From positions 1 to 31,891 of the IMG/VR virus record IMGVR_UViG_3300042731_000820: a stretch of DNA of 31,891 nucleotides; one strand, 5' to 3'. The notes below the pieces were generated by a model. It made no database searches and was not told the DNA's origin. It saw only the letters and a program-made list of their open reading frames with translations. The stretch is from a virus. How positions within the stretch are numbered: the stretch's first letter is position 1; each line of letters starts with the position of its first letter. Shown here in pieces: positions 1-31,891 of this stretch. A program made the position numbers and the translations under genes.

Positions 1-197
1 TCGACTTCGTGGAGTCAGACCACGTTGAGGAGTGGGAAGAACCCACCTACGCGGTGTTGTCGGGCGATGCCCTTCACTGCTCTCGTGAGTCGAAGTCGCA
101 CTTCGACCTCACCCCTGTCGCCAAGCGCACTTGGATTCAGTTCCAAGAGGGTGACGACTTTCCACTCACCTATGTCGAATATGATAAGGTGGCATAA
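1..197 (+). CDS. 3' end of unknown phage gene (5' truncated)
   Basis: An open frame enters from the left edge (first full codon at base 3) and ends at TAA 195-197. At least 65 residues are visible. A GTG at base 9 could be read as a start, but the frame is open upstream and there is no ribosome site in view, so I take it as the tail of a longer gene. The visible part is acidic and rich in aromatic residues, with no signal peptide, membrane segment or motif I recognise. A promoter for the next gene starts six bases after the stop. Confidence 0.6.
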   Translation, partial: DFVESDHVEEWEEPTYAVLSGDALHCSRESKSHFDLTPVAKRTWIQFQEGDDFPLTYVEYDKVA

Positions 198-202
198 TCT
201 CC

Positions 203-232
203 TTGACATAGATACCCCTTTCGTTATATAAT
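203..232 (+). promoter_or_regulatory. sigma70-type promoter for the Dam-like methylase
   Basis: TTGACA (203-208), 18 nt, TATAAT (227-232): a full consensus match. Transcription would start near 239-240, which is the A of the methylase ATG at 240. The mRNA would therefore be leaderless or almost so. No Shine-Dalgarno sequence precedes the ATG. Confidence 0.85.
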
Positions 233-239
233 ATGTGAC

Positions 240-1121
240 ATGATGAAAGATCTAAAAACCCCACTTCGATACCCCGGCGGCAAATCACGTGCCGTCGATT
301 TTCTATTTTCTTCGGAGAACATGCCCGTCAATGACATCCGTGAATACCGCGAGATGTTCCTAGGTGGTGGGTCGTGTGCGTTCGCGTTCACTAAAAAGTT
401 CCCCCATATTCCCGTCAAGGTCAACGACAAATACTACAACCTGTATTGCTTCTGGAAGACTCTTCAGTCTCGTGGTGACGACCTTGCGGACAAACTACAC
501 GAAGTCAAGGATGAACTGATCCGTGCAGAAGATTCTTTGCAGGCACACCTTGACTACTACCACGTTATGCGTGAGGGTCTGAATACCGCAGAAGATCCTT
601 TTGAGATCGCGTGGCAGTTTTACATCATGAACCGATGCTCGTTCAGTGGACTGGGTGAGACCACTGGTTCGTTTTCAAAAGATGCGGTGCGTGACCTATT
701 CAACCATCGACTGATTGGTAAGTTACCTAAGTTCTCTGCGTTGATGCGCAACTGGGAGATCACCAACGAGGACTACTCGTATCTGTTGGATGGTGCGGAC
801 AAGAACACATTTATCTTTGCGGATCCACCCTACGACATCAAGTCGTTCATCTACGGTAACAATGGAGACATGCACGACACGTTCTGTCACAAGCGATTCC
901 ACGATGAACTCGATAACACCGATGCGATGGTGATGATCACCTACAATTCTAATGACACACTCAAGCAGGCGTACACTGGTTGGAATCAGTTGGAGTGGGA
1001 TTTGACCTACACGATGCACTCCGGTAAGAAATATCGTGAGGACGAACACAACCGAAAAGAACTACTGCTCTGGAACTATGAGGAGCAGGGTGTATCTACC
1101 CTTGACGCATTCTTCGGTTAG
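240..1121 (+). CDS. dam: DNA adenine (N6) methyltransferase, Dam / D12 class
   Basis: Transfers a methyl group from S-adenosylmethionine to adenine N6 in DNA. The 293-residue protein begins with the class signature LRYPGGKS (residues 9-16). It has the AdoMet-binding FLGGG loop (40-44) and the catalytic DPPY motif (195-198), in the order expected for the alpha/D12 class. T4 Dam is about 260 residues, so the length fits. Two ATGs (240, 243) lie directly after a consensus promoter, so the message is probably leaderless. The gene opens a block of DNA-metabolism genes. In a phage it most likely protects the genome from host restriction or marks it for replication or packaging. The target site (GATC or another) cannot be told from the sequence. 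Confidence 0.93.
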   Translation: MMKDLKTPLRYPGGKSRAVDFLFSSENMPVNDIREYREMFLGGGSCAFAFTKKFPHIPVKVNDKYYNLYCFWKTLQSRGDDLADKLHEVKDELIRAEDSLQAHLDYYHVMREGLNTAEDPFEIAWQFYIMNRCSFSGLGETTGSFSKDAVRDLFNHRLIGKLPKFSALMRNWEITNEDYSYLLDGADKNTFIFADPPYDIKSFIYGNNGDMHDTFCHKRFHDELDNTDAMVMITYNSNDTLKQAYTGWNQLEWDLTYTMHSGKKYREDEHNRKELLLWNYEEQGVSTLDAFFG

Positions 1122-1130
1122 TGGTATAAT
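1102..1130 (+). promoter_or_regulatory. sigma70-type promoter for the primase-like gene
   Basis: TTGACG (1102-1107), 17 nt, TATAAT (1125-1130), lying across the end of the methylase gene. The expected start of transcription, seven bases after the -10 box, is 1137, exactly the A of the next ATG. This is a second predicted leaderless message. Confidence 0.8.
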
Positions 1131-1136
1131 GTCCGC

Positions 1137-2081
1137 ATGTATGAACTAACTCTATTCAAAAATCAGTTTGATAACAAGACACATCGACGAACCACCTTCT
1201 TCAACTGGTTGGACTTCGTGGTGTGTCTTCGTGATTCCTACACAAAGCCGGGAGAAAAAGGTGGACCCAATAGTTCTCCTCTTCTTACTCCTGCTGTGTT
1301 CGACGTGGGTACGACGCGTAGTAACAAGTCTGTTCTTTATTGGAGTCCTTGGTGTTGCGTTGACGTGGATGACCCTATTGACGGTTGCGGTGATATTGAG
1401 TCCCTAAGAACGTGGTTGAACCGCAAGTACGGTCAGTATGACTATGTCGTCTACAACACAGCGAGTAGTACAGAAGAGCATCTAAAATTTCGAATCATAT
1501 TCCGTCTCGACGAACAGATCGAGAACACCCGCATCAAGGCGTTCTGGCACGCTCTTAACACCGAGCTGGGTGAACTGGGTGATCCGCAGACCAAAGACCT
1601 CGCGCGTATGTACTACGTACCTGCACAGTATCCAAAAGCATACTCGTTCTTTATGGTCAACTCTGGCGGCAGTGCAATGAACGTCTCTGAGTTGATCGCG
1701 AAACATCCCTACGTCGAGAAGACAGGTAATTCTTTCCTAGATAGACTACCACCAGAAATGCAAAAAGCGGTGATAGAACATCGTAAGAATGGACTAAATA
1801 ACACCGACTACCGATGGACATCCTATCGGGATTGTCCGTTCTGGCCCAAGAAACTGGGTGCAGAGTATCAGACGATTTCGGGGACAGGTTGGTATTCGAA
1901 GATTTATGCGATCATGGTCGCAATCGCAGGGAACGCATACTCGCGAGGGTACCCGATCACTGCAAAACAAATAGAAGAACTTTGTAGAGAGTTCGACCGC
2001 GACACGGGTAACTGGTATCAGAATAGACCACTGCACGTGGAGGCGGATCGCGCACTCGAATATGTTTATAGGAATGGATGA
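1137..2081 (+). CDS. Archaeo-eukaryotic primase-like replication protein (putative)
   Basis: A 314-residue protein between the methylase and the recombination/helicase block. Residues 74-79 contain a D-x-D-D acidic pair after a hydrophobic strand. Residues 107-123 read NTASSTEEHLKFRIIF, and a D-L-A-R-M-Y-Y-V-P segment follows near 154-162. This order (acidic pair, small residues with His and Arg, then D..R..Y.P) recalls archaeo-eukaryotic primase-fold proteins of plasmids and phages. Family placement rests on motifs I recognise by eye, so a structure-level comparison is needed. If correct, it could make primers for the gp41-type helicase encoded downstream. No DnaG-like gp61 primase is seen in this window. 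Expressed from its own promoter with an almost leaderless mRNA. The next gene starts directly after its stop. Confidence 0.55.
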   Translation: MYELTLFKNQFDNKTHRRTTFFNWLDFVVCLRDSYTKPGEKGGPNSSPLLTPAVFDVGTTRSNKSVLYWSPWCCVDVDDPIDGCGDIESLRTWLNRKYGQYDYVVYNTASSTEEHLKFRIIFRLDEQIENTRIKAFWHALNTELGELGDPQTKDLARMYYVPAQYPKAYSFFMVNSGGSAMNVSELIAKHPYVEKTGNSFLDRLPPEMQKAVIEHRKNGLNNTDYRWTSYRDCPFWPKKLGAEYQTISGTGWYSKIYAIMVAIAGNAYSRGYPITAKQIEELCREFDRDTGNWYQNRPLHVEADRALEYVYRNG

Positions 2082-3029
2082 ATGAAACGTGTATTAATTA
2101 CGGGTGCGGCTGGTTTTATCGGGTCGCAACTCATGGCTAGATTGAAAGAAAGAGACGGTCTGGTTGTCAAGGGTATTGACAACTTCAACAATCACTTGTA
2201 CAGTCCATCTCTCAAAGTTGATCGTATGAAGCATTTCGGCCTCGACATCTGGGGTTGTGATCTCTGCGACGAAGTAAAGACCGAAGCACTCATTCGAGAG
2301 TTTCAACCGGACACTATAGTCCACTTGGCTGCAATGGCAGGTGTGCGTGATTCGTTGGGTAAGGAAAAGAGTTACCACCGAAACAACATCGACGCAACAC
2401 AGAACCTAATCGATACTTGCAAAAAGTATTTCCCTGAAGTCCGCATTGTCTACGCGTCCACCTCGTGTGTGTATGCGGGATCACCAGTGCCTTGGACTGA
2501 GGGAGAAGAGTCGGGTAAACAACTCAATGCATATGGTTACACCAAGTGGGCGAACGAATGTCAGATGCAGTCTTCCGGTCTTAACACAACTGGTCTACGT
2601 TTCTTCACCGTTTACGGCCCTTGGGGTCGACCAGACATGGCGTTGTTTGACTTTACCAAAAACATTCTTGCAGGTAACCAGATCACCGTATACAACTATG
2701 GTGATATGAAACGCGACTTCACTTACGTCGATGACATCAACGACGGTATTGAGATCGTACTAGATAATGCGGACATCCCAGCAGGTGAAATCTTCAACAT
2801 TGGACGTGGCGAACAGGTCGCGTTGATGGACTTCATTTCGGAGATCGAGAAGAACACCGGCAAGGAAGCAGACAAGAACCTAGCACCTAAACATCCGGCA
2901 GACACCAAGGAGACTTGGTCTAACACTGCGAAACTACAGGCACTTGGATACGATCCAAAGGTCAGTATTGCGGAAGGGGTTGAACGGTTCTACGAATGGT
3001 ATAAAGAATATAACGGGGTAGACGCCTAA
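2082..3029 (+). CDS. NAD-dependent nucleotide-sugar epimerase/dehydratase
   Basis: Extended short-chain dehydrogenase of 315 residues. It has the N-terminal NAD-binding GAAGFIG motif (8-14), the ASTS segment near 126-129 (catalytic Ser/Thr) and the catalytic pair Y151-x-x-x-K155. It also has the RFFTVYGPWGRPDMA stretch typical of UDP-glucuronate 4-epimerases and relatives. It probably interconverts a UDP-sugar such as UDP-glucuronate. It starts on the base after the stop of the upstream gene (AGGA lies 11 nt before) and its stop overlaps the start of the sugar dehydrogenase by one base. The two enzymes form a pair that would oxidise UDP-glucose and epimerise the product. The likely role is modifying host surface sugars or supplying sugars for phage glycosylation. 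The exact substrate is not readable from sequence. Confidence 0.85.
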   Translation: MKRVLITGAAGFIGSQLMARLKERDGLVVKGIDNFNNHLYSPSLKVDRMKHFGLDIWGCDLCDEVKTEALIREFQPDTIVHLAAMAGVRDSLGKEKSYHRNNIDATQNLIDTCKKYFPEVRIVYASTSCVYAGSPVPWTEGEESGKQLNAYGYTKWANECQMQSSGLNTTGLRFFTVYGPWGRPDMALFDFTKNILAGNQITVYNYGDMKRDFTYVDDINDGIEIVLDNADIPAGEIFNIGRGEQVALMDFISEIEKNTGKEADKNLAPKHPADTKETWSNTAKLQALGYDPKVSIAEGVERFYEWYKEYNGVDA

Positions 3030-4015
3030 TGGCAGAAGACACTAAGACGGAAAAGACTTTCCGCTTGGCGATCGTCGGTCACGGGTTTGTGGGACAGGCA
3101 GTTGAGTTTGCCTTCACGCATCCGCTCGTGCATCACATGTTGATTGATCCAAAAAAATACAATAATGACGTGGAAGACTTCAAGTCCATGTTACCAGACG
3201 AACAACCACATTGCGTTTTCGTATGTGCACCGACTCCGTCTAACGATGACGGTTCGGTCAACTCATCGATCGTGGAGAGTTCGGTACTGAAGGCACTGAA
3301 CTACACCAACGCATTGGTTGTTGTAAAATCAACCATCACACCGGACGTGGTCGATCGTTTGTACGCGTCCATGACCAAAGAACAACACGACAGATTCTGT
3401 TACAATCCAGAGTTCCTCACAGAGAAGAATGCAAAGGCGGATTTCGTCTCTGCAAAATTCCACGTGATGGGTGGTACGCCACAATCAGTACTTGAGTTAG
3501 TAGACATCTATGAGATCTTCGGGTCGTGCGAGTCTAACGACTATCACCGAATGAGTGCTTATGAGGCGTCCTTCGTCAAGTACACGATCAACTCTTTCCT
3601 ATCAACTAAGGTCACCTTCTTCAACCAGTTGTACGATCTGGTGAACCTCTACGGTTGCAACTATAACACGATTGTCCGTGCCGCAGGTAGTGACGAACGT
3701 GTGGGTATGGGACACACTCGTGTGCCAGGCTTTGACGGGAAACGTGGATTCGGTGGTGCGTGTTTACCAAAAGACACTAAGGCATTCTTACGATTTTCTA
3801 CACATGACAAGGACGACGGTACAGTTGCGTCGTTTGATTTACTTGAGAAAGTGCTTGACATCAACAGCGATTATAGGGTACAATACGACCTCGATGAACG
3901 TGAAAAAGTCAACAACATTACATTCGTAGATTTCGGAGGAAGCAAGAATGTCGATAATGGACAAACTAAAGAAGAACAGCAAGATCAAGGAGACAGCGAC
4001 CCTCTCGACGAGTAA
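3029..4015 (+). CDS. UDP-glucose/GDP-mannose 6-dehydrogenase family protein
   Basis: NAD-dependent oxidation of a nucleotide sugar at C6, probably UDP-glucose to UDP-glucuronate. The 328 residues have an N-terminal Rossmann motif GHGFVG (17-22), a PTP segment near 68-70, a YNPEFL motif and the catalytic cysteine C245 within GFGGACLPKDTKA. This is the short form: the C-terminal UDP-binding domain of the usual 400-450 residue enzyme is reduced or missing. It is replaced by a polar acidic tail (about residues 295-328) encoded over the uvsX start. The gene overlaps uvsX by 68 bases, and the uvsX promoter lies inside its coding sequence. Confidence 0.85.
   Translation: MAEDTKTEKTFRLAIVGHGFVGQAVEFAFTHPLVHHMLIDPKKYNNDVEDFKSMLPDEQPHCVFVCAPTPSNDDGSVNSSIVESSVLKALNYTNALVVVKSTITPDVVDRLYASMTKEQHDRFCYNPEFLTEKNAKADFVSAKFHVMGGTPQSVLELVDIYEIFGSCESNDYHRMSAYEASFVKYTINSFLSTKVTFFNQLYDLVNLYGCNYNTIVRAAGSDERVGMGHTRVPGFDGKRGFGGACLPKDTKAFLRFSTHDKDDGTVASFDLLEKVLDINSDYRVQYDLDEREKVNNITFVDFGGSKNVDNGQTKEEQQDQGDSDPLDE
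3855..3884 (+). promoter_or_regulatory. Internal sigma70-type promoter for uvsX
   Basis: TTGACA (3855-3860), 18 nt, TACAAT (3879-3884), inside the 3' part of the sugar dehydrogenase gene. The predicted start is near 3891, giving a leader of about 57 nt that contains the strong GGAGGA ribosome site (3935-3940) before the uvsX ATG. Confidence 0.7.
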
Positions 4016-5003
4016 GTTCTTCACCGAAAAAGATATGGTGCCAACCGACGTTCCAATGGTGAACGTCGCGTTGTCCGGTTCGGTTAATGGTGGTATCGCA
4101 CCCGGCCTCACGGTTCTTGCGGGGCCTTCTAAACACTTCAAGACATCATTCGCGCTACTCATGGCGGGTGCATACTTGAACGCAAAACCAGAGGCGGTTG
4201 TCCTCTTCTATGATTCGGAGTTCGGTTCTCCGCAGTCATACTTCGAGCAGTTCGGTGTCGACACTGACCGTGTCCTACACACACCGATCGCAAATGTCGA
4301 AGAACTCAAGTTCGATCTGATTAACCAATTGGAAGAACTCGACCGTGACGATGACGTGATGATCATCATTGACTCGATCGGTAACCTCGCGTCTAAGAAA
4401 GAACTAGAGGACGCATTGAATGAGAAGGGTGTCGCAGACATGTCTCGTGCGAAGGCACTGAAGGGTCTGTTCCGTATGACCACACCTTACTTGACGATGA
4501 AGAACATTCCGTTGGTTGCGATCAACCACACATACAAAGAGATCGGTCTGTTTCCAAAAGATATCGTCGGTGGTGGTACAGGTATCTACTACTCTGCGGA
4601 CAACATTTGGATTCTGGGTCGTCAACAAGAGAAGCAAGGTACTGAGGTTGTTGGATACAACTTCGTCATCAACGTAGAGAAGTCCCGTTATGTCAAAGAG
4701 AAGTCAAAGATTCCGATCGGAGTTTCGTGGGAAGGGGGTGTTCAGAAGTATAGTGGTCTTCTCGATGTCGCTCTTGCTGGTGGTTATGTTGCTAAGCCTT
4801 CTAACGGTTGGTATCAAAAAGTTGACACAACTACAGGCGAACTCGTTGGGACTAAAGTACGAACAAAGGACACCCTAGACGCCGAGTTCTGGGAACCTAT
4901 TTTTGAAACAACTAACTTTGCAGACTTCTTGGAGAAGACCTACAAGATCGGTTACTCCAGTGAGGTCGATGCGGAATTGATTGCTGAATTGGAGGAAGCA
5001 TAA
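3948..5003 (+). CDS. uvsX: UvsX RecA-like recombinase
   Basis: Phage strand-exchange protein that drives recombination-dependent replication and repair. The 351 residues include Walker A GPSKHFKTS (59-67, Lys65) and the Walker B strand VMIIID (137-142), followed by the SIGNLASKKE segment of the T4 UvsX family. A GGTGIYYSADNIW segment lies in the DNA-binding loop region. GGAGGA eight bases before the ATG at 3948 fixes the start, although this puts the first 68 bases inside the upstream gene. The stop shares one base with the next start. The neighbouring helicase and primase-like gene make a core replication block. Confidence 0.95.
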   Translation: MSIMDKLKKNSKIKETATLSTSKFFTEKDMVPTDVPMVNVALSGSVNGGIAPGLTVLAGPSKHFKTSFALLMAGAYLNAKPEAVVLFYDSEFGSPQSYFEQFGVDTDRVLHTPIANVEELKFDLINQLEELDRDDDVMIIIDSIGNLASKKELEDALNEKGVADMSRAKALKGLFRMTTPYLTMKNIPLVAINHTYKEIGLFPKDIVGGGTGIYYSADNIWILGRQQEKQGTEVVGYNFVINVEKSRYVKEKSKIPIGVSWEGGVQKYSGLLDVALAGGYVAKPSNGWYQKVDTTTGELVGTKVRTKDTLDAEFWEPIFETTNFADFLEKTYKIGYSSEVDAELIAELEEA

Positions 5004-5365
5004 TGGATCTGGACTTAGACAAGCCATCCGAAAACTTGGATTACACCCTCGAAGCAGTATCGATCAAAGGCAGTCCCATGTGGAATGTCAGTCTTATGCG
5101 TTCTCCCTACGAGAACGTGACGATTCGATATCGCAACGTCACCATTGACGAAAGTAGTGAATCTATCAGATTTAACTTCGATGTTATTGACACACCCGAT
5201 GAATCCGTGTATAATACAGACAATATTGAGTTGCAGAGTTTTGCAGCAGATGTGTTACAGGATATTCTTGCGGAAGCCGTTTACAACAAAGGCATCCAAT
5301 CAGTAGAGGGAAAAGATGACGGAGATCAACCTACAACAGACGATTCTACGGAATCTGCTGACTAA
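5003..5365 (+). CDS. Conserved-position hypothetical protein between uvsX and helicase
   Basis: A 120-residue acidic protein with alternating hydrophobic and charged residues suggesting a small beta-rich domain (about 15-75), then a helix (about 76-97) and a disordered acidic tail. No motif I recognise. It starts with the last base of uvsX and overlaps the helicase start by 50 bases, so it is probably translationally coupled. The position suggests a replication or recombination accessory role, but nothing in the sequence proves it. It contains a full-consensus promoter at 5187-5215. Confidence 0.75.
   Translation: MDLDLDKPSENLDYTLEAVSIKGSPMWNVSLMRSPYENVTIRYRNVTIDESSESIRFNFDVIDTPDESVYNTDNIELQSFAADVLQDILAEAVYNKGIQSVEGKDDGDQPTTDDSTESAD
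5187..5215 (+). promoter_or_regulatory. Internal consensus sigma70 promoter for the helicase
   Basis: TTGACA (5187-5192), exactly 17 nt, TATAAT (5210-5215): twelve of twelve consensus bases, inside the gene upstream of the helicase. The predicted start is near 5222, about 94 nt before the helicase ATG. A perfect match is unlikely by chance, and it repeats the arrangement seen for uvsX. Confidence 0.75.
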
Positions 5366-6710
5366 CGATCCATACACGAGGAAGGTCGCCGCTTTCCTCA
5401 CACCGGATTACTTTGAGGGGACGTACCAGTCCCTTCTCAAAGAGACACTCAAATACATCGGGAAGTTCAATCGCCTACCGACACTGGAGGCATTCAAGAT
5501 TGAGATTGATGAGAACGATCGTCTACCGGACGAACAGTATCGTCACGCGATGGAGATCCTTCCCGACATCTTCACACACGCCGATGAAGACATGGACTGG
5601 CTGGTCGAGAAGACTGAGAAGTTCTGTCAGGATCGCGCAGTATTCAATGCGGTCATGGAGTCGATCTCTATCATTGACGGCAAACACCAGACCCTCAGTA
5701 AGAACGCGATCCCAGACGTATTGACTAAGGCATTGTCTGTGTCGTTCGATACGAACATCGGTCACGACTACCTTGAGAACTCTGACGCACGATTTGACTT
5801 CTATCACCTAGAAGAGGAACGGATCCCGTTCGACCTTGATTACTTCAATCGAGTCACTAAGGGTGGTCTACCTAACAAGACTCTGAACATCGCGCTCGCG
5901 GGTACGGGCGTGGGTAAGTCTCTGTTTATGTGCCACTCCGCCGCAGGTGCGTTAAGTGCAGGTAAGAACGTTCTATACCTCACGATGGAAATGTCCGAAG
6001 AACGTATCGCGGAACGTATCGACGCGAACCTACTTAACGTGCCGATGGATCAACTCGAACACTTGAGTAAACCAATGTTCGATGACCGCGTTTCAAGAGT
6101 CAAGGGTAAGACCGAAGGTAAACTGATCATCAAGGAATATCCAACAGGTAGCGCACACGCGAATCATTTCCGTGCGTTGTTTAACGAACTCAAACTAAAG
6201 AAACAGTTTGTCCCCGATATCATCTATATCGATTATCTCAACATCTGCGCGAGTGCGCGTATGAAAGGAATGGGCGGTGCTATTAACTCGTATTCGTATA
6301 TCAAGTCTATTGCTGAAGAGCTACGTGGTCTTGCCGTGGAATTCGACGTGCCGATCGTGTCTGCAACGCAGACGACTCGTTCTGGTTACACTAATGATGA
6401 CGTGGGGTTGGAAGATACGTCCGAGTCTTTTGGACTACCCGCAACCGCCGACTTCATGTTCGCACTTATCTCCAACGACGAACTCAAGGCGAACAACCAG
6501 ATCCTAGTCAAGCAGTTGAAAAACCGATATAACGATTTGAATACATATCAGAGATTTGTCGTAGGTATTGACCGTAGTAAGATGCGTCTATATGACGTTG
6601 ATCAAAATGATTCTCCCCTAAATAAAGAAGTAGATAATGGACCAGCGTTCGATAACTCTAACTCCGGTCAAAGAATTGATTCCGAAAAATTCGAAAACTT
6701 CAAATTCTAA
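5316..6710 (+). CDS. Replicative DNA helicase, gp41 / DnaB family
   Basis: ATP-driven helicase that unwinds the replication fork, usually together with a primase. The 464 residues have an N-terminal alpha-helical DnaB-type domain (about 1-110), then a RecA-like motor. The motor has Walker A GTGVGKS (196-202), the LTMEMSEERIAERI segment (helicase motif H1a, about 222-235), Walker B DIIYIDYLNI (301-310) and a Q-T-T-R sensor segment near 352-355. T4 gp41 is about 475 residues. GAGGGAAAAG before the ATG acts as ribosome site. The start lies 50 bases inside the preceding gene. Confidence 0.94.
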   Translation: MTEINLQQTILRNLLTNDPYTRKVAAFLTPDYFEGTYQSLLKETLKYIGKFNRLPTLEAFKIEIDENDRLPDEQYRHAMEILPDIFTHADEDMDWLVEKTEKFCQDRAVFNAVMESISIIDGKHQTLSKNAIPDVLTKALSVSFDTNIGHDYLENSDARFDFYHLEEERIPFDLDYFNRVTKGGLPNKTLNIALAGTGVGKSLFMCHSAAGALSAGKNVLYLTMEMSEERIAERIDANLLNVPMDQLEHLSKPMFDDRVSRVKGKTEGKLIIKEYPTGSAHANHFRALFNELKLKKQFVPDIIYIDYLNICASARMKGMGGAINSYSYIKSIAEELRGLAVEFDVPIVSATQTTRSGYTNDDVGLEDTSESFGLPATADFMFALISNDELKANNQILVKQLKNRYNDLNTYQRFVVGIDRSKMRLYDVDQNDSPLNKEVDNGPAFDNSNSGQRIDSEKFENFKF

Positions 6711-6719
6711 GGAGAAGTT

Positions 6720-6902
6720 ATGGATCCAATCCTACACACATTAATAGCGGTAGCACTTATGTGGACGTGTTACTTTGTTGGCGGTATTTTTGGGAAACAG
6801 AAGGGTATAGAAGCGACCCTTGTGTATCTCCTAAATACGGGTGCCTGCACAGAAGATGACTTGAGAAAAGCGAATGAGGACTTCGACAAAAAAAACCAGT
6901 AA
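6720..6902 (+). CDS. Small membrane protein
   Basis: 60 residues with one hydrophobic segment (about residues 4-24) followed by a charged, mostly helical tail. A strong AAGGAG ribosome site precedes the ATG. It follows the helicase by nine bases and overlaps the next start by 29 bases, so it belongs to the same operon. Function unknown. Confidence 0.75.
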   Translation: MDPILHTLIAVALMWTCYFVGGIFGKQKGIEATLVYLLNTGACTEDDLRKANEDFDKKNQ

Positions 6903-7071
6903 GGTTTACAACTGTCCGGTGGTGGATACCATCCTAGAGGGTGACTGTGCCTTCGAAATACCGGACGAGCTTTACAAGAAGTTCGATCTGAAGGACGGAG
7001 ACAGAGTCTCGTTCAAACACCAGATCGGCGATCGTTATTCTATGATTATCAAACGAGGTAACCGTTCATGA
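6874..7071 (+). CDS. AbrB/SpoVT-like small protein (putative)
   Basis: 65 residues. The C-terminal part contains EIPDELYKKFDLKDGDRVSF, the pattern of AbrB-type swapped-hairpin DNA-binding domains (I-P-x-x-L...L..GD.V). It could be a small regulator, but such folds also occur outside transcription factors. The start at 6874 overlaps the upstream gene by 29 bases. The stop overlaps the next start by four bases (ATGA), which suggests coupled translation. Confidence 0.65.
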   Translation: MRTSTKKTSKVYNCPVVDTILEGDCAFEIPDELYKKFDLKDGDRVSFKHQIGDRYSMIIKRGNRS

Positions 7072-7742
7072 CAGAAGTGGTTATCCGTAACAAAGATATG
7101 CTGGAGGTTCTCAACGGGTTCTCCGAAGAGATGCTATCCAAGCCGTCGTATAACGACGAAAAGTACTGGACTTATCACGAGAGAAAGGATATTGACTTGG
7201 GGTCTTACTACACCTCACGTGAGTATCTGTTAGAATGTTTATCTCGTGACGAGCTAGTTGGCCCGCCGGATCGGTACTTCGCACAACCGATTTCGAAAAT
7301 GGTGCGAGAAGACAAGGAGATGTGGGGAGATTTCATGCAGAAGGTCAAGTATGACTTTGCGGCAGAACTTGGCGCTCATACTTCTGCATTACTCTCCTAC
7401 TATCCGCCAGGCGGGTTCGTGGGTTGGCATACTAACTTTGATGCCAACGCATATCAGGTTTTGTTTACGTGGTCAGAGACCGGAGAAGGTTTCTTCGAAT
7501 ACTACGACAAACAAAAAGACGAAATCATCAAGATCGAAGATGTGCCTGGCTGGCAATGCAGACACTACTACTTCGGTGCGGGAGATGAACCGGATCTACA
7601 CTGCTGGCACGCTGCATACACAGAGTGTCAACGCATCACACTTGCATACAAGTTTGTTAACAACGGTAGTATCCGCAATCCAGAAGACGCACAAGCGCGT
7701 CAACTGAGAGACTTATTAATCGAAGACATCGAGACAGAGTAA
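7068..7742 (+). CDS. 2-oxoglutarate/Fe(II) oxygenase-like protein with altered metal triad
   Basis: 224 residues. The central part has a double-stranded beta-helix look: YYPPGGFVGWHTN (111-123), VLFTWSE, a GxG turn, then LHCWHAAYTECQRITL (177-192) with candidate distal His178/His181 and Arg189. In active 2OG oxygenases the first motif is H-x-D/E. Here it is H121-T-N123, with an Asp two residues further on (D125). The protein may bind metal differently, act as a non-hydroxylating variant, or be inactive. From memory, marine myoviruses carry related proteins, often annotated as 2OG-Fe(II) oxygenases. It overlaps its neighbours by four bases upstream and one base downstream, where it meets iscU. 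Confidence 0.65.
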   Translation: MTEVVIRNKDMLEVLNGFSEEMLSKPSYNDEKYWTYHERKDIDLGSYYTSREYLLECLSRDELVGPPDRYFAQPISKMVREDKEMWGDFMQKVKYDFAAELGAHTSALLSYYPPGGFVGWHTNFDANAYQVLFTWSETGEGFFEYYDKQKDEIIKIEDVPGWQCRHYYFGAGDEPDLHCWHAAYTECQRITLAYKFVNNGSIRNPEDAQARQLRDLLIEDIETE

Positions 7743-8116
7743 TGTATTCTGACAAGGTTTTAGACCACTACGAGAACCCACGCAACGTGGGTAAGATGGA
7801 CAGGGAAGACGACAACGTCGGAACTGGTATGGTGGGCGCACCCGCGTGTGGTGACGTGATGCAACTACAGATCCTTGTCGATGAAATCGGAGTAATCCAA
7901 GATGCGAAATTCAAGACTTATGGTTGCGGTAGTGCTATTGCTTCTAGTTCTTTACTCACCGAGTGGGTCAAAGGGAAAACACTTGAAGAAGCCGGGAATA
8001 TCCGTAATACAGATATCGCAAACGAACTCGCACTACCACCAGTAAAAATCCATTGCAGTGTACTCGCGGAAGACGCGATCAAAGCTGCTATCAAAGACTA
8101 TAAAGAGAAAAACTAA
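7742..8116 (+). CDS. iscU: Iron-sulfur cluster assembly scaffold IscU
   Basis: IscU holds nascent [2Fe-2S]/[4Fe-4S] clusters made with sulfur from IscS and hands them to client proteins with HscA/HscB. The 124 residues are complete and closely resemble enterobacterial IscU as I remember it. The cluster ligands C36 (PACGD), D38, C62 (YGCGSA), H104 and C105 are all present, as is the HscA-recognition motif LPPVK (98-102). The phage protein should therefore work with host IscS and HscA. No iscS, iscA, hscA or fdx lies beside it. It is the fourth gene of a tightly overlapped run after the helicase (TAATG junctions on both sides), so it is probably expressed with replication genes. Likely acquired from a gammaproteobacterial host. 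Confidence 0.96.
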   Translation: MYSDKVLDHYENPRNVGKMDREDDNVGTGMVGAPACGDVMQLQILVDEIGVIQDAKFKTYGCGSAIASSSLLTEWVKGKTLEEAGNIRNTDIANELALPPVKIHCSVLAEDAIKAAIKDYKEKN

Positions 8117-8904
8117 TGTTATTGACAGCAGGATGCAGTTTCGTCTGGGGAGACGAACTGGAAGGTTTTGATAATGACCCACCCACTCACTGGCCGTTGA
8201 CTTTCACCCACCGATTAGCAGAAAAACTAGGTGTCGAATATGCGAACCGTGGTGTCTGTGGTGCGTGTAACGACAAGATTTTTCGTGAGGTGACAGACTA
8301 CCTTCACGCAAACCCAAATAAGGTCACTCACATGGTCGTCATGTGGTCCGCACTTCAACGCAAAGAGGTTGTGGAGTATATGCCAAAAAAACGTCAGGTG
8401 AAGATCGGTCGACAGCAAAACGTTACTCAGTTTTCTTCGTTGCGAACCGAGCTTATCTACAACGACCAGAAAAGAAGATTGTGGAGAGAGTGGTATGATG
8501 AAGCATATGACTCCAAGACCGATATCATGCATATGATGGTGATGATGAAGAATATGGAAGTCATCGCCCGAGCAGCAGGCATTAAGTTGGTGCAAGGGAT
8601 GTTTCACAAGAGAAATTGGTCTAACATCTTATCCGTACTGACGGACAAAGTCCCAGACGAAAACGGATTCGATGTCCTACCTTTTGACTCTAGGATCGAC
8701 AACATCCCAGAATACAAGCAGTGGTTGAAGGATGCGTTAGGGTCTCTTGATGATAACAGTCGTGTGGGTATGGGTCGCGGTAAAGACCTGTTCACTTTGT
8801 GTCTCGAACTTGATGACATGAAACCATTCGGACACCCAGGCGAGAAAACTCAGGTAGTATTCACAGACTTCCTATACGAAAAGTTCATTGACATGGACGC
8901 ATAG
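8116..8904 (+). CDS. SGNH/GDSL hydrolase-like protein
   Basis: 262 residues. The N-terminus LLTAGCSFVWGDEL has the G-x-S-F block I arrangement with candidate nucleophile Ser8. A second block, NRGVCGACNDKI (about 40-51), carries the Gly and Asn of SGNH hydrolases, and VVMWSALQRKE (about 74-84) resembles block III. A C-terminal His lies in the FGHPGEKTQ segment where the catalytic Asp-x-x-His might be. Such proteins act on esters of sugars or lipids, so this one could trim acetyl groups from surface glycans. It starts on the last base of iscU. The promoter of the next unit overlaps its 3' end. Confidence 0.65.
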   Translation: MLLTAGCSFVWGDELEGFDNDPPTHWPLTFTHRLAEKLGVEYANRGVCGACNDKIFREVTDYLHANPNKVTHMVVMWSALQRKEVVEYMPKKRQVKIGRQQNVTQFSSLRTELIYNDQKRRLWREWYDEAYDSKTDIMHMMVMMKNMEVIARAAGIKLVQGMFHKRNWSNILSVLTDKVPDENGFDVLPFDSRIDNIPEYKQWLKDALGSLDDNSRVGMGRGKDLFTLCLELDDMKPFGHPGEKTQVVFTDFLYEKFIDMDA

Positions 8905-8916
8905 TTGTAGTATACT
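8888..8916 (+). promoter_or_regulatory. sigma70-type promoter for the 8953-10004 unit
   Basis: TTGACA (8888-8893), 17 nt, TATACT (8911-8916), overlapping the end of the SGNH-like gene. Predicted start near 8923. The leader of about 30 nt carries GAGG at 8942-8945 before the GTG start at 8953. Confidence 0.75.
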
Positions 8917-8952
8917 GTCCCTCATAAATTAGTAAACCAATGAGGTAAAACA

Positions 8953-9177
8953 GTGCCCTACATCGATGTATTCGTAGACGACGATCAGTTCGATCGAATC
9001 ATAGTTGAAGAAATAGACTTCGCATTGTCCACCGACAAGGATGTCGAGATGGATCCAGAAATGCGTCGTTCCATGATGATGGTGAGAAACTATTTCTGTG
9101 CCAAACCAGAGATGACCCAACGGTCATTCCCGTTCATGTATACTGAAGAGGAGATGGATAATGTCCTACAAAGATAA
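8953..9177 (+). CDS. Small acidic hypothetical protein
   Basis: 74 residues starting at GTG, supported by GAGG eight bases upstream and a good promoter. It is strongly acidic in its first half (VDDDQFDRIIVEEIDF) and rich in Met in the middle. No recognised motif. The small size and early-type promoter are typical of phage host-takeover proteins, but this is only context. Confidence 0.65.
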   Translation: MPYIDVFVDDDQFDRIIVEEIDFALSTDKDVEMDPEMRRSMMMVRNYFCAKPEMTQRSFPFMYTEEEMDNVLQR

Positions 9178-9295
9178 TATTGTTGAGGAGTACGGATTCC
9201 TTGTGAAGAAGTGGGGAGAGAACCCACGTTCGAAGTACAAGCGTGAACACCTCGCAAAACTGCGTAGATACATGCTTCGAGCCATATTCAAGTAA
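9161..9295 (+). CDS. Very small basic protein
   Basis: 44 residues, ATG at 9161, TAA at 9293-9295. GAGGAG followed by GATGG lies just upstream as ribosome site. It begins inside the previous gene (17-base overlap), and its stop TAATG contains the start of the wall hydrolase. Lys/Arg-rich, predicted helical. No known function. The coupling on both sides supports it as real. Confidence 0.55.
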   Translation: MSYKDNIVEEYGFLVKKWGENPRSKYKREHLAKLRRYMLRAIFK

Positions 9296-9777
9296 TGGTT
9301 CGTTGGTTAGCCGTCCTGTTCGTGGTAGGTATAACGTCCTACGCATACGCACAAGAAGAAAGGGCGAAGTCTGAGATCGAATGCCTTGCGATGAATATCT
9401 ATCACGAGGCGCGATCTGAGAGTCTTGCAGGACAATATGCGGTTGCGGACGTTGTTCTCAATCGCGTAGAGTCCCGTCTCTATCCCGACAGTATTTGTGA
9501 TGTTGTGTTTCAATCGGTGACTTGGGAGGGTGTCCCAGTTCGGGACAAGTGCCAGTTTAGTTGGTACTGCGACGGTAGGTCGGATCATCCCACTGAGGTC
9601 GACTCGTGGTTGCGATCGATCACTGTTGCGGTCAACATCCTACACAAAAATCAGTTCAGAGGACTAACAGAAAGTGCGACCCACTACCACACCGACTATG
9701 TCAGCCCGACTTGGAATAAGTCTATGGATTACATTGGTCGTATCGGAAATCACCTATTTTATCTGGAGACACGATGA
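9295..9777 (+). CDS. Exported cell-wall hydrolase, SleB family (hydrolase_2)
   Basis: 160 residues. Residues 1-19 form a Sec signal peptide (MVRWLAVLFVVGITSYAYA, cleavage before QEE). The mature part has the SleB-type signature CLAMNIYHEARSESLAGQYA (30-49) with candidate catalytic Glu38, followed by VLNRVES and CQFSWYCDG. Members cleave peptidoglycan and are used by some phages as lysins. The signal peptide would let it reach the periplasm without a holin, or it could be a signal-arrest lysin; the sequence alone does not decide. The start overlaps the upstream stop (TAATG). Confidence 0.85.
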   Translation: MVRWLAVLFVVGITSYAYAQEERAKSEIECLAMNIYHEARSESLAGQYAVADVVLNRVESRLYPDSICDVVFQSVTWEGVPVRDKCQFSWYCDGRSDHPTEVDSWLRSITVAVNILHKNQFRGLTESATHYHTDYVSPTWNKSMDYIGRIGNHLFYLETR

Positions 9778-10004
9778 TTTTAGAATGCTTGATGTGTTTG
9801 TCACTGGAATCTGATATTCCCTATATACCTAAAGAAACAAAAATACAGCGCATTGTGCGCGAGATGTTTGAAGACTCCTATTCAGAGAAGAAGTCGTTTC
9901 TCAAAGTACGCAAGGTCGTAGTACCGATCGATTCGCGTACAGATTTTGTCGTGAGTGTTAAACGAAAACAGTTTGCCACCGTTGTTTATTATTTCGATAT
10001 CTGA
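9774..10004 (+). CDS. Hypothetical protein downstream of the wall hydrolase
   Basis: 76 residues starting at ATG 9774, four bases inside the hydrolase gene. GGAG lies seven bases upstream. A hydrophobic N-terminus with two Cys is followed by a basic region and a beta-rich C-terminus (FVVSVKRKQFATVVYYF). No recognised family. It could be a lysis accessory by position, but no membrane helix is convincing. Confidence 0.5.
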   Translation: MILECLMCLSLESDIPYIPKETKIQRIVREMFEDSYSEKKSFLKVRKVVVPIDSRTDFVVSVKRKQFATVVYYFDI

Positions 10005-10045
10005 TATAATTAACTATTGACAAATCAATCATTCAGAGGTATAAT
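9982..10045 (+). promoter_or_regulatory. Tandem sigma70 promoters for the isocitrate-lyase operon
   Basis: The downstream promoter is TTGACA (10017-10022), 17 nt, TATAAT (10040-10045), with a start near 10052, only about 5 nt before the ATG at 10057. A weaker upstream promoter is TTGTTT (9982-9987), 17 nt, TATAAT (10005-10010), which would give a leader of about 40 nt. Together they drive the 84-residue gene, tRNA-Glu and, as no terminator is visible, the isocitrate lyase. Confidence 0.75.
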
Positions 10046-10056
10046 TAGGGGACGAA

Positions 10057-10311
10057 ATGGAAGGATTAACTTACCCGTCGACATATTTTCGTGATGGTGC
10101 CGTTGATCTTGGTAATGTTTACATAGCGATGGATCCAATGGGGTTCATTATTGGTGTTTACAGATGTCCGGAGAGGGCGATAGACAGGGCGATATCAGAA
10201 GTGAACGGTCATTTTCTTGACCAGTGTCATGTTGATGCAACCGACTGTGCTATCTTCGTCGAAGGAGAGAAAGGGAAGGTTACGATACTGATCGAAGCGA
10301 TCTTAGCGTAA
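10057..10311 (+). CDS. Hypothetical protein, first gene of the lyase operon
   Basis: 84 residues, ATG 10057, preceded by GGGGA and a consensus promoter. The N-terminal half shows MDPMGFIIGVYRCPERAIDRAI, a pattern (G-x-Y, then A..A helix) seen in small phage proteins of unknown function. The C-terminus is a beta strand and helix. It is followed within 25 bases by tRNA-Glu. Confidence 0.7.
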   Translation: MEGLTYPSTYFRDGAVDLGNVYIAMDPMGFIIGVYRCPERAIDRAISEVNGHFLDQCHVDATDCAIFVEGEKGKVTILIEAILA

Positions 10312-10332
10312 CCCTATATAATGTGCATTTGA

Positions 10333-10408
10333 GTCCCGTTCGTCTAGTGGTCTAGGACTCCGCCCTTTCACGGCGGCAACAGGGGTTCGAACCCCCTACG
10401 GGATACCA
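10333..10408 (+). tRNA. tRNA-Glu (anticodon TTC)
   Basis: A complete 76-nt cloverleaf. The acceptor GTCCCGT pairs with ACGGGAT (one G-U), the anticodon loop is CTTTCAC, the T-arm is GGGGTTCGAACCCC, and CCA is encoded. It closely resembles bacterial tRNA-Glu. It sits 19 bases before the isocitrate lyase ATG and is probably cut from the same transcript. Confidence 0.95.
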
Positions 10409-10427
10409 CATACAATTGGAATTTATT

Positions 10428-11669
10428 ATGAAAAAGCGTGACTACTCACCCGAACAGGTATACCGTCTACAAGGTACCGTACAAATCGATCACACCCTCG
10501 CAAAGATGGGTGCTAGGAAATTACGCGAACTGTTCGAAGAACATGAGTACATCAATACATTTGGAGCATACAATGGCCAACAAGCAGTCCAACACGTCAA
10601 GGCAGGACTCAAAGCAATCTATCTCTCAGGATGGCAGGTTGCCGCATCCGCCAACTCGCACAACGAAGTTTATCCAGATCAGTCTCTTTATGCTGTTGAT
10701 AGCGTTCCCAATGTTGTCCGCAGTATCAATAATGCATTTAGAAGACAAGACCAAATCGAATATTTGGAATCTGGAAACGGGTTTGAATTTGCCCCTATTA
10801 TTGCCGATGCTGAAGCAGGATTCGGAGGAGTTCTAAATGCGTATGAACTTGCAAGAAACCTTATCGAAGCAGGTGCTGCCGCTGTTCACTTTGAAGACCA
10901 AGTTGCTGCCGAAAAGAAGTGCGGACACCTTGGAGGAAAAGTTCTTATTCCTACTAGTCAGGCTATACGCAATCTTAACGCCGCTCGCCTTGCTAGTGAC
11001 GTTGCTCGCACCGATACTGTTGTTATCGCTCGCACTGACGCCGAGTCTGCGAAACTAATCTCAAGCAACATTTCAGACATCGACAAACCATTCATCAAGA
11101 GAGTCGCGCAGGGCACTGCGGGATCTATTCAATGTCGTACACAAGAAGGGTTCTACCAACTACAAGAAGGTCGTGGGTTGGAGTTCGGTTGTGTGCGCGG
11201 TCAGGCATACGCAGAATACGCAGACCTCGTTTGGTGCGAGACATCGACACCAGACTTGAAGGATGCGAAGCGTTTCGCCGATGCAGTTAAAGGTGCAGTT
11301 CCAGACGCGATGCTCGCGTACAACTGTTCACCATCATTCAACTGGCGCAAGTCAATCCCCGGCGATCAAGAACTAAAAGAGTTCCAGAGAGAACTAGGTC
11401 GCATGGGATTCAAGTTCCAGTTTATAACACTTGCTGGTTTCCACCAGACTAACTATGCAGTCTTTGATTTCGCAAACCGATACAAAGATGAGGGGATGTA
11501 TGCTTACAGTTTATTACAGGAGGCAGAGTTCGATGCAGAAGAGCGCGGATACACCGGAGCAAAACACCAAAGAGAGGTTGGAGTCGGCTACTTTGACGCG
11601 ATTACGACAACTCTGGGTTCTTCTTCGACCGCAGCGATGGCGGGTTCAACCGAAGAAGACCAGTTCTAA
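10428..11669 (+). CDS. aceA: Isocitrate lyase
   Basis: Splits isocitrate into glyoxylate and succinate, the first step of the glyoxylate shunt, which bypasses the CO2-releasing steps of the TCA cycle. The 413 residues (ATG 10428, GGA seven bases upstream) contain every landmark. These are SGWQVAASAN (about 65-74), FAPIIADAEAGFGG, the catalytic KKCGHLGGKVL with K163-K164-C165-G-H167, VIARTDAES, LVWCETSTPDL, YNCSPSFNW, KFQFITLAGFH and the C-terminal GSTEEDQF lid. E. coli AceA is 434 residues, so it is full length and looks catalytically intact. An in-frame TTG at 10416 is a possible alternative start. The middle (about 10690-11060) uses more T-ending codons such as GCT and CTT than its ends. 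No malate synthase is in the window, so the host AceB/GlcB would have to use the glyoxylate. Confidence 0.97.
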   Translation: MKKRDYSPEQVYRLQGTVQIDHTLAKMGARKLRELFEEHEYINTFGAYNGQQAVQHVKAGLKAIYLSGWQVAASANSHNEVYPDQSLYAVDSVPNVVRSINNAFRRQDQIEYLESGNGFEFAPIIADAEAGFGGVLNAYELARNLIEAGAAAVHFEDQVAAEKKCGHLGGKVLIPTSQAIRNLNAARLASDVARTDTVVIARTDAESAKLISSNISDIDKPFIKRVAQGTAGSIQCRTQEGFYQLQEGRGLEFGCVRGQAYAEYADLVWCETSTPDLKDAKRFADAVKGAVPDAMLAYNCSPSFNWRKSIPGDQELKEFQRELGRMGFKFQFITLAGFHQTNYAVFDFANRYKDEGMYAYSLLQEAEFDAEERGYTGAKHQREVGVGYFDAITTTLGSSSTAAMAGSTEEDQF

Positions 11670-11714
11670 GGCGGCACCACCTAATAAGTGTATATGGGAT
11701 CTGGAGAACGAAGG

Positions 11715-12014
11715 ATGACTGATATTGCAGAATCACCCATTTCCAAAACAGGTAATGAGGAGTGGGATAAGACATTCAACGAATGTTTTTGGGAGAACAT
11801 GAGACAGGTGATGTGGAGTCACTCGTGTATGTTCAACGGACAGCACTACGTTGCAAAGGGTTACGAGTGTAACTGGTGCGGTTGCAAGGAAGAGGACGAA
11901 CCGAAACCGGAATACGTTGAGGTCGTAGGTGATATTGGTCGCACTCCGTCGGCAGTTGATGATGCCGCAGATGTGATGAGTGGATACAATCGTTTTAAAT
12001 CAAGGAAGAGATAA
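11715..12014 (+). CDS. Small protein with a possible zinc knuckle
   Basis: 99 residues from ATG 11715, chosen because GGAG lies nine bases upstream. An in-frame GTG at 11688 has no better site. A Cys-rich segment in the middle (W-S-H-S-C-M-F then YECNWCGCKEEDE) could bind one zinc ion (H/C...C-x-x-C). The rest is acidic. Its last base begins the next gene (TAATG). Function unknown. Confidence 0.65.
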   Translation: MTDIAESPISKTGNEEWDKTFNECFWENMRQVMWSHSCMFNGQHYVAKGYECNWCGCKEEDEPKPEYVEVVGDIGRTPSAVDDAADVMSGYNRFKSRKR

Positions 12015-12217
12015 TGCCAATAAAGTACAAGCGAAGTAACGTTGCGAAGAGTCGTCTGAAGAAGACTAAGACGCAACACTTCTATATGCACCAACTCGAC
12101 AATGCGCAGCTCTGGAAGGAGTTCGACAGTTGTAATGAAAAGAAGTATAAGAACAAGATGCGCACTGAGTTGTATAAGCGCGGGTTCAAGTTAGAGGACT
12201 TTGCCGAACGTGGATGA
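12014..12217 (+). CDS. Small basic protein of unknown function
   Basis: 67 residues, very Lys/Arg-rich in the first third (MPIKYKRSNVAKSRLKKTK). It then has a helix-turn-helix-like helical region (LWKEFDSCNEKKYKNKMRTELYKRGF). From memory, marine T4-like phages carry similar small proteins, without a known role. It overlaps the previous stop by one base and the next GTG start by eight. Confidence 0.65.
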   Translation: MPIKYKRSNVAKSRLKKTKTQHFYMHQLDNAQLWKEFDSCNEKKYKNKMRTELYKRGFKLEDFAERG

Positions 12218-12341
12218 TATCGGTCTGTTAGGTCTCCTAGCAGTTTTCTTGTGTCCTATGGTGTTTGGTGGTATCACGATGTACTACTCACACAAGTCCA
12301 TACATAAGTCAACCCTAGATAGATGGGAGAAACAGAAATGA
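12210..12341 (+). CDS. Short single-span membrane protein
   Basis: 43 residues beginning at GTG 12210. A hydrophobic segment (about residues 4-27) is followed by a basic tail ending KSTLDRWEKQK. It is held in a chain of overlaps: eight bases with the gene before and four (ATGA) with the gene after. That chain is the main evidence that it is translated. Confidence 0.5.
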   Translation: MDDIGLLGLLAVFLCPMVFGGITMYYSHKSIHKSTLDRWEKQK

Positions 12342-12490
12342 TCTCAATGTGGTGGCCTCTTGGCATCATCATGGTATCGCCGATTCTTTTTTTCTTTGCA
12401 GGTGCTTACGGCGATTACCAATCTACAGGTAAGTGGCCGTGGACACGTAAGAAGAAAGATAAAGTGAATTCGGGGGCGAAATTCGGATGA
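12338..12490 (+). CDS. Short single-span membrane protein
   Basis: 50 residues, ATG 12338, TGA 12488-12490. A hydrophobic segment spans about residues 5-24 (WWPLGIIMVSPILFFFAGAY), then comes a Lys-rich tail. It starts with the ATGA overlap of the previous small membrane gene and ends with an ATGA overlap into the HEXXH gene. The two adjacent one-span proteins could act as a pair (inner-membrane or lysis-related), but no sequence evidence shows this. Confidence 0.55.
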   Translation: MISMWWPLGIIMVSPILFFFAGAYGDYQSTGKWPWTRKKKDKVNSGAKFG

Positions 12491-12864
12491 AGTTTAAGAT
12501 AGTGTACAGAGAGGAGAACGAGTCAATCTTCCCTTGGAAGTCTCGTTACCGTGGTGTCGTATTATGGCCATACATGATAATGCGACCAAAGAAATACGCG
12601 ACGGGATCAGTCGCACAATCTGAGTTGATGACACGACGATCACTCGTTAAGTTGTATCGACACGAGTTGCAACACTGTTATCAGATCAAAGAGAGAGGCG
12701 TCATCGGGTTCTACGTCCGATACGTATTCTTGAGTTTCGTGAAAGGTTACTGGAACCATCCAGATGAACTAGAGGCGCGTCAGTACGAGAATGAAAAATT
12801 GACCCCTTTAGAAGAGAAGTGGCTCCACGAAGGGGTCGTGAACTTAAACGATTTGAACGACTGA
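12487..12864 (+). CDS. Putative zinc metallopeptidase-like protein (HEXXH)
   Basis: 125 residues. HELQH (59-63) matches the zinc-binding HEXXH motif, and a downstream HPDELEARQYE segment could give the third ligand (Glu, as in gluzincins). The N-terminus is basic and aromatic, with no signal peptide. The substrate is unknown. It overlaps the upstream gene by four bases, and its 3' end overlaps the convergent minus-strand gene by 21 bases. Confidence 0.6.
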   Translation: MKFKIVYREENESIFPWKSRYRGVVLWPYMIMRPKKYATGSVAQSELMTRRSLVKLYRHELQHCYQIKERGVIGFYVRYVFLSFVKGYWNHPDELEARQYENEKLTPLEEKWLHEGVVNLNDLND

Positions 12865-13128
12865 ACAGACGTTCGACTTGTTATCCACCAGAACACGGAG
12901 CCTAGATTTTTCATTTATCTTGTTTCCGTTGTTCTTCACCACGACCTTTGAGTCTGGTGAGATTTTTAAATCACAGTCATGTGAAATCTTGACATCTGCA
13001 TGATCTTGTGATACAATGCGTATGTCTTTTGATGAGATGATCAGTTGATCGTCTTTACAGACTGTGACTGAGTTTGCAAGTGCTGTTGGTGTGAATAGAC
13101 ACATCATCAACGCAATAGTGTATTTCAT
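12844..13128 (-). CDS. Small exported protein, the only minus-strand gene
   Basis: 94 residues. Residues 1-18 (MKYTIALMMCLFTPTALA, cleavage before NS) form a clear signal peptide. The mature part is a beta-rich repeat-like sequence with Cys at about residues 24, 52 and 88 that could form a disulfide in the periplasm. AGGAGA lies seven bases before the ATG on the minus strand, strong support for translation. The gene converges with the HEXXH gene and diverges from the tRNA-Asn/Leu pair. A near-consensus plus-strand promoter (12989-13017) lies inside it and would make antisense RNA over its start. Function unknown. Confidence 0.75.
   Translation of the reverse strand: MKYTIALMMCLFTPTALANSVTVCKDDQLIISSKDIRIVSQDHADVKISHDCDLKISPDSKVVVKNNGNKINEKSRLRVLVDNKSNVCSVVQIV
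12989..13017 (+). promoter_or_regulatory. Plus-strand promoter inside the minus-strand gene
   Basis: TTGACA (12989-12994), 17 nt, TACAAT (13012-13017). Transcription from about 13024 would run antisense across the 5' end and ribosome site of the minus-strand gene, then read tRNA-Asn, tRNA-Leu and the cupin gene. Confidence 0.6.
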
Positions 13129-13216
13129 TTGCTTTCTCCTGTCGTCATCACGACGACTTTTGTTGCCTCACGGCAGTTAATGGTGTTACAGTTTTATGAC
13201 ACTGTTATAGTATATA

Positions 13217-13238
13217 TACGTAATGTTAATTTTACGTA
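13217..13238. promoter_or_regulatory. Perfect inverted repeat in AT-rich divergent region
   Basis: TACGTAA (13217-13223) and TTACGTA (13232-13238) form a perfect 7-bp inverted repeat around an 8-nt AT-rich spacer. It lies between the minus-strand gene and tRNA-Asn, next to a TATATA-rich run. It could be an operator for a dimeric regulator. It is not a convincing terminator, since the stem is AT-rich. I found no clear -35/-10 pair here for the minus-strand gene. Confidence 0.4.
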
Positions 13239-13247
13239 AAGATTTTT

Positions 13248-13323
13248 TGGCGAGTAGTTCAGTTGGTAGAACGCGTGACTGTTAATCACGTTGTCGCAGG
13301 TTCGAGCCCTGCCTCGCCAGCCA
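13248..13323 (+). tRNA. tRNA-Asn (anticodon GTT)
   Basis: A 76-nt cloverleaf. The acceptor TGGCGAG pairs perfectly with CTCGCCA, the D-stem is GTTC/GAAC, the anticodon loop is CTGTTAA, the T-arm is GCAGG-TTCGAGC-CCTGC, and CCA is encoded. Four bases separate it from tRNA-Leu. Confidence 0.95.
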
Positions 13324-13327
13324 CATT

Positions 13328-13412
13328 GCGAGAGTGGTGGAATTGGTAGACACGCTGGTTTTAGGTACCAGTGCCGCAAGGCGTGAGAGTTCGAGTCTCT
13401 CCTTTCGCACCA
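13328..13412 (+). tRNA. tRNA-Leu (anticodon TAG)
   Basis: An 85-nt class II tRNA with a long variable arm. The acceptor GCGAGAG pairs with CTTTCGC (one G-U), the anticodon loop is TTTAGGT, the T-arm is GAGAG-TTCGAGT-CTCTC, and CCA is encoded. It would read CUA and other CUN codons, and CTA is frequent in the phage genes here. Confidence 0.94.
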
Positions 13413-13438
13413 ATTTATAATGAACCAGTGAGAAGATA

Positions 13439-13792
13439 ATGACCATGAAGGCAGGAAAGATTTGGGGACAAACAGAACTTATTCACGCGAATGGCGTGTT
13501 GGAGTTTCACCGTATCGAGTACAAGAAAGGTTTCAAGTGTTCCGAACATCTCCACCAATATAAGTGGAACGGGTTCTTCGTAGAGTCCGGTCAGATGATC
13601 GTGCGCGTATGGCAGGACGACCAAGACGGTCTTGTCGACGAAACCATCCTTAACGCAGGCGACTTCACCCAAGTCAAGCCAGGCAAGATCCACCAGTTCG
13701 AAGGACTCAAAGACGGAGTCGCATTCGAGTTATACTGGGCGGAGTTCAATCATAACGACATCGTCCGTCGCACTATCGGCAGTAAATCTTAA
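13439..13792 (+). CDS. Cupin-domain protein (sugar isomerase type)
   Basis: 117 residues forming one cupin barrel. Motif 1 is around CSEHLHQYKWNGFFVESGQ (His ligands in H-x-H, then a distal Glu/Gly). Motif 2 is GDFTQVKPGKIHQFEG, which carries the PG...H pattern. It resembles the cupin domain of mannose-6-phosphate isomerase/GDP-mannose pyrophosphorylases, so a sugar-phosphate or sugar-nucleotide step is likely but not proven. The ATG at 13439 follows GAGAAG. A second in-frame ATG is at 13445. It lies downstream of two tRNAs. Confidence 0.75.
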   Translation: MTMKAGKIWGQTELIHANGVLEFHRIEYKKGFKCSEHLHQYKWNGFFVESGQMIVRVWQDDQDGLVDETILNAGDFTQVKPGKIHQFEGLKDGVAFELYWAEFNHNDIVRRTIGSKS

Positions 13793-13811
13793 AAAAAGTG
13801 CAAAATTACCA

Positions 13812-13840
13812 TTGACACACGTTTCTAAATCAAGTACAAT
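13812..13840 (+). promoter_or_regulatory. Promoter of the restriction-like cassette
   Basis: TTGACA (13812-13817), 17 nt, TACAAT (13835-13840). Predicted start near 13847, giving a leader of about 28 nt with GAGAG before the ATG at 13875. It lies in the 82-base gap after the cupin gene and heads the three-gene cassette. Confidence 0.8.
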
Positions 13841-13874
13841 TACTCTGTAATTTGATGATGAGAGATTAATTGTT

Positions 13875-14366
13875 ATGACCCCTGAACAAGAATTTAAGAA
13901 ACTTTTTGAACGAATGTACGAACTGTGTCAAGAGAACGATTGGGGAGACCCATTCTCTTATGCTCGTTCGCGTGAGATTCACATTGCCGGTACACTAGGA
14001 CATGAGATTAGTCCTACCTTGTCTGGTGCCGACGGTATCGACGAAGCTGGTGAGTGTGAGTACAAGTCGACCATTGCTAAGAAGATTCAAGGTACATACA
14101 ACGGCATCTCTGTCCAACCATCTTGGTCAGATCAAGTCAAGTACCTAGAAGAGAAGAAGATCTTGAAGTACGCCCATCACTATTTTGCTCGATACAACGG
14201 TGGTGAGATCGCTGAGATTTACCGATTGACAGGTCGTCAAGTTTTTGATATAATCGTACCCAAATTGAAAAAGAAGTTTCCAAACGCCGCTGGTAAGAAA
14301 GATCCACGTCTAGGCGCTATGGTGACACATACTGAAATCCTACGAAACGGAGTTAAGGTTTTATGA
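13875..14366 (+). CDS. Restriction-endonuclease-like protein (PD-(D/E)XK type, putative)
   Basis: 163 residues. LGHEISPTLSGADG (41-54) is followed by IDEAGECEYKST (55-66). D53 (or D56) with E62-x-K64 makes the D...E-x-K catalytic core of PD-(D/E)XK nucleases, and the SGADG...EYKS pattern is familiar from type II restriction enzymes. The C-terminal half is helical and basic and could bind DNA. The stop overlaps the next ATG by four bases (ATGA). Its downstream partners, a ParB-like protein and an adenine-methylase-like protein, support a restriction-modification-like cassette. Codon use is richer in T-ending codons than in surrounding genes, suggesting import. It could instead be a homing or host-DNA-degrading nuclease. 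Confidence 0.65.
   Translation: MTPEQEFKKLFERMYELCQENDWGDPFSYARSREIHIAGTLGHEISPTLSGADGIDEAGECEYKSTIAKKIQGTYNGISVQPSWSDQVKYLEEKKILKYAHHYFARYNGGEIAEIYRLTGRQVFDIIVPKLKKKFPNAAGKKDPRLGAMVTHTEILRNGVKVL
14226..14254 (+). promoter_or_regulatory. Perfect consensus promoter inside the nuclease-like gene
   Basis: TTGACA (14226-14231), exactly 17 nt, TATAAT (14249-14254): twelve of twelve bases. Transcription from about 14261 would make the ParB-like and methylase-like proteins without the nuclease-like one. That is the logic expected if protection must be made separately from, or before, cutting. Confidence 0.75.
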
Positions 14367-15295
14367 TAGTAGATTATGATCGTGTAGACGGTCTTTACAA
14401 AAAGCGAGTTAGTGGCGAGTTGAATGCCCAAGAGGTCAACATCGACCCATTCTTTAAAGTGGTAGACAAGGAAGAACGTATTGCGGAACCCGTTAATCGC
14501 GTTCAGGTTAGAGAGTATTTGGTTGATCCTAATAAGGTCAATAAGATTGCCCAACTTATAATAAGAAACGGCGATCGTAATATCGACCCTATGGATATCG
14601 TTGTGAATTATCCCAACGATGCTGGTCAAGCCATCATTGGTGGTAACCATACTTGCGGCGGTCTTTTTGAGGTAGGTCGCGATTCTGGAAAAGCATTTGT
14701 CTACGATTTCTTTGAAGATTTTGACGGAAATAAAGAGAACGTCAAGAGATATGCGAACCTTGTAAACTGTCCAAGTGACGGTAAGTTTAGTGACTTTATC
14801 ACTGAACATGAAGTCAAGCGAGAATTGTATGACTTGATGGATGCTCGTCAAAAAGCTGGACTTGAGGCAGTACCATCGGAAGAAGAAAAGAGGAAGCTTC
14901 TGCAGCCATATCCTTTTGTCAATCTAGCTACTCTAGGACAGTGGATCGGACATCACCCAACTTACGGCGGACGTGTTGCACCAAGAATCATGTACGATCC
15001 AGCGAAACTTGCCAGTATCCGAGTTTCATATGAGCATATGGAAGCATACAAAGGTTGGAATATTTTATCACCAAGAACTTTGAATGCGGCGAACGAAGAA
15101 GCTCTAGCGGCGGCAATAAAGAAGATCACAGAGACGGGGATCAAAAAAGTTCTGATTCCGATTTATGCGAGTACAAAAGCACACGCAGATAGACTCGCTA
15201 AGGGTGAAGTGCAGGCATCGATTCAAAAAATGTACGACGAAATCGGTGAAGTGTTGGGTATTACCTTGAAGGCTGAATTCTTAAAGTATGAGTAA
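14363..15295 (+). CDS. ParB/sulfiredoxin-like domain protein
   Basis: 310 residues. The N-terminal part (about 40-125) fits the ParB/Srx fold: a VREYLVDPNKVNKIAQLI segment, then IVVNYPN and the signature-like IIGGNHTCGG (91-100) with a G-x-N-H core where ParB has D-G-x-H-R. The C-terminal half (about 160-310) is mostly helical. ParB-like domains in phages act as nucleases, CTP-binding switches or DNA-binding adaptors. Here it sits between a nuclease-like and a methylase-like protein, so it may be a specificity or control subunit. It overlaps both neighbours (4 and 8 bases). The function is inferred from context only. Confidence 0.55.
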   Translation: MIVDYDRVDGLYKKRVSGELNAQEVNIDPFFKVVDKEERIAEPVNRVQVREYLVDPNKVNKIAQLIIRNGDRNIDPMDIVVNYPNDAGQAIIGGNHTCGGLFEVGRDSGKAFVYDFFEDFDGNKENVKRYANLVNCPSDGKFSDFITEHEVKRELYDLMDARQKAGLEAVPSEEEKRKLLQPYPFVNLATLGQWIGHHPTYGGRVAPRIMYDPAKLASIRVSYEHMEAYKGWNILSPRTLNAANEEALAAAIKKITETGIKKVLIPIYASTKAHADRLAKGEVQASIQKMYDEIGEVLGITLKAEFLKYE

Positions 15296-15836
15296 ATCCT
15301 TTGCAAAAGAACTGACATATTCTGTCGGTGGTAATGATGAGTGCTACACCCCAGACTATGGGGTGACACCTATCTTAAAATACATACCCGTGGGTGCCAC
15401 TGTGTGGTGCCCTTTCGACACTGAAGAGTCTGAGTTTGTCAAGCAAATATCCCAACAGAATAAAGTTGTTCGATCCCATATATGGGACAACCAAGACTTT
15501 TTTGAGTACGAACCAGACAGATGGGATGTGATGGTATCCAACCCGCCATTCACTAACAAGAGAAAGTACTTCGAACGAGCATTGAGTTTCAACAAACCCT
15601 TCGCTCTAATCATGACTAATACTTGGTTGAACGATTCTGCTCCTAAGCAACTGTTCAAAGAGAAGGATCTGCAACTATTGATGTTTGAACGTAGGATGAA
15701 GTTTAATTCTCCAGACGGTCGACCTAATGACAAAATCACGTTCAGTTCTTCGTATTACTGCTGGAACTTTTTACCCAAGCAAATTATTATGGAGACTTTC
15801 CCTGAACCAAAATCTCCACTTGAGGAGTTTATGTAA
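15288..15836 (+). CDS. Adenine-N6 methyltransferase-like protein (NPPF motif)
   Basis: 182 residues. The AdoMet-site region VWCPFDTEESEF (39-50) is followed by DVMVSNPPF (80-88), whose NPPF matches motif IV (D/N-P-P-Y/F) of adenine methyltransferases. From memory, very similar short proteins are frequent in phages and prophages of Firmicutes, where they receive uncertain names. That fits with the whole cassette having been imported. There is no obvious separate target-recognition domain, so recognition may need the ParB-like partner. The start overlaps the upstream stop by eight bases. The next gene starts on the last base. Confidence 0.7.
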   Translation: MSKSFAKELTYSVGGNDECYTPDYGVTPILKYIPVGATVWCPFDTEESEFVKQISQQNKVVRSHIWDNQDFFEYEPDRWDVMVSNPPFTNKRKYFERALSFNKPFALIMTNTWLNDSAPKQLFKEKDLQLLMFERRMKFNSPDGRPNDKITFSSSYYCWNFLPKQIIMETFPEPKSPLEEFM

Positions 15837-16138
15837 TGCCCCCTAAGCAAGGACGTGGTGACCCGATGGTGAGAGCAGACGGTCGCAATAAACCAGACCG
15901 CGAATGGTACCCCGAAAACTTCGATTGGTACCTCAAGTGGGTCGCATCTATTTTAATCCTCGCATCCCTTGCGATGCGTTCCGCAGGACCAGAGTACCGA
16001 ATGTACGATCTCGTGATCGGATTCATGGGTATCATTCTGTGGACGTGGGTGTCGGTCATCTGGAAAGATCGCGCGTTAATCATGTTGAACGCAATTTCTG
16101 GATTTATGATCTTGACAACCATACTACGGGAGTGGTAA
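15836..16138 (+). CDS. Small multi-span membrane protein
   Basis: 100 residues. A polar N-terminus (about 1-30, basic and Gly/Pro-rich) is followed by three hydrophobic segments: about 32-46, 57-75 and 82-95. The last two are separated by a short charged loop (WKDR). No enzyme motif. It begins on the last base (TAATG) of the methylase-like gene. Inner-membrane location is likely; role unknown. Confidence 0.65.
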   Translation: MPPKQGRGDPMVRADGRNKPDREWYPENFDWYLKWVASILILASLAMRSAGPEYRMYDLVIGFMGIILWTWVSVIWKDRALIMLNAISGFMILTTILREW

Positions 16139-16141
16139 AAT
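16112..16141 (+). promoter_or_regulatory. Possible promoter before the DUF3310-like gene
   Basis: TTGACA (16112-16117), 18 nt, TAAAAT (16136-16141), at the end of the membrane-protein gene. The -10 box overlaps the ATG of the 52-residue gene at 16140, so this promoter would serve the gene starting at 16258 rather than that one. Confidence 0.4.
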
Positions 16142-16298
16142 GGACATCGAAAAACATATTGCAACTTGGGTGTATTGGACCTATCGAGATTTGAAGGTCA
16201 AACCTGAATGGTTAGAACGTGACTTCCAGAAGTCAAAGGTAATTTTAGGAATAGATGATGGCGAAGAAAACACCGAAAATCGACTACAAGTTCAGTGA
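16140..16298 (+). CDS. Very small protein
   Basis: 52 residues, ATG 16140, TGA 16296-16298. The first half (MDIEKHIATWVYWTYRDLK) looks helical and aromatic. It overlaps the DUF3310-like gene by about 40 bases in another frame, which is more than usual here, so the reading is tentative. AGTGG before the ATG is a weak ribosome site. Confidence 0.4.
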   Translation: MDIEKHIATWVYWTYRDLKVKPEWLERDFQKSKVILGIDDGEENTENRLQVQ

Positions 16299-16554
16299 GG
16301 ATAGACTCATCGCAGAGTTCGCAGAATACGTGGACGCAACCTACGACCAACACTACGCGAAGCAGAAGTTTCAGGCGACTGAGTTTATCGTAGACGGTGG
16401 CCACGGTACGGGGTTTTGTATTGGAAACGTGTTGAAGTATGCGCAACGGTATGGTAAGAAAGGTACCGAAGCAGACGCACGTAAAGACCTAATGAAAGTT
16501 CTCCACTACGCACTGATTCAGTTACACGTACATGACCAATCTGCTTCTAACTGA
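16258..16554 (+). CDS. DUF3310-like protein
   Basis: 98 residues from ATG 16258. Another ATG sits at 16255 in the same frame, and AGGA lies upstream. The pattern TEFIVDGGHGTGFCIGNVLKYAQRYGKKG...DARKDLMKVLHYALIQL is the layout of DUF3310 (F-x-x-GN-x-x-K-Y-x-x-R, then a Lys-rich helix with Y). The family is often annotated as nucleotide-kinase-like in phages, but no activity is established. It overlaps the glycosyltransferase start by 23 bases. Confidence 0.7.
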   Translation: MAKKTPKIDYKFSEDRLIAEFAEYVDATYDQHYAKQKFQATEFIVDGGHGTGFCIGNVLKYAQRYGKKGTEADARKDLMKVLHYALIQLHVHDQSASN

Positions 16555-17167
16555 TAGAATTCGTTACGTCGGTCTAGGTGACCGACTTGACGCCCTAGGT
16601 GTCGCAAAGATCATGAGCAAAGAAGGACGCGTAAAGATCCTTCAGCCCAATGGTTGGTTCCGACAACTAGAAGAACTCACGGAGTTGTTCGATCTCAACT
16701 GCGTTTACTATCACGGTAAACCAGTGGATCATGAGACCTACAGAGTCCACGATCCGGACGGAGACCACAAGTTCTGGAGTGTCCGCGACTACCCTCGATT
16801 GAGCGTCGATCTCGATCTGGAGTTGCCGAAGAAATTCGTGACCATGCAGTTTGATGGTACACATAATCATAATAGGATTCGCAATCCTCAGACAATTATG
16901 TCAGAGTGGCGCGAACAGGGGTACGACATTATCCAAGTTGGTGGTAAGGCGACCGATCCAAGGTTTGCACCCAAGGCGGGTAATCTCAAAAACATAGCTT
17001 ACGCAATGTCTAAGTCTCACGGACATATCGGTGTCGATTCGGGTATGATGCATCTCGCAAAGTTCTCAATGGACGCAGATAAAATTTGTGTATATACAGT
17101 TATGGAACGAAAGACTAGTTTTGTGTGTGCCCTTGAGAAAAAAGGAGCACTTATTTTAGAGCACTAG
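16532..17167 (+). CDS. Glycosyltransferase family 9-like protein
   Basis: 211 residues. The N-terminus has GDRLDALGVAKIMSKEG (16-32), like the GD-hh-h start of heptosyltransferase-type GT-B enzymes. The C-terminal half has VTMQFDGTHNHNRI, GYDIIQVGG and KSHGHIGVDSGMMHLAKF (about 172-189), the G-x-D-S-G-x-x-H-x-A donor-site signature of family GT9. It is shorter than bacterial heptosyltransferases (about 320-350 residues), so it is a reduced form. It probably acts with the nucleotide-sugar enzymes at 2082-4015 and the cupin in modifying a surface glycan. Its TAG stop ends on the first base of tRNA-Asp. Confidence 0.75.
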   Translation: MTNLLLTDRIRYVGLGDRLDALGVAKIMSKEGRVKILQPNGWFRQLEELTELFDLNCVYYHGKPVDHETYRVHDPDGDHKFWSVRDYPRLSVDLDLELPKKFVTMQFDGTHNHNRIRNPQTIMSEWREQGYDIIQVGGKATDPRFAPKAGNLKNIAYAMSKSHGHIGVDSGMMHLAKFSMDADKICVYTVMERKTSFVCALEKKGALILEH

Positions 17168-17243
17168 GAGCGGTAGTTCAGTTGGTTAGAATACCTGCCT
17201 GTCACGCAGGGGGTCGCGGGTTCGAGTCCCGTCCGCTCCGCCA
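17167..17243 (+). tRNA. tRNA-Asp (anticodon GTC)
   Basis: A 77-nt cloverleaf. The acceptor GGAGCGG pairs with CCGCTCC, the anticodon loop is CTGTCAC, the T-arm is GCGGG-TTCGAGT-CCCGT, and CCA is encoded. The first base is the last base of the upstream stop codon, so the tRNA must be cut from an mRNA. Confidence 0.95.
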
Positions 17244-17260
17244 ACTTTCGAGAGAAAATT

Positions 17261-17488
17261 ATGAGATTTCTTTTAGTTGTAGTATTGACAGTGGTAGCAA
17301 GCTGTAGTACAATGGGAGAACAAGTGGATAAAGGTCTCTGTCTCAAGTGGACTACCTTTACCTCTGAGAGACTAGAATGTGCCGGTGGTCGTGGTGTTGC
17401 GCAACAAGTTTGCGTAGTGCGAGAAATACAAATGGCGCACTGTTTAGTTTGGGAATGGCCAGAAGGTCGTCCGGAGGGTGAATCGTGA
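17261..17488 (+). CDS. Small Cys-rich lipoprotein (paralog 1)
   Basis: 75 residues. A lipoprotein signal peptide ends in VVASC, with Cys15 as the lipid-attachment site. The mature part has a C-L-x-W...T...C......C.......C-x-V-x-x-x-P-x-G-x-P layout shared with the next gene, so the two are tandem duplicates. GAGAG precedes the ATG. It should be anchored in the envelope. The role is unknown: superinfection exclusion or a lysis accessory is possible, but not shown. Confidence 0.75.
   Translation: MRFLLVVVLTVVASCSTMGEQVDKGLCLKWTTFTSERLECAGGRGVAQQVCVVREIQMAHCLVWEWPEGRPEGES
17285..17313 (+). promoter_or_regulatory. Possible promoter inside the first lipoprotein gene
   Basis: TTGACA (17285-17290), 17 nt, TACAAT (17308-17313). 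It could express the second lipoprotein and the genes after it. The hydrophobic signal-peptide codons here make such a match easier by chance, so I keep it tentative. Confidence 0.4.
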
Positions 17489-17697
17489 ACAAGTGGATTC
17501 TGCCCGTCGTAATGGTTACTGGATGTGCCACACAAGAAGATGATCGTATCTGCCTTGAGTGGGAATCCCGAACAGAAATTAAAGAAAGGTGCATCCCCAT
17601 GTATGGCAACTTGATATGTGCGGATGAGGAAAGAGTAAGGCACTGGTGTGTTCTATATGATGAACCCATCGGTAAACCGGATGATAATGATGCGTAA
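17485..17697 (+). CDS. Small Cys-rich lipoprotein (paralog 2)
   Basis: 70 residues from GTG 17485, which overlaps the previous stop by four bases. A short signal peptide MNKWILPVVMVTGC gives Cys14 as lipidated residue. The mature part repeats the layout of the first lipoprotein: I-C-L-E-W, T near 29, Cys at about 35, 45 and 54, and a P-I-G-K-P end. The GTG start and ATGA-like overlap suggest coupled translation with its paralog. Confidence 0.7.
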   Translation: MNKWILPVVMVTGCATQEDDRICLEWESRTEIKERCIPMYGNLICADEERVRHWCVLYDEPIGKPDDNDA

Positions 17698-17929
17698 AAG
17701 TATAACCCCATATCTTCTGAAGTTGGATGACCGACTTTGGGACGAGATCGAAGACAACCGAATGGCACTGAAGGCATTGTTTCCTTCAGGTGTATCCAAG
17801 AAAGAGTTTATCCAGAATGCGATAATCGCATACAATCAATCATTTGTTGAGTCTGGGGTTAAAGAGAAACTAAGACAAATCCGACCAGTGGAGATTGAAG
17901 ATCCGCTGTCGCCATACTACGGGGAGTAA
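17687..17929 (+). CDS. Small, possibly DNA-binding protein (ribbon-helix-helix-like?)
   Basis: 80 residues from ATG 17687, which is followed by a second ATG. Earlier in-frame starts (GTG 17648, ATG 17681) are possible. The N-terminus MMRKSITPYLLKLDDRLWDEIED has a short strand followed by a helix, then a SKKEFIQNAIIAYNQ helix, the spacing seen in ribbon-helix-helix repressors. The match is weak. It overlaps the lipoprotein gene by 11 bases. Confidence 0.55.
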   Translation: MMRKSITPYLLKLDDRLWDEIEDNRMALKALFPSGVSKKEFIQNAIIAYNQSFVESGVKEKLRQIRPVEIEDPLSPYYGE

Positions 17930-17931
17930 AA

Positions 17932-18132
17932 ATGGCAAGAGGTAAGTTAGAAACCAAGCGCCGTCGTGAAGGTGCTTTAGAGCGTCTCCGTGCGTCAAAG
18001 TTCTTTGAGAAGAACGATCGCACAGAGGCAAAGTGGCAGGCACGTAAGGACAAGGAGATCGAGATTCTTGAGATCGCCCTTGGACTCAAGCAACCTGCTA
18101 AAGTGAAGAGGGAGGAGATCTCCCTCGATTGA
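17932..18132 (+). CDS. Small highly charged helical protein
   Basis: 66 residues, two bases after the previous stop; GGGGAG serves as ribosome site. Almost entirely Lys/Arg/Glu with heptad-like spacing (KLETKRRREGALERLRASKFFEKNDR), so it probably forms a helix or short coiled coil. No known family. Confidence 0.6.
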   Translation: MARGKLETKRRREGALERLRASKFFEKNDRTEAKWQARKDKEIEILEIALGLKQPAKVKREEISLD

Positions 18133-18145
18133 TAAGGGGAATGCT

Positions 18146-18274
18146 ATGGAAATCCTAGCAGTTGTAGCAGTAGTTGTAGTAGTGTACTTTGTAGTACGTA
18201 GTCGCGGAGGCAAAGGTGGTTCAGGTGGATCCGGCGGTGGCGGCGGTAGTAACCCTAACGACAACCTGAAGTAA
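18146..18274 (+). CDS. Tiny membrane protein with a Gly/Ser-rich tail
   Basis: 42 residues, ATG 18146, TAA 18272-18274, GGGGA upstream. A valine-rich membrane segment (residues 3-17) is followed by RSRGGKGGSGGSGGGGGS and a short polar end. The low-complexity tail looks disordered. It may be an inner-membrane peptide with a flexible cytoplasmic tail. Function unknown. Confidence 0.5.
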   Translation: MEILAVVAVVVVVYFVVRSRGGKGGSGGSGGGGGSNPNDNLK

Positions 18275-18366
18275 GAGTTAGTCCCGAGACGACTCTAAAC
18301 TCGCTCTGGTCGTTACGCCCGTCTCCTGAGTATGAGAAAAACTGCTCTACTAATTGAGGAAATGTT

Positions 18367-18528
18367 ATGATACACGAGTGGAAAATTTTTTACAAAGGTA
18401 TACAAGTAGGTCTCACCTATTCATTGACAGAGTACGGTGCGAGAGAGCGTTGGTACAACACACACTCTAGGAGTGCAAGTAAATACTCCGGTCTTTCGTT
18501 TGACGACATCTTCGCAAAGAAGGCATGA
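18367..18528 (+). CDS. Small W-K-I protein (paralog 1)
   Basis: 53 residues, ATG 18367, TGA 18526-18528, with GAGGA seven bases upstream. The pattern W-K-I-F-Y-K-G-x-x-x-G...GARE (strand, turn, strand, helix) is shared with the next gene. A likely alpha/beta mini-domain of unknown role. The ATGA overlap with the next start supports both. Confidence 0.6.
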   Translation: MIHEWKIFYKGIQVGLTYSLTEYGARERWYNTHSRSASKYSGLSFDDIFAKKA

Positions 18529-18695
18529 TAGGTCTTTGGAAGATTTATATAAACGGGAATTTTATGGGGATCGTTTCGGCGGTCACCAAACACGGAGCCT
18601 GCGAGAAGTACTGCGCAGTCTTTGGGATTCCCACGGACATGACTCATACGGGTCACGTCCACATCGTAGCAGAGAGGTTCAAATATGAGCTTTAA
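18525..18695 (+). CDS. Small W-K-I protein (paralog 2)
   Basis: 56 residues, ATG 18525, TAA 18693-18695. It begins MIGLWKIYINGNFMGIVSA and continues GACEKY, aligning with the neighbour's MIHEWKIFYKGIQVGL and GARERW, so the pair are diverged tandem duplicates. It overlaps the next gene by 11 bases. Confidence 0.6.
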   Translation: MIGLWKIYINGNFMGIVSAVTKHGACEKYCAVFGIPTDMTHTGHVHIVAERFKYEL

Positions 18696-18936
18696 ATTAC
18701 CAAGTCCCAACGATATGGGCAACGTGGTCCGTGACTCTCTCCATCATTATTTGGAGTGGCACATATGCGAGCACTATGGTGTTCACCGTGTAGAGGATCT
18801 TTCAGTAACTGAGATTACAGAAGTCATGGCCGAATACTTCAATCAAAAATCCGCACGTCTTGATTCGATGGTTGCGGAGGCACTGAGACTCGCGATCGGA
18901 AACTGGGAGTCCAGTAACGGAAAGGGAATCCTATGA
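18685..18936 (+). CDS. Hypothetical protein
   Basis: 83 residues, ATG 18685 after AGAGAGG. Mostly helical, with several His in the first third (LHHYLEWHICEHYGVHRVED), a possible metal site, though no set pattern is clear. It overlaps both neighbours (11 bases upstream, ATGA downstream). Function unknown. Confidence 0.65.
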   Translation: MSFKLPSPNDMGNVVRDSLHHYLEWHICEHYGVHRVEDLSVTEITEVMAEYFNQKSARLDSMVAEALRLAIGNWESSNGKGIL

Positions 18937-19283
18937 AAATTTTAACCATACTAGTATTGATGCTTTTGCCATTGGGGGCTAACGCGCAGAAGTATGGTAC
19001 AGACAATTTTAGGTTTCTGGAAAAGGAATACGAAAATCTTACGCCAGGCGTAGAGTTCGTTCTAATGAAGAACGAACGAGAATACGATGCAGTGAGACGC
19101 AAGCACCTTGGAGTGCAGTGGGACACGATTAGTGCGTTTACCTACTGGAACCAAGAAAAAGGGACTTGTAAGATCTATATTAAAGATCCCGCATGGAAGT
19201 ACGAACCAGAGTTGATCGGACACGAAGTCGCTCACTGTATCTGGGGTCGATTCCATAACGGACGAAAGGGGATGAAGAAATGA
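18933..19283 (+). CDS. Exported putative zinc metallopeptidase (HEXXH)
   Basis: 116 residues. Residues 1-18 are a signal peptide ending GANA-Q. HEVAH (97-101) is the zinc-binding HEXXH motif, followed by CIWGRFH with H108, one residue further than in classical metzincins (HEXXHxxGxxH). Two Cys (79, 102) may form a disulfide. It would act in the periplasm. A peptidase with this location might process envelope proteins or help lysis; the substrate is unknown. It overlaps the neighbours by four bases on each side. Confidence 0.7.
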   Translation: MKILTILVLMLLPLGANAQKYGTDNFRFLEKEYENLTPGVEFVLMKNEREYDAVRRKHLGVQWDTISAFTYWNQEKGTCKIYIKDPAWKYEPELIGHEVAHCIWGRFHNGRKGMKK

Positions 19284-19654
19284 TGTCGAAGTTGTTTGAT
19301 GTGTTAGAGGAACTGATTCTAGGTTCCATCGTGATCGCAACGATGTTTGCGGTTGGGGAAGAGATCTACCGTTTGATCGACGCAGGGACAGTCGCACTGA
19401 CTGATCTTCTGCTTCTCTTCATCTATGCAGAGGTTGTGGGTATGGTTGCGATCTTCTATCGAAGTCACCGCATCCCCGCAGTCCTACCGATCATCATTGC
19501 GACTACCGCATTGAGTAGAATGATCATCCTACAGAGCAAGGACTTGGATCCTACGATAATCCTGTTCGAGGCGGGCGGTATTGTTCTACTAAGTATAGGT
19601 GCATTCATCATGACATACCGCGATCGGTTTGTCAGTGAGGATGAACTCCAATAG
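19280..19654 (+). CDS. psiE: PsiE-like phosphate-starvation membrane protein
   Basis: 124 residues with four hydrophobic segments (about 9-28, 38-58, 67-84, 91-109) and a polar C-terminus. The central LLLLFIYAEVVGMVAIFYRSHRIPAVLPIIIATTALSRMII matches the PsiE family layout (F-I-Y-x-E...P...I...AL-x-R-x-I-I). PsiE is induced by phosphate starvation in enterobacteria, with unknown biochemistry. It starts four bases inside the exported peptidase gene, so the two are co-expressed. No Pho-box is evident. Confidence 0.7.
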   Translation: MMSKLFDVLEELILGSIVIATMFAVGEEIYRLIDAGTVALTDLLLLFIYAEVVGMVAIFYRSHRIPAVLPIIIATTALSRMIILQSKDLDPTIILFEAGGIVLLSIGAFIMTYRDRFVSEDELQ

Positions 19655-19657
19655 GGT

Positions 19658-19739
19658 CTGATTCCCCTATCCAAATAACTGAATCAGTGGTGCCCAGAAG
19701 AGCAGAGAGTCTCGTTCCTCTCTCAAATCAACGAACGAG
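19658..19739 (+). other. Structured gap before a tRNA pair
   Basis: The 110-base gap between the PsiE-like gene and tRNA-Arg holds two 7-bp perfect inverted repeats. One is CTGATTC (19658-19664) with GAATCAG (19681-19687), the other CTCGTTC (19711-19717) with GAACGAG (19733-19739). There is no T-run, so a terminator is unlikely. It may be a small structured RNA or a processing signal. No ORF with a ribosome site is seen. Confidence 0.35.
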
Positions 19740-19764
19740 TGGTACCGGAGGCTGGAAAGAATTG

Positions 19765-19841
19765 GCGGGTGTAGCTCAGTTGGATAGAGCGTCGGTCTAC
19801 GAAACCGAAGGTCATAGGTTCGACTCCTATCACCCGCGCCA
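19765..19841 (+). tRNA. tRNA-Arg (anticodon ACG)
   Basis: A 77-nt cloverleaf. The acceptor GCGGGTG pairs perfectly with CACCCGC, the anticodon loop is CTACGAA, the T-arm is ATAGG-TTCGACT-CCTAT, and CCA is encoded. A34 would need host TadA to become inosine to read CGU/CGC/CGA. CGT is the favoured Arg codon in this window. Confidence 0.95.
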
Positions 19842-19848
19842 GAAATAT

Positions 19849-19923
19849 TGGGGTGTCGCCAAGTGGTAAGGCAGCGGGTTTTGATCCCGCCATTCGGTGG
19901 TTCGAATCCATCCACCCCAGCCA
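19849..19923 (+). tRNA. tRNA-Gln (anticodon TTG)
   Basis: A 75-nt cloverleaf. The acceptor TGGGGTG pairs with CACCCCA, the anticodon loop is TTTTGAT, the T-arm is GGTGG-TTCGAAT-CCATC (one G-U), and CCA is encoded. Seven bases follow tRNA-Arg. Confidence 0.95.
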
Positions 19924-19938
19924 TATGTGAGGAATAGT

Positions 19939-20172
19939 ATGAGTTTTATTAGTGAAATGCAAAGACTGCAACAGAACATCAAGGAACTGGCGCAGACATT
20001 CGAAGCACTCAAGGACGCGGTCGATCAACTGAATCCACCGGAGTATCCTAACCAGTTGCGCGAACCAGACACGACAGACCTCGTAGATCAAGAGACACCA
20101 AGGAATTCGATTGATGACATAACCCCACAAGAGTGGAACTCTTTGAGGTTCGATAGAGATTCCAAGTCATAA
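19939..20172 (+). CDS. Small helical protein between tRNAs
   Basis: 77 residues from ATG 19939, supported by GAGGAA five bases upstream. The first 45 residues form a regular amphipathic helix (MQRLQQNIKELAQTFEALKDAVDQL), a likely coiled coil. The rest is polar and Pro/Asp-rich. It is framed by tRNA-Gln and tRNA-Ser in one transcript. Function unknown. Confidence 0.7.
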   Translation: MSFISEMQRLQQNIKELAQTFEALKDAVDQLNPPEYPNQLREPDTTDLVDQETPRNSIDDITPQEWNSLRFDRDSKS

Positions 20173-20177
20173 TATTA

Positions 20178-20265
20178 GGTGGGCTGGCTGAGCGGTCGAA
20201 AGCGGCGGTCTTGAAAACCGTTGAACCGAGAGGTTCCGTAGGTTCGAATCCTACGCCCACCGCCA
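20178..20265 (+). tRNA. tRNA-Ser (anticodon TGA)
   Basis: An 88-nt class II tRNA. The acceptor GGTGGGC pairs with GCCCACC, the anticodon loop is CTTGAAA, there is a long variable arm (GAACCGAGAGGTTC), the T-arm is GTAGG-TTCGAAT-CCTAC, and CCA is encoded. Confidence 0.94.
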
Positions 20266-20271
20266 TTTTTG

Positions 20272-20279
20272 TATAAATA
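20272..20279 (+). promoter_or_regulatory. T4-type late promoter before the kinase
   Basis: TATAAATA, the exact T4 late-promoter -10 element, 32 bases before the kinase ATG and just after tRNA-Ser. T4-like phages read such boxes with their own gp55 sigma factor and sliding clamp. No -35 element is expected. Confidence 0.75.
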
Positions 20280-20310
20280 AATACATCTATCATCAACAGA
20301 CTGTATTACA

Positions 20311-20991
20311 ATGAAATCTTTCAAAACATTCCTAGACGAAGGTGTCAACGATCCAGCAATCTTCAAGGCAATTTTCCTTGCAGGTGGGCCAGGCTCTGGT
20401 AAGTCATTCATCGTCGGTAAAACCGGACTGACCTCTATGGGTTACAAGGTCGTCAACTCTGACGACGCATTCGAAGCTGCCATGAAGAAGGCAGGTATGG
20501 AGATGGACCCAGAAAACATCTTCTCTGTGAAGGGTCAGGAAATCCGTGGTAAGGCAAAGGCACTTACAGGTAAACGACAGGCACGTTACATCGAAGGTCG
20601 TTTAGGACTAGTCATTGATGGTACAGGTAAAGACCCAGACAAGATTGTGACTCAAGCAAGACAACTGATCAAGTTAGGTTATGATGTCGCAATGGTCTTC
20701 GTAAACACCGATTTAGAAACTGCTATCAAACGTGATGCCGCTCGTAAGAGAACTATCGGTGAAGTCGAAGCGACTAAGTATTGGAAAGAAGTGCAACGCA
20801 ATATCGGTCGTTACCAACAGTTGTTTGGTAAGAACAATTTCCTAGTAGTCGACAACTCAGAAGGTAAGGACTACCAAGCAGAGACCCTACGCGCATATCG
20901 TGATGCGACAAAATTCACTAACAAGGCACCAGACAATCCGAAGGCGCAAAAGTGGATTGCGGACGAAAAAGCGAAAGCAAAAAGGTCTTGA
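20311..20991 (+). CDS. P-loop kinase with putative capsid-targeting N-terminus
   Basis: 226 residues. FLAGGPGSGKSFIV (22-35) is a Walker A motif. VVNSDDAFEA (about 48-57) and the LVIDGTGKDPDKI segment match zeta-toxin/polynucleotide-kinase-like P-loop kinases, and DAARKRT supplies likely lid arginines. The substrate is unknown. The first eleven residues MKSFKTFLDEG resemble the T4 internal-protein capsid-targeting sequence MKTYQEFIAEA, with L-x-E before a predicted prohead-protease cut. A TATAAATA late promoter fits a packaged protein. The promoter of the peroxidase gene overlaps its last codons. Confidence 0.8.
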   Translation: MKSFKTFLDEGVNDPAIFKAIFLAGGPGSGKSFIVGKTGLTSMGYKVVNSDDAFEAAMKKAGMEMDPENIFSVKGQEIRGKAKALTGKRQARYIEGRLGLVIDGTGKDPDKIVTQARQLIKLGYDVAMVFVNTDLETAIKRDAARKRTIGEVEATKYWKEVQRNIGRYQQLFGKNNFLVVDNSEGKDYQAETLRAYRDATKFTNKAPDNPKAQKWIADEKAKAKRS

Positions 20992-21016
20992 CACCCCCCA
21001 CACACTGTAGTATAAT
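20988..21016 (+). promoter_or_regulatory. Consensus sigma70 promoter for the peroxidase gene
   Basis: TTGACA (20988-20993), 17 nt, TATAAT (21011-21016): twelve of twelve bases. Predicted start near 21023 with a leader of about 37 nt that contains GAGAGG (21044-21049). The host-type promoter contrasts with the late promoter of the gene just upstream, so the peroxidase is likely made early. Confidence 0.85.
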
Positions 21017-21059
21017 TCCTCTCGAAACTTGAAATAGAGTATTGAGAGGCTCTTAAATT

Positions 21060-22481
21060 ATGCAACGCTTACTTACTGTAGCGGTATCTAGTGCACTTAT
21101 CAGTGCGTGTTCTGGTGGAGGTTCTGACACCCCACCGCCCGTCGTGACAGACCCTGTCACATCCACACCCGTAACGATACCTGTCGACCCCGCAGTCGAG
21201 GCACGTGAAAATCTACTCACGTTACTTGACTCTACGTCACCGACAGGTACTTACGAGGCATACATCCTACCCGCAAGTGATGACTTCGACAACATCCCGC
21301 AGGATCCCAGCAATGAGATCACCGCAGAGAAGGTCGCACTGGGTAAGTTAATCTACCACGAGACTGGTATCACTGAAGGTGACATCGAGTCTAGTGAAGG
21401 TACGTTCTCGTGCTCGTCTTGTCACAATGCGCAGAACGGATTCAAGTCTGGTATCCGTCAGGGTATCGGTGAAGGCGGTATCGGTTTCGATCACCGTATG
21501 GTTATGGAAGGTGTTGACCTTGCAGACGTTGATGTCCAACCCGTGACATCTCCTACAGTTCTAAACACTGCGTTCCAAGAGGTCATGTTGTGGAACGGTC
21601 AGTTCGGTAACGAGATCGGTGGTGTGGTCAACGTGGGTATCGATCCCGACCGTCACTTCACAGAAGGTACACCGAAGGAAGCGAACCTACGTAACCTGTC
21701 CGGACTAGAGACTCAGGCAGTCGCAGGTCTTGGTGTTCACCGTATGGGAACGGACAATCCCAATTCACTACTACGCACCAACGAGACGTATCGTCAGATG
21801 TTTGAGGACGCGTATGGTGTCGCAGAACCCGACGACATGTTAGAGGCTGCCGCACTTGCGATTGCCGCATTCGAACGGACTGTCCTATCTAACGAGGCAC
21901 CATTCCAAGAGTATCTCCGTGGAGATGAAACTGCGATGACTGAGAAACAGGTCGCAGGTGCAGAGGTGTTCTTCGGTAAGGGTAACTGCCACACGTGTCA
22001 CAACGGTGCCGCACTATCGTCACCCAAGGGTGCGATGGCAGACGATATCTTCATGACGTTGGGTTTCCACGATCTCGATATGTGGGAAGATACAATCGGT
22101 GAAGTGAATGAAGCAACACGTGAGGGACGTGGGGGATTCACTGGAGATACACTGGATAAGTTCAAGTTCAAAGTACCGCCACTTTACAATCTTATAGATA
22201 CAGAAGTATTTGGTCACGGTGCGTCGTTTGCATCTGTTGAGGATGTGGTTCGTTACAAAGTAGAAGCGATCCCACAACACCCACAAGTAGAAATTGGCGA
22301 CCTTGACTACAGGTTCACTCCTCTGGATCTAACAGAAGATGAGATCGCGAATCTCGTTGAGTTCCTAGAGGTCGGTTTGAAAGATGACAACTTGATGCGG
22401 TATGTCCCTGAGTCTTTACCCAGTGGTAACTGCCCTGTTAACAACGACGAAGTGTCGCGACAAGAGTTGGGTTGCGACTAA
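21060..22481 (+). CDS. Di-heme cytochrome c peroxidase (CcpA/MauG family) lipoprotein
   Basis: Reduces hydrogen peroxide to water with electrons from cytochrome c, or, in MauG-like members, oxidises other substrates. The 473 residues begin with a lipoprotein signal ending LISAC (Cys17), then a Thr/Pro-rich linker (about 20-45). Two heme-c attachment sites follow, C118-S-S-C-H122 and C310-H-T-C-H314, the arrangement of the two-domain di-heme family. Family stretches are SPTVLNTAFQEVMLWNGQ (about 164-181) and AAFERTVLS...F-x-x-Y-L-R-G-D. The protein would be secreted, lipid-anchored and loaded with heme by the host Ccm system. It is full length and uninterrupted. It has its own consensus promoter. 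Such an enzyme is very unusual in a phage genome. It could instead act on a redox signal or dye-like metabolite. Confidence 0.93.
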   Translation: MQRLLTVAVSSALISACSGGGSDTPPPVVTDPVTSTPVTIPVDPAVEARENLLTLLDSTSPTGTYEAYILPASDDFDNIPQDPSNEITAEKVALGKLIYHETGITEGDIESSEGTFSCSSCHNAQNGFKSGIRQGIGEGGIGFDHRMVMEGVDLADVDVQPVTSPTVLNTAFQEVMLWNGQFGNEIGGVVNVGIDPDRHFTEGTPKEANLRNLSGLETQAVAGLGVHRMGTDNPNSLLRTNETYRQMFEDAYGVAEPDDMLEAAALAIAAFERTVLSNEAPFQEYLRGDETAMTEKQVAGAEVFFGKGNCHTCHNGAALSSPKGAMADDIFMTLGFHDLDMWEDTIGEVNEATREGRGGFTGDTLDKFKFKVPPLYNLIDTEVFGHGASFASVEDVVRYKVEAIPQHPQVEIGDLDYRFTPLDLTEDEIANLVEFLEVGLKDDNLMRYVPESLPSGNCPVNNDEVSRQELGCD

Positions 22482-22494
22482 GAGAAGGAGACTT

Positions 22495-22704
22495 ATGTCT
22501 TACAAAGAATATCACGGTGACATCGCTAGGGTCTGCGACCAGTGCGGTTACATAATCGAACACATCGAAGACGCAGTTACTCAACGTGATATTCTTACAG
22601 GTCAACTAAAGTTCTATGCAAAGGCACTCAAGGTAGACTCGGAATACCGAGAAACCTTGCGCCAATCATACGATAAATGCGACGATTGTAAGACATATAA
22701 ATAG
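22495..22704 (+). CDS. Small zinc-ribbon-like protein
   Basis: 69 residues from ATG 22495, fixed by AAGGAG five bases upstream. Two Cys pairs, C-D-Q-C near the N-terminus (about 14-17) and C-D-D-C near the C-terminus (about 62-65), are separated by a helix, as in a split zinc ribbon. It follows the peroxidase by 13 bases. Its last codons contain a TATAAATA late-promoter box. Confidence 0.7.
   Translation: MSYKEYHGDIARVCDQCGYIIEHIEDAVTQRDILTGQLKFYAKALKVDSEYRETLRQSYDKCDDCKTYK
22696..22703 (+). promoter_or_regulatory. T4-type late promoter before tRNA-Ala
   Basis: TATAAATA at the end of the zinc-ribbon gene. The surrounding 13 bases GACATATAAATAG recur exactly at 23662-23674, where another late box precedes a putative capsid-packaged protein. 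Confidence 0.55.
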
Positions 22705-22712
22705 GAAGTATA

Positions 22713-22788
22713 GGGGCTATAGCTCAGTTGGGAGAGCGCTTGATTTGCATTCAAGAGGTCGTGGGTTCGACTCCCTCTAGCTCCACCA
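22713..22788 (+). tRNA. tRNA-Ala (anticodon TGC)
   Basis: A 76-nt cloverleaf. The acceptor GGGGCTA pairs with TAGCTCC (one G-U), the anticodon loop is TTTGCAT, the T-stem is GTGGG/CTCCC (one G-T pair), and CCA is encoded. It is followed after two bases by a long palindromic element. Confidence 0.94.
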
Positions 22789-22790
22789 GT

Positions 22791-22955
22791 TCCCCCGCTT
22801 GCGCGGGACTCGACATAAGATTGGATAAGCGCAATATGCCGTGCGCCCACGAACGTGATCTCTCAAACGTGCATGTTGAAAATGCCTTGACGTTCGTCGG
22901 ATCCAACTTGCCATCACATGTCCTACGGAGTCCTGCGTAAGCGGGGATCTTTTTT
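22791..22955 (+). repeat. Long imperfect palindrome (MITE/REP-like or structured RNA) ending in a terminator
   Basis: The ends 22791-22811 and 22928-22947 pair over 20 bp with one bulge and two G-U pairs (TCCCCCGCTTGCGC with GCGTAAGCGGGGA at the outside). Nested inside are GACAT/ATGTC (22812-22816, 22918-22922), AAG+TTGGAT/ATCCAA+CTT (22817-22826, 22901-22909), a GCGC hairpin and a perfect 8-bp ACGAACGT/ACGTTCGT (22849-22856, 22890-22897). TCTTTTTT (22948-22955) follows the last arm, so it can act as a rho-independent terminator. The ends resemble GC-rich palindromes scattered in bacterial chromosomes. It has no credible gene. Confidence 0.7.
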
Positions 22956-22956
22956 A

Positions 22957-22985
22957 TTGACACGCAACAAAAGTTGTGGTACTAT
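22957..22985 (+). promoter_or_regulatory. sigma70-type promoter for the RecB-like nuclease
   Basis: TTGACA (22957-22962), 17 nt, TACTAT (22980-22985), one base after the T-run of the palindrome. Transcription is expected at 22992, exactly the A of the nuclease ATG, so this mRNA would be leaderless too. Confidence 0.75.
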
Positions 22986-22991
22986 TACATT

Positions 22992-23669
22992 ATGTTTGAA
23001 CACGTATTCACAGAATTAACCGAAATGAAAGCTGTCACCACTGAGAAGGGGCGACAGTACCGCACACCTGAAGGCATCGACCTTCCATCCATCACAACAG
23101 TTCTCTCGATACTGTCTCGTGAATCTATTGCAAAGTGGCGAGCTAGAGTAGGTCATGAAGAAGCGAATCGCATTTCGCATCGTGCATCATCTCGCGGGAC
23201 ACGAGTCCACGAGATCGTAGAGAAGTATATCAACAACGAGGAGAACTTTAAAGATGGATATACTCCAGATATTATTAGTAGCTTTAGTGATCTTAAGCCC
23301 ATTTTGGATAGCCGTATCGGTAGAGTATATGCACAGGAAGCCCCTCTCTACTCAAACCACTTGGGAGTGGCTGGTCGCGTCGATTGCATTGCTGAGTTTG
23401 ATGGTCGTCTTTCTGTCATTGATTTCAAGACATCTATGAAACCCAAGCGGAAGGATTGGATCACCAATTACTTTATGCAAGAGTCCGCTTACGCAATCAT
23501 GTGGGAAGAACGAACAAATCGTCCCATCACTCAACTTGTCACCATCATATCCGTAGACAACCACGAACCGCAGATCTTTGTCGAACACAGAGATACGTGG
23601 GTCCGTCCCCTACGCGAAACAATCGCACAATACAACAAAGAAAATTCTCACAGTTCCCTTGACATATAA
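22992..23669 (+). CDS. RecB/Cas4-type PD-(D/E)XK exonuclease
   Basis: 225 residues from ATG 22992. The family motifs appear in order: RGTRVHEIVE with His73, Glu116 before a strand, GRVD with D131, IDFKTS with D144 and K146, and Q163-x-x-x-Y167 (QESAY). This is the RecB/AddB/Cas4 nuclease arrangement, without a helicase part or the four Cys of a Cas4 iron-sulfur cluster. It probably trims DNA ends in phage recombination or degrades host DNA. The message appears leaderless. The gene end carries a double promoter for the next gene. No CRISPR array is present, so a spacer-acquisition role is not supported. Confidence 0.85.
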   Translation: MFEHVFTELTEMKAVTTEKGRQYRTPEGIDLPSITTVLSILSRESIAKWRARVGHEEANRISHRASSRGTRVHEIVEKYINNEENFKDGYTPDIISSFSDLKPILDSRIGRVYAQEAPLYSNHLGVAGRVDCIAEFDGRLSVIDFKTSMKPKRKDWITNYFMQESAYAIMWEERTNRPITQLVTIISVDNHEPQIFVEHRDTWVRPLRETIAQYNKENSHSSLDI

Positions 23670-23686
23670 ATAGAACCATGTATACT
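23659..23686 (+). promoter_or_regulatory. Overlapping sigma70 and T4-type late promoter
   Basis: TTGACA (23659-23664), 16 nt, TATACT (23681-23686) forms a host-type promoter. TATAAATA (23665-23672), a late-promoter box, begins on the base after the -35 hexamer. Both point at the gene starting at 23715, so it could be expressed early and late. Confidence 0.65.
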
Positions 23687-23714
23687 CACCATATCAAATT
23701 ATTAGGGAATTGGT

Positions 23715-25031
23715 ATGTTAAAGTTTAAGAATTTCATAACAGAAGGTGCCTCTCTGACTACGGGCCAGATCCTGAATCCGGATCGCTCGTTTAGACTAGA
23801 GTTGTTCCTTCGTAAGTACGTAGGTAATGAGCCGTTTGAACTGAAAGACGGTGGTACTGTTGTACTGAAATACAACGAAGCAGTGGCGAAAGCACTAAAG
23901 TCGGGTAACGGAAAAGAAGCAAACAAGATTGGACTAGAGACTGCAAACGGTGAAAAACTATCGTTCGGTAAACTACTGAAGAGTAAAGACTTCGGTGGTG
24001 GTATAAGTGGATCCGGTGGTGGTGCTTCGCAAACACGCGCCGTTGAATCTGCACAGTGTGTTTACCTACAAGCGATCTGGGATAATCCACAGACCAAGTT
24101 TACGCCGGAAGAAATCGCTAACTCGTTTTCAAAATGTCATACCGACGCAACACTTGAAGAGGTGTTGGGCATCACCGATGATTGGGTGAACTCTTCTATG
24201 TCGGTCGCAAAGGCACTTTACCGAAATCTAGGCAAAAAGCGATACAGTTTCCACAGAGGATCGGATTGGGTAAACTCTATCACCGGAAAGAAGGGTGTGT
24301 GGTCTGTTCTCAACAGACAAGAAAAACTGTTTCAAGACGCTAATAAGTGGAACCCAGCAGACATCTGGATTGTTGCTGAAGGTGCAGAAGGTAAGTACGA
24401 TCTACAGAACGCTGAGAGTATTACACAGTTGAATCAAAGTCTATTGAAGGCGTGGGAAGCAAGAGACATCATTGGGGTGTCTCTAAAACTTGCTGGATCT
24501 AAACCAAGAATACAGATCGTCAACTACAAGAAACCATTCAAAGCACCTGTTTTCCAGTCCGTCTCTTACAACAAGCGCGGAGACTTCTTCAAGTCAAAGG
24601 ACGGATATCTCTTTGGTCGTGGTGGTATTGAAGTCCAGTTCAGAACCTTCCCTACCTTCCAAGCGGAGGTAATCGGTAAGAAGGCGAAACATGGTAAACT
24701 CTCTCATGGTGGGATCGAATCTATTTTGAAAGATGTTACAGGTGGTTCATTAGATCCTCGTAAACAACTAGAGTCAGAGATACGATCTAAAACCTCTGTC
24801 TTCTTGGATCGTTTCCACGCGATGTATTCTTCGGCAGTATCGGATCCGGTAGACCGTCAAGAGTTCGAGAAGAAACTGCAAGGCAAAGATACAAACTGGT
24901 TAGTCTCAAAGTACTATGTAACATCTATTTTTTCGCAGATCAAGGGCAGAGAACAGGAGTTCCTAGGTCGAATATATCAGATTGCGAAGTCTCAAACGAA
25001 AGAGTCTTCTATCCACTTGAAGGTGTCCTAA
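23715..25031 (+). CDS. Putative capsid-packaged PD-(D/E)XK-like protein
   Basis: 438 residues. The N-terminus MLKFKNFITEG is a T4-like capsid-targeting sequence with an I-x-E cut site. Later come a Gly/Ser-rich linker (about 93-104), E111 in a helix, W-N-P-A-D-I-W with D216 and I-G-V-S-L-K with K258. E...D...S-L-K fits the core of PD-(D/E)XK nucleases. The rest is basic. If packaged and injected, it could cut or process DNA at the start of infection. From memory, marine T4-like phages have relatives without a known role. AGGGA supports ATG 23715. Its stop touches the next start. Confidence 0.6.
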   Translation: MLKFKNFITEGASLTTGQILNPDRSFRLELFLRKYVGNEPFELKDGGTVVLKYNEAVAKALKSGNGKEANKIGLETANGEKLSFGKLLKSKDFGGGISGSGGGASQTRAVESAQCVYLQAIWDNPQTKFTPEEIANSFSKCHTDATLEEVLGITDDWVNSSMSVAKALYRNLGKKRYSFHRGSDWVNSITGKKGVWSVLNRQEKLFQDANKWNPADIWIVAEGAEGKYDLQNAESITQLNQSLLKAWEARDIIGVSLKLAGSKPRIQIVNYKKPFKAPVFQSVSYNKRGDFFKSKDGYLFGRGGIEVQFRTFPTFQAEVIGKKAKHGKLSHGGIESILKDVTGGSLDPRKQLESEIRSKTSVFLDRFHAMYSSAVSDPVDRQEFEKKLQGKDTNWLVSKYYVTSIFSQIKGREQEFLGRIYQIAKSQTKESSIHLKVS

Positions 25032-26251
25032 TGGAAAACTTCTCTTCCTACATCACCGAACAGAAAAACACCCATATGACCCACATTGAGGACAAGGTTC
25101 TCTACGGTGGTGTCGATGGGACGCGCGAGGCGATCAACGCACTGCGCGGACTACGTGATATGTTAGCGGGAAAGAAGGCGGGTAATGTGTCGGTCAAGTG
25201 GGACGGCGCACCCGCCATCTTTTGTGGCACCGACCCGTCAGACGGTCAGTTCTTTGTCGCGAAGAAGGGCATCTTCAACAAGAACCCGAAGGTCTACAAG
25301 ACCGACGCAGACATCGACGCGGACACCAAGGGTGACCTCAACACGAAACTGAAACAGGCACTCAAGTATCTCCCAGATCTAAACATCAAGGGTGTCGTCC
25401 AAGGCGATTTCCTATTCAGTCGTGCAGACCTACAAGGTAAGAAAATCGACGGACAGAAGTACGTCGTCTTCCATCCGAACACAATCGCATACGCAGTACC
25501 TTGGGAACAGGCGGCAGACCTACGCGCCGCGAAGATCGGTATCGTATGGCACACGACCTACACCGGAGATTCTTTTGAAAACATGAAGGCGTCATATGGT
25601 GTGGACGTATCCAAGTTCCGCAAGTCGCGTAACGTATGGTCGCAGGACGCGATGCTCCGCGACGTGACTAACGCAACCATGAGTGACAAGGACACCAAAG
25701 AGGTCAACTCTCTACTGACCCAGATTGGTCGTCTATTTAAACAGACATCGTCCACTACACTCAAGTCACTCGAATCAAATCAGAAACTCGCACAGGCGAT
25801 CGAGACGTACAACAACTCGTTTGTTCGTGCAGGTGCACTCATCCCAGACTCTACCAAACACGTCACGGGATTGGTCGCAAATCGCCAAGCGTACTACCAG
25901 AAAGAGATCGACAGTAAGAAGTCCCAACGTGGAAAAGACACGTGGATTCAGAAATATGCGGACGAAATGAAGTTTTTCTCCCCCGATAACAAGGCAAATC
26001 TCGTAAAAATGTTTGAAATGCAACGTTTGATGGTACTGGTGAAATTAAAACTTATAAATAGTTTGGACAAACTAAAGACGATCGACACCTTCGTTCAGAC
26101 AGTTGATGGATACCAAGTCACTGGTGAAGAGGGATACGTGGCGATCGATACACTTGGTGGTGATGCGGTGAAACTGGTTGATCGTATGGAGTTCTCATAC
26201 AACAACTTTTCATCTGATATATTGAAAGGGTGGGATTCCGCCCGAAGATAA
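25031..26251 (+). CDS. Ligase-like nucleotidyltransferase with capsid-targeting N-terminus (putative)
   Basis: 406 residues. The N-terminus MENFSSYITEQ matches the capsid-targeting pattern. V-K-W-D-G-A-P-A (55-62) is the K-x-D-G motif I of DNA/RNA ligases and capping enzymes, with Lys56 as the candidate adenylated residue. FFVAKKGIF (about 74-82) and GVVQGDFLF resemble motifs III and IV, and V-W-H-T-T-Y lies where later motifs fall. I call it ligase-like, not a proven ligase, because the spacing is unusual. It may seal injected DNA or RNA. It begins on the last base of the previous gene. Confidence 0.6.
   Translation: MENFSSYITEQKNTHMTHIEDKVLYGGVDGTREAINALRGLRDMLAGKKAGNVSVKWDGAPAIFCGTDPSDGQFFVAKKGIFNKNPKVYKTDADIDADTKGDLNTKLKQALKYLPDLNIKGVVQGDFLFSRADLQGKKIDGQKYVVFHPNTIAYAVPWEQAADLRAAKIGIVWHTTYTGDSFENMKASYGVDVSKFRKSRNVWSQDAMLRDVTNATMSDKDTKEVNSLLTQIGRLFKQTSSTTLKSLESNQKLAQAIETYNNSFVRAGALIPDSTKHVTGLVANRQAYYQKEIDSKKSQRGKDTWIQKYADEMKFFSPDNKANLVKMFEMQRLMVLVKLKLINSLDKLKTIDTFVQTVDGYQVTGEEGYVAIDTLGGDAVKLVDRMEFSYNNFSSDILKGWDSARR
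26053..26060 (+). promoter_or_regulatory. Internal T4-type late promoter
   Basis: TATAAATA inside the ligase-like gene, about 210 bases before the basic protein gene. Its match is exact, but it is in coding sequence, so chance remains possible. It could raise late expression of the genes from 26273 on. Confidence 0.4.
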
Positions 26252-26272
26252 TGGGATAAACCAAAGAGGATT

Positions 26273-26638
26273 ATGACTGTGGAGTCATTTAAACAATTTG
26301 TGGACGAAGTCCTAGATAACGCCCAACGTCGCAAACTTGCAATGCGAATGAAAAAGAACAAGGCGAAAATCGCACTTGCTCGAAAGAAATCCGAACGCAA
26401 GATGGCTGACATGGACACACTAAAGAAACGTGCACGACGTGCTGCACGTAATCAGATGGCAGATAAACTCGCTAAGGGTAAGTCTAAAGAAGAATTATCA
26501 ATCGCGCAGAAGAAGAATATCGAGAAGCGCCTAGACAATCCTGCCATGCAGAAGAAAATTGACCGTGGTGCCAAGAAACAACTGAAGGTTGTTCGTAAGG
26601 CAGAGATACAACGCAAGCGCGGTGGCGGTCAAAAGTAA
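26273..26638 (+). CDS. Very basic protein with capsid-targeting N-terminus
   Basis: 121 residues. N-terminal MTVESFKQFVDEV fits the capsid-targeting pattern. The rest is almost purely helical and extremely rich in Lys/Arg (MRMKKNKAKIALARKKSERK, RKRGGGQK). The composition is that of T4 internal head proteins or DNA-condensing proteins. It overlaps the next start by one base. GAGG precedes the ATG. Confidence 0.75.
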   Translation: MTVESFKQFVDEVLDNAQRRKLAMRMKKNKAKIALARKKSERKMADMDTLKKRARRAARNQMADKLAKGKSKEELSIAQKKNIEKRLDNPAMQKKIDRGAKKQLKVVRKAEIQRKRGGGQK

Positions 26639-28260
26639 TGATAAAGAATTTTTCACAATACCTCGTTGAAGAGGAGCGTGAAGTATTTTTCACGTTTGGT
26701 CGCATGAACCCGCCCACCATTGGTCACGGCAAGGTCATGGATGCACTATCAACCAAGTCGGGTAAGTCTGACTACAAAGTCTTCGTGTCGCAATCTCAAG
26801 ACCCGAAAAAGAACCCGCTGTCCTATAGTGACAAGATCAAACACACACGTAAGATGTTTCCAAAACATGCACGAAACATCATCGCAGACAAGTCGGTAAA
26901 AACCGCAATCAATGCGATGGTCGCTTTGTATGACCAAGGTTACAAGACAGTAACGATGGTTGTTGGAGAAGACCGTATTACAGAATTCGATGTCCTGTTG
27001 AAAAAATACAACGGGACGAAGGGCCGTCATGGCTTCTACAATTTTAAGAATATTAACATAGTATCTGCCGGTAAGAGAGATCCAGACGCTAGTGGTGTGG
27101 AAGGAATGTCCGCGTCTAAACAGCGAGAGAATGCAGCGAAAAATGATTTCGTAACGTTCGCGCAAGGCGTTCCAAAGTCTATGTCCGATAAAGACACACG
27201 TCGACTATTCAACGACGTGCGTAAGGGCATGGGACTAAATGAAGCCCTAGAATTCCGTAATCACCTAGAACTGAAACCAGTATCTGAAACCCGCGAACAA
27301 TATGTTGCGGGTTCTCTGTTTGAAGTTGGCGATACAGTAGTCATCAAAGAAAGTGATGAGGTGGCTACTGTATCCGTTCTAGGAGCAAACTACGTCATTG
27401 TGGAACACAATGGCAAGAAGTCCCGCAAGTGGTTAGACGCAGTCGAGAAACTTGAAGAGGACGTGTCGCAAAGACAGATAGACGACCTAGAGAAGTTCGG
27501 TGATCGTTTGTTGAAGAAGTTCAATATCGACATCGAGTTCACCCGTCATTTCGCAGATCGTATGAACGACAAGCGCAATGACCCAGAGATCAAGGTCGCA
27601 GAGATTCAGCGCTTGTTCAAGAAGATCGCAAAGAACAAGGGCAAAGACATTAAGAAACACGGAGATGCAGAGGCGGTCCTCAAGGATATGCAGTCAGATC
27701 TGAATCTTCCGGTTGTTGTAAACTACAAAGACGGTGAGTTTGAGGTGGTCAACAAGACCATCATGCGCAAGAAAGGATTCAAGACAACGAGTCCAGAGAT
27801 TAAGTACGAAGCAAAGGCGCAGGATCCAGACATCAAGGATCGTGAAGGAACTCAACCAGCGCGATACCACGCAGGACTGAAGAAGTCCACCAAGGCGAAG
27901 AGAGACGCGCACTTCAAGAAACACGGTAAGAAGGCAGATGACGATAACTCTGCATACAAACCAGCGCCAGGCGATGCAACCGCAAAAACCAAACCATCGA
28001 AGTATACCAAGGCGTTCAAGGACATGTATGAAGAACAGGATCAGATCCTAGAAAACTGGGTGACAGATCTTATGAACAAGTTGGACGCCAAGTCTATCCA
28101 TAGGAATAAATATAAAAAGGTCGCACAGTACATCAAGAAAGAACTTGAGAAGTCTGGCGACAAACGTTCGATAGAATACCACGCTGCTGATACTATTCGT
28201 AAGTTCAATCTGGACATGGATACAAAGGCACTCGCGGGTATGATAAGGCAATTGGCATGA
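26638..28260 (+). CDS. Cytidylyltransferase-like nucleotidyltransferase with extra C-terminal domains
   Basis: 540 residues. The N-terminus MIKNFSQYLVEE fits the capsid-targeting pattern. F-G-R-M-N-P-P-T-I-G-H (20-30) is the nucleotide-binding H-x-G-H-like motif of cytidylyl/nicotinamide-nucleotide adenylyltransferases, and GMSASKQREN (about 150-159) stands where those enzymes have I-S-G-T-x-x-R. A middle part (about 225-270) resembles a small SH3-like barrel. A further domain (about 280-400) has an EFTRHFADRMNDKRND stretch. The C-terminal third is Lys-rich and probably disordered. NAD or lipid precursors are possible substrates, unproven. The overlaps with its neighbours suggest one late operon. 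Confidence 0.75.
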   Translation: MIKNFSQYLVEEEREVFFTFGRMNPPTIGHGKVMDALSTKSGKSDYKVFVSQSQDPKKNPLSYSDKIKHTRKMFPKHARNIIADKSVKTAINAMVALYDQGYKTVTMVVGEDRITEFDVLLKKYNGTKGRHGFYNFKNINIVSAGKRDPDASGVEGMSASKQRENAAKNDFVTFAQGVPKSMSDKDTRRLFNDVRKGMGLNEALEFRNHLELKPVSETREQYVAGSLFEVGDTVVIKESDEVATVSVLGANYVIVEHNGKKSRKWLDAVEKLEEDVSQRQIDDLEKFGDRLLKKFNIDIEFTRHFADRMNDKRNDPEIKVAEIQRLFKKIAKNKGKDIKKHGDAEAVLKDMQSDLNLPVVVNYKDGEFEVVNKTIMRKKGFKTTSPEIKYEAKAQDPDIKDREGTQPARYHAGLKKSTKAKRDAHFKKHGKKADDDNSAYKPAPGDATAKTKPSKYTKAFKDMYEEQDQILENWVTDLMNKLDAKSIHRNKYKKVAQYIKKELEKSGDKRSIEYHAADTIRKFNLDMDTKALAGMIRQLA

Positions 28261-28529
28261 TCAATTTTAAGAAGTACCTTGAAGAAAAACGATATGGTCT
28301 CTACTCCGAAATTGATTTAGGAGAAGGTCCAGACGGTATCGCAGCGAAGGCGAAAAAGTCGGGTATCTCACCGGACACCCTTCGCAAGGTTTATAATAGA
28401 GGTGTTGCTGCATGGAAGACGGGTCACCGCCCAGGCACCACACCGCAACAATGGGGAATGGCAAGGGTTAATGCCTTCATCGTAAAGAAGAAGAAAGGTA
28501 ACCTGAACCACGACAAAGACTTAGCATAA
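28257..28529 (+). CDS. Small protein with capsid-targeting N-terminus (DUF5824-like)
   Basis: 90 residues. MINFKKYLEEK fits the capsid-targeting pattern with L-x-E. The central GISPDTLRKVYNRGVAAWKTGHRPGTTPQQWGMARVNAF is, from memory, a pattern found in marine T4-like phages (DUF5824). Basic Lys-rich end. It begins four bases inside the nucleotidyltransferase gene. Function unknown. Confidence 0.7.
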   Translation: MINFKKYLEEKRYGLYSEIDLGEGPDGIAAKAKKSGISPDTLRKVYNRGVAAWKTGHRPGTTPQQWGMARVNAFIVKKKKGNLNHDKDLA

Positions 28530-28556
28530 AACTCAAATAGAGGTTTTAAACAAAAA

Positions 28557-30119
28557 ATGGCAAATCAAATTTTAGCGGGTGCTGTGTTTCAGGCTGGTCA
28601 AGTAATTGCCGGTGTTGACGCAGATAACCCACCATACGTAGGACCACCACAACCAAAGTCGTGGAACTTCGACAACCAATACAACCACAGCACATACGTT
28701 TTAGTAGATGCGCACAGTGGTATGAAACTATCAAATACTAGTGGTTGGACTCTTGAATTCTGGTCCAAGTTCGACGGAAGCCCAGGCCAAGAAAATATTA
28801 TCGAGTGGAGTGACGGTGATCACATTTCTATCACTAGCTGGGAAGGTGGTAACGAATGGAAATTCAACACCAACACCGGTCAGAATATGACCATAGCATT
28901 TGATAATGTTGGTGGAAGCTTCCCATCTCTGTGGACAACTGGAAGTAATGATGAATGGAGTCATGTGGCATTTGTAGGTACTCCTACGGGATCTGGTAGT
29001 GTTCGAATTGATTTCTACCTAAATGGTGTTAAACATCCACAAAACTACACATCTTCACAGACATATGGAACCGCAGGTAACACGCAGATTGGTAAGTACC
29101 TAGATGGTTCTATGTTCGACTTCCGTATGAGCAGCACTCCACGTTACACTGCGGACTTTACTGCACCAACTGATCTACTACCAATTGATGGGAATGTCAC
29201 TTTATCGACTCTACGATATGAGACACTAAGTGATGAATCTACATACGGTTCTTCAGTTTCTGTAGTCGGTGACTTTGGTGTTGAACCAGTGCCACAAGAG
29301 AACTATCCGTTCACACCTGTTCCACCACCATCTTATACTAACTACAGTACAGAATATACAACATTAAGTGGTGGTTCACTTGTTGAAGTAACACACTCGG
29401 GTGGTGTTCATAACCTAAATGCTACCATCGATTCTATGACCGATGGAGATGCACTACTTCTTTCTCCGGGCGAATATGAAATTGATGGTGTAACTGACAC
29501 AACTGATGGTGGAAATCCTGATAATAGTTACACCAATGATTATATGCGTATGAAGAATATCGCTCTTGTAGGCAAGTCGGACAATCCATCCGACATTACT
29601 GTTCACTTGAGAGAAGGTCCAGCAACATATATTGATGGTGGATACGATCCTATATTCGGTGCATATAGTGGTGTAACATCTGATTGGTTAAGACACTTTG
29701 CTTATCTGAGAGTGGTCAGACACACCACTCAAACAGTGCCATATGGAGTTGCACTTGCTGGATACCATGCGGGGCCAACCAAAGGATATGCTAAGAATGT
29801 CATATTTGATTTAGGTGGTTCTTCAGTGTCATGGAGATATAATAACGCCAATACCTCTCAGAAGGTCAAATTTGAAGACTGTTCATTCGTAAATTATAGT
29901 GAGTGGGTAGGATCTTATAGTGGTGCGGCAGGGACAGTGGTAGTAGAAGACTGTGCATTCTCTGGAACCGGAAATTTGGGCGATTCTAGGATATCTGTTT
30001 CAGGAACTAACATTGAAAACGTAACGTTCGATTATGCGTTCAATTACACACCGACCACGTCTGGTCACTTGAATGAAGCAACAACATCTTCAACGGTTAG
30101 CATTTCTGATCCAAGTTAA
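28557..30119 (+). CDS. Tail-fibre/adhesin-like protein with LamG-type and beta-helix regions
   Basis: 520 residues, low in Cys and rich in Gly, Ser, Thr, Tyr and Asn. After a short N-terminal segment with A-G-Q-V-I-A-G-V-D-A-D-N-P-P (about 13-26), shared with the gene at 31184, residues about 40-215 form a concanavalin-A/LamG-like lectin domain (LEFWSKF, W-S-H-V-A-F, F-Y-L-N-G-V-K, I-G-K-Y-L-D-G-S-M-F-D-F-R). Residues about 255-505 look like a right-handed beta-helix (G-D-A-L-L-L-S-P-G-E-Y, NVIFDLGG, VKFEDCSF, VVVEDCAFSG). Such proteins bind or cut host surface glycans. A polysaccharide lyase activity is possible but no active site is clear. Confidence 0.85.
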   Translation: MANQILAGAVFQAGQVIAGVDADNPPYVGPPQPKSWNFDNQYNHSTYVLVDAHSGMKLSNTSGWTLEFWSKFDGSPGQENIIEWSDGDHISITSWEGGNEWKFNTNTGQNMTIAFDNVGGSFPSLWTTGSNDEWSHVAFVGTPTGSGSVRIDFYLNGVKHPQNYTSSQTYGTAGNTQIGKYLDGSMFDFRMSSTPRYTADFTAPTDLLPIDGNVTLSTLRYETLSDESTYGSSVSVVGDFGVEPVPQENYPFTPVPPPSYTNYSTEYTTLSGGSLVEVTHSGGVHNLNATIDSMTDGDALLLSPGEYEIDGVTDTTDGGNPDNSYTNDYMRMKNIALVGKSDNPSDITVHLREGPATYIDGGYDPIFGAYSGVTSDWLRHFAYLRVVRHTTQTVPYGVALAGYHAGPTKGYAKNVIFDLGGSSVSWRYNNANTSQKVKFEDCSFVNYSEWVGSYSGAAGTVVVEDCAFSGTGNLGDSRISVSGTNIENVTFDYAFNYTPTTSGHLNEATTSSTVSISDPS

Positions 30120-30124
30120 ATACT

Positions 30125-31174
30125 ATGAAAAAGTTTACTGAAATAAGAGAAGCAAGGCGGTCTGCACAAGACCGTCTTTCCGCACGTGCGGCAAAACATG
30201 GTCTTGGTTCGCAGAAGCGACTAGACAAAATTAAGAAGTCTGCTGATTTTTTCAGTAAACCACCACCATCTTTCTCTAAGGACGAACTGAAGAAGATGGG
30301 ATATGCAGTTGAAGCATCGTCGCCTGAACAACAGGCGGCGATCGCTATTGCCAAGAAGGCGGACAAGGTAGTTAATGAGGATATCAACGTCAAGAGCATT
30401 GACATCTTCAAGGCTGCCGCAAAGGATTTCGAAAAGAACAAGGACATCAACTTCCAGTCCATCGCAGACGCACTGCGCACGATTGCGACGATGGTGAGAT
30501 CGTTGAGTATGAGTAAGTCCGGACGAAGTGATTATAAGTCTGAAAAGATCATCAATAAACAGGAAGTCCGAATCAACAACATCATCAATAAGACGATGTA
30601 TGGTAAAGGTGGCGCTACTCCAGAAGGAAGAGAGATCAAGAAACTTCTGACCAAACACGGACTTGATCGCACATTCAACGGATTGATTTTCAACTCCGTA
30701 GACGAAGCAACCATCCTGAGAACCAAGACTACACGAAAGCAGTCCGATGCGTCTAAAAAGAAAGACCAAAAGAAAGCAGTAAAAGTTTTTAAAGACATTA
30801 AGAAAGGAAAATATCCTAATGTCAAAATTGGTGAAGAAACACTTGACGAAGCATACTACCGTGGCCAACGCAGGGCGACACCAAAGAAAAAGGAACCACC
30901 AAAGATGGGTTCCAAATCAGGTTCCGGTTATGACCTTTACCATAAGTCCTATTCAGGTGCGTTACAACACGCATACGCATGGGCGAAGAAACAAGGTCAC
31001 ATAGTAGATCCAGACGACATCGATTCGAAGGTTGCATCTGGTCCTAAGAAACCAAGCGAGGGTCGCACTAACAGTTTCACATTGAAACTCAAGGACAACC
31101 CTAAGAAGATGCTTGCTGTCCAAGTGTATGGCATGGGTGGTGGTAAGTACGAATTAAACACGTATATCACGTAA
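30125..31174 (+). CDS. Late Lys-rich protein, possibly capsid-packaged
   Basis: 349 residues. The N-terminus MKKFTEIREARRSAQ is a weaker form of the capsid-targeting pattern (I-R-E-A). Much of it is helical and rich in Lys. A central MYGKGGATPEGREIKKLLTKHGLDRTFNGLIF segment and a C-terminal YDLYHKSYSGALQHAYAWAKKQGH region look folded. The N-terminal part (RSAQDRLSARAAKHG) resembles disordered tails of other marine phage structural proteins. It lies between two fibre genes. Function unknown. Confidence 0.65.
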   Translation: MKKFTEIREARRSAQDRLSARAAKHGLGSQKRLDKIKKSADFFSKPPPSFSKDELKKMGYAVEASSPEQQAAIAIAKKADKVVNEDINVKSIDIFKAAAKDFEKNKDINFQSIADALRTIATMVRSLSMSKSGRSDYKSEKIINKQEVRINNIINKTMYGKGGATPEGREIKKLLTKHGLDRTFNGLIFNSVDEATILRTKTTRKQSDASKKKDQKKAVKVFKDIKKGKYPNVKIGEETLDEAYYRGQRRATPKKKEPPKMGSKSGSGYDLYHKSYSGALQHAYAWAKKQGHIVDPDDIDSKVASGPKKPSEGRTNSFTLKLKDNPKKMLAVQVYGMGGGKYELNTYIT

Positions 31175-31183
31175 GGTATAAGA

Positions 31184-31891
31184 ATGTCAACAGATATTTC
31201 AGGCGGAACTTCGGTCGCCGCAGGAACAGTCATCGCAGGTATTGATGCGTTAAACCCGCCAGTTCCCACTGTAGAAACTCCATCTTGGGTAAACTCATAC
31301 AGTCTTATCTCGCTGGGACTAGGTTTATCAGACGAACCGTATGAACATGTCCAAGGGGATTCCGTCCTTACTGTTCACGGTAATGGTGTCACTGCCGATA
31401 CAGCAGTTGGTGAGATAGATGGTGAGACTGGACGACCAATCATTCAGTTTGATGGTAGTGGAGACTACATCAAAATTGAACATCCTACTGCATTCAAGTA
31501 TGGTACTGGTGACTTCATGATCGAAGGTTGGTTCCTTACACGTGGTAGTGGGGCCCCACAAAACGTATTTGCGCAGAGAGACCAAGGTGGTCCTATTCTA
31601 AGGATCGAGTCTAACGGAAAACTAAAATACTTCCGTGGTGGTGGTAACAACATGCAAGTGTCTACGCTGACATTAGACGTGGATACTTGGTACAACTTTA
31701 CTATGGTTCGTGCTGCAGGAACAATGACGATCTACCTAAATGGTATAGAGTACATGAGTTTCCCAGAGACGTACAACTTCAGTTCACTGACCGAAATTCA
31801 AATCGGTGGGTGGGTGAACGGACCAGAGTGGTTCGACGGTGCATTGTATGGGTTCCACATTACTACAGAAGTGGAAGTCCCAGAAGTCCCA
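31184..31891 (+). CDS. Second LamG-domain fibre-like protein (3' truncated by window)
   Basis: Open from ATG 31184 through the last base, 236 residues visible. The first 27 residues contain A-G-T-V-I-A-G-I-D-A-L-N-P-P, the same anchor as the fibre at 28557. A LamG/concanavalin-like domain follows (about 75-225: ALSO F-D-G-S-G-D-Y-I-K-I, F-M-I-E-G-W-F, W-Y-N-F-T-M-V-R, I-Y-L-N-G, I-Q-I-G-G-W, F-D-G-A-L-Y-G-F). It probably recognises sugars on the host. Ribosome site is weak (GTATAAG). The missing end prevents telling whether a beta-helix or enzyme domain follows. Confidence 0.85.
   Translation, partial: MSTDISGGTSVAAGTVIAGIDALNPPVPTVETPSWVNSYSLISLGLGLSDEPYEHVQGDSVLTVHGNGVTADTAVGEIDGETGRPIIQFDGSGDYIKIEHPTAFKYGTGDFMIEGWFLTRGSGAPQNVFAQRDQGGPILRIESNGKLKYFRGGGNNMQVSTLTLDVDTWYNFTMVRAAGTMTIYLNGIEYMSFPETYNFSSLTEIQIGGWVNGPEWFDGALYGFHITTEVEVPEVP

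What the first reader, a model, noticed from the sequence alone, without database searches (positions are those of the whole stretch)
13875..15836. Three-gene restriction-modification-like cassette with a ParB-like middle protein
A D...E-x-K nuclease-like protein, a ParB/Srx-like protein with a GGNH core and an NPPF methylase-like protein overlap by 4 and 8 bases, share T-rich codon use, and have their own promoter. The methylase-like protein resembles ones I associate with Firmicutes phages, suggesting transfer. This trio could be a phage-borne anti-competitor or self-marking system not matching the usual type II layout.
Basis: partly seen in the sequence, partly recalled or inferred. Interest (0 to 1): 0.8.

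Follow-up and report, generated by a model that had tools for sequence, protein, structure and literature searches.

The report
ParB-like gene inside phage restriction cassettes
Viruses of water bacteria carry small cut-and-protect gene pairs, and in many of them a third, freely swapped gene with a DNA-partition-protein fold sits between cutter and protector, probably to control them; this third part seems not to have been described.

Summary
The three genes are real and placed as stated. R (163 aa) is a PD-(D/E)XK nuclease, PvuII-like but below Pfam's cut-off. M (182 aa) is a short DNA methyltransferase of family phrog_799. Elsewhere R is usually followed directly by M: a plain phage-borne restriction-modification pair. 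X (310 aa, phrog_5778) models as a ParB/Srx fold (ParB Z 10.1), with the signature arginine replaced. X is an optional third gene that recurs with five nuclease families and four methyltransferase families. Loci retrieved by X, or by a second ParB-fold family X', have a nuclease or methyltransferase within 1.5 kb in 43 of 53. Of 19 nuclease-retrieved pairs with a gene-sized gap, 17 hold X or X'. Near-identical phages differ by a clean swap of only this gene (S-RIM2: R 98%, middle 22%, Dam 100%). X often has its own consensus sigma-70 promoter; in the window it lies inside R. Against a dedicated restriction role, 8 of 36 X/X' clusters stand apart from any R or M seen. Best reading: a portable, catalytically degenerate ParB-type DNA-binding regulator expressed with M (confidence 0.4); rivals are an independent counter-defence gene or a methyltransferase helper. 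Transfer from Firmicutes is not supported.

The parts
13875..14366 (+). R: PvuII-like PD-(D/E)XK nuclease, 163 aa (D53, E62, K64)
   Evidence: phrog_35715 E 2e-72; Pfam PvuII E 0.0044, below cut-off; best 1.2e-4, 6 of 18 family members hit; catalytic residues invariant in 18 of 18
14363..15295 (+). X: ParB/Srx-fold protein, 310 aa; Q48-V49-R50, GGNHT at 93-97
   Evidence: phrog_5778 E 1.2e-49; model mean pLDDT 73, pTM 0.42; ParB 6sdk Z 10.1, Noc Z 9.5-10.0, KorB Z 8
15288..15836 (+). M: short DNA methyltransferase with NPPF, 182 aa
   Evidence: phrog_799 DNA methyltransferase E 3.3e-33; EcoRI_methylase E 7e-4, below cut-off
13812..13840 (+). sigma-70-like promoter ahead of R (11 of 12)
   Evidence: consensus scan
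14226..14254 (+). perfect sigma-70 consensus promoter inside R, about 110 bases ahead of X
   Evidence: consensus scan; 17 of 38 X/X' genes have at least 11 of 12 upstream against 0.33% of dinucleotide shuffles
13838..13852 (.). 6-3-6 inverted repeat overlapping the -10 end of the R promoter; possible operator, may be chance
   Evidence: script

Best explanation
R and M form a compact Type II-like restriction-modification pair of the phage: M marks phage DNA and R cuts unmarked DNA of the host or of rival phages (inferred from families; untested). X is an optional, portable third gene. Shown here: it has a predicted ParB/Srx fold, lacks the arginine of that superfamily's signature, often carries its own consensus sigma-70 promoter, and usually overlaps the start of M. 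Inferred: X is a DNA-binding regulator of the ParB/KorB/DndB sort whose nucleotide site is degenerate. It would be made early with M, act at its own promoter and set when or how strongly M (and so safe use of R) is expressed. Because it acts on DNA rather than on one enzyme, unrelated-looking ParB-fold genes (X or X') can fill the same slot next to unrelated nucleases and methyltransferases.
For: ParB fold, with ParB, Noc and KorB among the top structural matches; alignments to Noc (model residues 5-199) and KorB (21-198) run past the N-domain into the helical part that follows it. X' also models as ParB/Srx, weaker: ParB Z 7.1 over 94 residues, Srx Foldseek probability up to 0.96. Own promoter: 17 of 38 X/X' genes have at least 11 of 12 consensus bases and 10 of 38 all 12, against 0.33% and 0.013% of shuffles; 0 of 105 M genes directly after R and 0 of 21 M genes after X/X' reach 12. 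X or X' overlaps the following M in 20 of 22 clusters where M follows. Five nuclease and four methyltransferase families as partners argue against one fixed protein partner. In the L103/L104 swap the left breakpoint falls in the promoter spacer, so the spacer, -10 and leader travel with the X allele. The signature arginine is T in 10 of 11 X and G in one, which speaks against catalysis.
Against: 8 of 36 X/X' clusters show no R or M within 1.5 kb; one of them is cut upstream, one has a methyltransferase-like gene further upstream, and the nine records searched are fragments of 4-35 kb. In the Dam-PDDEXK_11-X, nuclease-PF05869-X and R-Dam-X' layouts X follows M, so it cannot set M by translational coupling there. 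No operator or DNA binding is shown. 20 of 35 clusters with upstream sequence score below 11 for a promoter. The cyanophage promoters share TTGACAACTGA and are not independent. X and X' profiles do not align significantly (hhalign probability 2.8%). The X model has pTM 0.42.
Confidence: 0.4

Rival explanations
1. X/X' is an independent accessory ('moron') gene with its own promoter, for example a counter-defence or superinfection-exclusion factor, for which R-M cassettes are merely a favoured landing site.
For: Own promoter. Stand-alone copies: X in L183-L185 and X' in L217/L218 lie between capsid-like and tail-tube-like genes (my reading of the sequences), and X in L207 and X' in L216 lie in one tail-fibre-like region, so X and X' replace each other there too. 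Strong divergence and clean swapping suit an arms-race gene.
Against: 43 of 53 X/X'-retrieved loci have R or M within 1.5 kb; of the 19 nuclease-retrieved R-M pairs with a gene-sized gap 17 hold X or X', one a distant X-like protein and one another gene; overlap with M in 20 of 22 clusters.
Confidence: 0.27
2. X is a helper of M, like ParB-like DpdB for 7-deazaguanine insertion or the ParB domain fused to an adenine methylase: it loads M on DNA or makes it more processive.
For: X or X' overlaps M and occurs with M without R beside it (L203/L204, L211). Precedents read in passages: DpdB (PMC12839542), ParB-methylase Bce_0392 (PMC5512222).
Against: 105 of 130 R-M pairs of the same families have no X; partners are four M families; the signature arginine is lost.
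Confidence: 0.18
3. X is a nuclease: either a second effector or a homing-type nuclease that spreads its own gene.
For: Some ParB/Srx proteins nick DNA (PMC5512222, PMC4619093); near-identical flanks around swapped genes look like recent mobility.
Against: Arginine of the signature motif lost in 11 of 11 aligned X. The insertion sites (PvuII-like/M799 against EcoRI-like/Dam pairs) are different gene pairs, which does not suit a homing site.
Confidence: 0.1

Closest known systems
Type II restriction-modification pairs (PvuII, EcoRI and MvaI/BcnI-like nucleases)
   Same: Adjacent PD-(D/E)XK nuclease and DNA methyltransferase genes; the EcoRI-like group contains one member above the Pfam EcoRI cut-off.
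   Different: Phage-borne, short enzymes, and an optional ParB-fold gene in between.
C-protein-controlled R-M systems
   Same: A third gene tied to the cassette that may time M against R.
   Different: C proteins are small HTH proteins (recalled); X is a 310-aa ParB-fold protein that usually precedes M, not R.
DndB in phosphorothioate systems
   Same: ParB-superfamily gene in a modification operon, reported as ATP-modulated negative regulator (passages of PMC10853773).
   Different: DGQHR signature there; X has GGNHT and X' DGQHT or DGQHE; no Dnd genes seen beside it.
DpdB and ParB-methylase fusions
   Same: ParB-like protein or domain tied to DNA modification.
   Different: X is a separate protein, without the signature arginine, beside ordinary methyltransferases.
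ParB/Noc/KorB
   Same: Predicted N-domain fold and following helical part.
   Different: No role in partition indicated; GERR-type arginines (recalled) replaced.

Membership tests
Type II R-M system | PD-(D/E)XK nuclease with conserved catalytic residues | tested here: met
   D53, E62, K64 invariant in 18 of 18; assignment to PvuII itself stays below Pfam's cut-off for the window protein
Type II R-M system | DNA methyltransferase encoded next to the nuclease | tested here: met
   window M; 105 of 130 R-then-M pairs adjacent
Type II R-M system | Nuclease and methyltransferase share one recognition site | not testable with these tools
   needs methylome and cleavage data
PvuII endonuclease family | Pfam PF09225 above curated cut-off | tested here: not met
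   17.4 bits against 25 for the window protein; best of 18 members E 1.2e-4
ParB/Srx superfamily | ParB/Srx fold | tested here: met
   predicted model; ParB 6sdk Z 10.1, 98 residues, 2.4 A
ParB/Srx NTPases and nucleases | Arginine closing the signature motif (GERR, GCHR, DGQHR; recalled) | tested here: not met
   GNHT or near variants in 10 of 11, RNHG in one
ParB partition protein | Partner ParA ATPase and parS site | not tested
   no ParA search was made
C-protein-controlled R-M | Small HTH controller | tested here: not met
   X is 310 aa with a predicted ParB/Srx fold
DndB/DGQHR family | DGQHR motif | tested here: not met
   X GGNHT; X' DGQHT or DGQHE

The most novel reading that the evidence does not exclude
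X and X' are alleles of a general third component of phage R-M cassettes, a ParB-fold 'licensing' factor that reads DNA rather than a partner enzyme. Since otherwise near-identical phages swap it between near-identical R and M genes, it, not R or M, would define which phages exclude or tolerate each other in a co-infected cell.
Probability: 0.15. Interest if true: 0.85.

Novelty: new variant of a known kind. Interest (0 to 1): 0.6.

Why it matters
If X controls phage-borne restriction, lytic phages have evolved a portable safety device for a dangerous enzyme, built on the ParB fold and re-used with unrelated nucleases. It would explain how restriction genes can ride on lytic phages of Synechococcus and other aquatic bacteria, and the S-RIM2 strains give a ready natural experiment: same R, same Dam, two different middle genes.

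Tried and rejected
Firmicutes transfer: rejected, nearest M relatives are Prochlorococcus phages. X as strictly part of a three-gene unit: rejected, since R-M pairs without X dominate and some X stand alone. Sequence searches of solved structures with X, R, M and the EcoRI-like R found nothing significant. The one scan of GTDB genomes with X found no relative, so no cellular copy is known here. PADLOC and NCBIfam gave only weak M hits or chance hits. hhalign of X against X' is not significant, so their kinship rests on the predicted folds. Search of nine X/X' records without an adjacent R-M for D12, PvuII-like, EcoRI-like and phrog_799 genes found none, but the records are fragments, so this is inconclusive. 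Palindrome avoidance was computed to guess specificities: PvuII-like plus phrog_799 carriers avoid CATG and AGCT, but sister phages are over-represented and the window itself shows no strong avoidance of either, so it was not used. The operator idea rests on one inverted repeat in the window and repeats in some X' promoters; kept only as a hint. Paper searches for a ParB-like component in phage Type II R-M cassettes gave no description of this arrangement in their listings; subscription journals and preprints were not covered.

Full report
OBSERVATION. The window is a whole IMG/VR virus record of 31,891 bases. It carries UvsX-like recombinase, DnaB-like helicase and NifU-like genes and eight tRNAs, so I take it for a tailed, T4-like phage fragment (inference). 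There is an 11-of-12 sigma-70 promoter ahead of R and a 12-of-12 one inside R ahead of X.

THE THREE PROTEINS. R matches phrog_35715 (E 2e-72) and Pfam PvuII weakly (E 0.0044, below cut-off). In 18 relatives D53, E62 and K64 are invariant, and 6 of 18 hit PvuII, best 1.2e-4. X matches phrog_5778, of unknown function (E 1.2e-49), and no Pfam family. Its predicted model (pLDDT 73, pTM 0.42) finds Noc, sulfiredoxin, free serine kinase and ParB in the PDB. On re-alignment: ParB-CDP Z 10.1 (98 residues, 2.4 A), Noc Z 10.0 and 9.5, KorB Z 8.0-8.2. M matches phrog_799, DNA methyltransferase (E 3.3e-33).

R-M PAIR. A scan with the R family found 351 confirmed relatives in IMG/VR, of which the best 80 were kept. 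A scan with the EcoRI-like nuclease of cyanophage S-RIM2 found 95, of which 80 were kept. Over all loci L007-L175, 163 R genes of three families were seen: 130 have a known M downstream, 105 of them directly (under 150 bases), 22 with 150-2500 bases between, 3 farther; 33 have no M of these families downstream in the stretch held. So R-M is a normal two-gene cassette.

THE SLOT. Of the 22 gaps, 20 hold X or the second family X' (phrog_2558), one holds a 346-aa protein that the X profile finds at E 1e-5 in a set of seven sequences (L108), and one a 143-aa protein that I read as HNH-like (L072). Leaving out L007 and L012, which were retrieved by X itself, and L095, a phage record fetched for comparison, the count is 17 of 19 (L108 and L072 being the other two). 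Duplicates remain in it (L113/L114 and L115/L116). In the tree of 62 EcoRI-like R proteins the occupant of the slot changes at least 11 times; well-supported branches force at least 5 for the X-less state.

CLEAN SWAPS. Four S-RIM2 records carry X and 54 records carry X' at 95% or more. Between KX349262 and HQ317292 R is 98% identical, Dam 100%, the middle protein 22%; DNA flanks are 99.7% over 1,428 bases and 100% over 1,485. L103 and L104 have identical R, identical Dam over the 70 residues compared and X proteins only 35% identical. There the left breakpoint falls within the promoter spacer (sequences).

UNBIASED CONTEXT. Scans with X and X' profiles gave 36 and 17 loci. Of these 53 loci, 43 have a nuclease or methyltransferase of a recognised family within 1.5 kb. 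In 36 clusters at 90% identity, 25 have both, 2 only M, 1 only R, and 8 neither. The 8 are L183/L184, L185, L200 (cut upstream), L202 (a methyltransferase-like protein two genes upstream), L206, L207, L216 and L217/L218. Partner nucleases: PvuII-like, EcoRI-like (one fused member above Pfam's EcoRI cut-off, 29.9 against 22 bits), PDDEXK_11, an MvaI/BcnI-like family below cut-off, and a 290-aa family without a meaningful hit (P0007), which I count as a nuclease from its place alone. Partner methyltransferases: phrog_799, D12, N6/N4 and PF05869 Dam. X or X' overlaps the M that follows in 20 of 22 clusters. In two further cyanophages, QB2 and S-IOM18, a distant X' precedes a Dam gene.

PROMOTERS. 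In 38 representative X/X' genes, 17 have at least 11 of 12 consensus bases within 200 bases upstream and 10 have all 12; dinucleotide shuffles give 0.33% and 0.013%. In an earlier set 14 of 27 X/X' genes reach 12, against 0 of 105 M genes directly after R, 0 of 21 M genes after X/X' and 3 of 156 R genes. Many cyanophage promoters share TTGACAACTGA, so they are not independent events.

SECOND FAMILY. X' (model pLDDT 72.5, pTM 0.69) finds Noc (Foldseek E 0.055, probability 0.87) and sulfiredoxin (probability up to 0.96) and ParB at Z 7.1 over 94 residues; a Z below 8 alone would be weak, but the top 22 rows are all ParB/Srx proteins. X and X' profiles do not align significantly. Both lack the signature arginine: X has GNHT or near variants in 10 of 11 and RNHG in one; X' has DGQHT or DGQHE. 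A distant ParB relative in Ochrobactrum phage POI1126 keeps DGQHR.

MECHANISM. ParB/Srx proteins in conflict systems act as NTPases, nickases or regulators (passages of PMC5512222; PMC4619093; PMC10853773; PMC12839542). Loss of the arginine, a private promoter, overlap with M, indifference to the families of R and M and co-swapping with the promoter core favour a DNA-binding regulator. The stand-alone copies, the layouts in which X follows M, and the divergence of alleles speak against a dedicated R-M regulator and for an accessory-gene reading. I put the regulator first at 0.4.

NOVELTY. Nuclease, methyltransferase and ParB fold are each known, and ParB-like partners of DNA modification exist (DndB, DpdB, ParB-methylases). 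I found no description of an interchangeable ParB-fold gene in the slot of phage Type II-like cassettes in the searches named under Tried and rejected. Papers were read only as passages; the rest were seen as search listings.

Noticed in passing
window 240-1121: A D12-type DNA adenine methyltransferase (phrog_56, E 3e-67) lies elsewhere in the same record, apart from the cassette.
   Followed up: no
L205:2-979: A single ORF with an EcoRI-family nuclease part (Pfam EcoRI above cut-off) fused to an NPPF methyltransferase-like part, followed by X.
   Followed up: partly
L103:3715-3900, L104, L109, L101, L118, L120, L141: A conserved 61-aa ORF overlaps or abuts the stop of the EcoRI-like R, before the promoter of X or X'; function unknown, no Pfam hit.
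   Followed up: partly
L002:3983-4989: In Synechococcus phage ACG-2014b Syn7803C76 the X gene is split by a short duplicated stretch, whereas other ACG-2014b records match as one piece: a broken copy or a sequencing artefact.
   Followed up: no
L021-L023: Relatives that share the cupin-like gene and a protein like the window's 15836-16138 gene carry R and M about 3 kb apart and no X.
   Followed up: partly
R/M loci L015-L175: Carriers of PvuII-like R plus phrog_799 M strongly avoid CATG (0.15) and AGCT (0.22); EcoRI-like plus Dam carriers avoid AATT (0.43). Could reflect own or host restriction.
   Followed up: no
L193:1202-2296: A 364-aa protein with a DGRTR core, ParB-like by my reading, lies directly upstream of X, which is followed by a nuclease and a D12 methyltransferase; no Pfam hit.
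   Followed up: no
L183-L185: Stand-alone X carries an N-terminal extension of about 150 residues, conserved in the three loci.
   Followed up: no

Follow-up and report, generated by a model that had tools for sequence, protein, structure and literature searches.

Why should a T4-like phage carry a gene for a protein with two c-type heme sites, and what would such a protein do for the phage? The window, which is the whole stretch of DNA analyzed here, is a 31.9-kb viral record of a T4-like myovirus. Its di-heme gene is surrounded by genes for a primase, UvsX, the DnaB helicase and an exonuclease, together with eight tRNAs. An earlier note, made from the letters of this DNA, had described the product as a phage-encoded di-heme cytochrome c peroxidase lipoprotein that would remove peroxide. 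We compared the gene with its phage and cellular relatives and modeled the structure of its product. The features discussed below are collected in the table.

Features of the di-heme locus, with positions in the window
Feature	Position	Strand	Basis or remark
tRNA-Ser, upstream flank of the conserved locus	20178..20265	+	
P-loop kinase, zeta-toxin/AAA_33-like (zeta toxin / polynucleotide kinase related), directly upstream	20311..20991	+	
Sigma-70 promoter, TTGACA-17-TATAAT	20988..21016	+	12/12 match
Shine-Dalgarno-like GAGAGG, conserved in many relatives	21044..21049	+	comparison of relatives
Predicted di-heme c-type CCP/MauG-superfamily lipoprotein, P0001	21060..22481	+	473 aa, ATG start
Predicted signal peptide with lipobox, lipidated Cys17	21060..21110	+	alignment and sequence
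Heme 1 site CSSCH, residues 118-122	21411..21425	+	sequence and alignment
E138, column of the peroxidatic-heme distal His ligand in classical bCCPs	21471..21473	+	alignment
W178, inter-heme Trp equivalent, invariant	21591..21593	+	alignment; pairs with FWDG of bCCPs
Q219, active-site Gln equivalent, invariant	21714..21716	+	alignment
H227-R228, replacing the catalytic Glu	21738..21743	+	alignment
Heme 2 site CHTCH, residues 310-314	21987..22001	+	sequence and alignment
K400, column of the heme 2 ligand: Met (bCCP) or Tyr (MauG, BthA)	22257..22259	+	alignment
tRNA-Ala, downstream flank	22713..22788	+	
T4-like phage exonuclease, downstream	22974..23669	+	93% identical in C48C1

The product has a short, hydrophobic signal with the lipobox ISAC, which ends at Cys17 and is followed by a Pro/Thr-rich linker up to about residue 45. 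Cys17, the predicted lipidated residue and the lipobox cysteine of the earlier note, is invariant in a 50-sequence alignment of phage and cellular members. Among open reading frames of at least 50 residues in the window, this is the only one with a CXXCH motif. Its two sites, one per domain, are kept in all aligned homologues (59 of 59 from phages and 54 of 54 from cells), and the coordinates previously given for the gene and for both motifs were exact. The 473-residue protein scores 90.4 bits with Pfam CCP_MauG (PF03150), for which the cut-off is 25.6 (E 2.3e-25). An AlphaFold2 model built from 49 sequences has a mean pLDDT of 87.3 and a pTM of 0.86. Foldseek matched this model best to BthA (E 9.6e-15) and then to bCCPs and MauG (TM by target 0.57-0.76, and 0.72-0.76 among the top matches). 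The family assignment of the earlier note thus stands at the level of the superfamily, and by sequence the product is a lipoprotein bound for export that has two c-type heme sites and a CCP/MauG fold. Two C-terminal cysteines, Cys458 and Cys472 (window 22431-22433 and 22473-22475), are conserved in most phage and cellular members and may form a disulfide.

We then compared the active site with that of 16 ordinary CCP-family proteins, taken from genomes of the family to which a Haliea metagenome-assembled genome (MAG) belongs and from Salmonella. In this alignment, the bCCP motif EQA..GP...EM becomes ETQA..G..VHR[ML] in the di-heme family of phages and cells, so that the catalytic Glu of the bCCP EM motif is absent from the phage protein. 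The His-Arg pair in its place is found in 59 of 59 phage members, and among cellular sequences H227 is kept in 54 of 54 and R228 in 53 of 54. Three more distant sequences (L239, L240 and L242) have the pair as well. At the second heme, the family has neither the Met that ligates the electron-transfer heme in bCCPs nor the Tyr ligand of the six-coordinate heme found in MauG, MbnH and BthA. The column is occupied by K400 (59 of 59 phage and 51 of 54 cellular sequences), and Y399 sits one residue off the MauG-type Tyr column. Position 138 is Glu or Asp throughout the family, and W178, Q219 and both heme sites are invariant among phage members. A family-specific insertion of about 30 residues lies between W178 and Q219. 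Judged by the sequence alignment, H227/R228 and K400 would point at the hemes, and we infer the true heme ligands from these positions. On two features, the catalytic Glu and the Met ligand, the protein falls outside the bCCP family proper.

The same signatures recur in a cellular subfamily that is 39-54% identical to the phage protein and is found in Alteromonadaceae, other Gammaproteobacteria and Bacteroidota (for example L034 and L051). Its members are chromosomal, are called "cytochrome c peroxidase" where annotated, and share the HR, K400, GHG and insertion signatures with the phage protein. Judged by sequence, this HR/K400/GHG subfamily is the true family of the phage protein. We found no characterized member of it.

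We favor the explanation that this is an auxiliary metabolic gene whose exported di-heme enzyme reduces periplasmic peroxide by means of the His-Arg pair, and we give it, taken as a whole, a little better than an even chance. Host sigma-70 polymerase would transcribe the gene early, the Sec system would export the protein, lipidation would follow, and the host cytochrome c maturation system would attach both hemes. The Pro/Thr-rich linker would tether the enzyme in the periplasm. Electrons from host periplasmic carriers would enter at heme 2, whose ligands are probably His314 and Lys400, and travel by way of Trp178 to heme 1. There, the His-Arg pair would stand in for the usual Glu in the reduction of H2O2 or an organic peroxide. 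The benefit would be an envelope and a respiratory chain that keep working under oxidative stress during infection. We found no further c-type cytochrome that could serve as a phage-encoded donor in the window or in the related phage C48C1, where the sole other CXXCH lies inside an HNH endonuclease.

In eukaryotic heme peroxidases, an Arg accompanies the distal His. The His-Arg pair is compatible with peroxidase chemistry, because in eukaryotic heme peroxidases a His stands where the bacterial enzymes have their Glu (PMC10094543). Many relatives of this phage also carry a peroxiredoxin gene, which speaks for a role in peroxide metabolism. Against such a role, the Glu that the phage protein has lost is essential in the enzymes that have been tested: the E277Q variant of BthA is inactive (PMC6405878), as are the Glu/Gln variants of bCCPs (PMC10094543). 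Because this residue is replaced, peroxide reduction is a plausible leading guess that homology does not secure. Of the earlier account, the phage-borne, exported, di-heme CCP/MauG lipoprotein with its own promoter is retained. Its peroxide removal cannot be kept as written, given the invariant His-Arg pair, the different position at the second heme and the missed MauG/MbnH cut-offs described below.

The loss of the catalytic Glu also raises the possibility, which we hold only tentatively, that the protein is a di-heme oxygenase or a protein- or lipid-modifying oxidase (compare MauG, RoxA and the fatty-acid di-heme enzymes of Pseudomonas) and not a peroxide scavenger. Such an enzyme might modify lipids of the host envelope, or a protein on the surface of the infected cell, and so, for example, exclude other phages. 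Superfamily members with other chemistry exist, the family has its own insertion between W178 and Q219, and the best partial NCBIfam scores point to MauG-like modifying enzymes. However, every curated MauG/MbnH cut-off is missed by far (TIGR03791, 97.3 versus 443.85 bits; TIGR04039, 106 versus 362.85 bits), and these scores, with the absent Tyr, argue against membership in MauG/MbnH. Moreover, the inter-heme Trp and the Gln are retained, as in peroxidases, and no partner gene of the kind expected for a MauG-type substrate is conserved at the phage or the cellular loci, where the phage neighbors are backbone genes. It is improbable that the protein is instead a cytochrome that serves for electron transfer or as an electron sink and itself catalyzes little. 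Two c-heme sites would suit such a carrier, and the changed ligand positions could tune their potentials, but the strict invariance of the distal-pocket residues is what one would expect of an enzyme.

Expression bears on whether peroxide reduction, or any other activity, could take place within an infection cycle. The earlier note had pointed to a twelve-of-twelve sigma-70 promoter before the gene, and this match is far above chance: the window contains five perfect sites versus 0.02 expected from shuffling. Of 60 sequences, the window among them, 31 keep the promoter (11-12 of 12 positions, spacer 17-18, 42-45 nt before the ATG), although many are near-identical and so not independent. The site is conserved, since the spacer diverges while the site is kept. 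In sequences without a promoter at that place, the di-heme gene often lies directly after a tRNA. Most perfect promoters of C48C1 belong to the replication half of its genome: 1-43 kb has seven and 43-74 kb has four, whereas the only one in 115-156 kb is antisense. The di-heme gene is probably transcribed early by host sigma-70 polymerase, because it has a perfect promoter that about half of its relatives share. Pairwise dN/dS has a median of 0.10 over 225 pairs (phage genes and the Haliea MAG copy, L031), and the gene is intact, conserved and under purifying selection. Export, lipidation and two heme attachments would all be needed within one infection cycle, and lysis could precede full export and heme loading, leaving the protein expressed but non-functional in most infections. 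The early-type promoter and the strong purifying selection argue against this scenario, which we rate as slightly less probable still than a simple electron carrier.

Phage C48C1 (OQ984149), which its record places in Kyanoviridae, has a complete, circular, T4-like genome of 156 kb whose genes include those for terminase, portal, major head protein, sheath and baseplate. Its CDS0082 (WJE87955.1, "hypothetical protein") is a 90% identical orthologue and, as in the window, lies between tRNA-Ser and tRNA-Ala. Three scans of viral contigs found about 64 loci with the di-heme family at 45-100% identity, and tblastn with C48C1 proteins showed phage neighbors at all of them, usually with the exonuclease downstream. 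An assembly chimera is ruled out by the circular genome and the syntenic contigs. The claim that the gene is phage-encoded, for which a homology search in viruses had been proposed as a check, is borne out by C48C1 and some 60 syntenic contigs. We therefore class it as an auxiliary metabolic gene of phages: in a complete genome it is flanked on either side by phage genes, its reading frame is intact and it is under selection. Although metabolic-type viral genes are sometimes host contamination, a host gene brought into the contig by misassembly or chance transduction is scarcely credible here, given the complete circular phage, the syntenic contigs, the purifying selection and the deep phage clades.

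The gene is restricted to part of the T4-like phages. Of 50,697 phage records, 961 contain a gene related to the exonuclease, but C48C1 alone has a high-identity di-heme protein. The other four matches in these records are 25-26% identical and resemble enterobacterial di-heme peroxidases; two of them come from records of bacterial genomes, and two from short records that bear a phage name but no annotation. In the exonuclease scan, the di-heme gene accompanies every exonuclease relative of at least 85% identity whose contig extends upstream. One related contig, L164 (exonuclease 81%, about 8600-10010), has neither the di-heme gene nor the tRNAs within 10 kb upstream of its exonuclease. Because it is present in close exonuclease relatives, absent from L164 and found in C48C1 alone among phage records, the di-heme gene is clade-specific and conserved in a T4-like marine phage lineage. 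L164 also offers a natural comparison, as a related phage without the gene.

The closest neighbors of the phage group in the tree are Glaciecola MAGs, and the copy in the Haliea MAG (4833-6335), downstream of a tRNA-Ser(GCT), is nested within the phage clade. A forced tree with a phage clade that excludes this copy was rejected (AU p 2e-9). The copy lies between alaS-lysC-csrA-tRNA-Ser, where csrA was read from the sequence, and an MTHFR gene. These flanks, and the presence of zero C48C1 genes, rule out a misbinned phage contig. Among 140 genomes of the family to which this MAG belongs, it alone has a full-length close match. Because the copy is nested in the phage clade, it suggests a probable transfer of the gene from phage to a Halieaceae bacterium, as seen in one MAG, and that the host of the phage lineage is likely in or near Halieaceae. 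A phage tRNA-Asp that is 98.7% identical to that of Salmonella fits a gammaproteobacterial host.

These phages carry other genes of note. An isocitrate lyase (window 10416-11669, + strand; PF00463, E 1.8e-94) has an intact KKCGH motif, is 97% identical in C48C1, occurs in many contigs of the lineage and has no PHROG; it represents a phage glyoxylate-shunt gene. An aceBA operon has been described in a T4-like marine virus (PMC5332604). A NifU N-terminal domain Fe-S scaffold protein (window 7742-8116, +) is shared with C48C1 and others. A small lipoprotein-like ORF of 75 aa (MRFLLVVVLTVVASC...; window 17261-17485, +) adjoins tRNA-Asp, and C48C1 has a similar one (L002 11783-12016). Upstream of the di-heme locus in C48C1 (CDS0064; L002 5349-5942) and many relatives is the peroxiredoxin gene, which gives these phages another gene related to peroxide but which we did not find in the window.

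The earlier note had considered such a phage enzyme uncharacterized, and our searches agree: the protein has no match in PHROG families, its model has no relative among BFVD viral structures by Foldseek, and a keyword search of open-licence papers found no report of a phage CCP/MauG enzyme and no paper on C48C1. The main text of a 2024 survey of ocean auxiliary metabolic genes does not mention peroxidase. Phage metabolic genes known so far act mostly in the cytoplasm. If the host exports this protein during infection and attaches two covalent hemes to it, the phage would control periplasmic electron flow or peroxide. The analysis also brings to light a large uncharacterized branch of the CCP/MauG superfamily whose active site is rewired. 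For a T4-like lineage, it points to Halieaceae or their relatives as the likely hosts, and it reveals a probable phage-to-bacterium transfer.

Phage peroxiredoxin (phrog_2281) and Shemin-pathway genes (PMC11480375) are likewise redox-related auxiliary genes of aquatic phages, but they encode cytoplasmic enzymes, none of them an exported c-type di-heme enzyme. BthA (6e1c), the best structural match, and MauG (3l4m) have the same fold and heme order as the phage protein, and MauG shares its inter-heme Trp. In contrast, Glu277/Glu113 and Tyr463/Tyr294 of BthA/MauG are not conserved, and no MauG-type substrate gene adjoins the phage gene. With bCCPs (Shewanella BccP 3o5c, P. nautica 1nml and N. 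gonorrhoeae 6fu3), the phage protein has in common the fold (TM by target 0.66-0.76), two CXXCH motifs, the inter-heme Trp and the active-site Gln. It differs in having His-Arg for the catalytic Glu, Lys for the Met that ligates the electron-transfer heme and Glu for the distal His at the peroxidatic heme, and in its insertion of about 30 residues and its lipoprotein signal. It is conceivable, though we would not yet bet on it, that these differences define a new class of di-heme enzyme, in which a bacterial-CCP fold with a plant/yeast-like His-Arg distal pair and a His/Lys second heme would remodel periplasmic redox early in infection. What is new here is that a known superfamily has a redesigned branch borne by phages.
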